Assembly: GCA_016177765.1 (NCBI GenBank) | Contig: JACOUP010000008.1 | Span: 253,021 to 317,020 of the forward strand | From: Deltaproteobacteria bacterium | GTDB taxonomy: Bacteria > UBA10199 > JACPAL01 > JACOUP01 | DNA: 64,000 nt | Direction of reading: 5' to 3' | In this document: positions 1 through 64,000 of the stretch, one piece after another | How the letters are laid out: each line of letters opens with the position of its first letter | Position numbering within the stretch: the stretch's first letter is position 1 | Made by a program: the position numbers and the translations under genes | The notes under the pieces: generated by a model | Databases searched by the model: none | What the model was told of the DNA's origin: nothing | What the model saw: only the letters and a program-made list of their open reading frames with translations

Positions 1-475
1 TGCCGGCTTCATCAAGATTCACCCGACCCACCCGCGGCTCGATTACGTCTATTACCGGACCGGTCTCTCGTACCTGAAGGCCTCGCCAAAGGCGATTGAC
101 CGGAACCAGGAATACCTGGATGATTCGGTCGCCTACCTGGAGGCGGTCTTGGGGCAATTCCCGGGGAGCGACTACACCAATGTTGCCCGGGAGAAGTGGG
201 AGGCGGCGCGGCGGCGTCTGGCAAAAAGACACCTTTATATCGGCCGGTTTTACTACAAGACTGGCGAGTATCTTGCCTCCCTCAACCGTTTTGAGGAGGT
301 GATCAAACGGTACGGGGACCTGGGATTGGATGAAAGGGCCTATTACTGGTTGGGCCGTTCTTACCTCAAACTCTCCCGGAAGGAGAAGGCGTTGGAGGCC
401 CTGGAGGGGCTTGAAAAGAAGTACCCGGCGGGCCGTTTTAGAAAAAAGCTTGCCGGCAAGCTGGGACTCAGTTAG
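1..475 (+). CDS. bamD: Outer-membrane assembly lipoprotein BamD, C-terminal part
   Basis: The reading frame is open from base 2 and the start lies left of the window; 157 residues are visible. BamD is a periplasmic TPR lipoprotein of the BAM complex that inserts beta-barrel proteins into the outer membrane. The visible part fits the family: a segment with HPRLDYVYYRTGLSY, then FPGSDYTNVAREKW, then TPR-like helices ending near LGRSYLKLSRKEKALEAL. The signal peptide and lipobox cannot be checked. The stop at 473-475 is 12 bases before the next TPR gene, so the two are probably co-transcribed. A generic YbgF/TPR protein is the alternative. Confidence 0.8.
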   Translation, partial: AGFIKIHPTHPRLDYVYYRTGLSYLKASPKAIDRNQEYLDDSVAYLEAVLGQFPGSDYTNVAREKWEAARRRLAKRHLYIGRFYYKTGEYLASLNRFEEVIKRYGDLGLDERAYYWLGRSYLKLSRKEKALEALEGLEKKYPAGRFRKKLAGKLGLS

Positions 476-487
476 AAAAGGACCGCA

Positions 488-1246
488 ATGGACACCTCTG
501 TCAAAGAACTCTTCGATGCCGGCAAACAGTACTATGAAACCAAAAACTACCCTCGTGCCGAGCAATACTTTCTAAAAATCCTTCGTCAGGGGCACAAGTT
601 TGCCGATGTCCTGAATATGCTCGGTATTATCTATCATACAGATGGCAAGTTCTCCAGCGCCATTGACTGTTTTGAACAGGCCCTGCTGGTTAATCCCAAT
701 TACACAGAGGCCACCCTCAATCTCGCCGTCCTTTATAATGATCTTGGAAACTATAAAAAGGCCAAGGCCCTCTATGGCCGGATCACCAAACGGGCCAAAA
801 CGTCCGCCCCCATCGACCCGGTGATCAAGGGAAAACTCTCCAATATGCATGCCCACATTGGGGACACCTACCGTGGCATCGGGTTTTATAAAGAGGCGAT
901 CGACGAATACAAAAAGGCCCTGGGCTTGAACCACACATTTATCGACATCAAGACAAAACTGGGAGTGGCCTATCGGGAAAACGGGAATTTGAAGGAATCG
1001 CTCGCCGAACTGGCAGAGGCGGTTAAGAGTACACCGCATTCGGTCTTGGCGCGGAACCAGTTGGGAGTCACTTTCTATTCCCTCAAAAAATCCAAAGAGG
1101 CCCTGCAAGAATGGCAGCAGGTCTTAAAACGGGACCCCGGCAACCCGACCGCCAAGATGTACCTCAAACTCTGCGAGGGTGGTTCACCCAAGGGTGGTTC
1201 ACCCCACCCGAACGGTGCAAAGCCGAAAAAGGGGTCGCACCGATGA
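488..1246 (+). CDS. TPR-repeat protein
   Basis: A 252-residue protein made almost entirely of tetratricopeptide repeats. Motifs such as GIIYHTDGKFSSAIDCFEQAL, LAVLYNDLGNYKKAKALYGR and LGVTFYSLKKSKEALQEW give about six units between residues 6 and 225. There is no signal peptide or membrane segment, so it is probably a cytoplasmic scaffold of unknown partner. It follows bamD by 12 bases, and its TGA overlaps the ATG of the next gene (ATGA). The last 25 residues do not fit a TPR: they are encoded by a tandem copy of the dispersed GGGTGGTTCACCC repeat (EGGSPKGGSP), so the C-terminus looks remodelled by it. Confidence 0.8.
   Translation: MDTSVKELFDAGKQYYETKNYPRAEQYFLKILRQGHKFADVLNMLGIIYHTDGKFSSAIDCFEQALLVNPNYTEATLNLAVLYNDLGNYKKAKALYGRITKRAKTSAPIDPVIKGKLSNMHAHIGDTYRGIGFYKEAIDEYKKALGLNHTFIDIKTKLGVAYRENGNLKESLAELAEAVKSTPHSVLARNQLGVTFYSLKKSKEALQEWQQVLKRDPGNPTAKMYLKLCEGGSPKGGSPHPNGAKPKKGSHR
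1177..1204. repeat. GGGTGAWTCACCC-family repeat, tandem pair
   Basis: Two GGGTGGTTCACCC copies at 1177-1189 and 1192-1204, exactly 15 bp apart, inside the 3' end of the TPR gene. They are read as GGSP-K-GGSP. Confidence 0.9.
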
Positions 1247-3657
1247 AGTCCAAAGTTCTTATTGTCCTGCTTGGCTTCATCCTGACCGGTTGCGGCGGTT
1301 GTCCCGCCGACACCACCGATGACTCTTCTGACAATCCGGGGGAAGGATCTGAATCGGAGTCTCTCCTCAACAATCAATGGGATCAAACGCGGGGACAGAT
1401 GTCGGTTTCCCTCCACGACAAACCGTCAGCGGGGGGGAATATCGAAAAAGTGGAGATCCCTGTCTCCTTTGTAGAAATCAGTCCCGCTAATGACCAGTGG
1501 CAGACCATCAGCAAGGGATCGCAGATCTTTGACCTCCTCACCTTAAAAGATGGTGTTGAGGCGGTCTTGGCCCAATCGTCCCTCGCCGTCGGAACCTATG
1601 AACAGATCCGCCTGCACCTGGCCGACAACCCAAGGGTGTTGGTCGATGGTACGTGGCAACCGCTCCGGATCCCGAGCGGTTTTCAGACAGGCCTTAAACT
1701 AAACGGCCCGTTTGAAATCCGGGCGGGGCAGATTACCAAGCTGATTCTGGATATGGATCCGGACAAAAATATCCACTACGTCCCGGGACAAAACCAATGG
1801 TACCTGCAACCCTCTCTGGAGATGGAGGCAATTTACATTGGGATTGAAACCCCGGAGGGGGAATTTCAACCGACAGCGGTGATTGAACCGGTGACCGCCA
1901 CCGGCGGAGGAACGATCGAGCTGGGGGATGGGGCGTCGCTTGTCATCCCTGCCGGGGCTCTCCAGTCAGATACCCAAATAAGCCTGGAGAAGGCAGTTGG
2001 CGGGTATCCCGCTTACGTCCTTAAACCTGATGGATTAACATTCACCCAACCTGTAACCCTCATCCTTCCCTATGAAGAATTGCCAATACCGGAAGGGAAA
2101 GGATCTCAAGATATTATCCTCTTTCTCGATGAAGAAGAAGTCCCGATAACCATTGATACGATTCATCAAACAGTGACAACAAAAATTACACACTTCACAG
2201 TACCTCACCTCAGTGTCAAAGGAAACGTTTACCTCACTATTGATGACGGTCCTTTACCAAACAGTTTCTCGGGTGAGATTGAAGAATTTCTGGATGATGC
2301 GATCTTTGGAATCAACCGTGAACCCGAGAGGCCACGTGATGAAAGGATCCTTTCTGACTTACTCGAAAAACTTGACGAAAAAGATGTGACAGCTACTTTT
2401 TTCCAAGTCGGCCGTCTCATTGAATTTTCTCCCGATCTGGTAACACAACTCCTTTTGGATGGGCATAAAATAGGGAACCATAGCTACTATCATGATATTG
2501 CCAACTTTGCCGGTCAGTCTGACTCAGAGATTCGTACTGAATTAACAAAGACCAATAATCTTATCCAGAATGCCGCCGTTTCCGCCATTCGCCATTTAGT
2601 CAACAACAACCAGTGGGAAGCCGCCTCTGCAGAAATCCGCCGCTATCTTATCAAGTTGTACGTTCATGGAGGACCTTCTCTTTTCCGAGCGCCAGGGGGA
2701 CGCGTTGCCTCTCCCTGTTCGGGGGGGGTAAAATGGTGCTCTCTGAGAAACTTTTTCGAACGTGGTGAGGGTGAATTTTCCGATCCGGGTTGGCTCGATA
2801 CAAATGTAGAACTAGCCGCCTTCAGCCTTAATATGGCAATTTTTCATTGGGACGTTGATTCAACGGACTGGAATTTCGACAAGCAGAAGAAGACAGGAAC
2901 TGAATTGCTAAATTATTTCAAGACTCTGGAAATCAAGACGGATAATGTTATTCTACTCCACGAGCGACGAACAACTGTTGAAGCCATTACAGAGATTATT
3001 GATTATCTCAAACAGAACGGTTACTCTCCCGCAATCTTTGACCCTTCCGATCCCTCTTTAGGGCTCCCAAACAATATAAGCCTCAGCACGGCCCAAGCCA
3101 TTCTTGATCGTCAGGAGCCTCTTCCTGAAGGAATTCTTATCATCGATGATCTCTCGGAAGGTTTCGATCTCCATTCCGATACTCCGGAACATGAAGGTTA
3201 CTGGCTCTCAGCAAAGATCGGTTACCCCGCGGCTAACCCCCACATGTTCTACACTTGGAACAATGGGCCTGATGCGAGCGGGAATACCACCACCGCCGTC
3301 GTCCAAAACTGGGCCGACTGGACGCCCAACGTTTCTGAGAATGGTTTTTACAAGGTGGAGGCGTTTATCCCCAAAAACCATGCCTACACAAAGAAAGCGC
3401 TCTATCAAATCTTCCACAGGGACAACCCTGATGACGGCCTGAGGGAGACGACCGAGGCCTGTCGTATCGATCAATCCCTCTATTTTGACCAATGGATCGA
3501 TCTTGGCAGTTACGCCTTCAATGGGGGAACAGGCGAATTCATCAAGCTCGATGATCTGACGGATGAAACGGACACGACCAAGCAAATCGGCTTTGATGCG
3601 GTCCGTTTCACAAAAACCTCCGAGATAGAAAAGAGAAAAGGGGCCAACTGCCTTTAG
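1243..3657 (+). CDS. Multidomain lipoprotein with polysaccharide-deacetylase domain
   Basis: I choose the ATG at 1243, which overlaps the upstream stop, because it gives a lipoprotein signal ending in LTGC (Cys17); 804 residues. Domains in order: acidic linker; a DUF4382-like beta domain (about 50-195); a ZU5-like segment with GGTIELGDGASLVIPAGAL (about 222-280); a NodB-type deacetylase domain (about 327-670) with TIDDGP, the zinc motif HSYYH (413-417), RAPGG and VILLHE; and a golvesin-like C-terminal beta domain (about 700-795). The deacetylase residues look intact, so an activity on cell-surface or peptidoglycan N-acetyl sugars is likely, anchored in a membrane. The substrate is unknown. 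The domain combination is unusual. Confidence 0.8.
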   Translation: MKSKVLIVLLGFILTGCGGCPADTTDDSSDNPGEGSESESLLNNQWDQTRGQMSVSLHDKPSAGGNIEKVEIPVSFVEISPANDQWQTISKGSQIFDLLTLKDGVEAVLAQSSLAVGTYEQIRLHLADNPRVLVDGTWQPLRIPSGFQTGLKLNGPFEIRAGQITKLILDMDPDKNIHYVPGQNQWYLQPSLEMEAIYIGIETPEGEFQPTAVIEPVTATGGGTIELGDGASLVIPAGALQSDTQISLEKAVGGYPAYVLKPDGLTFTQPVTLILPYEELPIPEGKGSQDIILFLDEEEVPITIDTIHQTVTTKITHFTVPHLSVKGNVYLTIDDGPLPNSFSGEIEEFLDDAIFGINREPERPRDERILSDLLEKLDEKDVTATFFQVGRLIEFSPDLVTQLLLDGHKIGNHSYYHDIANFAGQSDSEIRTELTKTNNLIQNAAVSAIRHLVNNNQWEAASAEIRRYLIKLYVHGGPSLFRAPGGRVASPCSGGVKWCSLRNFFERGEGEFSDPGWLDTNVELAAFSLNMAIFHWDVDSTDWNFDKQKKTGTELLNYFKTLEIKTDNVILLHERRTTVEAITEIIDYLKQNGYSPAIFDPSDPSLGLPNNISLSTAQAILDRQEPLPEGILIIDDLSEGFDLHSDTPEHEGYWLSAKIGYPAANPHMFYTWNNGPDASGNTTTAVVQNWADWTPNVSENGFYKVEAFIPKNHAYTKKALYQIFHRDNPDDGLRETTEACRIDQSLYFDQWIDLGSYAFNGGTGEFIKLDDLTDETDTTKQIGFDAVRFTKTSEIEKRKGANCL

Positions 3658-3678
3658 GATTAAAGAGCCCTCTGTCTT

Positions 3679-3936
3679 TTACGGGACTACCTTAAAAACC
3701 TTGTCGTGCTCGTGGGCCTTCTGCGAGACCTTGATCCCGATATCGTCCCCCTTTTTGGCCTCCGGAACGCTCTTGTGTTCGATCTGAATGGAGGCTACCG
3801 GCTCCTGAAAATCAGAGGTGTGCCCCTTAAAGTGCAGGGTATCCCCCACCTTGATCTTGCCATTCGTCACCTTGATCGCCGCAACCCCAACATTGCCGAA
3901 CCAGTGTTCGACGAAACCGACCTCTTCTTCTGGCAT
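3679..3936 (-). CDS. Small EF-Tu domain-2-like protein
   Basis: An 85-residue protein resembling stand-alone proteins annotated as translation elongation factor-like. It is a single beta-barrel related to domain 2 of translational GTPases, with IKVGDTLHFKGHTSDF, VASIQIEHKSV and KKGDDIGIKV as the recognisable core. There is no GTPase domain. It lies 26 bases downstream of alaS on the same strand, so it is probably co-transcribed with it. Whether it touches tRNA or the ribosome cannot be told from sequence. The family assignment is fairly sure; the function is unknown. Confidence 0.75.
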   Translation of the reverse strand: MPEEEVGFVEHWFGNVGVAAIKVTNGKIKVGDTLHFKGHTSDFQEPVASIQIEHKSVPEAKKGDDIGIKVSQKAHEHDKVFKVVP

Positions 3937-3962
3937 AAGATCCCTCCTTGTTTAACCCTCTT

Positions 3963-6620
3963 CTATAAAATGGTTTTTACCTTCTGAAAAACCTGATCCA
4001 AATGGGATGAATCAGTTCCTCCCGCCTGAGCCATGTCGGGGCGGCCGCCACCGGAGCCACCGATCAGCGGGGCGAGCTCTTTCACAATCTTGCCGGCATC
4101 GTATTTTGAGGTCAGGTCTTTAGAAACGCGGACAATGAGAGAGGTTTTGGGTGAATCACCCTTCCCCTCACCACTCCCGACAAGAAGTGCGATCCCTGAA
4201 CCAAGTTTCCCAATCGCCTTGTCGGAAAGATCCCTCAACAGTTTTCCGTCACTCGTCTCGGTTTGAACGGTCAATAATTTGACCCCCTTAATTTCTTCCA
4301 CTCTCTCGTTTGAAGATTGCTGGCTACTCAACGCCTGAACCTTCTGTTTTTGGATCTCCTTTTCCAGATTTTTTACCTGCTCTATCAGTCTTTCAATCCG
4401 GGAGGCGACCTCAGCCGGACTGCTTTTGAGCAACTGGCCGGCCTGGTGCAGATTCAGCTCCAACTGCCGCAGATACGCAAGCGCCTCCCCTCCAACCACC
4501 GCCTCAATCCGGCGCGTCCCGGCAGAAACGGAGGATTCAGACAAAATTTTAAGAAGACCGATCTGGCCGGTCGCCCGAACATGGGTCCCCCCGCAAAGCT
4601 CCATCGAGAAATCCCCCATCCGGCAGGTGCGAACGATATCCCCATACTTGTCCCCAAAGAAGGCAAGCGCCCCTTTTTCAATCGCCTTCTTGTAGGCCAA
4701 GAGTTCGTGGGTAACCGCAAGATCGGCCCGGATTTTTTCATTCACGAGGTTTTCAATCTCTTGCAGTTTTTTTCGGTCGACCGCCTCAAAATGACTGAAA
4801 TCAAAACGGAGCCGGTTGGGGGTAACGAGCGACCCTCCCTGCCGGACATGCTTGCCCAAAATCAGACGGAGCGCCGCATGCAACAGGTGGGTGGCAGAGT
4901 GGTGAGCCATGGTTGCCTCGCGAAGCGGGGCATCGACTGCAAGGTCGACCTCATCCCCTTCTTGAAGCGTCCCCTCAACCACCTCGGCCTTGTGAACAAT
5001 GATCCCCTCAACCGGTTTACGGGTATCGACCACCTGTAACTGAACTTTTTTTGTGGTAATCAACCCCTTGTCCCCGACCTGCCCTCCCCCCTCCGGATAA
5101 AAAGGGGTTTCCTCTGTCACCACCTCCACCTCTTCCCCGGAGGCGACCTTCGAAAGGATCGTTTCTCCACAAACCAACGCCATGACCGGAGAATGGGACT
5201 GCAACCGGTCGTACCCCACAAAGCGGCTTCGCCGCTCTTTTTGAAGAAGCACCTGGTACACCGTTCCACTTCCCTTCTCTCCAGAACCTTTCCAGGCCTG
5301 CTTCCCCCGTTTTTTCTGTTTCGCCATCTCACTTTCAAAACCGTCCCGGTCGATCGAAAAACCTTTCTCTTCCGCAATCAGCTCCGTTAAGTCTCTCGGA
5401 AAACCGTAGGTGTCATAAAGTTTGAAAACGACCGAACCGGCCAGTTTCTTTTCACCACTCTTCTTGATTTTCGCCAATTCCTCCTCAATCATCGAAAGCC
5501 CACGGTCAAGTGTCTCCAAAAACCGCTCCTCCTCCCCTTCAATCACCTTTTCGATCGTCTCCCGATGCTCCCGGATCTCCGGATAGGCCTGGCCCATTTC
5601 ACGAACAACCACCTCAGCCAGTTTGTAAAAGAATGGTTTCGTCTGCCCAAGAAGTTTGCCGTGACGAATGGCTCTTCTTAAGATCCGGCGCAAGACATAC
5701 CCCCGCCCTTCGTTGGAGGGCTGGACCCCATCTGCAATTAAAAAAGTAGCGGACCGGATATGATCGCAGAGGACCTGGATGGAGATATCGGTTTCGGTAT
5801 CACCCTTGGGTGAAGCACCCTTGCCGTATTTTTTGCCGGTCAGTCTTTCGCACTCCTTGATGAGTGGCGTGAAGAGGTCGCTTTCGTAGTTAGAGTGTTT
5901 TCCCTGGGCGACACAGGCGAGCCGCTCCAGCCCCATGCCGGTATCGATCGACGGCTTCGGCAGGGGGGTAAGTTTCCCTTTGTCATCCCGGTTGAATTGC
6001 ATGAAGACGAGATTCCAGATCTCCATGTACCGGTCGCACTCACAGTTCACGGTGCAACTCTTCTTGCCGCACCCCTGTTTTTCTCCGTGATCGTAGTGGA
6101 TCTCGGAACAGGGGCCGCACGGGCCACTCTCCCCCATCGCCCAGAAATTTTCCTTTTGCCCAAAACGCCGGATCCTTTCTTTGGGAACGCCGATTTCTTT
6201 ATGCCAGATCTCTTCCGCCTCATCATCATCGGTATAAATGGTGATCATAAGTTTTTCCTTCGCAAGACCCATCTCTTTGGTCAAAAACTCCCACCCGAAC
6301 CGGCAGGCCTCTTTCTTGAAATAATCACCGAAGGAAAAGTTGCCAAGCATCTCAAAGAAGGTGTGGTGCCGGGCGGTCCTCCCGACATTTTCCAGGTCAT
6401 TATGCTTGCCGGAGACACGGAGACACTTTTGGGAAGAGACGGCCCTGGTATACGGCCGTTTTTCCTGCCCGATAAAGACGTTCTTGAACGGGACCATCCC
6501 GGCATTAACGAAATAAAGCGTCGGGTCCCCCAAGGGGATCAATGGCGCCGACGGCACACGGGTATGACTATTTTTTTCGAAGTACCGGAGGAACTTTTCC
6601 CGAATCTCGGAGGATTTCAT
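3963..6620 (-). CDS. alaS: Alanyl-tRNA synthetase
   Basis: 885 residues, normal for the family. It charges tRNA-Ala in the cytoplasm. The class II catalytic domain begins EIREKFLRYFEKNSHTRVPS and contains TFFEMLGNFSFGDYFK. The editing domain has the metal-binding HHSATH and CGGTH motifs, and a C-terminal DHHA1-type domain ends in GGSGGGRPDMAQAGG. Two short segments do not fit the family: KGASPKGDT near residue 267, and KGDSPK near residue 820. Both are translations of the dispersed 13-bp repeat. No Shine-Dalgarno sequence is visible before the ATG, so translation may be leaderless. Confidence 0.97.
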   Translation of the reverse strand: MKSSEIREKFLRYFEKNSHTRVPSAPLIPLGDPTLYFVNAGMVPFKNVFIGQEKRPYTRAVSSQKCLRVSGKHNDLENVGRTARHHTFFEMLGNFSFGDYFKKEACRFGWEFLTKEMGLAKEKLMITIYTDDDEAEEIWHKEIGVPKERIRRFGQKENFWAMGESGPCGPCSEIHYDHGEKQGCGKKSCTVNCECDRYMEIWNLVFMQFNRDDKGKLTPLPKPSIDTGMGLERLACVAQGKHSNYESDLFTPLIKECERLTGKKYGKGASPKGDTETDISIQVLCDHIRSATFLIADGVQPSNEGRGYVLRRILRRAIRHGKLLGQTKPFFYKLAEVVVREMGQAYPEIREHRETIEKVIEGEEERFLETLDRGLSMIEEELAKIKKSGEKKLAGSVVFKLYDTYGFPRDLTELIAEEKGFSIDRDGFESEMAKQKKRGKQAWKGSGEKGSGTVYQVLLQKERRSRFVGYDRLQSHSPVMALVCGETILSKVASGEEVEVVTEETPFYPEGGGQVGDKGLITTKKVQLQVVDTRKPVEGIIVHKAEVVEGTLQEGDEVDLAVDAPLREATMAHHSATHLLHAALRLILGKHVRQGGSLVTPNRLRFDFSHFEAVDRKKLQEIENLVNEKIRADLAVTHELLAYKKAIEKGALAFFGDKYGDIVRTCRMGDFSMELCGGTHVRATGQIGLLKILSESSVSAGTRRIEAVVGGEALAYLRQLELNLHQAGQLLKSSPAEVASRIERLIEQVKNLEKEIQKQKVQALSSQQSSNERVEEIKGVKLLTVQTETSDGKLLRDLSDKAIGKLGSGIALLVGSGEGKGDSPKTSLIVRVSKDLTSKYDAGKIVKELAPLIGGSGGGRPDMAQAGGTDSSHLDQVFQKVKTIL
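4149..4161. repeat. GGGTGAWTCACCC-family repeat in alaS
   Basis: Exact GGGTGAATCACCC copy, read on the gene strand as KGDSPK in the C-terminal domain of AlaS. Confidence 0.9.
5793..5820. repeat. GGGTGAWTCACCC-family repeat in alaS, decayed tandem
   Basis: Copy GGGTGAAGCACCC at 5808-5820, with a decayed second copy 15 bp away (5793-5805). Read on the gene strand as KGASPKGDT. Confidence 0.8.
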
Positions 6621-6723
6621 TAGTTTATGGAAGATACGTTAAAAAGCAGGTCAAAAACAACCCTAAAAATCTCTCGGGAAAAATAACAAGCAACCTTTGT
6701 CCCCCAAATACGAAGAATCAAAC

Positions 6724-7350
6724 ATGAGATTGGTAGTCCCCCCGTTACTGACGTTTGAGGAGATCCTTAAAAGGGTCTGTGGCCCCGGCCTCGAGGCTGG
6801 CGGCGCCGCCGACGCCAACAACCCCCCCCTCCTCCAGGCAAGCCTAGAAACCTGGCTTGCCAGTGTTTCACCCCAGCCGATCAGTTCTGTCAGACCTTTT
6901 CCCACACATGACGCACAGAGCGCGACCGGATATCAGGTATTCCACAACGATGGCACCAGCTCCTACCAGACAACCAAAGGATATGAAAAATGGTTACGAG
7001 ATGGACACTGCCCTCCCCCACCCCCTCCCGTTGCTGTTGAATCGGCTCCAAGTCCCAGGCCGGTCCTTGCCGATGCTGTCGGCGCTGATATCGAAAGAAG
7101 TCTTCTTTGGGAATCTGTGGTACCCACCTTTGCCTACCGCGAATCGTTTGGTCTTAGTGATCGCTTCGGCAATGTTGTTGAAAATGCAGTGAACCGGTTC
7201 ACCGAAACCGCCATCGCGGTAAGAGACTCCGCCAACGATGCCGGTCGTGCCTGGCAGGCAAACCGGTACGCCCAAGCGGCGCAAATGGCAGGGCTGGTAG
7301 CGGTTGGAGCGGTGCTCCTCGTTACCATTGCCAATCCTGCTAAGATTTAG
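6724..7350 (+). CDS. Orphan protein with proline-rich middle and C-terminal membrane segment
   Basis: Not recognised. With the ATG at 6724 it has 208 residues; a TTG at 6697 would add nine. There is no N-terminal signal peptide. A run of prolines (CPPPPPPVAV) lies near residue 100, and the last 20 residues are hydrophobic (AGLVAVGAVLLVTIANP), compatible with a tail anchor. It is divergent from alaS and its 3' end overlaps that of the AbiEii-type toxin gene by 11 bases. It resembles other orphans here in having a short disordered start and no known domain. Lineage-specific function unknown. Confidence 0.6.
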   Translation: MRLVVPPLLTFEEILKRVCGPGLEAGGAADANNPPLLQASLETWLASVSPQPISSVRPFPTHDAQSATGYQVFHNDGTSSYQTTKGYEKWLRDGHCPPPPPPVAVESAPSPRPVLADAVGADIERSLLWESVVPTFAYRESFGLSDRFGNVVENAVNRFTETAIAVRDSANDAGRAWQANRYAQAAQMAGLVAVGAVLLVTIANPAKI

Positions 7351-8041
7351 ATGGTCGCTTTTTTTCTGGCTGAATCTTGTCAAGGATCTGATCCCGAAGG
7401 GAAAGGAAGAAATCTCTAAGCTCACTCAGAGTCACTTCCGTAATCATCCGCGGCAAAAGGGTAAGCGTTTTTACATCAGTAATAAGAGAGGCCCAAACAA
7501 AAGGTTCCAGGCCTGCATCTTTTTTCTGACCCAAAGAGAGGAGTTCAAAAATATCAAAGGGTGCTTCACCCAAGGGTGATTCACCCACGGGGTATTTTTT
7601 CAAAATCAGATAGAGATCGACGTAATCCTTGGCATCCAGCCGCCCCAAAAGACAGCCGACCTTGTTGACCGCAATATTTTTGATCGTATCCACCATATAA
7701 TCCCCCACCAACTCCGGCGACCCGACTCGAAAACCGACGTCGGCAACGACATCCACCTTCAGTTCCCCTCCGAACAGGTAGCGCATGAAGGAGGGGCTGG
7801 TTTGGACCCGTTCCACGGAAACAGCCAACTTTTTGGCCGCCGCCTCCATCAACTGAGGGATCGGGGTTAGCTCCACGTCGTGACTGAAAAAATCGAGGTC
7901 TTCAGAATAACGATGATGGAGATAAAAGGCGGTCAAAGCCGTCCCGCCGGTGAGGTAAAAATATCTGCGGAACCATTCGTCGGCAAAGAGGACCGAAAGA
8001 AGCCTTTTTTGGAGAGGGGTCAGGATCTCAGGATTATTCAT
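7340..8041 (-). CDS. AbiEii-type nucleotidyltransferase toxin
   Basis: 233 residues from the ATG at 8041, which overlaps the end of the upstream antitoxin gene by 8 bases. The N-terminal region has the DNA-polymerase-beta-like motif of the AbiEii/AbiGii family: LTGGTALTAFYL followed by RYSEDLDFF. These proteins act as toxins that add nucleotides to RNA in abortive infection or toxin-antitoxin pairs. Residues about 150-162 (VGESPLGEAPF) are the translation of a tandem GGGTGAWTCACCC repeat and probably form a surface loop. The upstream start at 8065 is less likely, since it lies deep in the antitoxin gene. Confidence 0.85.
   Translation of the reverse strand: MNNPEILTPLQKRLLSVLFADEWFRRYFYLTGGTALTAFYLHHRYSEDLDFFSHDVELTPIPQLMEAAAKKLAVSVERVQTSPSFMRYLFGGELKVDVVADVGFRVGSPELVGDYMVDTIKNIAVNKVGCLLGRLDAKDYVDLYLILKKYPVGESPLGEAPFDIFELLSLGQKKDAGLEPFVWASLITDVKTLTLLPRMITEVTLSELRDFFLSLRDQILDKIQPEKKRPSKS
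7559..7586. repeat. GGGTGAWTCACCC-family repeat, tandem pair in toxin gene
   Basis: GGGTGCTTCACCC (7559-7571) and exact GGGTGATTCACCC (7574-7586), 15 bp apart. Read on the gene strand as GESP-L-GEAP. Confidence 0.9.
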
Positions 8042-8465
8042 GACGGCCCCAACGTTTGAGGGCATAGTCCCAACGCTCCCTTATTTTGGAAGGAAGGCGG
8101 AGGGAAGGAAGGGCTCGGTTGATTTGATCCAGTGTCAGGTAATCAAAGACCTCGTCAAAGCGGGCCTGGGTCAAGATTCGTTCGACAAGCCACCGCTTTT
8201 TATCGGAAAGACCCGGCTGACCCAGTAGCTCCCGCACCTCCGTTTCGCCCAAATCATAGTCCCAAAGAAAAGAGGGTTTTTTCCGTTCCTGCCAACGAAC
8301 CGGGTTTAACTGAACCGCCTCCCCCTGCTCTATGAATGAGAGGGTCGCCACACGGGCGAGTGAGGAAAAACTCTCAAACAACCTGTTTTTATTTAGATAT
8401 TCATCCACATGCCTTCCCTCATCGGGTGAAAAACGGACGGTCCTTAACCTCTCTTTAGGAGCCAT
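8034..8465 (-). CDS. Putative antitoxin of the AbiEii-type pair
   Basis: 143 residues, translationally coupled to the toxin gene by an 8-base overlap. The first 45 residues look like a ribbon-helix-helix DNA-binding unit: a short strand LRTVRFSP followed by two helices (DEGRHVDEYLNKNRLF, SFSSLARVATLSFIEQ). The rest (DLGETEVRELLG, LTLDQINRAL) would be the toxin-binding part. This is not the winged-helix architecture of classic AbiEi, so the pair is a variant. The role as antitoxin is inferred from gene order and the nearby inverted repeat. Confidence 0.65.
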   Translation of the reverse strand: MAPKERLRTVRFSPDEGRHVDEYLNKNRLFESFSSLARVATLSFIEQGEAVQLNPVRWQERKKPSFLWDYDLGETEVRELLGQPGLSDKKRWLVERILTQARFDEVFDYLTLDQINRALPSLRLPSKIRERWDYALKRWGRHE

Positions 8466-8478
8466 AGATATATGGTAT

Positions 8479-8500
8479 TTGATTCGAATACGTAAATCAA
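8479..8500. promoter_or_regulatory. Candidate operator of the toxin-antitoxin operon
   Basis: An inverted repeat TTGATT-N10-AATCAA, 14 bases upstream of the antitoxin start codon, in the 110 bp gap between the pair and recA. Its placement suits autoregulation by the antitoxin. Confidence 0.4.
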
Positions 8501-8575
8501 CAACTGATTACCACACCTGAGGCAAGTGGGTAGACCAGCTCGAATGGCCCCAAAGACGGAATTGGCGATAACCGA

Positions 8576-9682
8576 TCAAACCCTCGCTTCGGCGGTCACC
8601 TTTTTCTTGATCTCTGATTTGGAATCGACTTTGATCTCTGGCTTTTCTTTGGACTCTTTGCCTTCACTCTTTCGGGCGATGCCGAATCTCTCCAGGACCT
8701 GCTTTTCGAGGGAGTTGGCGATATCCTTGTGTTCCCTCAGATAGGCGCAGGCGTTCTCCCGTCCCTGACCGATCCGTTCCTCCTTGTAGGAATACCAGGT
8801 CCCACTCTTTTCGATCAGGTTCTGTGACTCCGCAAGGTCCAAAAGCTCTCCTTCACGAGAGATCCCCTGACCATAAATAATATCAAACTCCACCTCTTTA
8901 AACGGCGGGGCGATCTTGTTTTTCACCACCTTCACGCGGGTCCGGTTACCGATCACCTGTTCCGCCTGTTTGATCGCACCGATCCGCCGGATATCCAGTC
9001 GAACGGAGGAATAAAATTTAAGGGCGTTCCCGCCGGTCGTTGTTTCCGGGTTGCCGTACATCACACCGATCTTCATCCGGATCTGGTTGATAAAAACCAG
9101 AAGGGTCTTCGATTTGGAAACAGAGCCGGTCAGCTTGCGCAACGCCTGGCTCATGAGGCGGGCCTGCGAACCCATCTGCATATCCCCCATCTCCCCTTCA
9201 ATCTCCGATCGGGGAACCAAAGCCGCCACGGAATCGATCACAATCACATCCACCGCCGCACTCCGAACCAACATCTCACAGATCTCCAACGCCTGCTCCC
9301 CGGTATCCGGCTGGCTGATCAAAAGGTCATCCGTTTTGACCCCCAACTTTCGGGCATAGGTCACATCCAGGGCATGTTCCGCATCAATGAAGGCGCAAAC
9401 GCCCCCCTTTTTTTGGGCGGAGGCAACCACATGGAGGGAAAGGGTCGTCTTGCCGGAGGATTCCGGACCAAAAATTTCAACGACACGGCCGCGGGGCAGA
9501 CCACCAATCCCGAGCGCAACATCGAGGGCCAGTGAACCGGTAGAAACCGATTCCACTTCGGCACCCAGCGATTCATTCTTGCCAAGGCGCATGATGGAAC
9601 CCTTGCCGTACTGTTTTTCAATCGTGCTGATCGCGGACTGAAGCGCCTTTTCTTTGTTGGGTGATTCGACTGGTGTTTGCAT
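8576..9682 (-). CDS. recA: Recombinase RecA
   Basis: 368 residues from the ATG at 9682, chosen because a purine-rich Shine-Dalgarno (GGGGA) precedes it; an in-frame upstream ATG would add an unlikely leader. RecA forms ATP-dependent filaments on single-stranded DNA for recombination and SOS induction. The Walker A motif GPESSGKTT is at about 72-80. [20 protein letters not shown] and the DNA-binding loop region [10 protein letters not shown] follow, and the C-terminus is lysine-rich and charged. It lies 57 bases after cinA, as in many bacteria (cinA-recA). No clear LexA box was seen. Confidence 0.98.
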
Positions 9683-9739
9683 AGTTTCCCCTTTTCTGGT
9701 CCCCCTCACCCTCCCCCGTATATCGCGACCCTTGGGGTG

Positions 9740-10993
9740 TCAACTGAGTTTTAGAAGGTGCCGTCGCAACAGGTCCAGCGCCATGAAGGCCGCGACCCTC
9801 TTGAACCAGTCCCGGTTGGTCGGGAAGTGAAATTCTTTGGCCTCGGTCCCTTCAGGAGTAGCAAGCCCAATGAAGACTGTCCCAACAACCTTTTCCGCCG
9901 TTCCCCCCTCCGGCCCAGCGATACCGGTAATGCCGATCCCGTAAGTGGCGCCGCTCGATTTTCGAATCCCCAAAGCCATCGCCGAGGCGGTCTCTGAACT
10001 GACCGCCCCAAAGGTCTTGAGGAGCGCCTCCGGGACCCTCAACAATTCCGTCTTGGATTTATTGCTGTAGGTCACCACCCCTCTCTCAAAATAACGGGAA
10101 CTGCCCGGGACATCGGTAATCAGACTGGCCAAAAACCCTCCCGTGCAAGACTCCGCCACAGCAAGCGTTGCCTTACAAGCCACCAATAATTCCCCTACCA
10201 CTTTGGCGAAGGGTGATTCACCCAACGGTTCATCCCCTTCTGCATAAACGGTCGGCCCCAGTCTTTTTCGAATTTCTTTCTCAACAACCCCCACTTTTTT
10301 AGCAATCTCCTCTTTTTTCTTTCCCCAGGCGGAAACCTTGAGAAGGATTTCCGGAAATGAAACCCTGTACGCCAGATCAACCCCCGTCAGATCAATCCCC
10401 TCCAGCTCATGACCGATCGTTGCCTCCGGCTTGCCAAAACAACGCAGGACCTTCTGGTAAAAACCTCTCTTGTCTTTGTCATTTTTTTGGACCCATGGGA
10501 AAACTGTTTCTTCAAACTGTTGTTTCATCTCCCGAGGAACGCCAGGCATAAAGAAAAATTCGGTTCCTTGATAGTGGAGTTGACAACCAGGGGCGGTACC
10601 GATCGTATTGGAAATGACTCGCGATCCTTTCAGCAGAAGGGCTTGTTTCTCATTGTTGGGGGTCATTGCCCGGCCGATTTTCTGAAACCGGTCACGGATA
10701 TTTTGCAACGCCTCTTGATCCATGACCATCGGTAAACTGAAGGCCTTCGCAGCCACTTCCAAAGTAATGTCGTCGGTCGTCGGCCCAAGCCCTCCGGTGA
10801 CCAAGGCCGCTTCGGAACGCCCAACCGCGGCCAGCAGGGCACGACTGATCTCTTCCGGCTCATCCCGTACCGAGCTGTGTCCATGGAGTTGATGCCCGGC
10901 CGACCAGAGTTTTTCGGCGATCCAGGCAAAATTGGTATCAACAATATTTCCGGAGAGGATTTCGTCACCGATGGTGATCACTTCGATCTTCAT
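9740..10993 (-). CDS. cinA: CinA: nicotinamide-nucleotide amidase / pyrophosphatase-type protein
   Basis: 417 residues, the usual two-domain CinA. The N-terminal MoaB-like domain (1-170) has TIGDEILSGNIVDTN and VTGGLGPTTDD; the C-terminal amidase domain (about 262-415) has AVAESCTGGFLASLITDVPG and GITGIAGPEGG. It recycles pyridine nucleotides by deamidating NMN. Its ATG overlaps the pgpA stop by 4 bases and it precedes recA. Residues about 252-260 (EPLGESPFA) contain an exact copy of the dispersed repeat, placed in the linker just before the amidase domain. Confidence 0.95.
   Translation of the reverse strand: MKIEVITIGDEILSGNIVDTNFAWIAEKLWSAGHQLHGHSSVRDEPEEISRALLAAVGRSEAALVTGGLGPTTDDITLEVAAKAFSLPMVMDQEALQNIRDRFQKIGRAMTPNNEKQALLLKGSRVISNTIGTAPGCQLHYQGTEFFFMPGVPREMKQQFEETVFPWVQKNDKDKRGFYQKVLRCFGKPEATIGHELEGIDLTGVDLAYRVSFPEILLKVSAWGKKKEEIAKKVGVVEKEIRKRLGPTVYAEGDEPLGESPFAKVVGELLVACKATLAVAESCTGGFLASLITDVPGSSRYFERGVVTYSNKSKTELLRVPEALLKTFGAVSSETASAMALGIRKSSGATYGIGITGIAGPEGGTAEKVVGTVFIGLATPEGTEAKEFHFPTNRDWFKRVAAFMALDLLRRHLLKLS
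10211..10223. repeat. GGGTGAWTCACCC-family repeat in cinA
   Basis: Exact GGGTGATTCACCC, read on the gene strand as LGESPF in the interdomain linker. Confidence 0.9.
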
Positions 10994-11436
10994 AACCAGT
11001 GCGTGATGGCACGCAGGAGAAGATTGGCGACAAGACCGGCAGCGACATCATCCATCACTACCCCTAACCCACCGGCTAACTTTTTTTCAAGCACCCTGAT
11101 CGGAAACGGTTTGAAAATATCCAGAACCCTGAAGAAAATGAAACCTAGGATAAGATTTTGAAAACTAAAGGGGAGAAAGGAAACAGCGATCATCATCCCG
11201 ACCATTTCATCGATCACAATCTTGCCTGAATCCTTTTCCCCAAAGATCCGCTCCGCCTGGGAAGAAATAAAGACCGCTACAAAAAAGAATGTCACTAACG
11301 TCAGGACATAGGTCAGAGGAGGAAGGGAATGAAGACAAGTGAAGAGGAGAAGTCCCCAAACAGAACCCAGGGTCCCGCCAGCCGGGGAATAACCGACTCC
11401 AAAACCACTGGCCAGCATGATCGTGAGACGTTTCAT
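10990..11436 (-). CDS. pgpA: Phosphatidylglycerophosphatase A
   Basis: 148 residues with four hydrophobic stretches, an inner-membrane phosphatase that makes phosphatidylglycerol. Recognisable family features are GVGYSPAGGTLGSVWG near the N-terminus, KIVIDEMVGM in the middle, and DIFKPFPIRVLEKKL plus GVVMDDVAAGL near the C-terminus. It is first in the pgpA-cinA-recA operon, and its end overlaps the cinA start by 4 bases. Confidence 0.95.
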   Translation of the reverse strand: MKRLTIMLASGFGVGYSPAGGTLGSVWGLLLFTCLHSLPPLTYVLTLVTFFFVAVFISSQAERIFGEKDSGKIVIDEMVGMMIAVSFLPFSFQNLILGFIFFRVLDIFKPFPIRVLEKKLAGGLGVVMDDVAAGLVANLLLRAITHWL

Positions 11437-11502
11437 GTTAAAGTCATCCGCTCTCTAGCATTTCTGCTTGAAATGAGAAACATTTTTCTGTACCACAACC
11501 GC

Positions 11503-12252
11503 ATGGTCTTAAAAGACAAAGTTGCCGTGGTCACCGGGGGTGGCCAGGGGATCGGCAAGGCGGTTGCCGAAAAACTGGCGCTGGAAGGAGCCGCCGTCGC
11601 CATTTTAGAGATGAATGCGGAGAGCGGCGCCGCAACCGCTACCGCCATTGAACGAACCAAAGGAAAGGCGCTATTTTTTAAAACCGACTGTACAAAGCGG
11701 GCCGAGGTGGAATCGGCGGTGCAAGCTATTGTTCAACAATGGCAAAAAGTCGATATCCTGGTCAACAACATCGGTTGGTCGAAAGACAGCTTCTTTATTG
11801 AAGAAGATGAGGCGTACTGGGACAAGGTCCTCGACATCTCCCTCAAGGCCTCCATCCTGGTCAGCCATGCCTGTCTGAAAGAGATGGCCAAGCAGGGAGG
11901 GGGAAAGATCGTCAATATTTCTTCGGATGCCGGTCGTGTCGGGCAATTACGGGGGGTTGTCTATTCCGCCGCCAAGGGGGGGATTATCGGATTAACGAAG
12001 GCGCTCGCGCGAGAAGCGGCCCGCTATAAGATCAGTGTGAACTGCGTCTGCCCCGGCCCGACCGACACCCAGCTTTACAAGGATTGTATCCCGGATAAAA
12101 TCAAGGAGCAGTTTGTGAATCTAATTCCGTTCCGCAGGATCGCGGAACCTTCTGAAGTGGCCGAGGCGGTCTTTTTCTTCTGTTCCCCCTCCGCCAATTA
12201 CATCACTGGTCAAGTTCTTTCTGCCTCCGGCGGATTGACTATGGCCGGTTAA
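11503..12252 (+). CDS. Short-chain dehydrogenase/reductase (BadH/FabG-like)
   Basis: 249 residues from the ATG at 11503; the open frame extends upstream, but family alignment begins at VLKDKVAVVTGG. It is a classical SDR: nucleotide-binding TGGGQGIG (11-18), NNIG (88-91), and the catalytic Ser near 140, Tyr154 and Lys158 (YSAAK). The sequence resembles 2-hydroxycyclohexanecarboxyl-CoA dehydrogenase (BadH) and 3-oxoacyl-ACP reductases. The substrate is not determinable. It is monocistronic, divergent from pgpA, and its stop overlaps the convergent orphan by 4 bases. Confidence 0.88.
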   Translation: MVLKDKVAVVTGGGQGIGKAVAEKLALEGAAVAILEMNAESGAATATAIERTKGKALFFKTDCTKRAEVESAVQAIVQQWQKVDILVNNIGWSKDSFFIEEDEAYWDKVLDISLKASILVSHACLKEMAKQGGGKIVNISSDAGRVGQLRGVVYSAAKGGIIGLTKALAREAARYKISVNCVCPGPTDTQLYKDCIPDKIKEQFVNLIPFRRIAEPSEVAEAVFFFCSPSANYITGQVLSASGGLTMAG

Positions 12253-12989
12253 GGGGCGCCGCATTCGTTATCGATAGCCGCTGAATAAAGGGATGAAATG
12301 CCGGTCACCCCGCTACTGGATGGTCGGCTCGTTTGCACGGCAAGCAGGGCACCCCCTCCATAGATATAGGTCGAAATGTAAAATCCTTTCGGGTCATTGC
12401 CTTTATCTTCCGGAATCGAATGCCTGCCTCCCAGATAGACAATATGGATAACCCGATCCAGCTTCTCATTGACAACGACACGGCCGACAACATTCCGTGC
12501 AACAAGGGTCCCAAGGGTTCCGGTCCGATACCCTTCAAACAGGATGTAAACATCTCTTCCATCGGTGGCAATCTCGAGCGCCCTGCCAAAATTGGACTGA
12601 CAAGGTCGAAAATCACCCGGAATTTCTTCTTGCTGCCCCGTAACTAGATTCATTCGAGCCACACTGGTATACTGATATTTTGGAAAACTAGTGTCGGCAT
12701 TGTTAGTAAAACTGTACCGATAGAGGGTCCCCTGTTCGAGTACCAAGACAGACCGATCACTGATCTGGGGAGGGACTATCCGAATCGCCATCGCAAAGGC
12801 ACCAGCCACCTTTTCCCTCGCCCCCGGAACCGCAAGCGCCATCCGAAATTCTTCAAAGGTATCCAGCTTGGGTGTGGGACCTCCCCTGGCAATTGTGGCA
12901 ACCTGCTCTGCCGCTTCCGCGGACAGGCCGAGGGAAGAAACCTCAACCCCCGTACTTATTGGTGACCTGACTGGTCCATCTTGGCCCAT
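12249..12989 (-). CDS. Orphan protein of unknown function
   Basis: 246 residues, not recognised. The start at 12989 has a good Shine-Dalgarno (GGGAGG). The N-terminus is Ser/Pro-rich without a signal peptide, followed by a helical part (LSAEAAEQVATIARGG). The C-terminal two thirds is rich in predicted strands, with repeated valines and aromatics (RSVLVLEQGTLYRYSF, DVYILFEGYRTG, RVIHIVYLGG), resembling a small propeller or sandwich. It shares a short disordered start with other orphans in the window. Confidence 0.6.
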   Translation of the reverse strand: MGQDGPVRSPISTGVEVSSLGLSAEAAEQVATIARGGPTPKLDTFEEFRMALAVPGAREKVAGAFAMAIRIVPPQISDRSVLVLEQGTLYRYSFTNNADTSFPKYQYTSVARMNLVTGQQEEIPGDFRPCQSNFGRALEIATDGRDVYILFEGYRTGTLGTLVARNVVGRVVVNEKLDRVIHIVYLGGRHSIPEDKGNDPKGFYISTYIYGGGALLAVQTSRPSSSGVTGISSLYSAAIDNECGAP

Positions 12990-13035
12990 AAAACCTCCCG
13001 TTGTAGTGAATATCGCCAGGGAGGACCTAAGGTTG

Positions 13036-13596
13036 CTAGTTTTTTACGCGTAAGGAAGGCAGGGAATAGAGGGAAAAAGCGAGACCAATTTTGAGAAAAT
13101 CGCCGATCACAAACGGGGTGAAGCCCAAGGCGATCGCCTTGGCCCAATCGATATTTAAAAAGAGCTTGAGCCAAAGGAGACCAGGGACAAAAATGACCTT
13201 GGCCGCAACGAAGAAAAGCAAAAGCTGTTGCCACCGTTTGGGGCAACGGTCGATTCCAAAACCGAGCAGGGCGGAGGCGAGGACAAAACCGATCAGATAC
13301 CCCCCTGTCGCCCCTGTAAAATAACCCCACCCCCCGACCCCACCGGCAAAAAATGGAAGCCCAAGCCCTCCAAAGAGGAGGTAGAACCCGACCATTTCGA
13401 GCGAATAATATCGCTTCAAGAAAGCGGCCCCAAGGAGGAGAAAAAGGGTCTGTCCGGTAATCGGTACCGGCGTGAAAGGAAGAGAAACCTTCCATGAGGC
13501 CCCAAGCCCGATCAGAACCGCGAACCCCAAGGCCCCGATATGTTTTGAGAAGGCAATTTTCCTGGTTCTTTCAAAGACAAGTTGAACCGCAGACAT
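13036..13596 (-). CDS. bioY: Biotin transporter BioY
   Basis: 186 residues, about six membrane segments, the substrate-binding S component of an ECF biotin transporter. The family signature FTGATGGYLIGFVLAS is present, and SLPFTPVPITGQTLFLLLGA matches the conserved N-terminal region. A strong Shine-Dalgarno precedes the ATG. No ECF ATPase or EcfT gene is adjacent, so it either uses a shared module encoded elsewhere or works alone. Confidence 0.93.
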   Translation of the reverse strand: MSAVQLVFERTRKIAFSKHIGALGFAVLIGLGASWKVSLPFTPVPITGQTLFLLLGAAFLKRYYSLEMVGFYLLFGGLGLPFFAGGVGGWGYFTGATGGYLIGFVLASALLGFGIDRCPKRWQQLLLFFVAAKVIFVPGLLWLKLFLNIDWAKAIALGFTPFVIGDFLKIGLAFSLYSLPSLRVKN

Positions 13597-13645
13597 CCCC
13601 CTCCCCTACAAGAAGTTCCCCTTTGTTGTCAAACAGTACCAATTC

Positions 13646-13659
13646 GGGGTCCTGACCCC
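13646..13659. repeat. Short palindrome GGGGTC-CT-GACCCC
   Basis: A 14-bp palindrome in the intergenic region upstream of bioY, resembling small REP-like hairpins. It does not share the core of the 13-bp family. Confidence 0.5.
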
Positions 13660-13760
13660 CCTAGAAATCTCCCTGTAACCGGAGCCGGAACTGTCTAAAA
13701 AATAAAGCCTATTAATTTCAATTAGTTGTAGCTACAATCGGACATCAAAAAAGAGTGTTT

Positions 13761-13788
13761 TTGGCATGGAAATTGCTTTGTTAATAAT
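13761..13788 (+). promoter_or_regulatory. Promoter before the 13.8 kb orphan (sigma-54-like or sigma-70-like)
   Basis: TTGGCATGGAAATTGCTTTG matches the -24/-12 sigma-54 pattern, with GG and GC ten bases apart. The same stretch also reads as a sigma-70 promoter, TTGGCA-N16-AATAAT. Either would start transcription within a few bases of the ATG at 13794. The sequence cannot decide between them. Confidence 0.4.
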
Positions 13789-13793
13789 ACGGT

Positions 13794-14039
13794 ATGTCAC
13801 CCTCTATTCGCCAATCACCACCCCAAAGTTTTTTGCGCCGGTTTATCGATGCCGTCACCGGCAGGGACCAGGTGCTGGAGGTCAAGTCAAACTCCATGGG
13901 GCAGATGGCCCAGCAATCACGCTCCATCGACCGTTTTGAAATGATCGGTTCACCAAACCTCAATTCCCTCGGCACCCAAGGGAGACCACCCGTCGAAGAC
14001 CCACAAATCCTCGCCTATCTGGATAAAGTCGCCAAATAA
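13794..14039 (+). CDS. Small orphan protein
   Basis: 81 residues, not recognised. It is Ser/Pro/Gln-rich at the N-terminus, then has a basic amphipathic stretch ([14 protein letters not shown]), and ends with [17 protein letters not shown]. It has no signal peptide or membrane segment. The support is its promoter-like sequence immediately upstream and its position before rpmE on the same strand; no Shine-Dalgarno is visible. Confidence 0.5.
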
Positions 14040-14086
14040 ATTCCCCCTTGCCACGCCCCAAACCCCATGTTAGAGGCCCCTCCTCT

Positions 14087-14311
14087 ATGAGAGAGAAGAT
14101 TCATCCCCAATATCATGACGTGAAGGTCGCCTGCGCCTGCGGCAACATCATTGAGACCGCCTCGACGGTCAAGGATATCTCGGTCACCATTTGCGCCAAA
14201 TGCCACCCCTTCTTTACCGGCAAACACAAGCTGATCGATACCGCCGGACGTGTGGAACGGTTCCAGAAGCGTTACGCCAAGAAGCCAGAAGTGAAAGCCA
14301 AAAAACATTAG
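14087..14311 (+). CDS. rpmE: 50S ribosomal protein L31
   Basis: 74 residues from the ATG at 14087 ([16 protein letters not shown]). It is the zinc-binding C+ form, with Cys16, Cys18, Cys36 and Cys39. It belongs to the large ribosomal subunit. It lies 18 bases before prfA, giving the common order rpmE-prfA-prmC. Confidence 0.97.
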
Positions 14312-14329
14312 TCTTTTTCCGCTCATAAA

Positions 14330-15397
14330 ATGTTTCAAAAATTAGACGAGGTTGAAAAGAAATTCGATTCACTCTCAGAACGTCTGAGCGACCCGAAGGT
14401 GATTGGCGACCCCTCCCAATACCGAAAACTCTCCAAGGAGCATGCCTCGCTCAAGGAATTGATTGAAACCTACCGCCGTTACAAAAAAATTCTGAAAGAG
14501 TCCGAGGAAAACAAGACGCTTCTCCTGGAAAAAGACGAGGAGCTTAAAAAAATGGCAAAGGAGGAATCGCTCCGGTTGCAAACCAAAAGAGAAGCGGTGC
14601 AGGAAAAACTGAAGCTCCTCCTCCTGCCGAAAGACCCGAACGACGAAAAAAATATCCTCCTTGAAATCCGGGCCGGCACCGGGGGGGACGAAGCCGCCCT
14701 GTTCGCGGCCGACCTTTTCCGGATGTACTCCAAATATGCGGAGACCCGGGGGTGGCGCGTGGAACTGATGGATTCCAGCCCGACAGGGATCGGCGGTCTC
14801 AAAGAGGTCATCGCCCTCATCTCCGGACAGAATGTCTACAGTGACTTGAAGTATGAAAGCGGCATCCACCGGGTTCAGCGTGTCCCAAAAACCGAAACCT
14901 CCGGCCGGATTCACACCTCCGCCGTCACCGTCGCCGTCTTGGCCGAAGCGGACGACCTCGATGTGCAAATCGACGAAAAAGATTTGACGATCGATGTCTT
15001 TCGCGCCTCTGGCCCTGGCGGTCAAGGGGTCAACACAACCGATTCCGCTGTTCGGATCACGCATAAATTATCCGGACTCGTCGTGGTCTGCCGGGATGAA
15101 CGGTCCCAGATTAAAAACAGGGCAAAGGCGATGAAGATTCTCAAAGCCCGCCTCCTCGAGATGGAACAGAAGAAACAGGAAGAGGCAGAATCCAAGGTGA
15201 GAAAATCGATGGTCGGTTCCGGGGACCGGAGCGAAAAGATCCGGACCTATAATTTTCCGCAAAATCGTCTGACCGATCACCGGGTCGGGCTCACCCTGCA
15301 CCAACTGGACCATCTGATGGAGGGGCATTTGGAAGAGGTCATATCGCCTCTCAGAAATTATTTTCAGGCGGAGGCCCTCAAGGCGGCCCAAGAGTAG
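14330..15397 (+). CDS. prfA: Peptide chain release factor 1
   Basis: 355 residues. It recognises UAA and UAG stops and releases the peptide. The catalytic GGQ is at 230-232 within SGPGGQGVNTTDSA, and the stop-codon-reading PxT motif is PKT at 186-188. The N-terminal coiled coil is normal. The stop is one base before the GTG start of prmC, whose product methylates the GGQ glutamine. Confidence 0.98.
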   Translation: MFQKLDEVEKKFDSLSERLSDPKVIGDPSQYRKLSKEHASLKELIETYRRYKKILKESEENKTLLLEKDEELKKMAKEESLRLQTKREAVQEKLKLLLLPKDPNDEKNILLEIRAGTGGDEAALFAADLFRMYSKYAETRGWRVELMDSSPTGIGGLKEVIALISGQNVYSDLKYESGIHRVQRVPKTETSGRIHTSAVTVAVLAEADDLDVQIDEKDLTIDVFRASGPGGQGVNTTDSAVRITHKLSGLVVVCRDERSQIKNRAKAMKILKARLLEMEQKKQEEAESKVRKSMVGSGDRSEKIRTYNFPQNRLTDHRVGLTLHQLDHLMEGHLEEVISPLRNYFQAEALKAAQE

Positions 15398-15398
15398 C

Positions 15399-16406
15399 GT
15401 GCCTGAGACACCCCCCCAGTGGACCATCCTTTCACTCCTCCAAGAAACAACCCCCTACTTTGAAAAAAAGGGGATCCCGAATCCCCGCCTGGATGCCGAA
15501 CTCCTCCTGGCCGCCGTGTTAGAGATTGGGAGGATCGATCTCTATACCAGCCACGATAAAAAAGTTTCAGAAAAAAATCTTGCCCGATTTAAAGAGCTGA
15601 TTGCGCGCCGTGCTGAACGGGAACCACTCCAATACATTCTGGGGGAGACGGAATTCTGGGGACTCAAAATAAAGGTGACACCGGATGTGCTGATTCCAAG
15701 GCCGGAGACTGAGCTGTTGGTGGAAAAGGCATTGCAACAGGCAGGGGATGGACTGTCTGGTACCGATAATCGATTTTGCTCAGACGCCGCAAAATCGTTA
15801 TCTGCACTCTCGGCCCGATTAAAACCAGAAGGCTTTTGTGAATCGGGCCTGCGAGAGCTACCATCCAATCCATCCCCTGCCTGGCGAATTCTCGACATAG
15901 GCACCGGCTCCGGTTGCATCGCCATTGCCCTCGCCAAAAATCTTCCGAGATCTAAGATCACAGCAACCGACATCTCCGCAAAGGCGTTGGAACTGGCCCG
16001 AGGAAATGCTCGGAGGAACAGGGTGGAAAATCAGATTGAATGGATCAAGACCGACCTGTTTCCTACAAGAAAGGGCGGGACAAGTCCCGCCCCTACACCT
16101 TTATATGATCTCATTATTTCTAACCCCCCTTACATCGCCGAGACCGAGTTTGCCGGACTCCAACCGGAGGTTCGGGATTACGAACCGAGAGAGGCCCTGC
16201 TCGGCGGGAGAGACGGCCTGGCGATAATCCGCAGGATCCTTGCCAAGGCCGCTTCTTATCTAAAACCGGAAGGAGTTCTCATCCTTGAGATTGGAGAAAA
16301 ACAAAAGGAGTCCCTTCAAAGGGAACAACAGAATTGGTCTTTTTCAAAAATGACCTTTCTAAAGGACTATCAGGGAATCGATAGGATCCTGATTGCCAAA
16401 CGGTAA
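15399..16406 (+). CDS. prmC: Release factor glutamine methyltransferase with palindromic inserts
   Basis: 335 residues from a GTG start, about 50 longer than usual. PrmC methylates the Gln of the GGQ motif in release factors. The N-terminal domain and the SAM-binding motif ILDIGTGSGCIAIALA are normal, as is the catalytic ISNPPYI. Two stretches are foreign to the family. About 48 residues, between VEKALQQA and WRILDIG, are encoded by a 146-bp multi-hairpin palindrome. A shorter segment, TRKGGTSPAPTP, lies before LYDLIISNPPY and is encoded by another palindrome. The frame stays open through both, so the protein is probably functional with surface insertions. Confidence 0.95.
   Translation: MPETPPQWTILSLLQETTPYFEKKGIPNPRLDAELLLAAVLEIGRIDLYTSHDKKVSEKNLARFKELIARRAEREPLQYILGETEFWGLKIKVTPDVLIPRPETELLVEKALQQAGDGLSGTDNRFCSDAAKSLSALSARLKPEGFCESGLRELPSNPSPAWRILDIGTGSGCIAIALAKNLPRSKITATDISAKALELARGNARRNRVENQIEWIKTDLFPTRKGGTSPAPTPLYDLIISNPPYIAETEFAGLQPEVRDYEPREALLGGRDGLAIIRRILAKAASYLKPEGVLILEIGEKQKESLQREQQNWSFSKMTFLKDYQGIDRILIAKR
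15738..15883. repeat. 146-bp composite palindromic element inside prmC
   Basis: Perfect 15-bp terminal inverted arms (CAGGCAGGGGATGGA at 15738-15752 and its complement at 15869-15883). They enclose two further hairpins: 15765-15779 with 15789-15802 (one bulge), and 15807-15820 with 15841-15857. It is translated in frame, without a stop, between the N-terminal and catalytic domains of PrmC. Confidence 0.85.
16073..16098. repeat. Palindrome GGGCGGGAC-AA-GTCCCGCCC in prmC
   Basis: 9-bp arms with a 2-base centre, followed by CCCTACAC. The flank CCGCCCCTACA is shared, as TGTAGGGGCGG, with the hairpin before hisI. Read as KGGTSPAPTP within PrmC. Confidence 0.75.
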
Positions 16407-16427
16407 ATTTTATATAAAGAACGGCTG

Positions 16428-17699
16428 ATGGACAAGATTGTTATTAAAGGAGAGCGCCCCCTAAAGGGCAAAGTTAAAATCAGCGGGGCCAAGAATTCCG
16501 CCCTGCCGATCCTGTTTGCCTCCATCCTCACTGAAGGCTGGAATACCTTTCACAACATCCCCAATCTCCGGGATATCCAAACCACAACCCAACTCCTGGA
16601 ATTCTTCGGGATGAAATTAAAAAATGGCTGGATCAATCATACCGGCGACTTTTGTGTAACCGCCAATGGTTTTCACAGCCACGAGGCCCCTTACGAACTG
16701 GTCCGGACGATGAGGGCCTCCGTTCTGGCTCTTGGCCCCCTGCTCTCCCGTCTCGGCAAGGCCAAGGTCTCCCTGCCGGGCGGTTGTGCCATCGGGGCGC
16801 GCCCGATTAACCTCCACCTGAAAGGACTCGAACAGATGGGGGCAAAGATAGAAATTGAAGGGGGATACGTCAATGCCACCGCCAAAAAACTGCATGGGGC
16901 AAGGGTCAATTTTGATACCGTCACCGTCACCGGGACCGAAAACCTGATGATGGCCGCCACCCTTGCCGACGGAGAAACAATTTTGGAGAACGCCGCTCAG
17001 GAACCGGAGGTGGTCGATCTGGCTCATGCGTTGATCAAGATGGGAGCTCGAATCGACGGGGCCGGGACAAAAACAATCCGGATTGAAGGGGTGCCCGAGT
17101 TGAGAGGTGTAGAACATACCGTCATCCCTGATCGGGTCGAAGCGGCCACATTCATGATGGCCTCCGCCATTACGGGGGGAAATATTCTGATCGAAAACAC
17201 TCACTCCTCCGACCTGGAATCACTCATCGCCAAACTGACCGAGACGGGTGTCAAGATCCGACAGGAAAAGGAAGGGCTCCGGGTCGAGGGACCCAAGAAA
17301 CTGAAGGCGGCCGATATCACTACCGCCCCCTTTCCCGGTTTCGCCACTGATTTTCAGGCGCAGTTTATGGCCTGCATGACGGTTGCCGAAGGGAATTCAA
17401 CCATCACAGAAACAATTTTTGAAAACCGTTTCATGCATGCCCTGGAAATGATCCGGATGGGGGCCAATATCAAGATCGAGGGAAAGACAGCGATCGTCAG
17501 CGGCACCAAGAAACTCTCCGGCGCCCCGGTCATGGCCTCCGACCTCCGCGCCTCAGCCGCCTTGATCCTCGCCGGACTCACCGCCGATGGGATCACCGAG
17601 ATTCACCGTGTCTATCATATCGACCGTGGTTACGAAAAGATTGAAAAGAAACTCCGCAAACTCGGAGCAAAACTCAAACGAGTAAAGGTGAAATATTAA
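16428..17699 (+). CDS. murA: UDP-N-acetylglucosamine 1-carboxyvinyltransferase
   Basis: 423 residues, normal length. It transfers enolpyruvate from PEP to UDP-GlcNAc, the first committed step of peptidoglycan synthesis. The catalytic cysteine is Cys120 in LPGGCAIGARP, so the protein should be of the fosfomycin-sensitive type. KISGAKNSALPI at the start and DLRASAALILAGL near the end are family signatures. It is followed directly by hisD. In related gene orders hisG lies between them, but here it does not. Confidence 0.98.
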   Translation: MDKIVIKGERPLKGKVKISGAKNSALPILFASILTEGWNTFHNIPNLRDIQTTTQLLEFFGMKLKNGWINHTGDFCVTANGFHSHEAPYELVRTMRASVLALGPLLSRLGKAKVSLPGGCAIGARPINLHLKGLEQMGAKIEIEGGYVNATAKKLHGARVNFDTVTVTGTENLMMAATLADGETILENAAQEPEVVDLAHALIKMGARIDGAGTKTIRIEGVPELRGVEHTVIPDRVEAATFMMASAITGGNILIENTHSSDLESLIAKLTETGVKIRQEKEGLRVEGPKKLKAADITTAPFPGFATDFQAQFMACMTVAEGNSTITETIFENRFMHALEMIRMGANIKIEGKTAIVSGTKKLSGAPVMASDLRASAALILAGLTADGITEIHRVYHIDRGYEKIEKKLRKLGAKLKRVKVKY

Positions 17700-18915
17700 C
17701 CGGTCCGTTACAAAAATAGTCCTCCAGATCCTTTCCAGGGTCCAAAAAGAGGGGGACAAGGCCCTTATCGGCTACACACGGCGTTTTGACAGGCTCCCAA
17801 AATCTCACCATCTCGAAGTCACTGGCAAGGAACGGAGGGAGGCTTGGCGAAAAGCCGACCCTGTCATCGTACAGGCCTTAAAAAAAGCGGCCAAACGGAT
17901 CCGCCATTTCCACGAGCACCAAAAATCAGTCCTTTTCAAAAAACAGTGGGGTTATACCCTTGAGGGAATCCGTATCGGCCAAAAGTGCGAACCGATCAGC
18001 CGAGTTGGTATCTACGTCCCTGGTGGACGGGCCACCTACCCTTCGACGGTCCTGATGAATAGCATCCCCGCCAAGGTGGCCGGAGTCAACGAGCTGATCA
18101 TGGCCTCTCCCTGGCCAGGCGGAGTCGTTAATCCCTACACCCTCATCGCCGCAGAACTTGCCGGCGTCGATCGCCTCTTCAAGATCGGAGGGGCTCAAGC
18201 GGTGGCGGCCTTAGCCTTTGGAACGCAATCGATCCCAAAGGTGGACAAGATTGTCGGCCCCGGAAACATTTTTGTGGCGACGGCCAAAAGACTGGTCTTT
18301 GGTCAGGTGGGGATTGACATGATCGCCGGACCGACGGAGGTCGTCATCATCGCCGACGAATCGGCCCGCGCCGACTGGGTCGCCTCTGACCTCATCAGTC
18401 AGGCGGAACATGACCCGGAGGCGAGGGCGATTTTAATCTCCCCCTCTTCAACGCTGATCCGGAATGTAAAAAGGGAAGTAGAACGATCCGTCCCCCGGTC
18501 GCCGCGAAAAAAGATCCTGGAGGCCTCCTTTGAAAATCATGGGCGCTGTCTTCGGGTGAAAAATCTGAAAGAGGCCTGCGAAAAGGCAAACCGGTTGGCC
18601 CCCGAACATCTGGTCTTGATGACCCGGTCCCCCCGAAAAATTTTGCCGCTTGTGAAAAACGCCGGCGCCATTTTTCTGGGCCACTATTCCCCCGTCGCTT
18701 TGGGGGACTACGCCGCCGGGCCGAACCATGTCCTGCCAACCGCCGCCACTGCCCGATTTTCATCACCATTGGGGGTCGGTGATTTTTTAAAATCGTCCAG
18801 CCTGATTGAGGCCTCCGCCCAAGGGTTGGCCAAGATCACACCGATGATTGAAAAATTGGCCCTCGTCGAGGGATTGACGGGTCACGCCGAATCTGTCAGA
18901 GTGAGATCTCGATGA
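17695..18915 (+). CDS. hisD: Histidinol dehydrogenase, N-terminus shortened, unusual start
   Basis: It catalyses the last two steps of histidine synthesis. Clear motifs are [18 protein letters not shown], the NAD-region [36 protein letters not shown] and NHVLPT. The first ATG (18055) lies inside the conserved core, so the true start is upstream. That frame is open only from 17692 and has no ATG, GTG or TTG; ATT at 17695, preceded by AAAGGTGA, is the best candidate. This gives 406 residues, with roughly 30 family-typical N-terminal residues missing. It overlaps the murA stop. Either ATT is used or the gene was trimmed by a deletion. Confidence 0.85.
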
Positions 18916-19496
18916 GAAAAGTCAACGTCTCTCGAAAGACCAAAGAAACCTCGATTGTCCTTGAATTGAACCTCGACGGCAAGGGGAGCTACTCGATCCG
19001 AACGCCGATCCCCTTTTTAAATCATATGCTGGAACTCTTTACCAAGCATGGTCTCTTTGACCTTAAACTCAAGGCGACCGGCGACACCCATGTGGATGAC
19101 CACCACCTGGTCGAAGATATCGGGATCGTCCTTGGCGAGGCGTTCAAGAAGGGATTGGGAGACAAGAAAGGGATCTCCCGGTACGGCTTTTTCACGTTGC
19201 CGATGGATGAGACCCTGGCCTCTGTCACCATTGATTTTTCAGGACGGCCGGCCTTTGTTTACAATGTCCCGATCCGAAAGGGAAAGATTAAAACTTTCGA
19301 TCTGGAACTGGTGGAACACTTTTTCGAGGCATTTATCAATACCGCGCAGGTCAACCTGCATATCAATGTTCCGTATGGACGGATCAAACACCATATCGTT
19401 GAAGGGATCTTCAAGGCCTGGTCTCGTGCTACCCGACAAGCGGTGCAAAAAGATTCTCGAATCAAGGGAGTTGCCTCCACAAAGGGTCGTTTGTAG
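18912..19496 (+). CDS. hisB: Imidazoleglycerol-phosphate dehydratase
   Basis: 194 residues, the monofunctional HisB of most bacteria. It has the metal-binding motifs [13 protein letters not shown] and [13 protein letters not shown]. It dehydrates imidazole-glycerol phosphate in histidine synthesis. Its ATG overlaps the hisD stop by 4 bases, and its stop abuts the hisH ATG, so hisD-hisB-hisH form one tightly coupled unit. Confidence 0.97.
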
Positions 19497-20108
19497 ATGA
19501 TCGCCGTTGTCGATTACGGCATGGGGAATTTGAGAAGCGTTGCCAAGGCGCTGGAAACGGTCAGGGCCACGGTTGAGATCACCAGGGATCCCAAAAAAAT
19601 TAAAACAGCGGACCGGCTGGTACTGCCGGGGGTCGGCGCCTTTGCCGACTGCATGGCAAACCTCAAGAAATTTTCCCTGATCGAACCGCTTAAGGAGTTT
19701 ATTGCCAGTGGCCGCCCTTTTTTGGGGGTCTGTCTGGGGCTTCAACTCCTGTTTGAAGAGGGAGAAGAGTTTGGCCGGCACGAGGGACTAGGGATCCTCA
19801 AAGGAAAAGTGGTCCGCTTAAGCCTTCCGGCAACACTCAAAATTCCTCATATGGGGTGGAATCAGATCAAGAAGAAAAAAGAAAATGCTCTTTTAAAAAA
19901 TATCAAGGACGGGACAGATTTTTATTTCGTTCATTCTTACGTTGTTGTTCCAAAAGAAAAATCGGTGATTGCCACAACCACTCACTATGGCGGGGAGTTT
20001 GTCTCGAGCGTTGCCAAAGACAACCTCTTCGCCTGCCAGTTTCACCCGGAGAAAAGTCAGGCGGCAGGCCTTAAATTGCTCGAAGCCTTCGCAACAGGCA
20101 AAGTATAA
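19497..20108 (+). CDS. hisH: Imidazole glycerol phosphate synthase, glutaminase subunit
   Basis: 203 residues. It is a class I glutamine amidotransferase that feeds ammonia to HisF. The nucleophile is Cys79 in GVCLGLQLLFE, and the His/Glu of the triad lie in FHPEKSQ. It starts immediately at the hisB stop. Downstream the operon is broken by a 425 bp AT-rich gap before hisA. Confidence 0.97.
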   Translation: MIAVVDYGMGNLRSVAKALETVRATVEITRDPKKIKTADRLVLPGVGAFADCMANLKKFSLIEPLKEFIASGRPFLGVCLGLQLLFEEGEEFGRHEGLGILKGKVVRLSLPATLKIPHMGWNQIKKKKENALLKNIKDGTDFYFVHSYVVVPKEKSVIATTTHYGGEFVSSVAKDNLFACQFHPEKSQAAGLKLLEAFATGKV

Positions 20109-20499
20109 AACCCTCCATCATGAGCGCCCCTTTGCCGGAGAGAAAGCTGTTATAGAGCGCCCCAACCGATTTCTCCTGAGGGGATGACACCCGACTGACC
20201 AAGACCCCTGATTTGATCCTGAATGGACTCATACGGTTCGTGACCTCTTTCTTAACATTGTGCGTTATACTGATCCTTAACAACCTCATTTATCGTTAAT
20301 TCGTTGAAATCAGTTGCCTAAAAAATGACGCGTTGAGTAGATAATCATCAAAAAGCGATTTGTCAAGATCATTAATAGTATTAAAAGATGTATAATTAAA
20401 CTTAATAAGAAATAATTTATTGTTATTTGAAGGATGCGACGCGTTACAACTCCCCTCCCTAATAGGACCTTGGGTGAATCACCTTGGGTGAATCACCCC
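20109..20499. other. AT-rich intergenic gap splitting the his cluster
   Basis: Between hisH and the hisA promoter no gene is convincing. The stretch 20240-20440 is markedly richer in A/T than its surroundings. It contains ACGCGTT direct and near-inverted words (about 20328 and 20438) and a TATAAT at 20391-20396 without a good -35. A tandem 13-bp repeat lies at 20472-20498. Confidence 0.6.
20472..20498. repeat. GGGTGAWTCACCC-family repeat, intergenic tandem pair
   Basis: GGGTGAATCACCT (20472-20484) and exact GGGTGAATCACCC (20486-20498). The spacing is 14 bp, not the 15 bp seen in coding copies. The second copy abuts the hisA -35 box. Confidence 0.9.
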
Positions 20500-20527
20500 T
20501 TGTCAGTCGGCCCAAAAAATTTATAAT
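20500..20527 (+). promoter_or_regulatory. Promoter of hisA-hisF
   Basis: TTGTCA (20500-20505), 16 bases, TATAAT (20522-20527). The predicted transcription start falls on the GTG codon of hisA at 20534, and no Shine-Dalgarno is visible, so a leaderless mRNA is likely. Confidence 0.55.
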
Positions 20528-20533
20528 GATCTC

Positions 20534-21244
20534 GTGATCCTTTATCCCGCTATTGATATCAAAGAGGGCAAGGCAGTTCGGCTCACCCAAGGGGAGTTTG
20601 CAAAGGTCAAGGTCTATTTTGACAACCCACTCGAGGCGGCTCGAAAATGGGTCGCCGCCGGGGCCGAATGGCTTCATGTCGTCGATCTGGATGGGGCCCT
20701 CTCCGGGGAACCGAAGAATACCTCATTCCTCGAGGCGATCCTCCAGTCGGTCTCTGTCCCGGTACAGATCGGTGGAGGGATTCGGAACGAAGAGATCGCA
20801 GAGATTTACCTGACCCTCGGGGCCGGAAGAATTGTCATCGGAACGGCCGCGATTGAAGACCCGGACCTGATTCAGGTTTTGTGCGAAGGGTATCCGGATC
20901 GTGTCGCCGTCGGGATTGACGCCAAAGAGGGAAAGGTCGCGGTGAAAGGTTGGCGGGAAACCTCCGACCAGACAGCCATCGCCCTCGCCCAGCATTGCGA
21001 AGAGGTCGGGGCGACACAGATTATTTACACCGATATCCAACGGGACGGGATGATGAGCGGCCCCAATTTTGAGGCCCTGGAAAAAATGAGGGAGGCGGTC
21101 GGGATTGAAATCATCGCCTCCGGAGGGATTTCTTCACTGGAGGATTTGAAACGATTGAAAGAGATTGGCATCGAAGGAGCGATTTTGGGGAAGGCGTTGT
21201 ACGAAGGAAAAATTGATCTAAAGGAGGCTTTGAAAATTTGCTGA
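20534..21244 (+). CDS. hisA: Phosphoribosylformimino-AICAR ribotide isomerase
   Basis: 236 residues from a GTG start. It is a TIM-barrel isomerase of histidine synthesis. The catalytic Asp is in [14 protein letters not shown], and the second phosphate and acid motifs are [25 protein letters not shown] and [13 protein letters not shown]. It has its own promoter directly upstream, so it can be expressed separately from hisDBH. Its end overlaps the hisF start by 7 bases. Confidence 0.97.
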
Positions 21245-22080
21245 CCAAACGGATCATCCCCTGCCTGGATGTCAAAGAAGGGCGTGTTGTGAAAGGGACA
21301 AAATTCCTAAATCTTCGCGACGCCGGGGATCCGGTCGCCGTGGCCGAGGAGTATGACCGCCAAGGGGCGGATGAATTGGTGTTTCTCGATATCACCGCCT
21401 CTCACGAAAAGAGAAACATTATTCTGCATGTCGTTCAAAAAACCGCGGAGAAGGTTTTTATGCCTTTAACGGTCGGCGGGGGTATTCGAACCTTGCAAAA
21501 TATCCGTGATCTTTTGAATGCCGGCGCCGACAAGGTCTCGATCAATACGGCCGCCGTGGAAAACCCGGAATTTGTGCGCGAGGCCTGCCGAAAGTTCGGG
21601 AGCCAGTGCCTTGTGGTGGCGATTGACGCGAAACAAGTCGCCACGAGTGAGCGGGTCCTGTCTCAGGTTCCGCCCAGCCGTGCTCACCCGTTCCGCTCGG
21701 CCGGGCGCCCGACCTTCGCCACCCGCTCGTCTAAGTGGGAAGTGTACACCCACGGCGGCCGAAGGCCGACCGGTCTGGATGCGTTGGAATGGTCCAAAAA
21801 GATGGCAGAATTCGGCGCCGGGGAAATCTTGCTGACCAGCATGGACCGCGACGGGACCAAAGAAGGGTACGATCTGGAACTGACCCGTGCCGTGAGTGAA
21901 GCGGTCGGCATCCCGATCATCGCCTCCGGTGGCGTCGGCACCTTGGAACACCTCTACGAAGGGTTTGTCAAAGGCAAGGCGGATGCAGTGCTGGCCGCCT
22001 CGATCTTTCACGAAAAACAATATACCGTTGCCGATACCAAAAAATACCTTGCGGGAAGAAAAGTCCCTGTCCGCATCTAA
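21238..22080 (+). CDS. hisF: Imidazole glycerol phosphate synthase, cyclase subunit, with insertion
   Basis: 280 residues from a TTG start overlapping hisA; usual HisF is about 253. It closes the imidazole ring using HisH-derived ammonia. Catalytic Asp motifs [14 protein letters not shown] and [13 protein letters not shown] are intact. Between CLVVAIDAK and [16 protein letters not shown], where the family has a short loop, about 34 residues are inserted. They are encoded by a GC-rich, inverted-repeat-rich stretch (21634-21735). The insertion is in frame and lies in a loop on the barrel, so function may be kept. Confidence 0.95.
21634..21735. repeat. Palindrome-rich in-frame insert in hisF
   Basis: About 102 bp with GAGCGGGT (21649-21656) pairing ACCCGCTC (21721-21728), GTGAGC pairing GCTCAC, and a central CGGGCGCCCG palindrome. 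It is absent from typical HisF sequences. Confidence 0.65.
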
Positions 22081-22090
22081 AAAACTGGCC

Positions 22091-22405
22091 GTGACCCGCT
22101 ACTTCGTTTACATCCTCGAAGCGTCCAAGGGTGGTTCCCCCAACGGTCACTATTACATTGGTTATACAACCAATCTAAAAAGACGGATGGGGGAACACCG
22201 GAGCGGCAAGGGTTCCAAGTTCGTACGGGCCTTCGGCTTTAAGAAACTCCTCTATTCTGAGACCCACCCGACCCGATCAGCCGCCATGAAACGGGAGGCC
22301 CAGCTCAAAACCTGGACCCGCGCCCAGAAAGAGGCGTTGGTGAAGGGAAAAATCAAGGCAACTCTTCCAAATTCAAGACGAGAATCCCGGCATCATGCCG
22401 GTTAA
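22091..22405 (+). CDS. GIY-YIG domain protein
   Basis: 104 residues from the GTG at 22091. It is a small UPF0213-like GIY-YIG protein: YFVYILEA, YYIGYTTNLKRRMGEH, RAFGFKKLLYSE and AAMKREAQLKTWTRAQKEALV. Such proteins have a nuclease fold, but their role is generally unknown. Residues 13-18 (KGGSPN), between the first strand and YYIGYT, are a copy of the dispersed repeat placed in the short hairpin of the GIY-YIG motif. It lies 10 bases after hisF. Confidence 0.88.
   Translation: MTRYFVYILEASKGGSPNGHYYIGYTTNLKRRMGEHRSGKGSKFVRAFGFKKLLYSETHPTRSAAMKREAQLKTWTRAQKEALVKGKIKATLPNSRRESRHHAG
22129..22141. repeat. GGGTGAWTCACCC-family repeat in the GIY-YIG gene
   Basis: Copy GGGTGGTTCCCCC flanked by AA and AACGG, as at other loci. 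Read as KGGSPNG. Confidence 0.75.
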
Positions 22406-22709
22406 GGCTTGTCAAACATATCAAGAATACACAGACATCTTCGGAGGAGTCCCTTCGCCAAACCTTTGGATATCGAAGACAGAATGTGCCGTTGCCCCCA
22501 CCGGAAGAGAGGCCTTGGCGGAACTGAACAGGATTTTGGCCGGCAGGAACCTCGGCCCAGCCATCACCCCCACCTTTGAACCGGTGGCTGAAGAAAAACC
22601 AAAAAGGACTCCTCCCCTGTATCTCCGTATTCTTTCAGCCATCTGCTATCTAAGTCTTGTTGAAGGCTGGAAACCAAAATTCTGCGAAATCCGTCCGACT
22701 GACTACTGA
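22395..22709 (+). CDS. Small orphan protein
   Basis: 104 residues, not recognised. The ATG at 22395 overlaps the GIY-YIG gene by 11 bases. The middle is Pro/Lys-rich (EEKPKRTPPLYLRIL), followed by a weakly hydrophobic stretch (LSAICYLSLVEG). There is no signal peptide. The Shine-Dalgarno is weak, so the evidence is mainly the open frame and tight spacing. Confidence 0.45.
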   Translation: MPVKACQTYQEYTDIFGGVPSPNLWISKTECAVAPTGREALAELNRILAGRNLGPAITPTFEPVAEEKPKRTPPLYLRILSAICYLSLVEGWKPKFCEIRPTDY

Positions 22710-22714
22710 AGGGG

Positions 22715-23155
22715 CTACTCTTTCCCCAATAGTGTCTTCCGGGCAGTCTTGAGCGCTTCCTGAAGAGGATTTAGAAGTTCCGGGTCCATCACCCAGGTCC
22801 GGCTACTCCCTGAGTAGTAGTAACTCATAAAGACGGCCTCTGAACCATCTTCCATCTTTTCCACAGAGACAATAATCCAGCTCTCCGATTCATGCCCTTT
22901 GGTTTTGGCACGACTGACAAGTGCCGGGTCCTCAAAGGCCAAGACCGGATAATCACTAAAGGCCCATTTTTGAAACTTGCGGAGACGGTTCTGTTCCACC
23001 GCCTGCTTGAGCAGGGCGTACATATCCTGCGGAGGCTTATTCCCCGCTGGAAGGGTACAATCCTGTTCGATTTCAACCCTTCCCCCCGGTTGCAGGTATT
23101 GATTGCAATAGAGCTTCGGGGCCGGTTTTGCCGGTGTCGTTCCACCATCTGCCAT
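22715..23155 (-). CDS. Orphan protein of unknown function
   Basis: 146 residues, not recognised, with a good Shine-Dalgarno (GGAGG) before the ATG. The N-terminus is short and disordered (ADGGTTPAKPAPK). The rest looks like a compact alpha/beta fold with KWAFSDYPVLAFEDPALVS and SWIIVSVEKMEDG. It has no signal peptide. It is on the opposite strand to the surrounding his genes, so it interrupts the cluster. Confidence 0.6.
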   Translation of the reverse strand: MADGGTTPAKPAPKLYCNQYLQPGGRVEIEQDCTLPAGNKPPQDMYALLKQAVEQNRLRKFQKWAFSDYPVLAFEDPALVSRAKTKGHESESWIIVSVEKMEDGSEAVFMSYYYSGSSRTWVMDPELLNPLQEALKTARKTLLGKE

Positions 23156-23193
23156 AGGAACCTCCGTCGTTCGGAGTTCTTCGGCAGGCCGAA

Positions 23194-23940
23194 GTGCGAG
23201 TTGCTAATTTTATCGCCTTATACTACCTCTCACTCATGGGATTTTTGACCCGCCCCCTCCTAGAGAGAAAATTGAGCAAGGATGGGAGTCGGCATGTCAC
23301 CGACGAGGTGGCGGCGACACTTATTTCGCTGACCGGTTCTCTTCTTTCTATCTTGGGGTGCGCCCTCCTCATCGTCCCGGCCTTGATGGCCGGCAAGGTC
23401 TGGCACCTTCTTGGGTTTACCTTCTACGGCTTCGGTCTCTTGAACCTTTTTGTCTGGAGCAGTCTCCACCACGGGATTGATTCGAGTGAAAAAGTGGAAT
23501 ACCTCCTGCGAGAGTTCGACTACTACGCCATCTTCATCCTGATCGCCGGGACCTTTACCCCCTTTTGCCTGATCCTGCTCCGCAACAGAACCGGCTGGAT
23601 TCTCCTCACCACCGTTTGGGTCGCCGCCTTTATCGGGATTATCCTGAAGGCGACCCGCCCCAACATCCCCAAGTGGTTTTTGGTGGTCTACTACACGATC
23701 ATGGGGTGGCTTTCCGTCCCGCTCTTCCCGGCAATCATCCGTGAAATAGGGTGGAGAGGACTGATCGGTTTGGCCTTGGGGGGGCTCTTTTTCATGGTCG
23801 GTTCCCTCTTTTTCTATCTGGAAAAACCGAACCCCTGGCCCGGCCGGTTCGGGTTTCATGAAATCTGGCATCTTTTTGTCCTGGCCGGCACCACGAGCCA
23901 CTTTTTAACAATTTACCTCACCCTCTTGCCCCTTCCTTAA
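23194..23940 (+). CDS. Hemolysin III / PAQR-family membrane protein
   Basis: 248 residues from the GTG at 23194; an ATG at 23236 would give 234. It is an integral membrane protein of about seven helices. Family signatures are HHGIDSS, EFDYYAIFILIAGTFTPF and, near the end, FGFHEIWHLFVLAGTTSHF, which provides the conserved histidines. The PAQR fold probably has metal-dependent hydrolase activity, but the bacterial substrate is unknown; the name hemolysin is historical. Confidence 0.88.
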   Translation: MRVANFIALYYLSLMGFLTRPLLERKLSKDGSRHVTDEVAATLISLTGSLLSILGCALLIVPALMAGKVWHLLGFTFYGFGLLNLFVWSSLHHGIDSSEKVEYLLREFDYYAIFILIAGTFTPFCLILLRNRTGWILLTTVWVAAFIGIILKATRPNIPKWFLVVYYTIMGWLSVPLFPAIIREIGWRGLIGLALGGLFFMVGSLFFYLEKPNPWPGRFGFHEIWHLFVLAGTTSHFLTIYLTLLPLP

Positions 23941-23961
23941 CAATATGCTACAAGGGCCGAC

Positions 23962-24531
23962 ATGAAAAACCTCATCCTAACAATCGCCGTTCTCTTAACC
24001 CTCACAGGAGCGTGGACCATGACCGAGGCCCAAACCAAGAAGTTCTCCGCACCGACACAACCGACAGTCAACGGAGGCAAAAAATATTCCGCCGTGATCC
24101 ACACCGCGAAGGGGGAGATCAAGCTGGACCTTTTTGCCAAGGAGGCGCCGCTCTCCGTCACCAATTTTATCCAGCTCGCCAAGGGGGGATTCTACAACGG
24201 CCTCACCTTTCACCGGGTGGTTCCTAATTTTGTGATCCAAGGGGGCGACCCGCAAGGGAATGGAAGCGGCGGGCCCGGCTATACCGTCAAGGCGGAGATT
24301 CAAGGGAATCCCCACAAACATGTTGAAGGGGCCCTGGCCTGGGCGCGTCTGGGGGATGAGGTCAACCCGAAGCGTGATTCTTCCGGAAGCCAGTTTTATA
24401 TCACCCTTGCACCAACCCCGTTTCTGGATAACCAGTACACCGTCTTCGGCCAGACAACCTCCGGCATGGATGTCGTGAAAAAAATTGCGGTCGGCGACAA
24501 GATTCAGTCGGTTGAAATTGTAGAAAAATGA
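23962..24531 (+). CDS. Cyclophilin-type peptidyl-prolyl isomerase, exported
   Basis: 189 residues with a signal peptide (LILTIAVLLTLTGAWTMTEA). The cyclophilin domain has FHRVVPNFVIQGGDPQGNGSGGPGY and GSQFYIT; the long middle fits the bacterial PpiA type. It assists proline isomerisation in the periplasm. The phenylalanine and glutamine of the active site are present. Confidence 0.95.
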   Translation: MKNLILTIAVLLTLTGAWTMTEAQTKKFSAPTQPTVNGGKKYSAVIHTAKGEIKLDLFAKEAPLSVTNFIQLAKGGFYNGLTFHRVVPNFVIQGGDPQGNGSGGPGYTVKAEIQGNPHKHVEGALAWARLGDEVNPKRDSSGSQFYITLAPTPFLDNQYTVFGQTTSGMDVVKKIAVGDKIQSVEIVEK

Positions 24532-24560
24532 TGTAGGGGCGGCCTGCGTGGCCCCCCACA
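24532..24560. repeat. GC-rich hairpin directly before hisI
   Basis: TGTAGGGGCGGCC, loop TGCGT, GGCCCCCCACA, with small bulges. It shares TGTAGGGGCGG with the palindrome in prmC. It fills the gap where the hisI Shine-Dalgarno would be. Confidence 0.6.
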
Positions 24561-24564
24561 AATC

Positions 24565-24942
24565 ATGATTCCCTCGGAAATCAAATTTGACGATCAAGGC
24601 CTTGTGGCGGCGATTATTCAAGATGCCGGAAACGGAGAGGTGCTGATGTTCGCCTTCATGAACCGGGAGGCGCTCGAAAAAACAGTTGCCGGCCCTTACG
24701 TCACCTTCTATTCCCGTTCGCGCAAAAAACTGTGGGTCAAGGGGGAGGAGTCCGGTCATACCCAGCAGGTGAAAGAAATTTTTTACGATTGCGATGGGGA
24801 CTGTCTGCTGATCAAGGTGGACCAGAAGGTCGCCGCCTGCCACGAAGGGTACCGGAGCTGTTTTTTTCGAAAAGTGGAAAAGGGAACAATCAAGGTCGTT
24901 GGTAAAAAAATATTCGACCCGAAACAAACTTATAAAAAATGA
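24565..24942 (+). CDS. hisI: Phosphoribosyl-AMP cyclohydrolase
   Basis: 125 residues, HisI without a fused HisE domain. The zinc- and magnesium-binding motif is [14 protein letters not shown], followed by [25 protein letters not shown] is also conserved. It opens the purine ring in histidine synthesis. It overlaps the HIT gene by 4 bases. hisE, hisG and hisC are not in the window. Confidence 0.96.
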
Positions 24943-25289
24943 CCGCTGACTGTATTTTCTGCCAGATTGCCGCAAAAAAAATCCCGGTGCCGTTGGTGCA
25001 TGAGGATGAGACGGTCGTCGCGATCAAGGACAAATTCCCCCAGGCACCGGTCCACCTGCTCGTCATCCCCAAAAAACATGTCACGGGCCTAAACGAACTT
25101 TCCGAAAAGGAACTGTCGCTCATCTCCCATATCTTTTCCGTTGCTCAAAAACTCTCGCGCCAGTTCAAGATTGCGGAACCGGGTTACCGGACCGTCTTCA
25201 ACACAAATCCCCAAGGGGGGCAGTCGGTCTTTCACCTCCACCTCCATATCCTTGGTGGAAAACAGTTGGGCCCTTCGATGGTTGGCTAG
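24939..25289 (+). CDS. HIT-family nucleotide-binding protein
   Basis: 116 residues of the HINT/PKCI branch. It starts [12 protein letters not shown] and carries the histidine triad as [10 protein letters not shown] near the C-terminus. It probably hydrolyses adenosine phosphoramidates. The ATG overlaps the hisI stop, a linkage seen in other deltaproteobacterial-type his clusters. Confidence 0.95.
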
Positions 25290-26470
25290 AGAAGAAATTT
25301 TAAGGCAAAGGTGATCGCCAGAAGAAATGCGGCGATCGCGGTCAGGTAGGTCAGGATAATAAACCATCGTGGCTTGCCCGGCATGGTGCGATCCCGTCTT
25401 TTCGCCGGTCCCAAAAACCAGGGGACAAAAAAGGGAACGCCACTCTCTTCGTCGTCCCCTAAACCAAAACCTTTCTTTTTCTTTCGCCCAAAGAGGGCGG
25501 ACAACAGCCCCCCTTTTTTGCGAAGCGGTTCTCCAGTCCCAACGATCTCTCCCTGGTCCCGTGTTCTCTCCGGTCCATACTTTTCCTGAAGATTGAGATC
25601 CCTCAGGGCCAAATTTTGCGCCTGAGACGAAATATTTAAGAAACTATTCATCTGCTCCCTGGCCTGGGCAACACCCCGCGCCGCAAGATCGGCCGGCTCC
25701 GGTTTGACCGGCTTGTGGGAGAGGGCGGTGTAGGTGACCTCACTGCCGGTCGTGACCAGACCTGGGGCGATCGCCTCACCCGGAGTGAGATTGGCGAGCG
25801 TTGTCGTCATCCCCTCAGAGGTCATCAGCAGACGGGCAAATTTATCCATCTTGCCGCTCGTCATCAGGAGATCGGAGACAACGCTCTGCCCGAAGAGGCC
25901 GCGAAAAATCATCTCCTTAATACCCTCCAGCGTCGCCGTTTTTTCAAAGGCAAAGGGGCTCATTTTTTCAAAGAAGGTGGACCATTCCGTTTGCGATTTT
26001 TTCCCAAAAACCAGACGGCCGGACGGTTGCTCTTCCCCCAGCGACAACCCCTTGGTGAACCGAGCGACAAAGATCTTTTCGAAGGAGGAGAGCTCCCGCC
26101 CCTCCCCTTTCTCCCCCCCCTCTTTCACCTCTTTCTGGATCTTCCCCGGGTTCACCGCCACCAACTTTCCTTCTTTCACGGAATAGGTGGTCTTCGCCTC
26201 CGGGGTCGAAGCCCCCTTGGGTGAATCACCCTTCGGCAAATTCTGTTTGATCAGATCGACAATATTTCCACCTCGGTCTTGTCGGGAAATAAACCGTTGC
26301 ATGGCCTGAATAACACTGCGCGGCAACGTCGGCCGGTAGGCATCCTGGATCCTCACGGCAGGAATTGTAGAAACGGGCGCGGCAGGTACCCCCTCGTGAG
26401 GTCCAGCCGGTTTAACCTCAGGAGAGAGAGAAGGAGAGATCGGTGGTTTTGTGGGAGGATCAACAGCCAT
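25286..26470 (-). CDS. Large orphan protein with C-terminal membrane anchor
   Basis: 394 residues, not recognised. The N-terminal 100 residues are Pro/Ser/Lys-rich and include KGDSPKGA from an exact copy of the dispersed repeat near residue 80. The middle (FARLLMTSEGMTTTLANL, FGQSVVSDLLMTSG) is helical. A basic region (GRKKKKGFG) precedes the single membrane helix at the very C-terminus (FIILTYLTAIAAFLLAITFA). The topology suggests a tail-anchored inner-membrane protein with a cytoplasmic body. Confidence 0.65.
   Translation of the reverse strand: MAVDPPTKPPISPSLSPEVKPAGPHEGVPAAPVSTIPAVRIQDAYRPTLPRSVIQAMQRFISRQDRGGNIVDLIKQNLPKGDSPKGASTPEAKTTYSVKEGKLVAVNPGKIQKEVKEGGEKGEGRELSSFEKIFVARFTKGLSLGEEQPSGRLVFGKKSQTEWSTFFEKMSPFAFEKTATLEGIKEMIFRGLFGQSVVSDLLMTSGKMDKFARLLMTSEGMTTTLANLTPGEAIAPGLVTTGSEVTYTALSHKPVKPEPADLAARGVAQAREQMNSFLNISSQAQNLALRDLNLQEKYGPERTRDQGEIVGTGEPLRKKGGLLSALFGRKKKKGFGLGDDEESGVPFFVPWFLGPAKRRDRTMPGKPRWFIILTYLTAIAAFLLAITFALKFLL
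26219..26231. repeat. GGGTGAWTCACCC-family repeat in the 25.3 kb orphan
   Basis: Exact GGGTGAATCACCC, read on the gene strand as KGDSPKG. Confidence 0.9.
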
Positions 26471-26531
26471 AGTATTTTACAATTATAATCAAATTATCGG
26501 TCAAAGGCACCTGTTTTGTTGCTAACACTCT

Positions 26532-29500
26532 GTGTTGCTAAACCGATCCCTACCTTATATAAGGGGCCGGTTGGATTTACACAATCCGTTCTGTCAGCTC
26601 TTTGAGGCGATACAAAACGGGAGGGACCCGGTCAAGATCACCGGGGTGGTCGGTGCGGGCAAGGGGTATCTGCTCGCACAACTGGTCCGTGAGGTGAAAA
26701 GGACAATCCTCTGGATCACCCCGAGCGGCAAAGAGGCCTCGTCGATTGAAAACGATTTGGGCTTCTTCCTCAACCCTCCCGGCAAGGGGGAGGTTTATCC
26801 TTTTCCGGCCCGTGACACCCTCCCCTACTTTGGGATCGCCCCTCACCCGGAACTGATGGCGGCCCGCCTCCGGGCCTTGCAGGCACTTCAAAAACGGGAA
26901 AATCTTGTCTTGATCGCCCCGATCACCGCCCTCCCGCTTTACCTGCCGCCGCGAGAATCGCTCCAGAAAAAACAGCTCTCCCTCAAAACGGGGGAAGAAA
27001 CCCCGCGAGACCTCCTGATCGAAACGATGGCCGACTGGGGGTATGAACGGGAAACGCTCGTCACCCGCCGCGGGACCTTTGCCGTTCGCGGAGGGGTCGT
27101 GGACCTCTTCACCCCTCTGTATGATAACCCTGTCCGACTGGAGTTTTTTGGGGATCAGGTTGAATCGATCCGTCTCTTCGAAACCGAGTCCCAAAAATCG
27201 ACGAGACCCTTGCCGGAAATCACTTTGGTTCCACCGAAGGAGGGACTCGTTGATGAGGAATCACTTTCAGAAAAGAGGTCCAGTTTCTTTGATTACCTCC
27301 CCGATGACCCTTTGGTGATCCTCGATGATCCGGAAAGGATCAATGATCACTTGAAGGAGTTTTGGGAAGACCTCAAGAGGGCTTATGAATCCTCCGAAAG
27401 AAAGGAAGGGACGCTTCTTCCCACCGAAATCGCCCTGACAGAAGAAGCCCTGGGACAACAGATCGCCCGGTTGAGGCCGGTTCCAATCGAGCCTCTGGAG
27501 ATCCTGGACGAACGGTCTCAAACGATCTCGCTCGGGATGAGAGACAATAGCGACTTCAAAAACCGGATCCCTCACGATAGAAAGAGAGAACTGCCACTGG
27601 CCCCTCTTGCTAAAAAGTTCGGTGAACTCTCGCTCACCGAACGGGTCCTCTTCGTCGCCGGGACAGAGGCTCAAGGAAAACGGTTCCGAGACCTGTTCAC
27701 CCCCTACTTTCCCAACCTCTTCCCGATTGAACTGAAGAGTGGCGAGCTCTCGGGGGGATTCCAGTTTCCGGCAGAAAAACTGGTCCTCATCACCGAAGAG
27801 GAGATCTTTGGTTCCAAGATCAAAAAGCCGACCGAGAAACCCTCCTCTGATTTCTTTTCCTCATTCGCTGAACTGAAAGAAGGAGCGCCGATCGTCCATC
27901 GGGATCATGGGATCGGTCTTTATAAGGGGCTCACCCCGATGAAGATTGCCGGTATCGCCGGTGACTTTCTCATCATTGAATACGACAAGGGGGACAAACT
28001 TTACCTCCCGGTCTACCGGCTCAGTCAGGTTCAACGGTATGTCTCGGGTGACGGCCCGCCGCCGAGGCTCGACACCTTGGGGAGTAAATCGTGGGCCAAG
28101 ACAAAGGAGAAGGCGAAAAAAGCGATCCAGGCGATCGCCGGGGAGCTCCTCAATACCCACGCCGCCCGTTCGGTCGGCAAGGGGTTTGCCTTCTCCCCTC
28201 CTGACGAGTTGTACGAGGCGTTTGAGGCGAGCTTCCCTTTTGAAGAGACACCGGACCAGCTCCGGGCAATTCAGGAGGTCCTCTCCGACATGGAAAACGA
28301 AAAACCGATGGACCGCCTGATTCTGGGAGACGTCGGCTATGGCAAGACAGAGGTCGCGATGCGGGCCGCCTTCAAGGCAGTGCAGGACTCTAAACAGGTC
28401 GCAATCCTGGTCCCCACAACGGTCTTGGCCTTCCAGCATTGGGAAAACTTTAAGGAGCGTTTTAAGGAGTACCCGGTACAGATTGAAATGATCTCCCGTT
28501 TCCGGTCTCCTCAGGAACAGAAAAAGATCCTGCAAGAAACCGCTGAGGGAAAGATCGACATCCTGATCGGCACACACCGCCTGCTTCAACCGGATGTCTC
28601 GTTTAAAAATCTGGCCCTGCTGGTGATCGATGAAGAACACCGTTTTGGGGTCGCCGCGAAGGAAAGGTTGAAGAAGCTCAAAAAAGATATTGATCTCCTT
28701 TCTCTTTCAGCCACACCGATCCCAAGAACCCTTTACATGTCGATGGTGGGAATACGGCCGATCAGCATCATCGAAACGCCGCCGGTCGACCGGCTCGCCA
28801 TCCGGACCTTCGTCGCCCCCTTCAGCGAGGCGATCATCAAGGAGGCGTTGCTCCGGGAACTCCGGAGAAAGGGGCAGGTTTTCTTCGTCCACAACCGGAT
28901 CCAGTCCATTGAGACGGTTCGCAAGAGAATCTCCCACCTTTTACCGGAGGTCCGGATTGAGATCGCCCATGGGGAGATGGATGAGGAAAAACTGGAAGAG
29001 GCGATGCTCCGCTTTTCCCACCACGAATTTGATATCCTCCTTTGCACCACCATCATCGAATCGGGAATTGATATCCCGAATGCCAATACCATTTTGATGG
29101 ACCATGCGGACCGCCTCGGTCTGGCGCAAATCTACCAGCTTCGCGGACGGGTCGGACGGGGGGCCCACCGGGCTTATTGCTACCTCTTGCTCCCGGAGGC
29201 GGAAGAGTTAACGCCCGAGGCGCGAAAGAGGCTCAAGATCCTCCAAAAATTTTCTGAGCTCGGTTCCGGCTTCCGGATGGCCTCGTACGATCTGGAGATC
29301 CGCGGCGCCGGGAATCTCTTCGGGACGGCCCAGTCAGGCCAGATGGCGGCGCTGGGATATGATCTCTACACCGAACTCCTCGAAAAGGCGGTGCAGGAAA
29401 TAAAGGGGGAACAGGTTTTAGAAGAAATCGATCCCGAAATGCATTTCCCGATCCCGGCCTTTCTTCCTGATGATTACATCCCTGACCCCCCGCTCCGTCT

Positions 29501-29882
29501 CGACCTCTACCGGAGACTTTCGAGTGCCGGTGATGAAGGGGAGATTTCGACGATTGCCGATGAGATGGCTGATCGCTTCGGGCGCCTTCCCCAAGAGGCA
29601 GAGTTCTTCCTGATGTTGAGTGAACTCAAGACCCTTGCCAAGAAACTAAGGATCAAGGAGATCCGATACGACAAGACCAAATTTGCCTTTTCTTTTGACC
29701 CAACCACCCCCCTTTCGCCAGAAAGACTCCTCCTGCTGATCCAAAAGGAACCCAAAAAGTATCAATTCAGGGCGATTCGCCCTGCCGAATCACAACTCTT
29801 CTACAGAAAACCACTGGATTCTCCTGCAGCCATCCTTCAAGAGGCCAAAAAATTCTTGAAGCAACTCCTGGCTACGTGTTAA
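26532..29882 (+). CDS. mfd: Transcription-repair coupling factor
   Basis: 1116 residues from a GTG start. Mfd releases RNA polymerase stalled at lesions and recruits UvrA. Present are the UvrB-like N-terminal region (VTGVVGAGKGYLLAQL, GVVDLFTP), the RNA-polymerase-interaction domain (PIVHRDHGIGLYKGL), the RecG-like translocase (Walker A GDVGYGKTEVAMRAAF, DEEHRFGV, SATPIPRTL, QLRGRVGRG) and the C-terminal TRCF domain. No Shine-Dalgarno is obvious before the GTG. Near residue 1080 a GGGCGATTCGCCC palindrome, a variant of the dispersed repeat, encodes RAIRPA. Confidence 0.97.
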   Translation: MLLNRSLPYIRGRLDLHNPFCQLFEAIQNGRDPVKITGVVGAGKGYLLAQLVREVKRTILWITPSGKEASSIENDLGFFLNPPGKGEVYPFPARDTLPYFGIAPHPELMAARLRALQALQKRENLVLIAPITALPLYLPPRESLQKKQLSLKTGEETPRDLLIETMADWGYERETLVTRRGTFAVRGGVVDLFTPLYDNPVRLEFFGDQVESIRLFETESQKSTRPLPEITLVPPKEGLVDEESLSEKRSSFFDYLPDDPLVILDDPERINDHLKEFWEDLKRAYESSERKEGTLLPTEIALTEEALGQQIARLRPVPIEPLEILDERSQTISLGMRDNSDFKNRIPHDRKRELPLAPLAKKFGELSLTERVLFVAGTEAQGKRFRDLFTPYFPNLFPIELKSGELSGGFQFPAEKLVLITEEEIFGSKIKKPTEKPSSDFFSSFAELKEGAPIVHRDHGIGLYKGLTPMKIAGIAGDFLIIEYDKGDKLYLPVYRLSQVQRYVSGDGPPPRLDTLGSKSWAKTKEKAKKAIQAIAGELLNTHAARSVGKGFAFSPPDELYEAFEASFPFEETPDQLRAIQEVLSDMENEKPMDRLILGDVGYGKTEVAMRAAFKAVQDSKQVAILVPTTVLAFQHWENFKERFKEYPVQIEMISRFRSPQEQKKILQETAEGKIDILIGTHRLLQPDVSFKNLALLVIDEEHRFGVAAKERLKKLKKDIDLLSLSATPIPRTLYMSMVGIRPISIIETPPVDRLAIRTFVAPFSEAIIKEALLRELRRKGQVFFVHNRIQSIETVRKRISHLLPEVRIEIAHGEMDEEKLEEAMLRFSHHEFDILLCTTIIESGIDIPNANTILMDHADRLGLAQIYQLRGRVGRGAHRAYCYLLLPEAEELTPEARKRLKILQKFSELGSGFRMASYDLEIRGAGNLFGTAQSGQMAALGYDLYTELLEKAVQEIKGEQVLEEIDPEMHFPIPAFLPDDYIPDPPLRLDLYRRLSSAGDEGEISTIADEMADRFGRLPQEAEFFLMLSELKTLAKKLRIKEIRYDKTKFAFSFDPTTPLSPERLLLLIQKEPKKYQFRAIRPAESQLFYRKPLDSPAAILQEAKKFLKQLLATC
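29770..29782. repeat. GGGCGAWTCGCCC variant repeat in mfd
   Basis: GGGCGATTCGCCC: both arms of the 13-bp core changed T-to-C and A-to-G so that pairing is kept. The flanks match the family poorly, so chance is possible. Confidence 0.45.
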
Positions 29883-29893
29883 CGAAAGGGTCT

Positions 29894-30760
29894 ATGTCTT
29901 TTTTTAAAAAATCTCTCTTGGCGCTGACTCTTCTCAGTTTATTTGGTTGTTCCCGGAATAAGGAAGGGCCGGCCCTTGCTGAAATCGGAGACCAAAAAAT
30001 AACCCTCCCTGAATTTTTGCTGATTCAGGAGGAGTCCGGCGCCGAAACACAACCCTCTCTCAAAAAACAGCTCCTTCAGGCACTCATCGATGAAAAACTC
30101 CTGCTCGGCGAGGCCAAACGTCAAGGGGTCACGATCTCGAACAAGGAATGGAGTGAAAAATTAAAAGAGTCGGGACCCCGCTCCCCCAAAATTTCGCTTT
30201 CCCTCTGGCGTGAACGTCAAAGGGGGAAATTGATCCTTGCCAAATGGCTCTCCAAGGAGATAAGACCCAAACTCAGGATCTCGGAAGATGAGGTACAACG
30301 GGCCTTCCATGAACGCCGGTCCGAGTTAGCTGTTCCGGAACAGGTCAGGGCCCGGCAGATTACCGTCTCTTCCAGGGAAAAGGCGGAAAAGATCCTGGCC
30401 TTGATTAAAAAAGGAGAGAATTTTGTGGCGCTCGCCCAACAGTATTCGGAAAGCCCGGATCGTGACAAGGGGGGAGATCTCGGATTTTTTTCGCGCGGCT
30501 CTTTTCCAAAGGTATTTGAGGAGACCTGTTTCAAACTCCCTGTGGGAGAGGTCAGCCCCGTGATTCCTTCAGAGTATGGTTTTCATGTCTTTAAGGTCGT
30601 TGAGAAAAGACGGCCGCAACAGCCAACCTTGGAAGAAGCCAAGAAGGCAATCATTGAAAAACTTCTTGAGGAAAAGGAAAAAAAGTTGATGGAGCAACTC
30701 TTGGCCGACTTGAGGAAAAATGTGCCGGTGGTCCTGCATCCGGAGGCTGATTCGTTATGA
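29894..30760 (+). CDS. Parvulin-type peptidyl-prolyl isomerase lipoprotein
   Basis: 288 residues from the ATG at 29894, with an upstream GAAAGGG. The signal ends in the lipobox LFGC. It has a SurA-like N-terminal helical region, then a parvulin domain (about 150-245) with ARQITVSSREKAEKIL, GGDLGFFSRGSFPK and EYGFHVFKVVEKR. It is a periplasmic, lipid-anchored folding factor. The next gene, a SurA N-domain protein, overlaps by 4 bases, so the pair may split the roles of one SurA. Confidence 0.92.
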   Translation: MSFFKKSLLALTLLSLFGCSRNKEGPALAEIGDQKITLPEFLLIQEESGAETQPSLKKQLLQALIDEKLLLGEAKRQGVTISNKEWSEKLKESGPRSPKISLSLWRERQRGKLILAKWLSKEIRPKLRISEDEVQRAFHERRSELAVPEQVRARQITVSSREKAEKILALIKKGENFVALAQQYSESPDRDKGGDLGFFSRGSFPKVFEETCFKLPVGEVSPVIPSEYGFHVFKVVEKRRPQQPTLEEAKKAIIEKLLEEKEKKLMEQLLADLRKNVPVVLHPEADSL

Positions 30761-31332
30761 AAGTGAGGTTTCTCTCCTTTTTATTGATCGTTCTAGGCAC
30801 CCTTCCCTCCTTCCTCGTCCGAGCCGAGGTGGTGGACAAGGTTGTCGCCATCGTCGGGGACGAAATCATCACTTCGTCCGACGTTGATATTTTCTACAAG
30901 AACAACAAGGAAAAAAAGACCCGTGGCGAGATCCTGGAAGAATTGGTCGATGAAAAACTGATCCAGAACGAGATCAAAAGCCTTCAGATTGCGGTCAGTT
31001 CTGAAGAACTGTCACAGGCGATCGGCAGTATCCTGGCGCAGAACAAGACAACCCCTGAGGCACTCAAGACTGAACTGGCCAAGAAGGGGGTTTCCTATGA
31101 ACAATACAAGAAGCAGATCAGCCAGAATGTCAAAAAAATGAAGTTTTTGGGACAGGTGATTTACCCGCGGATCAAGGTCTCCGAGGAAGAGGTTGAAAAA
31201 TACCAGAAGGCCAACCCCCGCCTTACCAGCAATGAGGCCAAGATGAACCTCTATGAAAGACGCGGGCAGGACGAACTGAAAAGATACCTCCAGGAGATCC
31301 GCCAAAAGACCTACATTGATATTATCCAATGA
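30757..31332 (+). CDS. SurA N-terminal-domain periplasmic chaperone without parvulin domain
   Basis: 191 residues with a signal peptide (LSFLLIVLGTLPSFLVRA). The mature start VVDKVVAIVGDEIITSSDVD is the SurA_N hallmark, and YPRIKVSEEEVEKY follows. The protein ends without any parvulin domain, so it should be a chaperone only. It sits between a parvulin lipoprotein and pdxA, overlapping both by 4 bases. surA-pdxA is an old linkage. Confidence 0.9.
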   Translation: MKVRFLSFLLIVLGTLPSFLVRAEVVDKVVAIVGDEIITSSDVDIFYKNNKEKKTRGEILEELVDEKLIQNEIKSLQIAVSSEELSQAIGSILAQNKTTPEALKTELAKKGVSYEQYKKQISQNVKKMKFLGQVIYPRIKVSEEEVEKYQKANPRLTSNEAKMNLYERRGQDELKRYLQEIRQKTYIDIIQ

Positions 31333-32213
31333 AAAAACCACAGATCGGCATCACGATGGGGGACCCGAAGGGGATCGGGCCGGAGGTGGTTCAAAAGGCG
31401 CTTGCCTCACGGGAGATTCGAAAAATTTGTGAGCCGGTTCTTTTTGGTCCTTCTGAATTTTTTGACTGGAAGAAGACAAAAACCCTTTCCGATAAAGAAT
31501 GCGGCCGGTTGTCTCACCTCTACATCCGGCAGGCGGTGCGGGCGGCGATGCAAAGGAAAATCGCGGCGATCGTCACCGGGCCGATCAGCAAGGCAAACCT
31601 GAACAAGGCCGGTTACCACTACCCCGGCCATACCGAGCTACTCGCCGAACTGACCGGGACCAAAAAAGTGGTGATGATGATGTCAGGACCTCAGTTGAAG
31701 GTAAGCCTCGTCACTATTCACGAACCATTGGCCAAAGTTCCGAAACTTTTAACAGAGAAAAATATTTTTGAGACAATCGAACTGACCAACAACTGGCTAA
31801 AAAAATACTTCGGGATCAAGAAACCAAAATTAGCCGTTGCCGGGTTGAACCCGCATGCCGGTGAGGGGGGGATCTTTGGCCCGGAAGAGAAAAAAATTAT
31901 CCAGCCGGCAGTCCTCAAGGCGTGTCGCCAGAAAATAAACGTGGCCGGGCCGTTGTCGGCTGATTCCCTCTTTCATAAAGCGGCCAACGGCCGCTTTGAT
32001 GCGGTGATTGCGATGTATCACGACCAGGGGTTGATCCCTCTAAAACTGTTGCACTTCGAGGAGGGGGTGAATATAATTCTGGGGCTTCCGATCATTCGGA
32101 CCAGCCCGGACCACGGTACCGCCTTTGATATTGCCGGGCGGGGGATAGCCAGTCCGCAAAGTATGATTGCGGCAATCCGAATGGCGGTTGAAATGGTCCA
32201 ACATGTCTATTAA
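31329..32213 (+). CDS. pdxA: 4-hydroxythreonine-4-phosphate dehydrogenase
   Basis: 294 residues. It acts in vitamin B6 synthesis, oxidising 4-phosphohydroxythreonine. Family motifs are GITMGDPKGIGPEV at the start, TGPISKANL, YPGHTELLAELTG, NPHAGEGGIFG and MYHDQGLIPLK near the C-terminus, which bring the metal-binding histidines. It overlaps the surA-like gene by 4 bases and the following mutase by 11. Confidence 0.97.
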   Translation: MKKPQIGITMGDPKGIGPEVVQKALASREIRKICEPVLFGPSEFFDWKKTKTLSDKECGRLSHLYIRQAVRAAMQRKIAAIVTGPISKANLNKAGYHYPGHTELLAELTGTKKVVMMMSGPQLKVSLVTIHEPLAKVPKLLTEKNIFETIELTNNWLKKYFGIKKPKLAVAGLNPHAGEGGIFGPEEKKIIQPAVLKACRQKINVAGPLSADSLFHKAANGRFDAVIAMYHDQGLIPLKLLHFEEGVNIILGLPIIRTSPDHGTAFDIAGRGIASPQSMIAAIRMAVEMVQHVY

Positions 32214-33627
32214 ATTTGGAACTGACGGCTGGCGCGGGATTATCGGGCGGGATTTTACCTTTGAAAATGTCGCCCGCGTCGCCCAGGCGTTCGCCGACCT
32301 TGTCCAGGAAAACAGGGTTTTCCCAAAACGGGCCGGCAACATCATCCTTGGGTATGACCGCCGGTTCCAGTCGCCGGAGTTCGCCAATACGATCGCCTCT
32401 GTCCTGACCGCGAACAGTCTCCTCGTAGAACGCTCCTCCTCCTTTTGCCCCACCCCTACCATCGCCTGGCTGACCAAAGACAAAAAGGGAACGGCCGGCG
32501 TCATAATCACGGCGAGCCACAATCCGGCTATCTGGAATGGGGTAAAATTCAAGGAGTCGTACGGCGGCGCCGCCTCCCCCGAGTCAACGATGGCGGTAGA
32601 GACAAAGATCGAAGAGAACGAAAAAAAGGGGAGGTCTCCTTCAATGCTTGATCTGGAAGAGGCCGGAAAAAAGAGGCTCCTCACCGGTTTTGACCCTGGC
32701 AACGACTATGTTACCGCCCTGCAACAGTTTGTGGCCCTTGAAAAGATCCAAAAAAGCCACTGGAAGATCGGCTTTGACCCCCTCTATGGGGCAGGGACCG
32801 GTTTTCTCTCCAAGGTATTGAAGCAAGACTTGGCCGAAATCCATCAGGAGGAAAATCCTTCCTTTGGCGGTTTGAATCCGGAACCGATCGAGAAAAATCT
32901 AAAAGAGTTGATCCAGACCGTCCGTGACAAAAAACTGGATGTCGGCCTGGCGACCGATGGCGATGCCGACCGGATTGGGGCGGTTGACGAAACCGGCCGG
33001 TTCGTCGACTCCCACCATATCTTCGCGCTGATCTTGAGGCACCTTGTTGAAGTCCGAGGCTGGAAGGGAGGTATCGTCAAAACGGTTTCAACGACAGGGA
33101 TGATTGAACAGCTTTGCCGGAAATACCAGCTTCCGCTCCATGAAACCGCCATCGGTTTCAAACATATCTGCAAAAAATTCCTCGAGGTCGAAAAACCGCT
33201 GATGGGGGGAGAGGAATCAGGCGGGATCGCCATTTGCCAGCACCTCTATGAAAGAGACGGCCTGCTCTCCGGCCTTCTGCTCCTCGAGATCATGGCCCAT
33301 CACGAAAGACGTCTTGGCGAACTGATCCGTGAACTTCATCAGGAGGTCGGACCCCACTTTTTTGAAAGAAACGATCTGCACTTAAGCGAGACAGAGGTCG
33401 AAAAGGTCCGGACAAAACTTCCCACAAAAAAGATCGAGACCCTGGCCGGCCAGAAGGTTGCCAACACCAATCAGGTGGACGGCTGTAAATACACACTGGC
33501 CAATGGAAGCTGGCTCCTGGTCCGTCCCTCCGGGACCGAACCGCTCCTCCGGCTCTACGCGGAGGCGGATGAACCGGAAAAGGTCAAAAAACTCCTCCAG
33601 GCGGCCCGCGAGATTTTGCCTATTTAA
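32203..33627 (+). CDS. Phosphoglucomutase/phosphomannomutase family enzyme
   Basis: 474 residues from the ATG at 32203 inside the end of pdxA. It is an alpha-D-phosphohexomutase: the phosphoserine is Ser105 in TASHNPAIWNG, the metal loop is DGDADRIG, the sugar loop GGEESGG and the phosphate loop RPSGTEP. Exact substrate (glucose-, mannose- or glucosamine-phosphate) is not clear; the length and GTDGWRG start resemble the PgcA/archaeal-type mutases rather than GlmM. Confidence 0.93.
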   Translation: MSIKFGTDGWRGIIGRDFTFENVARVAQAFADLVQENRVFPKRAGNIILGYDRRFQSPEFANTIASVLTANSLLVERSSSFCPTPTIAWLTKDKKGTAGVIITASHNPAIWNGVKFKESYGGAASPESTMAVETKIEENEKKGRSPSMLDLEEAGKKRLLTGFDPGNDYVTALQQFVALEKIQKSHWKIGFDPLYGAGTGFLSKVLKQDLAEIHQEENPSFGGLNPEPIEKNLKELIQTVRDKKLDVGLATDGDADRIGAVDETGRFVDSHHIFALILRHLVEVRGWKGGIVKTVSTTGMIEQLCRKYQLPLHETAIGFKHICKKFLEVEKPLMGGEESGGIAICQHLYERDGLLSGLLLLEIMAHHERRLGELIRELHQEVGPHFFERNDLHLSETEVEKVRTKLPTKKIETLAGQKVANTNQVDGCKYTLANGSWLLVRPSGTEPLLRLYAEADEPEKVKKLLQAAREILPI

Positions 33628-33651
33628 CACCTCTTTTAATTCAGGTATACT
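33624..33651 (+). promoter_or_regulatory. Sigma-70-type promoter of the 33.7 kb gene
   Basis: TTAACA (33624-33629), 16 bases, TATACT (33646-33651), followed by AAAGGAGG at a normal distance from the ATG at 33678. Confidence 0.55.
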
Positions 33652-33677
33652 ATTCTTAAGATTAAAGGAGGTTCCTT

Positions 33678-34565
33678 ATGGCTACCCCCCCTAGTTCCGG
33701 CCCCAAAGGCCCTGTCGCTCCAAAACCGCAACCGGTCTTGCTAGCCCAAGCGGATGATGAGAGCACCGTTATTCAGGGACGGCTCGAAGAGGCGATGGAG
33801 AAGGATGATATTCTCACCTTTTCTGAATGGGAGAGTTTGAAGGGATCCATCAAAGACAATTGGAGCAACGGGGGAAGAGAAGGGCTCAATCGGTTTCTCC
33901 AGGTTGCCGAGCGTCACCCAGGGTGGACCTTTGACCCTGCCGTCCTGGAGAAATTGAGAAAGGCCGACGGTTATGGTGTGGACATGAAGGCGGTGGAAGC
34001 TATTGCGAGACATGAAAGAAAGGGGCCTCCGGGGGCGGGAACTGCCAGGTCGGTATGGGGGTGTGCCGAGGAGAGAGCCCCCGATGCCGGCGATTGTGCA
34101 CGACCGGCAGAAAGGGGCAAGGCTCCAACTCAAGTAACCGGGACTGATGGCGGGACACCGCTTGAGGAATCGGTCAATCTCCCGGCGCCGTTTGTCAGTG
34201 TCCTCGGCAAGAGGGCATTTGAGGAACAATTGGGAAAAATGGATAAAGCAAAACCTGTCGCCCTCTTCGTCTGGGCACGCCACTGTTCCCACTGCCAAGA
34301 ACAGAAGCCGGCTATTACCGAGGCAGCCCGGGGATTGGCCGGAATGGTCCAGTTTATCGGGGTCGAATTCCCATTCCAGGCATTTCTGCACCCGGAAGTC
34401 TCCTTTCTGAAACCCAACGAATTTGTCGTCGGGGACTACAGAGTGGAAGGGTTCCCTTCCATCCTGATCCTGACCCATAACGGGAGCCGATGGGGACATG
34501 AAAAACTACCCTCTGAGGGGGGCCTCGCCCCCAATCTTCTGAAACGGTTCCCGGCGGCTGAATAA
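33678..34565 (+). CDS. Thioredoxin-fold orphan protein
   Basis: 295 residues. The C-terminal 110 residues look like thioredoxin: VALFVWARHCSHCQEQKP, with a CSHC active site, then FIGVEFPFQAF and VEGFPSILILTHNG, with the cis-proline region FPS. The N-terminus is disordered (Pro/Lys-rich), followed by a helical unit ILTFSEWESLKGSIKDNW. Between them, 34021-34136 encodes a Gly/Ala/Arg/Pro-rich stretch containing inverted repeats that may be an inserted element. There is no signal peptide. Redox function is likely; the partner is unknown. Confidence 0.7.
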   Translation: MATPPSSGPKGPVAPKPQPVLLAQADDESTVIQGRLEEAMEKDDILTFSEWESLKGSIKDNWSNGGREGLNRFLQVAERHPGWTFDPAVLEKLRKADGYGVDMKAVEAIARHERKGPPGAGTARSVWGCAEERAPDAGDCARPAERGKAPTQVTGTDGGTPLEESVNLPAPFVSVLGKRAFEEQLGKMDKAKPVALFVWARHCSHCQEQKPAITEAARGLAGMVQFIGVEFPFQAFLHPEVSFLKPNEFVVGDYRVEGFPSILILTHNGSRWGHEKLPSEGGLAPNLLKRFPAAE

Positions 34566-34568
34566 CCA

Positions 34569-35510
34569 CTATCTTACTAGATCACAAACCGTCTCCACCC
34601 AGCGGGGGTGGGTATTGAGGGAAGGGACTAAGATAACCTCCTCGCCGCCGGCGGCCAGGACCGCCTCGCGATTCCGGATCGCAATCTCTTCCAAGGTTTC
34701 CAGGCAATCGGCCACAAAGGAGGGGCAAAAGACTAAAAACCGTTTCTTCCCCTGCCGGACCAGATCCAGAAGGGTCCGATCGGTATACGGCCTGATCCAG
34801 GGGGTTCGCCCCAAACGGGACTGAAAGGTTACGCTGTAGCTCCCCTCGGCGAGGCCCAGTCGACGGGCTATCGCCCGGGCGGTAAAAAGGGCCTGCATCT
34901 GGTAAGGGTCCCCCTTGGCGATATGCCTCTCCGGGAGTCCATGAAAGCTAAAAAGGATATGATCGGGCCTTGCCTTTTCGACCAGAGGGCGGCCGATCTC
35001 CGCAAAACTATCGAGGAACCCTTCACAATCGTAGAATGGCGGCAAGATCTGGACCGGCGGGATCTGCCGGAGCCTTCCGGCAACCCGAAAAAACTCTTCA
35101 ATCGCGGAACCGGTGGAAGAAGAGGCCTGCTGGGGAAAAAGCGGAAGGACCTTCAGGCAAGAAACCTTCTTCTCCATCAATTTCTTCAACCCGGATTCGA
35201 TCGAAGGGGTGCCATACCGCATCCCTATTTCCACAACGTAATCCTCTCCCAGGTTTTCAGCAACCGCCTTCCGCAAGGCCTCGGTCCGGCACAACAAGGG
35301 GGAACCTTCAGCGGTCCAGACCTTCTGGTACTGCCGTGCCGATCGCGGGGATCGAAATGGTAAAATGAGAAAGCGGACCAGGCCAAACCGAAGGATCGGG
35401 TTAATATCAATCACCCGGGGGTCGGAAAGAAACTGTTTCAGGTAGCGCCGAACCGCCTTCGTTGTCGGCGCACTCGGTGTCCCCAGATTGACCAGCAAGA
35501 TTCCTGTCAT
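34569..35510 (-). CDS. hemH: Ferrochelatase
   Basis: 313 residues. It inserts iron into protoporphyrin IX. Signature motifs are LLVNLGTPSAP, FSFHGLPERHIAKGDPY with the catalytic histidine, and FVADCLETLEEI. It is the last gene of hemE-hemN-hemJ-hemH and overlaps hemJ by 4 bases. Confidence 0.97.
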   Translation of the reverse strand: MTGILLVNLGTPSAPTTKAVRRYLKQFLSDPRVIDINPILRFGLVRFLILPFRSPRSARQYQKVWTAEGSPLLCRTEALRKAVAENLGEDYVVEIGMRYGTPSIESGLKKLMEKKVSCLKVLPLFPQQASSSTGSAIEEFFRVAGRLRQIPPVQILPPFYDCEGFLDSFAEIGRPLVEKARPDHILFSFHGLPERHIAKGDPYQMQALFTARAIARRLGLAEGSYSVTFQSRLGRTPWIRPYTDRTLLDLVRQGKKRFLVFCPSFVADCLETLEEIAIRNREAVLAAGGEEVILVPSLNTHPRWVETVCDLVR

Positions 35511-35965
35511 AACAGTGTGCCACTGAACAGTGTTCCACTGAACGGTTTCACAATCGCCAGAATCACCGTGAGAATCAGGATGACCGATGGCACCTCGTTA
35601 ATAATCCGGCAGGCCGCCTCCGAGAGAAAATAATCCCCCTGCAGGAAACGCTTGTGGGTCATGCTCGCCATGAGCTGGTAGGTGATTAGAAAGATAACCA
35701 GTACCATCTTCAGGCGAAACCACCCCTGCGCCATAACGGCCGGGTTTTTCCAGATAAGCCAAAAACCGAAAAAAAGGACGAGAAATGAAGAGGGATGAAT
35801 GACGATCGCCAACAGTTTCTTTTCCATGAGACCGAAGGAGGCAGCCATGCCCGGCTCCTGATGGTTTTTGACATGATAGACAAAGAGACGAAAGATGTAA
35901 AAGAGACCGGCAAACCAGGTCACCACAAAGATGATATGAAACGCCTTGATCCAGAGATAACCCAT
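35507..35965 (-). CDS. hemJ: Protoporphyrinogen oxidase HemJ
   Basis: 152 residues from the ATG at 35965 (MGYLWIKAFHIIFVVTW). It has four membrane helices and the conserved histidine of helix 1 (KAFHIIF). HemJ oxidises protoporphyrinogen IX in the inner membrane. It lies one base after hemN and overlaps hemH, which supports the role. The C-terminus ends in two short SGTL repeats (PFSGTLFSGTLL) encoded by a local duplication. Confidence 0.95.
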   Translation of the reverse strand: MGYLWIKAFHIIFVVTWFAGLFYIFRLFVYHVKNHQEPGMAASFGLMEKKLLAIVIHPSSFLVLFFGFWLIWKNPAVMAQGWFRLKMVLVIFLITYQLMASMTHKRFLQGDYFLSEAACRIINEVPSVILILTVILAIVKPFSGTLFSGTLL

Positions 35966-35966
35966 T

Positions 35967-37352
35967 TTACACCGTCCTTGAAAAAACAGGATTAAAGGCC
36001 TTCTGCTGGATTCCCAGCAGATAACGGTCAAAGACCATCGCCATGTTCCGGAGGAAAAGGAACCCCTCCCCTTCCACCTGGATGGCTTCCTCGTCGATCA
36101 CCAGGAGACCATCGTCAGTAAAGGTCCTGAGGGCCGGGAGCTCCTCCGCAAAATAATCGCCGAACCGGAGGCCCCACTGGGACTCAAATTCCTTAAAAAT
36201 AATTTTCCCCTGACACATGATCCGTCGGATCAGGTCGCGTCGGATTCGGTCATCCTGATTCAGCAGGGAACCACGGAAGGTCGCCAGCCGTTTATCCTCG
36301 TGAACAACCTTTGTATAAGGAATCAACTCTTTGTTGTTTTGAAAATAGTTGCCTCCTACATAAGAAATGGCGCTCATCCCAAAGCCGATCTGGTGGGCGT
36401 CAGCCCGCGTGGAATACCCCATGAAGTTCCGGTGGATCGTCCCCTCTTCCAGCGCACGGCAGAGTTCATCCTCCTCCAACGCAAAGTGATCCATCCCGAT
36501 CAGGCGGTAACCGCTATTGGTCAAGGTTTGATACGCCTCTTCAAAGAGCGCGAGTTTCATCTCGGGCGGCGGGATGTCACTGTCTTTAAAGGAACGCTGG
36601 ACCGGTCGGACCCAAGGGACATGGGCATAGCTGTAGACCGCCAGCCGGTCCGGACGGAGGCCAACCACCTGTGACAGCGTCTTTTGCCACCCCTCCATCG
36701 ACTGACCTGGAAGGCCGTAGATCAGGTCAATGTTGAATGACTCGAACCCCAGTTTTCGAAGATAGGTCACCATCTCCGCCGTCATCTCATAGGTCTGATT
36801 CCGGTTGATCAGCTTTTGCACCTTGGGGTCCAGATCCTGCACACCGAGCGAGATCCGGTTAAACCCTAAATCCCTCAAGACATCACAAAAGGCCTGTGTG
36901 CTGGTGCGCGGGTGCATTTCAATCGCCACCTCCGCCCCCGGTGACAGCTGAAACCTCTTACGGACGACCTGAACCACCTGACTCAATTCCTCAGGCTGAA
37001 GGAAATTGGGACTCCCGCCACCAAAGTGGAACTGCGTCACCTCTCTCGCCCCCTCAGGGATCAAGGCGGTCACCCGTTCTACCTCTTCACACAAGAGATC
37101 AACATAATCCTTCGAACGATCATGCTTCTTCGTAATCAGTGTGAGACAGCCGCAGAAGTGGCAAAGGTTTTCGCAAAAGGGGATATGAAAGTAGAGTGAC
37201 AAAGGTTCGCCCGATCTCAAACCGTTCAAACCTTTCTGATAATCATCCACCCCGACGGCAGTGGTCCAGGCTGGGACGGTCGGGTAACTGGTGTACCGCG
37301 GCCCCGGAACGTCGTATTTTTTTAACAGATCGGTCAAGTTTTGTTTCATCAA
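35967..37352 (-). CDS. hemN: Oxygen-independent coproporphyrinogen III oxidase
   Basis: 461 residues. It is a radical-SAM enzyme that decarboxylates coproporphyrinogen III without oxygen. The iron-sulphur motif is CENLCHFCGC. GPRYTSYPTVPAW and FGGGSPNFL are typical of true HemN rather than HemW. Its ATG overlaps the hemE stop by 4 bases. No oxygen-dependent HemF is seen nearby. Confidence 0.97.
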   Translation of the reverse strand: MMKQNLTDLLKKYDVPGPRYTSYPTVPAWTTAVGVDDYQKGLNGLRSGEPLSLYFHIPFCENLCHFCGCLTLITKKHDRSKDYVDLLCEEVERVTALIPEGAREVTQFHFGGGSPNFLQPEELSQVVQVVRKRFQLSPGAEVAIEMHPRTSTQAFCDVLRDLGFNRISLGVQDLDPKVQKLINRNQTYEMTAEMVTYLRKLGFESFNIDLIYGLPGQSMEGWQKTLSQVVGLRPDRLAVYSYAHVPWVRPVQRSFKDSDIPPPEMKLALFEEAYQTLTNSGYRLIGMDHFALEEDELCRALEEGTIHRNFMGYSTRADAHQIGFGMSAISYVGGNYFQNNKELIPYTKVVHEDKRLATFRGSLLNQDDRIRRDLIRRIMCQGKIIFKEFESQWGLRFGDYFAEELPALRTFTDDGLLVIDEEAIQVEGEGFLFLRNMAMVFDRYLLGIQQKAFNPVFSRTV

Positions 37353-38386
37353 ACCGTCCTCGGCCCAAATTTCTTCGCCGCGTCGATAAACGCCTGAGCA
37401 TGCGCAACCGGGGCGTCCGGCCTGATCCCATGGCCAAGGTTAACGATATACCCCGGGCCTTGGCCCCACTCCCCGATCATTTTTTCAACCGCCGTCTCAA
37501 TTTCTGAAACCGGTTTCAGAAGGACCGCCGGGTCCAGATTCCCTTGAATCGCCACCCTTCCTGCTGACAGCCGACGGGCCTCGGTCAAACTCATCTTCCA
37601 ATCAATCCCCAAGACGTCGGCGCCACTGCCGACCATCCGTGAAAAAAGAGGTCCCCCTCCTTTAATATAGAGGATCGTCGGGAGTTTTTCGCCCCGAACC
37701 GCCTTGAGGATTTTTTGTTCGTACGGCAGTGCCAGGCGAGAGTACTCATCGGGAGAAAGCGAACCGGCCCAGGTATCGAACAACTGGATTGCATCCACCC
37801 CTGCCTCGACCTGACCGAGCAGGTAATCAATCGTCCCCTCCGTGACCTTTGCCATCAGCGCCTGAAATAAGAGCGGCTCTTCATCGGCCATCTTTTTCAA
37901 CCTTTCACCATGATGGGCCCCTTCGCCACCCACCATGTAGGTCCCGACCGTAAACGGCGCCCCGGCAAAACCCAAGAGCGGAAAATTGGCGGGAATATTT
38001 TTTTTGATCAATCGAATCGTCTCCCCCACAAAACGACATCGGGTGAAAACCGACTTTTCAAGTCTCTTCAAGTCCTCTTCGGCGCGAAACGGCTCTTCAA
38101 AGGTGGGGCCTTCCCCCCGGACAAAATCGAGCTTCAGCCCCATCCCCTCCGGAACGATCAATATGTCGCTATAAAGGATGGCGGCATCGACCCCGAGCCG
38201 CCGGACCGGCTGGAGGGTAATCTCGCAGGCGACCAAAGGATTCTTCATCATCTGGAGGGTCGACTGTTTCTCCCGGATCGCCCGGTATTCCGGCAGGTAC
38301 CGCCCCGCCTGCCGCATCATCCAGACCGGTGGCCGGTCCACCGGCTCCCGCCGACAGGCGTTCAAGAATCGTTCCTTGGGATTCAT
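37349..38386 (-). CDS. hemE: Uroporphyrinogen decarboxylase
   Basis: 345 residues from the ATG at 38386; a start at 38422 is possible but would add residues outside the family. It makes coproporphyrinogen III. PVWMMRQAGRYLPEY is the N-terminal signature, and LGFAGAPFTVGTYM and FDTWAGSLSPDEY follow. It is the first gene of the heme operon. Confidence 0.97.
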   Translation of the reverse strand: MNPKERFLNACRREPVDRPPVWMMRQAGRYLPEYRAIREKQSTLQMMKNPLVACEITLQPVRRLGVDAAILYSDILIVPEGMGLKLDFVRGEGPTFEEPFRAEEDLKRLEKSVFTRCRFVGETIRLIKKNIPANFPLLGFAGAPFTVGTYMVGGEGAHHGERLKKMADEEPLLFQALMAKVTEGTIDYLLGQVEAGVDAIQLFDTWAGSLSPDEYSRLALPYEQKILKAVRGEKLPTILYIKGGGPLFSRMVGSGADVLGIDWKMSLTEARRLSAGRVAIQGNLDPAVLLKPVSEIETAVEKMIGEWGQGPGYIVNLGHGIRPDAPVAHAQAFIDAAKKFGPRTV

Positions 38387-38429
38387 CGGAGTATCACTAT
38401 CTCGACAGGAACCGGCAATCAACCAGGAA

Positions 38430-38591
38430 TTATTCCCCCCACTCCAACCCCGCCTGTTTGAGAATGGCCTTCAACAAGCCGGGGCCAATGAAATGTTGGT
38501 GTGATCCTTTGGAACTATGCCAGACAAAGCCATGACTCTTCAGTAATTTTATAAGTTCTTTGGCCGTAATGCGGGGAAGACGAGGGCTCAA
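38430..38591 (-). pseudogene. hicA: HicA-like toxin with internal deletion
   Basis: A 53-residue frame from a TTG overlapping the hicB stop (TTGA). The start SPRLPRITAKELIKLLKSHG and the catalytic GSH (KGSHQHF) are HicA, and GPGLLKAILKQAGLEW is the HicA C-terminus. The roughly 15-20 residues that normally lie between them, including the conserved VPVH strand, are missing. The deletion is in frame. The product is probably an inactive mRNA interferase, so I treat it as a pseudogene. Confidence 0.7.
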
Positions 38592-38815
38592 GCGGCAATC
38601 TCAATAACCGTATGAAAGGTCCTTTCCCGTGTGGGAACAAGTTCGCCCTGTCTTTTAAGGGCTTGAACATGGAGGGCAATCGCCTTTTTGGCGTTTTGCA
38701 TCGCCTCTTCCACCGTCCTGCCTTGGGAAAAACAGCCCGGCAGGGCAGGAACAACCACATAATACCCTTTCCCATCCTCTTCCGGGATCACATCAATGGC
38801 AAACCGTAGCGACAT
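38588..38815 (-). CDS. hicB: HicB-family antitoxin
   Basis: 75 residues from the ATG at 38815; the frame extends further, but MSLRFAIDVIPEEDG is the family start. It has the HicB partial RNase-H fold: GYYVVVPALPGCFSQGRTVEEAMQNAKKAI. There is no C-terminal DNA-binding domain. It precedes the damaged hicA, so it may be an orphan antitoxin. Confidence 0.85.
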   Translation of the reverse strand: MSLRFAIDVIPEEDGKGYYVVVPALPGCFSQGRTVEEAMQNAKKAIALHVQALKRQGELVPTRERTFHTVIEIAA

Positions 38816-38967
38816 GGCCAAAAGAATACCAGACGCCATCAGCCCTGACAACAAGATTTTTTCCTAGAATTTCGTTCGCAACCTCGAAGGGGAGAAGGCG
38901 ATAATAGTGCGGGTTTAAAAAAACGCTTCTTGAAAAAGAGGATTGTCTCAACTAGGCTGGAGGATTC

Positions 38968-41844
38968 GTGGAACCGGCATCACTCATCATTCGCGGGGCG
39001 CGGCAGCACAATCTCAAAAATATTGATGTCGTCATCCCGCGCGGCAAGCTGGTCGTCATCACCGGGCTCTCCGGTTCCGGCAAGTCCTCACTCGCCTTTG
39101 ATACCATCTATGCCGAGGGACAAAGGCGTTATGTCGAATCCCTTTCCGCCTACGCCCGCCAATTTTTGGAACAGATGGGAAAACCGGACGTTGATACCAT
39201 CGAAGGGCTCTCTCCGGCGATCTCCATCGAACAGAAAACCACCAGCCGCAACCCCCGTTCGACCGTTGGCACCGTCACGGAGATTTACGACTACCTCCGT
39301 CTGCTCTACGCGCGGCTCGGGATCCCCCACTGCTACCGATGCGGAAAAAAAATAACGGCGCAGGCTGTTTCCCAGATGGTCGATCAGGTCCTCAAACTGA
39401 AAGAGGGGACAAAAATCCATATCCTCGCCCCTGTCGTCCGGAACCGGAAGGGGGAGTACAGCAAGGAACTGAAGGAATTCCAGGCCAAGGGGTTTGTCCG
39501 GGTCAAGATCGATGGGGAGACCTTCGAGCTGGATGACGAAATCAAACTGGACAAGAAGAAAAAACATACCGTTGAATTGATTGTCGACCGACTGATCTTG
39601 AAGGGTGAGTCACACAATGGTGTGTCACCCAGGGAAAAAATGGATCAGCGGCTGGCCGATTCGCTGGAAACGGCGCTCCGTTACGCCGACGGGATTGCCA
39701 AGGTGGAAGTCCTGGGGGGCGAGAGTTTTTTCTTTTCTGAAAAATTTGCCTGTATCGATTGCGGGATCAGTTACCCGGAGATCACGCCGCAGATGTTTTC
39801 GTTCAACTCCCCCACCGGGGCCTGTGTTGACTGCAACGGCCTCGGGACCAAGATGTATTTTGATCCGGACCTGATCGTTCCCAACAAAAACCTTTCACTC
39901 CGGGAAGGGGCGATCCGCCCCTGGTCCGGCCGTTCCTCCGATTACCACTGGGGACTGATCGAAACACTCTCCCAACATTACAAGTTTGACATCAACACCC
40001 CGTTCAAGGATCTCCCCAAAAAGATTCAGGAGATGCTCCTGGGAGGCTCCGGGGAAGAAGAACTGAAATTCAGTTACCAGACCGGCGAGGCACGACAATT
40101 TTATACCACCGCCTTTGAGGGGGTTGTGCCCAACCTCGCCCGCCGCTACAAAGAAACGGAATCCGACTGGATCCGCGAAGATATCGAACGGTTCATGAAT
40201 ATCCGCCCCTGCCCCACCTGCGCCGGGGCCCGCCTCAAGAAGGAGAGCCTCGCGATCAAGGTCGGCAGTCAGTCGATCTGCGAGGTTACCCGGATGTCGG
40301 TCAAAAAATGTCTCACCTGGATCCAGCAGCAAAAATTCTCCGGCAAGGAGATTGAAATCGGCGGCCGCATTTTAAAAGAAATCCGCGAGCGGCTTTCCTT
40401 CATGGCGAACGTCGGGCTTGATTACCTCACCCTCGATCGTTCTTCGGGAACGTTGGCCGGCGGCGAAGGGCAGCGGATCCGTTTGGCGACACAGATCGGC
40501 TCATCACTCGTCGGCGTCCTCTACATCCTCGACGAACCGTCTATCGGCCTGCATCAGAGGGACAACGACCGCCTCCTCGCCACACTCAAAAAATTGCGGG
40601 ACCTGGGGAATACCGTCCTTGTGGTCGAACATGATGAAAACACGATTATGGAAGCGGATTATGTGATTGATATGGGGCCCGGGGCCGGCGTTCACGGGGG
40701 ATACCTCGTGGCCCAGGGGACCCCACAGGAGATCGCCCACAATCCGAAATCGGTAACCGGTCTCTACATTTCCAAAAAGAGGGCAATCCCTCTCCCCAAA
40801 AAACGGCGCCGGGCCAATGGAAAGAGACTGGTGATCAAAGGGGCGATAGAAAATAATCTGAAAAATATCACCGTCCCTTTTCCCCTGGGACTTTTTGTCG
40901 CCGTCACCGGCGTCTCCGGTTCCGGCAAAAGCACCCTCGTCAACGATACCCTTTACAAGGGACTCGCCCAGCGGCTCTACAATTCCAAGGAACAGGCCGG
41001 TCGGTGCGACACGATCGACGGACTGGAACATATCGACAAGGTGATCAACATCGACCAGTCACCGATCGGCCGGACCCCCCGTTCCAACCCGGCCACCTAC
41101 ACCGGTCTTTTTACGCCGATTCGGGATCTTTTTGCCGAACTGCCGGAATCGAAGATGCGCGGTTACAAGCCGGGACGCTTCTCCTTCAACGTCAAGGGGG
41201 GACGCTGTGAGGCCTGCGAAGGGGACGGCATCCTGCGAATCGAGATGCACTTTCTCCCGGATGTCTATGTCACCTGCGAGGTCTGCAAGGGGAAACGGTT
41301 TAATCGCGAAACCTTGGAGATCCATTACAAGCAAAAAAATATCTCGGATACCCTCTCAATGACCGCCGAAGAGGCCTTTCAATTTTTTGAAAATATCCCG
41401 GTCGTCAAACACAAATTAAAGACATTGATCGATGTCGGCCTCGGCTATATCGAACTTGGCCAATCGGCCACAACCCTCTCCGGCGGTGAGGCCCAAAGGA
41501 TCAAACTGGCCAAGGAACTCTCCCGCCGATCGACCGGGCGGACATTGTATATCCTGGATGAACCGACCACCGGGCTCCATTTTGCCGACATTGAAAAACT
41601 GCTGGAAGTTTTAAACAGTTTTGTGGAATCGGGCAATACGGTCGTCGTCATTGAACACAACCTGGATGTGATCAAGACGGCAGATCATCTGATTGACCTC
41701 GGCCCCGAAGGGGGGGACGGCGGCGGCGAGGTGATCGCCCAGGGGACCCCGGAAGAGATTGCCCAGAACAAGCATTCGTATACGGGACAGTACCTGAAAA
41801 AAATCCTATTTCCCAATTCAACAAAGAAAATCCATGCGGTCTAA
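38968..41844 (+). CDS. uvrA: Excinuclease ABC subunit A
   Basis: 958 residues from a GTG with a GGAGG Shine-Dalgarno. It is the damage sensor of nucleotide excision repair. Two ABC ATPase halves have Walker A motifs [10 protein letters not shown] and [10 protein letters not shown]. Zinc motifs include CYRCGKK, CIDCG...CVDCNG and CEACEGDG...CEVCKGK. Signature [15 protein letters not shown] is in the second half; the first-half equivalent is [12 protein letters not shown]. Residues about 212-222 ([11 protein letters not shown]), before [10 protein letters not shown], are a long copy of the dispersed repeat inserted in the first half. Confidence 0.98.
39603..39630. repeat. Long (28-bp) form of the palindromic repeat in uvrA
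   Basis: GGGTGAGTCACAC-AATG-GTGTGTCACCC. It differs by one base from the copy at 49698-49725. Read as [11 protein letters not shown] in UvrA. Confidence 0.88.
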
Positions 41845-42736
41845 GATCCTTTTCACTCTCCTTTTTATCCCGATCACCGCCTCCCCTTCCCCCCAACGTT
41901 TCGTCAGAGAACAACTGATGATGGAAAATATTCCTGTCATCATCAAGATTACTACCGACGCAAAACAGAAGCCAAAGGCCTTTGAGGCGATGGAGGCCGC
42001 ATTCAATGAGGCCCGCCGCCTGGAAAGGGAACTGAGCGAGTTTCAAAAAGAGAGCGTCGTCAGTGAGATCAACCGGCAGGCGGGAAAAAAATGGGTCAAG
42101 GCGAACGATGACCTTGTCCATCTCCTTCTGACTTCCGGCAAGGTCTCGGCCCTGACCCGCGGCGCCTTTGACATCACTTTTGCCTCAAAAAACAAAAATG
42201 CCAGTTACCGGGATGTTTTTGTGGATACCGAGGGACCGAAGGTTTTCCTGAAAAAACCGGAGATGACGATCGGCGTCTCCGGAATCGCCAAGGGGTTCAT
42301 TATCGACAAGATGATAGAGACCATCCGGAAGAACGGTTTTGACAACACCCTGGTGAATGCCGGTGGCGACCTGAAGGCGGCTGGCGAAGATAGCAACGGC
42401 CCCTGGAAGATCGGTATCCAGGACCCAACCGCCCCCCGGGGCACAAAAGTCTGTAATCTTCGCCTGAGCAATCAGGCGGTTGCCACTTCAGGCACTTACG
42501 AACGGGGACCCCACATCATTGATCCCCAGACCAAGCAGGCGACCTGGTATTGGCAGAGTGTTACCGTCTTTGCCGAAGAGGCTGTTTTTGCCGACGGGTT
42601 GGCAACCGGCGGCTTCGTTCTCGGTGCCAGCGCCCCCTCTATTTTCAGGGAGATCGAGGGGATCAGCGCCATCTTCATCAGTCCCGAAGGGAAGGTTATT
42701 ACAATCGGCAACGTCACAGCGGCCTGTTTTGAGTAA
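41834..42736 (+). CDS. apbE: FAD:protein FMN transferase (ApbE family)
   Basis: 300 residues, overlapping the end of uvrA by 11 bases. ApbE attaches FMN to threonines of exported flavoproteins such as NQR and RNF subunits. [15 protein letters not shown] and [11 protein letters not shown] are the characteristic stretches, and the C-terminal FADGLATG helps bind metal. An N-terminal hydrophobic segment ([15 protein letters not shown]) suggests export; no lipobox cysteine is present. Confidence 0.93.
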
Positions 42737-43757
42737 TCTGATATTTCCTGATGGCACTCTCATGTTCCTGCAGCGTCTTTGAGAACTCGTGGGTCCCATC
42801 CCCTTTCGCAACAAAATAAAGATATTCGGTCTGGGCCGGGTTGAGGGCCGCCAAGATCGAATCCAGTCCGGGGCTGGCAATCGGTCCCGGGGGGAGCCCC
42901 TTGAAGAGGTAGGTATTGTAAGGGGTCGGAGTCTCCAGATCACTCCTTCTCAGGTTGCCGTTAAAATTGGGAACCCCATAGATCACCGTGGGATCGGCCG
43001 CCAGCGGAATCCCTTCCCTCAGCCGGTTGTGAAAGACAGAGGAAATAATCGGTCGTTCTTCCCTCCGGCCTGTTTCCTTTTCAATGATCGAGGCAAGTGT
43101 GAGGACGGCCTGTTCCGTCATCTCTAATTCCCGCACCTTCGCCTGGAGCTCCGGGCCAAATCGTCTCTTGAATTGACTGACAAACTTCCGGATCAGTTCT
43201 TCCTCGGTTGTCTTCCGGTACGAACGGTAGGTCTCCGGAAAGAGATACCCTTCCAGGGAAGAGGCCTCAAAACCCAGTGACTGGATGAAGACCCGATCCC
43301 GACACTTTGCTAAAAACCGCTCCTGGCTCACAAGCCCCATTCCCTCCAGATAGGAAGCGATCTCCTTCAGGGTCCAACCTTCAATGATCCGGATCTCGTA
43401 AACCTTAAAATCCCCCTTGAGGAGGAGATCTAATACCTGTGAGGGGGTCAGACCCGGCTTGAAAAGGTAATCACCGGCGCGGATCTTGGAGGCGGCCCAA
43501 TGCACCACCACATAGACCTTAAACAGAAAACTGTCCCGGATGATCTTCCCCTCTTCCAGGCGGCGGATGATCTCGCTCAAGCGGGTTCCGCGTTCGAATG
43601 AGAAATATTTCTCTTCCTCCACCTCGTAAGGATGAGTCTCAACCCCGATCCCCCCCTCAGGCTCCGGCACCACATTACCGTAATAATAGATGTTAACCCC
43701 GATAACAAAGAGCCCGCAGAGAAGACCAACAATCGTCACGGCAAAAAATCGTTTCAT
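42714..43757 (-). CDS. mltG: Endolytic murein transglycosylase MltG
   Basis: 347 residues with an N-terminal membrane helix (VTIVGLLCGLFVIGVNIYYY). It cleaves nascent peptidoglycan and ends glycan strands. The YceG domain has LEGYLFPETY, the catalytic Glu in ASIIEKETGR, and HNRLREGIPLAADPTVIY. It follows ruvX with a 4-base gap, and its 3' end overlaps the convergent apbE by 23 bases. Confidence 0.95.
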   Translation of the reverse strand: MKRFFAVTIVGLLCGLFVIGVNIYYYGNVVPEPEGGIGVETHPYEVEEEKYFSFERGTRLSEIIRRLEEGKIIRDSFLFKVYVVVHWAASKIRAGDYLFKPGLTPSQVLDLLLKGDFKVYEIRIIEGWTLKEIASYLEGMGLVSQERFLAKCRDRVFIQSLGFEASSLEGYLFPETYRSYRKTTEEELIRKFVSQFKRRFGPELQAKVRELEMTEQAVLTLASIIEKETGRREERPIISSVFHNRLREGIPLAADPTVIYGVPNFNGNLRRSDLETPTPYNTYLFKGLPPGPIASPGLDSILAALNPAQTEYLYFVAKGDGTHEFSKTLQEHESAIRKYQITQNRPL

Positions 43758-43761
43758 AGCC

Positions 43762-44190
43762 TTATCGGACGTCTGTGATTATTGAATCCAGGTACCCCTG
43801 CAGGATGAAGACGGCGGCCATCTTGTCGATCACCTTGCGCCGCTTGGCCCGCGAGAGGTCGGCCTCCAAAAGCCCTCTCTCCGCCGCCATCGTTGAAAGC
43901 CTTTCATCCCACGGAATCACCGACACCTTATCGCCAAAATGTCTTTCCAGCTGTTGCATAAATTGCCGGACTTCCCGCGCCTTTCCCCCTTCCGTCCCAT
44001 TCATGTTGAGGGGAAGACCGATAACAATCTGCGAGGCCTGATAATCCTTAACCAGCTGTTCCAACGCCGCCATATCCTGGCTGAGACTCTTTCTGTAGAG
44101 GGTGGTCACCCCTTGGGCCGTCAGGCTGAGATCGTCGCTGACGGCAATCCCGATCGTCTTTTCCCCAAAATCGAGGCCGAGGCATTTCAC
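43762..44190 (-). CDS. ruvX: Putative pre-16S rRNA nuclease / Holliday junction resolvase RuvX
   Basis: 142 residues from the GTG at 44190 (KCLGLDFGEKTIGIAVSDD). It is a YqgF-family RNase H-fold nuclease with catalytic acids in LDFGEKTIG, IVIGLPLNMNG and IPWDERLST. It is essential for 16S rRNA maturation in many bacteria. It is co-transcribed with mltG. Confidence 0.95.
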   Translation of the reverse strand: MKCLGLDFGEKTIGIAVSDDLSLTAQGVTTLYRKSLSQDMAALEQLVKDYQASQIVIGLPLNMNGTEGGKAREVRQFMQQLERHFGDKVSVIPWDERLSTMAAERGLLEADLSRAKRRKVIDKMAAVFILQGYLDSIITDVR

Positions 44191-44256
44191 TCGTAGCAGA
44201 GTAAATGAAAAAACGACTGTTGGCAACAGAATGAAAACGGGTTAGACGAATGCTTC

Positions 44257-44529
44257 ATGCCTTCCGTTTGTGCCCATCTCATCATCTCTGGCCGTGTGCA
44301 GGGGGTCTGTTTCCGCATCTGCACGGAACAGGAGGCCCTCCGTCTGAAACTGACCGGCTGGGTCCGCAATCTCCCCACAGGCCAGGTGGAGACCTATCTT
44401 GAAGGGGAGGAAGAAAAAGTAGAGAAGATGATCGAGTGGTGTCATCAAGGACCGCCCGCCGCAAAAGTAAAAACAGTCGAGGTCCTCTGGGAAAAACCTA
44501 AAAATTTTTCTGATTTCAGCATTGTCTAG
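44257..44529 (+). CDS. acyP: Acylphosphatase
   Basis: 90 residues. It hydrolyses acyl phosphates. The catalytic Arg is in SGRVQGVCFR and the Asn in GWVRNLPTGQVE. It is a small monocistronic gene, divergent from ruvX. Confidence 0.95.
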   Translation: MPSVCAHLIISGRVQGVCFRICTEQEALRLKLTGWVRNLPTGQVETYLEGEEEKVEKMIEWCHQGPPAAKVKTVEVLWEKPKNFSDFSIV

Positions 44530-44538
44530 AAAAATTCT

Positions 44539-44566
44539 TTGACAAGACCAAACGATCCTTTATAGT
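44539..44566 (+). promoter_or_regulatory. Promoter of the 44.6 kb parvulin gene
   Basis: TTGACA (44539-44544), 16 bases, TATAGT (44561-44566). The predicted start of transcription is only about 7 bases before the ATG at 44580. Confidence 0.55.
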
Positions 44567-44579
44567 AGGGGGGCTTCCA

Positions 44580-45503
44580 ATGACCTCTCTTTTCCGATCT
44601 TTTGCCTCTGGTCTCGTGCTTCTTGTTTTATTTGCCGGTTGTCACTCCAAAGGGAGGACCCTTGTCAAGGTGGGGGGGGAAGAGATCACTGAAGCCGATC
44701 TGGACAAGATCGTCCGGGCCAACCCGCGGCTGAAAGGACGGATGAGTTCCCCCGAGGGGAAACAGAAACTTCTTGAAAATTATGTCGAACAAATCCTCCT
44801 CTACCAGGAGGGGTTAAGACGGAACCTCCAGAGGGATGAGGCCACCCGCGACCGAATCGATCTCTACAAGAAGATGATCGTCGCCCAGGCGGCGCTGGAT
44901 AATGAGCTCGATAAAAAAGTCCGCGACTATTACGACAATCACAAAGATGAATTCGAGAGGTTGAAGCTCTCCCATATCTATGTTTCCTTCACCACCAAGG
45001 GAGAAGAGGCGGCGGCAAAGAAGGCCAAGAAGACAATCCGAACCGCTGAGCAGGCGTTAGCGATCGTTCAAAAATTGAAAGAGCGGCTCGGCAAGGGAGA
45101 GGCCTTCGAGAAGGTTGCGGAACAGGCCTCTGAAGATGAACGGACCAAGAAGATTGGCGGAACACTGGGGTATGTCACCTTGAGTGACAAGCGTCTGGAG
45201 GGATGGGGCTGGTCGGGCCTGATCGAAAAAGCCCTTCTCCTCAAGGAGGGGGAACTCTCCGACCCGATCACTAGCAAGAACGGCGTTCACCTGATCAAGG
45301 TGTTGGAGGAGAAAAAGATGGAACCGCTGGATCAGGCGGAGGCACGGATCCGTTTCAGAATTCAGGGGACGGTCCGTGATGAGCTTCTGGCCGATCTCAA
45401 GAAGAAAACCAGGGTGAAATACCTTCCAGACAAGGAGACCCCCAAACCACCTGAATCACTTCCGGTTCCGGAATCGGCCCCTTCCGGTGGACCCAAAGGG
45501 TGA
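44580..45503 (+). CDS. Parvulin-type peptidyl-prolyl isomerase lipoprotein
   Basis: 307 residues with a lipoprotein signal ending LFAGC. It has the same plan as the 29.9 kb gene: SurA-like N-terminal helices (EEITEADLDKIVRANPRL, LLENYVEQILLYQEGL), then a parvulin domain (LSHIYVSFTTKGE, GGTLGYVTLSD, SKNGVHLIKVLEEKK). A Pro-rich tail ([20 protein letters not shown]) ends at a TGA supplied by a copy of the dispersed repeat. Its last 48 bases overlap the convergent TPR lipoprotein gene. Confidence 0.9.
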   Translation: MTSLFRSFASGLVLLVLFAGCHSKGRTLVKVGGEEITEADLDKIVRANPRLKGRMSSPEGKQKLLENYVEQILLYQEGLRRNLQRDEATRDRIDLYKKMIVAQAALDNELDKKVRDYYDNHKDEFERLKLSHIYVSFTTKGEEAAAKKAKKTIRTAEQALAIVQKLKERLGKGEAFEKVAEQASEDERTKKIGGTLGYVTLSDKRLEGWGWSGLIEKALLLKEGELSDPITSKNGVHLIKVLEEKKMEPLDQAEARIRFRIQGTVRDELLADLKKKTRVKYLPDKETPKPPESLPVPESAPSGGPKG

Positions 45504-46307
45504 TTGTCCCTTTGGCAGATCAGCCTTCATATTCTTTTGCCTCTCTTTAAGCTTGTCAATCTTGAGCTCAATCATCTTCGGATTCGGGTAGGTCGAGAGA
45601 AGTTCTTCATAGATCTTCAACGCCTTGTCCCATTCCGCCATCTCTTCCAGGGCCAAGGCGGAACTGAACCGAGCCCTCAACAAGTAAGGGCTTTTAGGGA
45701 AGTTGCTGATCAACTGCTGATAGGCTTCCAGTGCCTTGTCAAACCTGTTCTGCAGGAAAAAACTCTCCCCCAGGTCGAGCCAGGCCCCATCGATCCAATC
45801 ACTTTTTGGAAAATCCTTGATCAGACGGACCAAGGCTGACTGGGACTTGGCATATTCCTGGGTCTTGAGATAACAGGAAGAAAGCTGATACAGATAGTAG
45901 TCGGTCCGGGAGGAGTCAGATCGTTGACTGAGGAGCCGCTCATACTCGCCGATCGCCGAGAGGGAGTCCCCCTCGGCCTCGAACAACGAAGCCCTCCGTT
46001 CCAGCGCCGTGAGGGCCTCTCTCCCCTTCCCCTTCCACCGTTCCGCTACCTCGGCATAGGCCTTCAGGGCCTGATCACGATCGGCCAGTGAATATTGATA
46101 AATCTCCCCAATCCTCAAAGAACCGGCAACCGCCTCCGCCGATTGCGGGTAACGATCCATCAGAAAACGGTAAACCTCAATCTCCTCAGCATATCGCTTT
46201 TCGTTATGGAGTCGTTCCGCCCTGAGGAGCTCTTTGTGGGGGGAATCTTTTTGACAGGCCAGGAAGAGAAACAAGGCCAAGAATAACCCGAGGGTGTTCC
46301 GGATCAC
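45456..46307 (-). CDS. TPR-repeat lipoprotein, BamD/YbgF-like
   Basis: 283 residues with a lipoprotein signal ending FLACQ. Tandem TPR-like pairs run through the protein: [62 protein letters not shown]. It may be a periplasmic scaffold like YbgF or BamD. The ATG overlaps the gyrA stop by 4 bases. The tail after KADLPK ([17 protein letters not shown]) is created by the repeat at the gene's 3' end and by readthrough into the antisense of the convergent gene. Confidence 0.8.
45493..45515. repeat. GGGTGAWTCACCC-family repeat at a convergent gene overlap
   Basis: CCAAA-GGGTGATTGTCCC-TTTGG, an extended palindrome with 8-bp arms. It provides the TGA stop of the plus-strand parvulin gene and GQSP of the minus-strand TPR gene. 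Confidence 0.7.
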
Positions 46308-48742
46308 CCCTCTTCCTCTTCCCTTTCAGCCAGTTTGGCAAAGGCGCCGACCCTCTCCCCCTCTTCCAGGTGGATGAGTCGAACCCCCTGGGTATTACGG
46401 CCGATTTTTGAAATCTGCTTTACCGGCAGGCGGATGATCTTCCCCTTGTCACTGATCAACATCACATCGTCTTCTTCCGTCACCTGTTGGACCCCTACCA
46501 CAAGACCGTTCTTGTCGGTGGTTTTCACCGTAATAATCCCCATCCCGCCGCGCCCTTGGGTCCGGTATTCCGCCGTCTCCGTCCTCTTGCCGTAACCGTG
46601 CTCAGTCACTGTCAAGATCGCCGCCCCTTCGCGAATCACCTCCATACCGACCAACTCATCCCCCTTGTCTAAACGGATACCGATCACACCGACCGCGGAA
46701 CGCCCCATCGGTCTCACCTGATCCTCATGAAAGCGAATCGCCAACCCCTGACGGGTCCCCATGAAGATATCTGAAGTGCCATCGGTCAGCTTGGCATCGA
46801 TTAAGTCATCCCCTTCTTCAATCCCCAGGGCAATAATCCCGCTCGCCCTTGGGTTGGCATACGCCATCAGCTCCGTCTTTTTGACAACCCCCTTCTTGGT
46901 AGCAAAAACGACATATTTCCCCTCCACAAATTCCTTCACCGTTAAAATAGCGGCCAGTTTTTCATCAGAGGCCATCGGAACCAAATTCACCAGCGGCTTC
47001 CCCTTGGCAGTCCGTCCCGCCTGAGGAACCTCATGCACCCTCAGCCAGTAAACCTTGCCGCGGGAGGAAAAGATGAGGAGATACCCATGGGTCGAGGCAA
47101 TGAAGAGATCAGAGACAAAATCTTCCTCCCGGGTCTCCATGCCGACCTTCCCTCTCCCTCCCCTCCTCTGGGCCCGGTAGATCGAGATCGGGTTTCGCTT
47201 GATGTAACCGGAGTGGGAAATCGTCACCACCATGTCCTCTTCGGCGATCAGGTCTTCCACGGAAAGCTCCTGGGTCTTCCCCTGAATCTCGGTCCGCCGT
47301 GGGTCGGCATACCCTTTTTTGATCTCGTTCAGTTCTTCCTGAATGATCTCCAAAACTAGCTTCTCACTCTTCATGATCTCCTTCAGCCGTTTGATCAATT
47401 TAATGACCTCGGTATATTCTTCCAGAATCTTGTCCCGTTCCAAGGCGGTCAACCGCTGCAGGCGCATATCGAGGATCGCCTGGGCCTGGATCTCCGAGAG
47501 CGAATACTTCTTCATCAACGCCTCTCTCGCCTCCAGCGGAGACTTGGACTTCTTGATCAGGGCAATCACTTCATCGATATGTTCAACGGCAATCCTTAAC
47601 CCTTCCAGAACGTGCGCCCTCTCCTCGGCTTTTTTGAGTTCAAAGGCGGTCCGCCGTTTGACCACTTCCTTGCGATGGTCCAGAAAGAGAACCAGGGCCT
47701 CCCTGAGATTCAGGGTCTTTGGCTGTCCACCGACAATCGCCAGCATGATGACACCGAAGGTCGACTGCATGACCGTATGCTTATAAAGTTGATTGAGAAT
47801 GACACCGGCAACCGTCCCCTTCTTGAGTTCGACAACGATCCTCATCCCGTCCTTGTCCGATTCATCACGAACGTCGGAAATTCCCTCGATTTTCCCCTCA
47901 TTCACGAGTTCTGCTATCTTTTCAATAAGACGGGCCTTGTTGACCTGGAAGGGGATCTCCGTGATGACAATATTTTCCCGGTCACCGCGGGCCACCGGTT
48001 CAATCATCGCCTTGGCCCGCATATGGATAATCCCCTTGCCGGTCTCGTACGCCTCGCGGATCCCCTCTCTCCCATAAATAAACGCCCCTGTCGGGAAATC
48101 GGGGCCGGGGATGATCTTCATCAACTCCTTGACGGTTGTGTCCGGTTTCTGGATCAGGGCGGTCAGACCATCAATCACCTCTCCCAGATTGTGGGGAGGG
48201 ATCTTGGTCGCCATCCCGACGGCGATCCCGTCAGAGCCATTCACCAGAAGGTTCGGAACCTTGGAGGGGAGAACCACCGGCTCCTGGGTGGAATCATCAA
48301 AATTGGGAATAAAATCGACCGTTTCCTTTTCTATATCCGCCAGTATCTCCTCGGCCAGGCGGGTCAGACGGGCCTCGGTATAACGGTAGGCAGCCGCAGG
48401 ATCACCATCGATGGAACCGAAATTCCCCTGACCATCGATGAGCGGGTAGCGCATGTTCCATTCCTGCGCCATCCGGACCAGGGCGTCATAAACCGCCATG
48501 TCCCCATGGGGGTGGTACTTCTTTAAAACCTCCCCGACAACACCGGCTGATTTGGAGTACCTCTTGTTGGAAAGAAGCCCTTCCTGATACATCGCATAAA
48601 GAATCCGGCGATGGACCGGTTTGAGGCCGTCACGGATGTCCGGGATCGCCCGCCCGATGATCACGCTCATGGCGTAATCCAGATAGGAATCCCTCATTTC
48701 ATCTTCGATATTAACCGGAACGATTTCGGCGGAACGAACCAT
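46304..48742 (-). CDS. gyrA: DNA gyrase subunit A
   Basis: 812 residues. GyrA introduces negative supercoils with GyrB. The catalytic tyrosine is Tyr121 in RYTEARL, and the GyrA box QRRGGRGK identifies it as gyrase rather than ParC. In the quinolone-binding stretch [11 protein letters not shown], methionine (Met82) stands where E. coli has Ser83. A near-consensus promoter lies 11 bases before the ATG and there is no Shine-Dalgarno, so translation may be leaderless. The downstream TPR gene overlaps by 4 bases. Confidence 0.98.
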
Positions 48743-48753
48743 AAGAATGGCGA

Positions 48754-48781
48754 ATTATGCTGGAGAAACCGAAAATGTCAA
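48754..48781 (-). promoter_or_regulatory. gyrA promoter
   Basis: On the minus strand: TTGACA (48781-48776), 16 bases, CATAAT (48759-48754). The predicted start is about 5 bases before the gyrA ATG. Confidence 0.6.
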
Positions 48782-48809
48782 TTTTAGATTCACTTTCAAT
48801 TTTTTATTC

Positions 48810-48838
48810 TTGACACCCCGAGAAGAATAGTATTATAC
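48810..48838 (+). promoter_or_regulatory. Promoter of the HU gene
   Basis: TTGACA at 48810-48815, followed by an A/T-rich TATTATAC region (48831-48838). It lies nearly 200 bases upstream of the HU start, so the transcript has a long leader. Confidence 0.5.
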
Positions 48839-48840
48839 CT

Positions 48841-49015
48841 GCCCCCGCTGTTGATGGTGCCCGCAAATGTAGGACTAACAAAGACTTGCGGGAGTCGGTG
48901 ATGAGGATAGCGGGTGAATCGGGAAAGCCCGAACTGACGAAGAGAGAAATGCGAAACCTGTTTCAACCCACCACGGTTTTTCAAAAGTTCCAGTCGAGTA
49001 AAATTTTTAAAAGGG
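48841..49015 (+). ncRNA. Possible structured leader RNA ahead of HU
   Basis: Two CCCGC blocks (48844-48848, 48860-48864) and two GCGGG blocks (48888-48892, 48910-48914) allow either nested or alternative stems, including CCCGCAA with TTGCGGG. A further hairpin TCGGG-AAAG-CCCGA lies at 48919-48932. No Rfam family was recognised by eye. It ends shortly before the HU Shine-Dalgarno. Confidence 0.4.
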
Positions 49016-49031
49016 GGGAGGTGAAAATCAA

Positions 49032-49304
49032 ATGACAAAGGCAGAATTAATCGGCTATGTCGCCCGGGACTGCAAGGTCTCCAAGGCGGTAGCTGAAAAA
49101 TGTCTCAACTCGGTGACCGCGAACGTCACCAAGTCACTGAAAAAGAAGGACAAGATCACCCTGACCGGATTTGGGACCTTTTCCGTGAGCAAGAGAAAGG
49201 CACGGAAGGGCCGTAACCCACAGACGGGGGCCGAGATCGATATCAAGGCCGCCAATGTGCCAAAGTTCAAGCCCGGCAAGGAACTAAAGAAGGCTGTTCT
49301 CTAG
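49032..49304 (+). CDS. HU-family nucleoid DNA-binding protein
   Basis: 90 residues, full-length HU/IHF fold. KAELIGYVARDCKVSKAVAE at the start, ITLTGFGTFSVSKRKARKGRNPQTG in the DNA-binding arm, and FKPGKELKKAV at the end are diagnostic. It has a strong Shine-Dalgarno (GGGGGGAGGTG), a long leader and a terminator, so it is probably a highly expressed single gene. Confidence 0.97.
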   Translation: MTKAELIGYVARDCKVSKAVAEKCLNSVTANVTKSLKKKDKITLTGFGTFSVSKRKARKGRNPQTGAEIDIKAANVPKFKPGKELKKAVL

Positions 49305-49316
49305 TCTAACAGGATG

Positions 49317-49363
49317 AAACCCTCTTCGCTGAAGGCTTATCGCCTGAAATCGAAGGGGGTTTT
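49317..49363 (+). terminator. Intrinsic terminator of the HU gene
   Basis: AAACCCTCTTCG (49317-49328) pairs with CGAAGGGGGTTTT (49351-49363). The loop itself has an AGGC/GCCT stem, and the arm ends in a T run. Confidence 0.65.
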
Positions 49364-49459
49364 GCCTTTCCGGGGGCCTCTTGACAAGATTTCCAAAAGG
49401 GGGTACGACCCCCGCACACTTGAAAAGGTGAAATTTCCAGGGAAGGGGGTGAATTGATC

Positions 49460-49684
49460 ATGAAGAAGACCGCACTGTTGCTCGTTGCATTGTTCGGAAT
49501 CTCTGTCGCTGGCGCTGTCAAGGCTGAAGAAACCAAGGTTCCCGCCGCCGCCAAAGAAGCCGTCAAGCAAGAAGTCGTCAAGAAGGATGCCACCAAGGAT
49601 GTCGTGAAGGCAGACGAGGCCAAGAAGGCTACTGGCCAAGAAGCCAAGAAAGTCGAAGAGAAGGCCAAGGCAAAGACAAACTAA
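49460..49684 (+). CDS. Small exported Lys/Ala/Glu-rich protein
   Basis: 74 residues from the ATG at 49460, with GGAAGGGGGTG upstream. A signal peptide (LLLVALFGISVAGAVKA) is followed by a low-complexity, charged helix of KEA/KKA/VKK units. It could be a small periplasmic or cell-wall-associated structural protein. The family is not recognised. It has a good Shine-Dalgarno and sits alone between two hairpins. Confidence 0.65.
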   Translation: MKKTALLLVALFGISVAGAVKAEETKVPAAAKEAVKQEVVKKDATKDVVKADEAKKATGQEAKKVEEKAKAKTN

Positions 49685-49697
49685 GAGCTTTGATCAA

Positions 49698-49725
49698 GGG
49701 TGGGTCACACAATGGTGTGTCACCC
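49698..49725. repeat. Long (28-bp) form of the palindromic repeat, intergenic
   Basis: GGGTGGGTCACAC-AATG-GTGTGTCACCC. One base differs from the copy in uvrA. It lies just ahead of the terminator hairpin before gshB. Confidence 0.88.
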
Positions 49726-49741
49726 GAAGGTCTTATACAAA

Positions 49742-49772
49742 GCCCCTTTCCGACACCGGATAAGGGGCTTTT
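49742..49772 (+). terminator. Intrinsic terminator immediately before gshB
   Basis: GCCCCTT (49742-49748) pairs with AAGGGGC (49762-49768), followed by TTTTG. The right arm AAGGGG is also the only Shine-Dalgarno-like sequence for the gshB ATG at 49778. Confidence 0.7.
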
Positions 49773-49777
49773 GTCTT

Positions 49778-50710
49778 ATGAAACTTCTTTTTATCCTGAA
49801 CCCCTACGAAGGGTATGACCTTAAGAAGGATACCACCCACCTCCTGATGCTGGAGGCGTACCGTCGAGGGTATACCGTTTATTACGGCGAAGTTTCAAAA
49901 CTGTTTATGGAAAAGGGGGAACCGACAGCGCTCGTCCGACAGGTCAAGGTCCTCCCCGACTCCCCTTTTTTTGAGTTTCACGGCGAAAAACAATTCTCCC
50001 TCAAAGAGTTCAACCAGATCTGGATGCGGCAGGACCCCCCCTGGAACATGGCCTACTATTACGCCACTCTCATCCTTTCGGCGGCCCCCAAAAAGGTAAA
50101 AATAGTCAACGCTCCAGAAGCCTTGCGGGACTGGAACGAAAAGATGTCGATTTTTTTCTTCAACCCATGGATCGCCCCCACAATCGTTTCCTCGCAGTTG
50201 CCCCATCTGATTTCCTTCTGGCGTTCGCAAAAAGAAGGGGTCATTATCAAACCGATGGACAGCTTTGGAGGCCGTGGCATCCAACGCCTCAAACCATTCC
50301 GGGAAATAGCCTCGACAGAGGCTGAGGCTATTCTGCTCAGGGCGACTCAAAACCTTTCAACCCCGGTTATGGCGCAAAAATTCCTGGAGGCGGTCAACGA
50401 TGGAGAAAAAAGAGTTTTCCTCTGGAACGGCAAGATCCTCGGGGCCCTCAAAAAAGTCCCGCCGGCCGGTCAGTTTATCACAAGCCCCGACCTTGGGGGG
50501 ACGTTGGAACGAACAACCCTCACCCTTTCAGAAAAAAAGCTCTCCCAACAGATAGCCAAAAAATTACTCAAAGAGGGGGTCTATTTTACTGGTATTGACC
50601 TGATCGGCGGTTATTTGACAGAGATTAATGTCACCAGCCCTGGTCTCCTTTGGGAATTAAACGAACTCTACGGTGAACAATTTGAAAAAAAGATCTGGGA
50701 TGATTTATAA
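49778..50710 (+). CDS. gshB: Glutathione synthetase-like ATP-grasp ligase
   Basis: 310 residues from the ATG at 49778. It has the prokaryotic GshB plan: an N-terminal domain (LLFILNPYEGYDLKKDTT, IWMRQDPPWNMAYYYAT), then an ATP-grasp fold with IIKPMDSFGGRGIQRL and a C-terminal TEINVTSPGLLWELNE. It probably joins gamma-glutamylcysteine and glycine. No gshA is nearby. It overlaps the next gene by 11 bases. Confidence 0.9.
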   Translation: MKLLFILNPYEGYDLKKDTTHLLMLEAYRRGYTVYYGEVSKLFMEKGEPTALVRQVKVLPDSPFFEFHGEKQFSLKEFNQIWMRQDPPWNMAYYYATLILSAAPKKVKIVNAPEALRDWNEKMSIFFFNPWIAPTIVSSQLPHLISFWRSQKEGVIIKPMDSFGGRGIQRLKPFREIASTEAEAILLRATQNLSTPVMAQKFLEAVNDGEKRVFLWNGKILGALKKVPPAGQFITSPDLGGTLERTTLTLSEKKLSQQIAKKLLKEGVYFTGIDLIGGYLTEINVTSPGLLWELNELYGEQFEKKIWDDL

Positions 50711-51860
50711 ACCTCTGGCCGTTCTGCTATTTCTCCTCCCCCTCACCACCTTTGGGCGAATCGCCCTTGGATGGAGCGACTATGACCATCAGGCGATGGT
50801 GGCACCGGCCCTGAAAGAGATTGCTGACCCCACCGGGCTTTCTACCCCTTGTGTCATCCGACCGATTTCTTCTTTTCTCGAAAAGATTCGCTCACTAAAA
50901 CCGGAGATACAATCACAACAAGATTTTTCAAAATTTTTGCTGATCAACCCTTCGGTCCCCCTGAACTCCCTTTCTGACGAAGAGGTCATGGGGGGATCGA
51001 TCAAACCGGTTGCCATTTTAAGGCTTCATTCCATCGATCCGGATGACGGGCGGGATCAGAATTTAGAAACTGATTTCTATCGGGACCAGGTCTGGTTTGG
51101 TTCCGGAACCGGCGTTAATTCCCAGGCCTTCCGGCATATTGAAAAACCTCCCTTCAACCCGTTTCACTTTAACGATACCTTTGGTTTCCCATTGCGCCAA
51201 CTGGGGCAGGCCTCGCGAAGGGCCCAGACCTATTATGACCTCGCCTTGCTCGCCCGTTCCTGGGGTGAAGAGTACTGGGCCTGGCGATTTCTGGCCAGTT
51301 CCTTTCACTACCTTCAGGATCTTCACCAGCCGTTTCATGCCGCTCAAGTTTCCCCGGAGATTGCCTCACTCGGCCTGCGGTCCTATTTCTTATGGGGGAA
51401 AAAAGAAAAATTTTCCATCATCGGAACGATCAGCCGTTTGGTCAGCAATCTCCACCTTTTCTTTGAGGATTATACCACCACCTGGACGAAACGAGGGAGG
51501 TTGATTGACCCCCTCTGCGGCACCCAGACGGAAAAATTTTCCACCGTTCAAGATTATGCGATCCGACTACGGGACCGGAGTAATCGCCTCTCCTCCGAAA
51601 CATCCCACCTCACCCGCCTCCTGGCCAAACCGATCCTCCTCACCAGCTACAAATACCCGAAACCGGAAGACCAGGCCGGGGACTTTGTCCGATCCGAGGA
51701 TAAGGATTTCCAAAAAAACTTAGGTCCGCTTTTCAAGATCGTTGAAAAGAGCTTCCACTCCGCCGGGATCGCCATGCGAAGTGTCGTGACAGCCTATCAG
51801 AAAACCCCGAAGGAGCAAGACGCAGAAAAACTCTTGAGAGAGATTGAGCAGCTCAGATAA
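50700..51860 (+). CDS. S1/P1 nuclease / phospholipase C-fold exported protein
   Basis: 386 residues from the ATG at 50700 inside the gshB end. A signal peptide is followed by GWSDYDHQAMV, in which Trp and His would be the first zinc ligands. FLASSFHYLQDLHQPFHAA supplies further His/Asp ligands, as in zinc-dependent phospholipase C and S1/P1 nucleases. It is larger than usual, and the substrate is unclear. The signal-peptide boundary (TTFGRIALGW) coincides with a GGGCGAATCGCCC variant of the dispersed repeat. Confidence 0.75.
   Translation: MIYKPLAVLLFLLPLTTFGRIALGWSDYDHQAMVAPALKEIADPTGLSTPCVIRPISSFLEKIRSLKPEIQSQQDFSKFLLINPSVPLNSLSDEEVMGGSIKPVAILRLHSIDPDDGRDQNLETDFYRDQVWFGSGTGVNSQAFRHIEKPPFNPFHFNDTFGFPLRQLGQASRRAQTYYDLALLARSWGEEYWAWRFLASSFHYLQDLHQPFHAAQVSPEIASLGLRSYFLWGKKEKFSIIGTISRLVSNLHLFFEDYTTTWTKRGRLIDPLCGTQTEKFSTVQDYAIRLRDRSNRLSSETSHLTRLLAKPILLTSYKYPKPEDQAGDFVRSEDKDFQKNLGPLFKIVEKSFHSAGIAMRSVVTAYQKTPKEQDAEKLLREIEQLR
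50754..50766. repeat. GGGCGAWTCGCCC variant repeat in the nuclease-like gene
   Basis: GGGCGAATCGCCC flanked by TTT and TTGG like the main family. The two changes from the core are compensatory. Encodes FGRIALG at the end of the signal peptide. Confidence 0.55.
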
Positions 51861-51888
51861 AAAATCATTATATTTTAGCTAGTTCTAC

Positions 51889-51928
51889 GCGTGCCTGGCA
51901 CCAGCCACCCTATTTGTGCCAGGCACGC
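51889..51928. terminator. Strong hairpin between convergent genes
   Basis: GCGTGCCTGGCAC (51889-51901) and its exact complement (51916-51928), 13-bp arms with a 14-base loop. It lies between the ends of two convergent genes, so it may be a bidirectional terminator or a REP-like unit; there is no strong T run. Confidence 0.55.
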
Positions 51929-51945
51929 CTCTAACTACTTGATTA

Positions 51946-52743
51946 TTAAAATTTAATCGGCAAGCGAAAACATTTAATCGCGTTCCGGGTCGTTAAGGCC
52001 GCCATCTCTTCCAGGCTCACCCCCCGGATCTCGGCCAGTTTCTGAGCGGTATAGCGGACATAGGCCGGTTCATTTTTTTTGCCGCGAAACGGTTCCGGTG
52101 CGAGAAATGGGCAATCGGTCTCAACCAAGATTTTGTCTTCCTGTAAAACCCTCGCCACCTGTTGCAACCCTTCCGTTTTTTTAAAGGTAATGATCCCGGA
52201 AAAGGAGATATAGAAATTATTTTCGATCGCCCAACGGGCAAACGGTTCATCCCCGGTGTAACAATGAAGAACGCCACCGACGTCGCTAGCCCCTTCCTCC
52301 TGAAAAATCAGCTTCAATTCTTGAAAGGCATCGCGGCAATGGATCACCAGCGGCTTTTTCAATCTTTTGGCCATCCGGATAAACTGCCTTAAGGCATTTT
52401 GTTGGACCTCTTTGGGAGAATGTTCGTAGTAGAAATCAAGACCAACCTCCCCCACCGCAACGACCCTTTTATCACCAGCTAGTTTTTCAATATGGGCCAT
52501 CGCCTCAGGGGTGGCGGAGGCCGCGTCATGCGGGTGGATCCCGACGGCGGCATAAATGAATGGGTAACGTCTGGCCAAAGCGACCGCATCAGCAGGATCT
52601 CTCTCCTTCTCGGTCAAACCAATGTTAATGATGATCCCGACCCCAGCCTCTTGGGCCCGTTGAAGAACAGCTTCTTCTTCCCCAACATATTCCGGGAAAT
52701 TGAGATGTGCGTGGGTATCCGTTAAAGGGGCTAGCGTCGCCAA
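51946..52743 (-). CDS. TatD-family metal-dependent DNase
   Basis: 265 residues. TIM-barrel hydrolase with DTHAHLNF, GEVGLDFYYEHSP, VIHCRDAF, HCYTG and VETDCPFLAPEPFRGKKN. The metal-binding His and Asp residues of TatD are all present. It probably degrades or processes DNA ends. It follows the ferredoxin-like gene by 3 bases. Confidence 0.95.
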   Translation of the reverse strand: MATLAPLTDTHAHLNFPEYVGEEEAVLQRAQEAGVGIIINIGLTEKERDPADAVALARRYPFIYAAVGIHPHDAASATPEAMAHIEKLAGDKRVVAVGEVGLDFYYEHSPKEVQQNALRQFIRMAKRLKKPLVIHCRDAFQELKLIFQEEGASDVGGVLHCYTGDEPFARWAIENNFYISFSGIITFKKTEGLQQVARVLQEDKILVETDCPFLAPEPFRGKKNEPAYVRYTAQKLAEIRGVSLEEMAALTTRNAIKCFRLPIKF

Positions 52744-52746
52744 GTA

Positions 52747-53442
52747 TTAGACCTTATCGATAACCACATCGAGGAGTTTTTCTTGGGCGTTGTAGTTCTG
52801 CCTGACCCCTTTCACCGGTTGCGAAAGGCGAATCTCACGAAGCCAGCGATCCGGGAACGAGTTGGCCGCACCGCAGAGTTTTTTGACCCGCTGGTCCTCC
52901 AGCCAGGCCTTCACCCGGAGCAGGGTCGGCTCCTTCAAGTCAACGGAGAGCTTGTAATCCGGCATCTTGTCCGGGAGGTTCCACTTGAACTTCAAGGGGT
53001 GATTCGGGACTTTTTCCGGGAGGGCAAAACGGAAGAGGAACTGATCCGGCGTCTCTTCAAAGTAATCGGCAAAACCGTAACGCTTGCGCCGTTCCCAGTC
53101 GCTTTCAGTGAGTCCCGCCACCTCGGCCCATCGTTCCTCCCAAGGACGGGGGTCGGTGAGAACTTGAGAAGGTAGGCCTTCCTCTTCCTTCTTTTTAGCA
53201 GAGGCCGGCTTCTTATCTGCCGGCGGGGGGGGAAGTTCCCCCTTGATCAGAGAGATCGCATCCACGGGGCAATCATAGAGGATGTCCCAGGGGTTGTACT
53301 TCCCCTTGGCCACCGGGGCATACGCCACCGCCCGGGTATGATCCGCATCCATCTTGAAAACGTCCCCAAAATCGTTGCAACAGGCGTCGCAGGCGATACA
53401 GGCCTCGCTCACTGCGTATTCTTCGATCGGCGTGTCAGGCAT
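52747..53442 (-). CDS. Ferredoxin-like iron-sulphur protein with extra domain
   Basis: 231 residues. The N-terminus (CIACDACCNDFGDVF, then YDCPVDAISLIKG) is a ferredoxin-like module with cysteines for a 4Fe-4S cluster. After a Pro/Lys linker, a 150-residue region (RWAEVAGLTESDWERRKRYG, FALPEKVPNHPLKFKWNLP) resembles nothing I recognise. An electron-transfer role is plausible. A promoter is positioned so that the mRNA would be nearly leaderless. tatD follows, in the same operon. Confidence 0.7.
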   Translation of the reverse strand: MPDTPIEEYAVSEACIACDACCNDFGDVFKMDADHTRAVAYAPVAKGKYNPWDILYDCPVDAISLIKGELPPPPADKKPASAKKKEEEGLPSQVLTDPRPWEERWAEVAGLTESDWERRKRYGFADYFEETPDQFLFRFALPEKVPNHPLKFKWNLPDKMPDYKLSVDLKEPTLLRVKAWLEDQRVKKLCGAANSFPDRWLREIRLSQPVKGVRQNYNAQEKLLDVVIDKV

Positions 53443-53452
53443 AGCGGGATTA

Positions 53453-53481
53453 CTTATTCAAAAACCATTAGTCCTTGTCAA
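53453..53481 (-). promoter_or_regulatory. Promoter of the ferredoxin-like gene and tatD
   Basis: On the minus strand: TTGACA (53481-53476), 17 bases, AATAAG (53458-53453). The -10 ends 10 bases before the ATG at 53442, with no Shine-Dalgarno between. Confidence 0.45.
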
Positions 53482-53492
53482 GAATCTATAAT

Positions 53493-54365
53493 TTACCAAT
53501 CAATCCGCTGTCGCGATGTATCCGGAATCAAAGTTCCCAAAAAACGGAACAGGGCCGAATGTTTCCGTTCATCAAATTCCCGTTTTGAGACCCGAACCGT
53601 GACCTTCCCCTCATCCGTCCCACGAACAAATTCCACCTTCTCCAGATCAACATAGGAAAGATCCACCGAAAAAAACTTCCGGCGGGCCCCAAAATCACCG
53701 TAGAGTTGGACCTTATCAAAGTCATAGACAACCAGATTATCCCGATGTCTGGCTCTCCGGAGCCGGAAGGAGAAACCGTTCTGAAAAACAAGTTCTTTGG
53801 CCACCTGACACTTCCCCTGTTGCCAGATGGAAAACCCCTTCCCCTCATTCAAAGGGAACCGAACCTCCGGTTTTTCAAAATAAACACGGTAGACCGGCGG
53901 GCGCTGGCGGTCGGTCATGGCCAGTGTCGCCTTCACAATTTCTTTAGGAAAAGCGGGGTCACTAAAAACCCTGGCGGCCAATAACACCTCGGTAATCCCC
54001 GGAGGCGTTACTTCCAGGGGCAGTTTATCCGTAGCCTGTTTCTGGATGAGAAACATCAACTGAAAAAACTGTTCCAGTTTCGTCTTCGGAGGCTGGGCAT
54101 CCACTATCTCCAAAAGGGCCAGGGCCCGGTCGGGTGTTGTCTGCCAAAAGGATCTTCCCTGCTGATCACGAAGCCCCTCCAGTTCCCGGCTCAGGCGCGG
54201 CAGGTCGGCTTTTAAAATAGGGGGGGCAGGGTCCCCCGAACCAGGACAACGCGGATCCTCCCACCAGGGGTGATTCACCCCAGGGTGGTTCACCCGAGGC
54301 CCTGCGGCCCAGACTATCGCCGAGAGGAAAAGCCCCACAACAACACCCAACTTCACTGTTGCCAT
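53493..54365 (-). CDS. Exported orphan protein
   Basis: 290 residues, not recognised. A signal peptide (VKLGVVVGLFLSAIVWAAG) is followed directly by VNHPGVNHPWW, encoded by a tandem copy of the dispersed repeat. It then continues with a helical part (LPRLSRELEGLRDQQGRSFWQ) and a strand-rich C-terminal half (KVQLYGDFGARRKFFSVDLSY). It is probably periplasmic. Confidence 0.65.
   Translation of the reverse strand: MATVKLGVVVGLFLSAIVWAAGPRVNHPGVNHPWWEDPRCPGSGDPAPPILKADLPRLSRELEGLRDQQGRSFWQTTPDRALALLEIVDAQPPKTKLEQFFQLMFLIQKQATDKLPLEVTPPGITEVLLAARVFSDPAFPKEIVKATLAMTDRQRPPVYRVYFEKPEVRFPLNEGKGFSIWQQGKCQVAKELVFQNGFSFRLRRARHRDNLVVYDFDKVQLYGDFGARRKFFSVDLSYVDLEKVEFVRGTDEGKVTVRVSKREFDERKHSALFRFLGTLIPDTSRQRIDW
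54268..54295. repeat. GGGTGAWTCACCC-family repeat, tandem pair
   Basis: Exact GGGTGATTCACCC (54268-54280) and GGGTGGTTCACCC (54283-54295), 15 bp apart. Read on the gene strand in a different frame from most copies, as VNHPGVNHP after the signal peptide. Confidence 0.9.
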
Positions 54366-54396
54366 CTACAGCCCCTTTATATAGTTTTTTCTCCCT

Positions 54397-55833
54397 ATGA
54401 CGTTCTCCGTGAAAGAGCTAGTGGAAAAACACCAGGGAAGAAATCTCGACCTGTTCGCGCAAACCGTCAACCCGCAATTTGTCAGGGTCCTGAGGACAAT
54501 CGGGTTTGATAAGAGCTATCAAAAAGCGGAGGGGTGTACCCTCTTCGATGAAAAAGGAGAAAGCTACCTCGATTTTCTGGCCGGTTACGGCGCCTACAAT
54601 ATCGGGCGCAGTCATCCCACCATCAAAGCGGTTATCAAAGAGGCGCTGGATTTAAACTTGCCGAGCATGGTCCAGATGGATGCCCCGCTTTTGGCCGGCC
54701 TCCTGGCTGAAAAACTGCTCTCCCTGATCCCTCATCTGGACAAGGTCTTCTTTACAAACTCCGGAACAGAAGCGAATGAAGGAGCGATCAAGTTCGCCCG
54801 GGCCGCCACGGGGAGAGAACGGATCCTCCACCTGGATCACTCTTTTCACGGCCTCACGCTGGGGTCGCTTTCGGCGATGGGGAATCCTGAATTCCGCGAC
54901 GGTTTTGGCGAACTCTTGCCGGCCACAGCGATCCCGAGAAATGATCTGGTCCGATTAGAAAAAGAACTGTCCCGAAAAGATGTTGCCGCCTTCCTCGTTG
55001 AAGCGGTCCAGGGAAAAGGGGTGCATCTCCCCGACGACCATTTTCTCCCCGAGGCCCAAAAACTTTGCCGCCAGCATGGGACTCTCTTGATCCTCGATGA
55101 GGTCCAGACAGGGCTGGGACGGACCGGCCGGTGGTTTGCCTTTCAACACTGGGGCCTGGAACCGGATATTGTCACTGTGGCCAAATCGCTCTCCGGCGGT
55201 TTTATCCCGGTCGGGGCGATCCTCTACCGGGATGCGGTCTACAGAAAGATCTTCTCCCGGATGGACCGTTGCGTCGTCCATTCCAACACCTTTGGCAAAA
55301 ACTCTCTCGCCATGGTGGTCGGGTTGGCAACGCTTCAGGTAATCGAAGAAGAAAAGTTGGTTGAAAATGCAGAGAAGCAAGGTGCCCACCTGCTCTCCTC
55401 ACTTCAGAAGGCGATCGGAGGGTATGAAATGGTTCAGGAGGTCCGGGGCAAGGGGTTGATGATGGCGATCGAATTCGGCCCCCCCCGTTCACTCAAGTTG
55501 AAGGTCGGCTGGAAGATGATCCACGCGGCAAACAAAGGACTCTTTGGGCAGATGATCGTTGTCCCTCTCATGAGTAAGCATAGAATACTCACTCAGGTCG
55601 CCGGTCACAATGTCGATATCGTTAAACTCCTCCCTCCACTGATCATCGGTGAAAAAGAGGTCCGGCGGTTTGTCCAGGCGTTTGAAGAGGTGGTGGCTGA
55701 CTGCCATAAATTCCCAGGGGCCGCCTGGGAGGTTGGGATGACTCTGGCCAAGCAGGCCCTCAAAAATAGGTCTCCCTCCACCTCTGTCACCCAAGAAGCT
55801 GGTCTCGAAGAGACAAACCTCCCGTCATCATAA
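54397..55833 (+). CDS. Class III pyridoxal-phosphate aminotransferase
   Basis: 478 residues. It belongs to the acetylornithine/ornithine/putrescine aminotransferase group. The PLP lysine is Lys263 in VAKSLSGGFIPVGA; FTNSGTEANEGAIKFARAATG, LDHSFHGLTLGSLS and ILDEVQTGLGRTG are typical. The C-terminal extension (RFVQAFEEVVADCHKF) is found in enzymes for polyamine or long-chain substrates. The substrate is uncertain. TATATA at 54378-54383 lies close to the start, with no Shine-Dalgarno. It touches the next gene (ATGG overlap). Confidence 0.88.
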   Translation: MTFSVKELVEKHQGRNLDLFAQTVNPQFVRVLRTIGFDKSYQKAEGCTLFDEKGESYLDFLAGYGAYNIGRSHPTIKAVIKEALDLNLPSMVQMDAPLLAGLLAEKLLSLIPHLDKVFFTNSGTEANEGAIKFARAATGRERILHLDHSFHGLTLGSLSAMGNPEFRDGFGELLPATAIPRNDLVRLEKELSRKDVAAFLVEAVQGKGVHLPDDHFLPEAQKLCRQHGTLLILDEVQTGLGRTGRWFAFQHWGLEPDIVTVAKSLSGGFIPVGAILYRDAVYRKIFSRMDRCVVHSNTFGKNSLAMVVGLATLQVIEEEKLVENAEKQGAHLLSSLQKAIGGYEMVQEVRGKGLMMAIEFGPPRSLKLKVGWKMIHAANKGLFGQMIVVPLMSKHRILTQVAGHNVDIVKLLPPLIIGEKEVRRFVQAFEEVVADCHKFPGAAWEVGMTLAKQALKNRSPSTSVTQEAGLEETNLPSS

Positions 55834-56471
55834 TGGCTCGACAAGCTCGCCATGTCCAAACGTCCCTTTTCATCCTTACCCTCATCACCCTGCTCGCCCC
55901 GTTGACCTCCTCGGCCCTCGAAGAAGGAGAGATCCCGGCCGAGCTTGACTTTGACCGGCGCGGTGCGGCGGTCACCCGTTTTGAAATCCCCCTCCTTGGC
56001 GGGGAATATTTCGGCGACAAGATGGACCACTCCTTTATTGTTGGGTCCGGACTCTATGTTCACTTAACTGATGCCCTCTCGTTGGGGGCTGACTTCGGCT
56101 ATTCGCGGGTCAACTACGATCCGAAGGGGGAGTTCGGATCGGCGGTCACCGACAATAATCTTTACCTGACCGGGGGAACCTTTAAGATCGCCCTCCCGGG
56201 GGCCTACCGGAGCGGCAAAAAAATCAGGGAGGTCGATTTTTACACCCTTATTGGAGGAGGGGCGATCCGCATCTCCAACTCCTTCCGCGGGGCCGGGACA
56301 ATCGGCGGGGGGATGAAGATCTACACCGGCGCCCCCTGGTTTTCCTTTATTACGGAGGTTCGGGAATATTTCTTCACTGTACCGACCGCTTCTGGGAGCG
56401 CCTTCGAAACCGATATGGTCCTCCTGTTGGGTCCCTCTTTTCTGATTCCCCCTTGGGTGAATCACCCTTGA
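55833..56471 (+). CDS. Putative outer-membrane beta-barrel protein
   Basis: 212 residues with a signal peptide (TSLFILTLITLLAPLTSSA). The mature part is made of short strands with alternating hydrophobics and many Gly/aromatic residues (LYVHLTDALSLGADFGYSRV, FYTLIGGGAIRISNSF), typical of a small barrel of 8 strands. The last residues PPWVNHP and the TGA stop are encoded by a tandem dispersed repeat, replacing the usual aromatic C-terminal signal. Family not recognised. Confidence 0.65.
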   Translation: MARQARHVQTSLFILTLITLLAPLTSSALEEGEIPAELDFDRRGAAVTRFEIPLLGGEYFGDKMDHSFIVGSGLYVHLTDALSLGADFGYSRVNYDPKGEFGSAVTDNNLYLTGGTFKIALPGAYRSGKKIREVDFYTLIGGGAIRISNSFRGAGTIGGGMKIYTGAPWFSFITEVREYFFTVPTASGSAFETDMVLLLGPSFLIPPWVNHP

Positions 56472-56482
56472 GTGAATCACCC
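56455..56482. repeat. GGGTGAWTCACCC-family repeat, tandem pair at a gene end
   Basis: Exact GGGTGAATCACCC (56455-56467) and GAGTGAATCACCC (56470-56482), 15 bp apart. It provides WVNHP and the TGA stop of the barrel gene. Confidence 0.9.
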
Positions 56483-56506
56483 TTTCCTCCATCCTTAAAA
56501 TAGGAT

Positions 56507-57322
56507 ATGCGGACAGTCGCCATGCCGATCTTCATTTTGTCCGTCGTTGTTATTGCCCTGGGGGGTGTCGTTTTTTTTCTCTGGCAAGCCTTGAGAAAGA
56601 GCCGGAGGGACTGGTTGGCCCTGGAACGCTCTGTTTCCCCGGCCGCCTTTGTCGATGGGATCTTGAAGGAAATCGGGACACCTCTTGGGTTTCTTTCCAG
56701 AGAGATCACCACCATTCGGGACTATGTCTCCTACCTCCAAGAAATGACCCTTCGACTCAAAACAAAAACAACCCTCTCCTCCGAAGAGCTGAAACAACTG
56801 GAACAGTTTAAGGGGAAAGACAGGCTGGAGAGCGTTCTTGCCGATATTGATCCATTATTAGACAAGATGGAAAGGGGAATCCGCGACGGGCAGAGGGGCT
56901 TAACCGAGATCCGCCTGCTCTCCTCAACAAAGGCTGAGGCCGGTGCCCCGGTCTCCTTGCGTGATCTCCTGGAACGGGTCCTGGCCCTCCTCTCCCCCCA
57001 GATGGAGGGAAAGATCCTGATCCACCGGGATTATGAAACCTTGCCCCCCTATCCCATAGCCCCGGGGCCTCTCGCCCAGGCGCTCCGTAATCTCCTGACC
57101 TCTTCCATCGAATCAATGCCGGAGGGGGGGCATCTCTATCTTTGGCTTAAGAAAGGAGACCGGTTCCTAGAAATAGGGGTCAAAAATAGCGGCGAAAAAG
57201 CGGGGCGTTCGTCGGTCATTGATCGGACTGGGGAAATTGTCCGGGAGATTGGCGGTTCCTTCACCCACAAAAAACAAGGGAAGGAGAGTCTTTCTCAAAT
57301 AAGACTCCCCTTCCCCCTCTAA
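56507..57322 (+). CDS. Membrane-anchored degenerate histidine-kinase-like protein
   Basis: 271 residues. One N-terminal membrane helix (FILSVVVIALGGVVFFLW), a coiled-coil stretch (YLQEMTLRLKTKT, SSEELKQLEQF), then a GHKL-like ATPase part (LAQALRNLLTSSIESMPEGG, FLEIGVKNSGEK). The phospho-accepting His box is not recognisable, and the D-x-G-x-G and G-x-G ATP-binding boxes are poor (VKNSGEKAGR). It may be an inactive kinase or an ATP-independent regulator. Confidence 0.6.
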   Translation: MRTVAMPIFILSVVVIALGGVVFFLWQALRKSRRDWLALERSVSPAAFVDGILKEIGTPLGFLSREITTIRDYVSYLQEMTLRLKTKTTLSSEELKQLEQFKGKDRLESVLADIDPLLDKMERGIRDGQRGLTEIRLLSSTKAEAGAPVSLRDLLERVLALLSPQMEGKILIHRDYETLPPYPIAPGPLAQALRNLLTSSIESMPEGGHLYLWLKKGDRFLEIGVKNSGEKAGRSSVIDRTGEIVREIGGSFTHKKQGKESLSQIRLPFPL

Positions 57323-57334
57323 AAATCGCTTCCG

Positions 57335-58996
57335 TTACGGGACCGCCGGTTCCTCCGGGGCGGTAAAACCCATACTCTCGATATCAACCAGATTATTCGT
57401 CACCGCATCCCCTGCGGCAACAGAGGTATTCCCGCTGGGCAGATTCAACGTGTAGCTGAAATCCCCGGCCACCTTGTCACAGGAGTTCGTCGGGGCATAG
57501 GTGATCCTGAGTTTACTGGCATCGGAGACAAAGACCCCGTCGCTGTTTCTGGTAAAACACTGCTTCTGCGCCTTCTTCAAGCCGGTATGGTTGTTCCCGG
57601 GGCCGGCCCAGTTGCAGATCATCTTTGTAATCGTCCCCAAACCACTCGTCGCCGTCACCGGAGGACCAAAGCCGAAATAACCACAACCGCTGGTTGTTCC
57701 ATCGGCCCCTTTTGAGGATTCCACATTCAGGACACGGGTGGCATCATCACCACTCCCGGCCTGCCAAGCGGTCACCAATTTACCGGTACCGTCCGCGAGA
57801 TTGACGTTAAAGACGGTATAGTTCCCGTCGTTGCCCCACCCCTTATCCTTGAGGTTGATCTGACCATCGCTGCCAAAGACGGTAGCCTCTTTGGCAGTCC
57901 CACAAAACTGGGCCCTCCGGACCACCGCTTTGATGACATCCCCGGTCCGGTTATAAACGATCGACTGCCCCTCCGTCATCCCAGAGGTGCCTGAGGAGCA
58001 ACCACCACCCGCGTTAAACCAGGAAGAAGAAAACATCAGTTGCAGGAGTCCTTCATAACTGGTTCCTTGATCATCGAGGGCGATATTCTTGAGCCTGGCC
58101 AACATCGATCCCATAGCATGGGTTCCGGAGATTTCAATCGTGTAGACCGGTCTCCCATTCTTGTCAGCGGCATCCCTGGAGATCGTCACCGTGCTACTGA
58201 GTCCCTTCTTTCCCTTCTTTTCACCGCCTCCTTGAGGAGCGCCGCCACCCCCTGGGGGGGTTCCCTTTTCTTCGCCCCCCTTCTCAGCTCCTTCATCCTT
58301 GTCCACACGGGCAAAGACCTTCTTGGCCGATTCTGAGATATCGACGCTCTTGCCTGGTTCCGGCAAGGCCACCTTGTCAAACTTCGCCTGACAGAGGAAG
58401 GCGGGCAACATCCCTGTCGAGTCGACAAACATCGCCATCGTCGACTTGAGCTCGCTCACAACTGAATTCACCTTGGAGGCGACACAGGCCTCATTCTTTT
58501 TGGAGCTGGACTCCTTCATGATCCCCAAGTCCCCCGAAGGGAGCTGGACATCCCCTGATTCCTGGGCGTTGATGGCATTCGGGTGTTTGTTCACCGTAGC
58601 TGTCGGACCATAACAATCGGCCGACCGGCCGCCAAACTGCTGAAATTTGAAGGTGCAACTCTCTTCACTGGAGGCATCGATAATCTTCTTGGTATCCTTG
58701 GCCGCCTCATCCGGCGGTTTCATTTCGACTTCTTCTGTTGACGATTCCTGTGCCTGGAGGGCGCTCACGGAGGAGGAAGTCGAGGAAGTCGAAGCGGTCG
58801 GCGAGGTCACCGACAACTCGTTGGGGTAGGTCTTCTGGGCCAACGTGTTGGCAACAGCCCCCGTCGATGTCCCATCACCGGTGGCTGTGGTATCGTCAGT
58901 CGTGTCATCACCACCACCGCCACAACCGACCACCGAAAAGACCAACAGGCCAGCCACCAGGGCCAGCCCCCTAACTCCTCTGAGGAGATGAATCAT
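57335..58996 (-). CDS. Large lipoprotein of unknown function
   Basis: 553 residues. The signal ends with SVVGC (Cys25), followed by GGGG and a Thr/Ser-rich linker (about 26-90). A glycine-rich middle (GTPPGGGGAPQGGGEKKGKKG) separates two beta-rich parts. Ten or more cysteines suggest disulphides. It has a good Shine-Dalgarno. No domain recognised; probably displayed on a membrane surface. Confidence 0.7.
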   Translation of the reverse strand: MIHLLRGVRGLALVAGLLVFSVVGCGGGGDDTTDDTTATGDGTSTGAVANTLAQKTYPNELSVTSPTASTSSTSSSVSALQAQESSTEEVEMKPPDEAAKDTKKIIDASSEESCTFKFQQFGGRSADCYGPTATVNKHPNAINAQESGDVQLPSGDLGIMKESSSKKNEACVASKVNSVVSELKSTMAMFVDSTGMLPAFLCQAKFDKVALPEPGKSVDISESAKKVFARVDKDEGAEKGGEEKGTPPGGGGAPQGGGEKKGKKGLSSTVTISRDAADKNGRPVYTIEISGTHAMGSMLARLKNIALDDQGTSYEGLLQLMFSSSWFNAGGGCSSGTSGMTEGQSIVYNRTGDVIKAVVRRAQFCGTAKEATVFGSDGQINLKDKGWGNDGNYTVFNVNLADGTGKLVTAWQAGSGDDATRVLNVESSKGADGTTSGCGYFGFGPPVTATSGLGTITKMICNWAGPGNNHTGLKKAQKQCFTRNSDGVFVSDASKLRITYAPTNSCDKVAGDFSYTLNLPSGNTSVAAGDAVTNNLVDIESMGFTAPEEPAVP

Positions 58997-59093
58997 AATA
59001 ATAACCCTCCTTTGTTATCGTTTATATAAATGTAGGAGTAGAATATCACCTTTTTCTGTATCCCACCAAGTAATTTATTACAACTAATTGATA

Positions 59094-59759
59094 TTATGTG
59101 TAATTTTTAACTTCTACGGGTGGGGCTAGCTCAAAAACCTCTAAAAGATGCTCCAAAAAGGTGATCATTTTGGCCTCATTCTTGGCCCTTGCCAAGGCCA
59201 GCCCCTTCTTGACAAACTCGTGGCAGAGCGGTTTCTCCAGGTTCCTCTTCATAAAGGCCTCGACCAGGTGAAAGTCGATATTCTCCGCACTCACCATCCC
59301 CTCAAAGCCCTCCTGGAGAATCTCCTTGAACAAGGTCACCGCCTTCTTTCGGTCCCCCTTCCGGAGGCAGGCAAGCCCCATCGTTGTCCTCGCCTGGTGT
59401 TCAAAAGAGGGGGAGCCTTTGGCCAGTTTCAGGACCTCCTTGGCCTTTTTGAGGGCGGTGTCATACTGGGCAAATTCATCGATCAAGAAACGGGCCGAGA
59501 TAATCTTGAGGGCCGGGTCCCCCGGCATCAGTCGTTCCGCTTGTTCATACTCGCGCCAGGCCGCCTTCGCCTCCCCTTTTACCCTGTAGAGAAATCCCAG
59601 TACCGAATGAAGAAGGGCCGTCTCCATCGGGGGGCTTGTCTCCGAAATCTCTTTTCTGAGGAGTTCTTCGGCCTCTGCCAATCTCTTTTCCTTGATCAGT
59701 CCAAAGGCCTGGTAGATCTCCTGCTGGACTTTTGGGCCTTGTTCAGCCGCGATGGACAT
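59094..59759 (-). CDS. TPR-like helical repeat protein
   Basis: 221 residues, all helical, with TPR-like units: AFGLIKEKRLAEAEELLRKE, LGFLYRVKGEAKAAWREYEQ, LACLRKGDRKKAVTLFKEIL. There is no signal peptide. It is the last gene of the ftsK-lolA-comF-suhB operon, overlapping suhB by 17 bases. Partner unknown. Confidence 0.75.
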   Translation of the reverse strand: MSIAAEQGPKVQQEIYQAFGLIKEKRLAEAEELLRKEISETSPPMETALLHSVLGFLYRVKGEAKAAWREYEQAERLMPGDPALKIISARFLIDEFAQYDTALKKAKEVLKLAKGSPSFEHQARTTMGLACLRKGDRKKAVTLFKEILQEGFEGMVSAENIDFHLVEAFMKRNLEKPLCHEFVKKGLALARAKNEAKMITFLEHLLEVFELAPPVEVKNYT

Positions 59760-60540
59760 CCTTTAACACTTTTACCATTTCTTGATGGATCCGTCCATTA
59801 GAAGCTAAGATCTCCTTGGCCTGAAGGTCGAAGAGCCCTCCCTCAAAACCGGTCACCTCACCCCCCGCCTCTTTCAGAAGGAGGGTGCCAGCCGCCACAT
59901 CCCAGGGCCAGAGACCGGTTTCCCAAAAACCGTCAAAACGCCCTGCCGCAATATAGGCCAGGTCGACCGCCGCCACCCCATCCCGCCGCACCGCCTGAGC
60001 CGTCACCAAAAAACCCTCAAATTGGGCGAGGCTCCGTTTGTAAATCTCTCCGATATTATAGGCAAACCCGGTTGCCAGAAGGGCCCTTTTCAAAGGAGCT
60101 GTCCGCGAGACCCGAATCCTTCGACCATTCAGCCAGGCCCCCTTCCCCTTTTCGGCAAAAAAGAATTCCCTTAAATTGGGCTCATAGACCACCCCCAAAA
60201 TGACCTCTCCCCGATAGGTGAGCCCGACGGTATGGCAAAATAGGGGATAGCCATGGGCGTAATTCGTTGTCCCATCCAGAGGGTCAATGACCCAACAATA
60301 ATCGGAGCGAGCGTCACTTCGTCCTGATTCTTCGGCAAGGATTTCATGATCCGGAAAGTTTTTGAGGATCTCCCCTACAACCTTTTTCTCGCAGGCGACA
60401 TCCACCTCCGTCACCAGATTGATCTCCCCCTTGAAACGGATTCTGTGTTTTTTACCAAAATGCCTCATCTGGATGGCGCCCGCCTCCAGCGCTATCTTCC
60501 GGATCACCCGCCTCATCTTTTCCGTGACCGGACTTCTCAT
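59743..60540 (-). CDS. suhB: Inositol-1-monophosphatase (SuhB family)
   Basis: 265 residues. It has the Mg-dependent phosphatase motifs EESG, DPLDGTTNYAHGYP and WDVAAGTLLLKEAGG. SuhB dephosphorylates inositol phosphates and in some bacteria also takes part in rRNA transcription antitermination. The ATG overlaps the comF stop by 4 bases. Confidence 0.94.
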   Translation of the reverse strand: MRSPVTEKMRRVIRKIALEAGAIQMRHFGKKHRIRFKGEINLVTEVDVACEKKVVGEILKNFPDHEILAEESGRSDARSDYCWVIDPLDGTTNYAHGYPLFCHTVGLTYRGEVILGVVYEPNLREFFFAEKGKGAWLNGRRIRVSRTAPLKRALLATGFAYNIGEIYKRSLAQFEGFLVTAQAVRRDGVAAVDLAYIAAGRFDGFWETGLWPWDVAAGTLLLKEAGGEVTGFEGGLFDLQAKEILASNGRIHQEMVKVLKDVHRG

Positions 60541-61268
60541 GGAGTCCTCGCCAATGTCACAAAAGAAACCGCCTCCGCCCCCTCTTTCTTCAAGAGGCGG
60601 GAGGCCTCGGAGAGTGTCGCCCCGGTGGTATAAACATCATCCACAAGAAGCACCCTTTTTCCCTTCAAGGCCTCTTTCTTTCCTGGAGAAATGTAAAATG
60701 CCCTCTTCACATTCTTCAGCCGCTCTTCACGGCTCAAGCCGACCTGGGCCGCGCCCCCTTCCTGACGCCATAACAAAAAGGGATCGACCGGTTTCGCAAA
60801 AATTCGAGAAAGCCCTTTGGCCAACACCCAGGATGGGTTGAACCCCCTCTGGCACAACCGTGAAGGGGCGAGGGGGATTGGAACAATTTTGTCAAAAGCC
60901 GTTTCCTGCCAAAAGGAGGGAAGTCGTTCCCCCAGAAGAGAAGTCAGAAAAGGGCCAATCCCCTCCTTCTGATCATATTTCCACCGCCGGATCAGGGCGA
61001 GTAAGGACCCTTGATAAAAACCAGCTGAAAAGCCGGCATCAAAACCCCTCTTTTTCCCTTCCCTTTCACAAACAGGGCAAAAATGGGGAATCCCCTCCCT
61101 CCCGGTAAACGATTCTCCGCATAACGGGCAGGTCGGTGGCTGGATCCACTGGAGGGACCTCTGGCAATCGAAACAGAGCTTTATAGAGAAGCTGGTGCGA
61201 GGCAGGATAGACACAGAACAGGCGAGACATCGCGGAGGAAAGAAGAGAGAGAGGAATGCCGATGTCAT
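60537..61268 (-). CDS. comF: ComF-family phosphoribosyltransferase-like protein
   Basis: 243 residues. An N-terminal zinc-finger region (CLAC, CPLCGESF, FCPVCE) and a C-terminal phosphoribosyltransferase fold with RVLLVDDVYTTGATLSEA. ComF proteins are needed for DNA uptake and replication restart in some bacteria. It adjoins lolA with no gap. Confidence 0.93.
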   Translation of the reverse strand: MTSAFLSLFFPPRCLACSVSILPRTSFSIKLCFDCQRSLQWIQPPTCPLCGESFTGREGIPHFCPVCEREGKKRGFDAGFSAGFYQGSLLALIRRWKYDQKEGIGPFLTSLLGERLPSFWQETAFDKIVPIPLAPSRLCQRGFNPSWVLAKGLSRIFAKPVDPFLLWRQEGGAAQVGLSREERLKNVKRAFYISPGKKEALKGKRVLLVDDVYTTGATLSEASRLLKKEGAEAVSFVTLARTP

Positions 61269-62171
61269 CTAGGGGCGCAGTTCCTTGACACCGTCAGGAG
61301 GCTTGAATTGGAACAGATCCGTTTTCAGCCGGGTGTTGGTCTTGATCTCAGAAAAGAAATACCGTGTCACGCTCCCTGTTTCGGTTGATTCCGGATAAAG
61401 GATCGCCTCGGTGACAAGAAACCGCGGCGGCCTGACCGTCAGGACAATCTTTTTAAAACTCCCCTTGGGTGACACACCCTTTTGTTTCGGCCTCAAGGTT
61501 AATTGATAATCCTCCCCCTGCAGTTTTTTCTTGGCGGTCGCCTCAAAAACGGCTTGAAGGTTGGCCAGCCCTCCCAGAAAGGCCAGCCCTTCCTGGGAGA
61601 CCAGATCGGCGATGTTTTCATAGACCTCAACCTCTTTATCCTGCGGGCGGTAGACCCACAAGGTGTGGCCATCGGAAATATACTGCTTCGCCTCCGGCTT
61701 CTTGTATTCAATCAGCCACCGACCGGCCTGTCCGGCTTCACCCCTGGGTGAATCACCCTTGTGGAAGGTCATCTTCCCTTCCTTGATCACCAGCTCGACG
61801 AGCATTTCCATCCGGGTCTTCTGGACAAAATTGGCGGTTAGGTTCTCTGTTGCCTGGTAGGCCTCTTCCACTTTTCGCGGGATATCCCCCTCACGAAGCA
61901 ATCCCTCATTTTCCGTTACCGGCGCCGGTGGCGCCGGCTCAACAGCCCCGGATGATTCCGGCATGGAAACAGCCGATTCCGGCTGACCGGCAGTGCCGGT
62001 GACGCCGGCAGTACCGGTGGCGGAGGCTGGTTGAGTTTCAACCGGCGAACTTTCGGCAGGAACAGTTTCTGGGACCTTCTTCTTGGTCTTCGCCAAGAGT
62101 GTTGGTGAGACAAAAACGAGAGAGAGGAAAAGAGCTCCTCCAATCTTAAGTCTGGGCAAGATTTGAAACAT
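61269..62171 (-). CDS. lolA: Outer-membrane lipoprotein carrier LolA
   Basis: 300 residues from the ATG at 62171, with Shine-Dalgarno GGGAGG; usual LolA is near 200. LolA ferries lipoproteins across the periplasm. After the signal peptide, a 75-residue linker of Thr/Ala/Pro/Glu with repeated TGTAG-type units precedes the LolA domain ([35 protein letters not shown]). Two dispersed repeats add [11 protein letters not shown] near residue 138 and KGVSPKG near 231. It follows ftsK, as in many proteobacteria. Confidence 0.92.
61467..61479. repeat. GGGTGAWTCACCC-family repeat in lolA
   Basis: GGGTGACACACCC, read on the gene strand as KGVSPKG. Confidence 0.8.
61734..61758. repeat. GGGTGAWTCACCC-family repeat in lolA, decayed tandem
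   Basis: Exact GGGTGAATCACCC at 61746-61758, with a decayed second copy (GGCTTCACCCC) on its left. Read on the gene strand as [10 protein letters not shown]. Confidence 0.88.
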
Positions 62172-64000
62172 AAACCTCCCTTGGTTTGGCCCCATCGGCC
62201 GGCCCGACAATCCCTTCTTTTTCCATCCGTTCGATCAAGCGGGCCGCACGATTGTAACCAATCCTTAACCGACGTTGAATCATCGAAATCGAAGCCTGTC
62301 GTGTCTGGGAAACAAGCGACAGCGCTTCATCATAGAGTGTATCTTCCAGATTGTCCCCAGTCCCCTCCCCCCCGGACTCCTCCCCCTCACGCGGTTTCAG
62401 GATCGACTCATCGTACTGCGGTGTCCCCTGTTTCTTCAGGTGTTCAACAATCCTCATCATCTCCGTTTCGGAGACGTAGGAACCGTGCACCCGGAGCAGA
62501 CCGGACGTCCCCGGAGACATAAAAAGCATGTCCCCGTACCCCAGGAGGTGTTCTGAACCAACCGTATCCAGAATCGTTCGGGAATCGTGTTTGGAAGAAA
62601 CCTTGAAGGAAATACGGGCCGGAAAATTTGCCTTGATGAGACCGGTCAAGACGTCCACCGACGGCCTTTGCGTTGCCAAGATCAGGTGGATCCCCGCCGC
62701 GCGCGCCATCTGGGCCAGCCGTGTGATCGATTTTTCAACATCGTTCGCCGCCGTCATCATCAGGTCGGCCAATTCATCGATCACGATCATGATCAGGGGC
62801 AGTTTTTCTTCTTTGGAAACCACCTTGTTATAGCCGGCAAGATTCCGTGCCGACTTTTGTGAGAGGAGTTCGTAGCGGCGTTCCATTTCCTCCGTTGCCC
62901 AACGGAGGGCCAGTGACGCCTTCTTGGGATTGGTCACCACCGGTAACAGGAGATGGGGAATCCCCTCATAAATGGAAAGCTCCAGCATCTTGAGATCGAC
63001 CATCAGGAACCGGACATCCTCCGGGGCCGCCTTGTAAAGAACGGAAAGGATCATCGTATTGACCGAAACGCTCTTCCCTGAACCGGTAGCACCGGCTACC
63101 AGGAGATGCGGCATCTTGGCCAGATCCGCCACATAAGGGATCCCCTCGATATCCTTGCCGAGGGCGAGTGTCAGTTTTGACCCGTTTTTCTGAAATTTGG
63201 AGTGGGCGATAACATCCTTGAGCCAGACTGTTTCACGACTGCTGTTGGGGATTTCGATCCCGACCACCGGCTTGCCGGGGATCGGGGCGACAATACGAAC
63301 CGACTTCCCCCCCATAATCAACGCCAGGTCATCCTCCAAATTGACAATCTTGTTGACCTTCACCCCCGGCGCCGGTTCAAACTCATACATCGTGATGATC
63401 GGTCCCGGATGGATCTCGGTGACCCGCCCCTCCACACCATAATCGAGAAGTTTCCGTTCGAGGAGGCGCGAATTGAGCTTGAGGGAATCCTCATCGATCA
63501 CCGGTGCCGCGTCACTCCCGTCTTCAGAATCCAGGAGAGAGAGGGGAGGAAGGACAAACTCCGCGGAAGCCGGGAGGATCTCCATCTGCTCCGGTTTTTT
63601 CCTTTTGAGATCAGCGTCCGCCCGAGGGAGAATTTTGGGTTCGGTTCCCAACCCTGCCATCACTGCTGGTTCCGGGGTGAAAGCCGGCGGCTTTGTCTCT
63701 TTGGCAACCTCAACAGGGGAAACCACGGATGGCGAAACCGGGAGTCTCTCTTTGACAACACGTTTCGGCACCGGTTGAACAGTTGGTTCCCTCACAACGC
63801 GCGGTCCAAAGTCAATTTTTTGAAGCCTCTTTCTTTCGACCTGCCATTGAATAAACCGCTGACGCCATTTGGCAGAGAGCTTTGACAGTCGAGCCATCGC
63901 CAAGAAGGTGAGTGACGAGAGCCTTTGGGAAAGGATCAAGGCAATCTGTTTGAACAAGGCCAGCAGACGCATCACCCGGATCTCGGTCGCCCAGAGAAAA
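62146..64000 (-). CDS. ftsK: DNA translocase FtsK, 5' part outside the window
   Basis: About 618 residues are visible. The frame is open to the right edge ([13 protein letters not shown]), so the start and most of the membrane domain lie beyond. FtsK pumps chromosome DNA at the septum during division. Walker [13 protein letters not shown], Walker [11 protein letters not shown], and the C-terminal gamma winged helix ([30 protein letters not shown]) are clear. The linker between membrane and motor parts is short. Its last 26 bases overlap lolA. Confidence 0.97.

Follow-up and report, generated by a model that had tools for sequence, protein, structure and literature searches.

Upstream of the HU gene of a deltaproteobacterium we report a 33-bp dyad that is probably a conserved DNA operator of this gene, with a putative binding protein, as judged from comparison across the class. 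The dyad has a preferred spacing, is conserved across families, has copies that fall within the predicted transcript and others that do not, and is linked to HU rather than to the neighbouring gyrA. Most likely it is bound by a protein with repressive effect, which would be either HU itself, in an autogenous manner, or a dedicated repressor. HU is among the most abundant DNA-packing proteins of bacteria, and to our knowledge the control of its level is known in few species. The site lies in the window, i.e. the whole stretch of 64,000 nucleotides analysed here, from a genome of 1.92 Mb (G000), and the features of the locus are collected in Table 1. An HU-linked operator in many families, usually placed within a divergent gyrA-HU pair, would provide a defined 33-bp bait for the regulator, and the dyad raises the question of whether HU itself can be sequence-specific.

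Table 1. Features of the gyrA-HU locus in the window.
Feature	Position	Strand	Remarks
33-bp dyad, putative operator CCCGCAAA-N17-CTTGCGGG	48860..48892		arms CCCGCAA 48860-48866, TTGCGGG 48886-48892
HU gene	49032..49304	+	90 aa, Pfam Bac_DNA_binding
gyrA, divergent neighbour of HU	46304..48742	-	
-35 box TTGACA of the HU promoter	48810..48815	+	from sequence; kept in G001
-10 box TATTAT	48831..48836	+	15-bp spacer; from sequence; kept in G001
Shine-Dalgarno GGGGGGAGG of HU	49013..49021	+	from sequence
Outer CCCGCT block (first CCCGC of the first-pass annotation)	48844..48849	+	not conserved
Outer AGCGGG block (second GCGGG of the first-pass annotation)	48909..48914	+	not conserved
TCGGG-AAAG-CCCGA hairpin	48919..48932	+	chance level; no aligned counterpart in G001

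The divergent gyrA-HU pair (46304-49304 in the window) is found in most of the class, in 33 of 40 loci, one contig (L026) being too short for the linkage to be judged. A first-pass annotation of the window had described a long leader behind a good promoter, and this description largely stands: 11 of the 12 positions of the promoter boxes match, both boxes and their spacing are preserved in the relative G001, and the leader measures about 190 nt from the predicted start to the ATG at 49032. The spacer of 15 bp is the less favourable part, and because of it the promoter was not listed by a scan for spacers of 16-18 bp. The -35 box is likewise present at HU in other families. Two further frames were seen nearby. 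One, downstream of HU (49454-49684), encodes a Lys/Ala-rich protein of 76 aa with a signal-like start, for which no Pfam match was found when the residues from 49463 on were scanned. The other is a small frame at 48854-48901 (MVPANV...; ATG GTG CCC GCA AAY GTA ... TGC GGG ... TGA), uninterrupted in G001 as in G000; no Shine-Dalgarno was found for it and no counterpart was seen in L007.

The leader had been proposed to be a switching RNA, possibly a new RNA motif, in which two CCCGC and two GCGGG blocks pair in mutually exclusive ways. All four blocks are present as described (CCCGC at 48844 and 48860, GCGGG at 48888 and 48910), and so is the TCGGG-AAAG-CCCGA hairpin placed between them and the gene. 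Dinucleotide shuffling of 48841-49015 (2000 shuffles) gave a G+C-rich 5-bp hairpin in 276 cases, a 7-bp inverted repeat in 401 and, in 413, a 5-mer that was present twice with its complement also present twice. The precise combination of two CCCGC with two GCGGG was seen in 0/2000, in a test picked after the pattern had been seen. The predicted fold of the same region, at -43.0 kcal/mol, compares with -44.1 +- 4.4 for shuffles (z +0.26), and that of 48841-49060 has z +1.71. One leader fold pairs a 5' CCCCC with the G run of the Shine-Dalgarno, and the CCCCC is missing in G001. The first-pass annotation matched no known riboswitch, in agreement with Rfam 15, whose covariance models gave no match at gathering score over the whole 64-kb window, only sub-threshold matches at E<=10 in the leader region, and nothing but tRNAs in 20 HU loci. 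No terminator-like site was found on the + strand of the HU leader, and a phage DNA search returned no matches. The sequence alone gives no support for the window leader as a structured RNA.

Conservation of the individual repeats could be followed in the nearest relative. A search with the leader DNA over 60 genomes returned, besides the genome itself, only G001, with the promoter and the start of the leader, and G011, with the Shine-Dalgarno and the gene start alone. The contig of G001, a member of the same family, breaks inside the HU leader, and this genome was handled apart from the 40 upstreams described below. The inner pair, CCCGCAAA...TTGCGGG (48860-48892), consists of 7-bp arms separated by a 19-nt gap; in G001 both arms (48860-48866 and 48886-48892) are identical, while 10 of the 19 loop bases differ. 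G001 also keeps the promoter and the stretch GCTGTYGATGGTGCCCGCAAAYGTAG. The block at 48844 reads CATCAGC there and that at 48910 is absent, so that in this single same-family relative the outer blocks, and with them the mutually exclusive pairing, are gone. Nothing aligned in G001 matches the TCGGG hairpin, its contig ending there. Of the repeats of the window, the inner inverted repeat alone is kept. As a 7-bp inverted repeat arises in a fifth of the shuffles counted above, the window copy might be a functionless chance repeat; this is very unlikely given the identical arms around a changed loop and a motif derived without the window's own family (f1) that the window site nevertheless matches.

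That motif comes from the HU upstreams of the class. Of the 45 other class genomes 40 have an HU orthologue (62-89% identity), only distant HU/IHF-like matches being present in G030, G034, G037, G038 and G045, and usable upstreams numbered 40 in 21 families, the window's included. Of the 21 families (40 genomes), 8 have the form CCGC-N23-GCGG in the 300 bp preceding HU. CCGC-N15-GCGG was also enriched (5 families), a spacing that a single rigid dimer does not explain, and every other spacing from 3 to 69 was found in at most 2 families; in 300 shuffled sets no spacing reached more than 3. The remainder of these loci (94.6 kb) held the N23 form in 2 families, and it was absent from 79 HU upstreams of other lineages, a set in which at least one entry (L036) duplicates a class member. 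In this latter set (L036-L114) a de novo search gave another palindrome, with half-site AAACCCTT, a 7-bp gap and log-likelihood 55.5.

Fitting a palindromic model to the 40 upstreams gave a log-likelihood of 102, against 23 +- 5 in 100 shuffled sets. With each family left out in turn, 27/40 upstreams had a site at p<=0.05 and 19/40 at p<=0.01. The control stretches taken together gave 8/153 at p<=0.05, near chance (HU coding 1/40, downstream 4/35, 300-600 bp upstream 1/39, 600-900 bp upstream 2/39). Since the palindromic fits had begun from the half-site of the window, the search was repeated from random starts, with a free gap of 4-30 and with f1 omitted, on the HU upstreams of 39 genomes in the 20 other families. 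It returned a 33-bp dyad, CCCGCAAA-N17-TTTGCGGG, at log-likelihood 84.8 in four runs, 40 shuffled sets giving 29.9 +- 2.8 with a maximum of 41.3, and the window site agrees with this f1-free motif at 15 of 16 positions. A control de novo search at 300-600 bp upstream of HU also scored high (log-likelihood 80), with other motifs, which are taken to be conserved gyrA coding sequence; the null therefore consists of the shuffles and the leave-one-out controls only. Dyad symmetry and a preferred half-site spacing, as looked for in an operator, are both found across the relatives. The dyad is not universal, since 13/40 upstreams lack a significant site, including all six f6 genomes, and some of the counted sites are weak or mainly one-sided (f3, f5, f10). 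The f6 upstreams (L031, L034, L115, L117, L118, L125), which have no dyad, have in common a stretch GAGTTTATGGTTGACG across the -35 box.

The position of the dyad relative to the promoter bears on whether it acts as DNA or as RNA. With offsets counted from the first base of the -35 box to that of the dyad, and with transcription starts that are predictions, the dyad stands at -15 in f9, f11, f17, f18 (two genomes) and f19, where it is centred on the -35 box and is therefore untranscribed from that predicted promoter; a second copy at -14 is present in one f21 genome. Positions past the box are +35 (four f13 genomes), +43 to +47 (both f21 genomes and a single genome each of f10 and f13), +47 and +51 (f3) and +50 (f1, f4, f5); in f10, f14, f17 and f20 the dyad begins farther upstream. 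A matrix built from the untranscribed copies alone picks 48860-48892 as the best site in the 64-kb window (21.2 bits, the next 12.7) and finds a site at p<=0.05 in 19 of 28 tested upstreams, window and G001 included. The dyad sequence is kept whether it is transcribed or not, as far as the predicted starts tell, as would be expected of an operator. Conservation of the arms outside the RNA is not what one expects of an RNA element, and because the arm sequence is conserved in untranscribed copies we take the hairpin of the leader to be a DNA site in transcribed form.

These positions also weigh on a cis-regulatory leader RNA, in which the inner hairpin of the mRNA, perhaps with the outer pair, would control translation on binding HU or a ligand. 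It would accord with the conservation in G001 of the inner arms and of the GCTGTYGATGG stretch to their left, with the copies inside the predicted leader in f1, f3, f4, f5, f13 and f21, and with the 17 of 40 class HU leaders that fold at z <= -2, RNA roles in relatives being possible; HU is also reported to bind RNA in the parts of the source consulted (PMC3969353). We nevertheless consider it unlikely for the window, whose leader folds no better than shuffles, has no Rfam match and in G001 is without the outer pair and any visible TCGGG hairpin, and what is conserved is arm sequence beyond mere pairing, in untranscribed copies as well. Class HU leaders, moreover, range from 20 to 243 nt. Conservation of pairing in relatives' leaders, on which the switching RNA had been staked, is accordingly divided: the alternative pairing is not kept in the one relative, and the inner pair is kept but also where it is not transcribed. 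What survives of the proposal is a regulatory element between the promoter and HU, now as a conserved dyad and without the RNA-switch mechanism. There is a more general caution in this, as a dyad in DNA just past a start site looks like a hairpin of leader RNA, and it takes copies beyond the transcript to distinguish the two.

The divergent arrangement leaves two genes to which the dyad could belong. Where gyrA is unlinked (six genomes: f7, f8, two f16, two f21), none of the 6 gyrA upstreams had a site at p<=0.05, with which a separate check of the plus-strand loci agreed, while the HU upstreams of the same genomes gave p 0.0025 (both f21), 0.027 and 0.0125 (f16), 0.035 (f7) and 0.067 (f8); in two linked genomes put to the same test the dyad was seen from the gyrA side too. 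The dyad goes with HU, not with gyrA. Its exact window form occurs once in G000. Across 46 class genomes the exact form CCGCAA-N19-TTGCGG was found 20 times and a reversed control 8 times, and apart from two HU copies the 15 loci inspected were all inside mechanical ORFs of >=125 aa. The best match in G000 to a covariance model built on 22 sites was HU (E 0.027), the model's HU matches not being independent as it was trained on HU sites; 11 of 13 inspected matches elsewhere were in ORFs, one of the 11 (L156) of uncertain position. Genome-wide searches of the class with the exact form and the covariance model revealed no regulon beyond HU, and no regulator came to light. G021 (f14) had unusually many matches to the dyad, with 4 exact against 0 for the control and 8 matches to the model, of which three inspected were in ORFs.

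If the dyad is an operator, a dimeric (or larger) protein would read half-sites CCCGCAAA and TTTGCGGG, 17 bp apart, on double-stranded DNA. In the window's family it would be bound from about +17 to +50 and either form a roadblock or impede escape from the promoter, and in other families it would lie across the -35 box and exclude RNA polymerase. A site over the -35 box or just past the start is typical of repression by exclusion or roadblock. The simplest role would be that of a repressor site holding HU at a set level, the window hairpin being presumably the RNA copy of a dyad just downstream of the start site. Autogenous control of HU, which the first-pass annotation had suggested, is possible. 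More specifically, the HU homodimer of the class could read its own 33-bp dyad sequence-specifically and so set its own level beside gyrA. We regard this as rather doubtful. HU is normally thought unspecific as a nucleoid protein; the footprints of its relatives IHF and TF1 measure about 35-37 bp, and the length of 33 bp fits these. If true, nucleoid packing would be tied to supercoiling. A long-gap dyad as such has a precedent in the BirA operator, with two inverted half-sites about 15-17 bp apart; the two sites share this architecture and differ in the half-site.

Inverted repeats at HU promoters have been described before. In the parts of the literature consulted, HU of E. coli is described as a repressor of hupA and hupB, and a large inverted repeat as overlapping the promoter of hupA (PMC3969353, describing Kohno 1990, 1994). 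The class dyad resembles this arrangement, as described there, in being an inverted repeat at an HU gene promoter for which negative control of HU is proposed. It overlaps the promoter in f9, f11, f17, f18 and f19 and lies downstream of the predicted start in the window. It differs from the E. coli arrangement in that the E. coli repeat is large and a proposed cruciform, and the class site has 33 bp, preferred spacing and conserved arms in many families. The same source, citing Kohno 1994, describes a proposal that the hupA repeat extrudes under negative supercoiling, assisted by HU, and blocks the promoter. Such a cruciform would suit the divergent gyrA neighbour in 33/40 loci; it is highly improbable here, as the 7-bp arms with their 19-nt gap are short for extrusion and a cruciform needs neither the fixed 17-bp gap nor the conserved arm sequence that are found. 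In Staphylococcus aureus, WalR is reported to repress hup (PMC10746227), which likewise puts an HU gene under a DNA-binding regulator, through a motif of 17 bp (TGTHH-N6-WGTNDD) unlike the 33-bp dyad of the class. For the E. coli HU genes, Fis and CRP are cited as separate regulators in the part of the source consulted (PMC5890176). Our literature searches found no paper describing the dyad motif, nor one on a leader RNA of HU in this class, text matches to the dyad octamers being judged unrelated from titles and abstracts.

Other HU leaders of the class have RNA-like features of their own. The strongest folds are those of L122 (z -6.25) and L009 (z -4.64), and the leaders of L119, L122, L124 and L009, with z from -4.4 to -6.3, have unrelated shapes. 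In f13 (L029, L030, L120, L121) the HU leaders, of 175-213 nt, share AACGAACAGACYCCATGTCKGCA and AAGAGATGACGCCTGCTGGTT as near-invariant blocks and form a long helix in which a double change turns C-G into U-A. They have no Rfam match and make better leader-RNA candidates than the window does.
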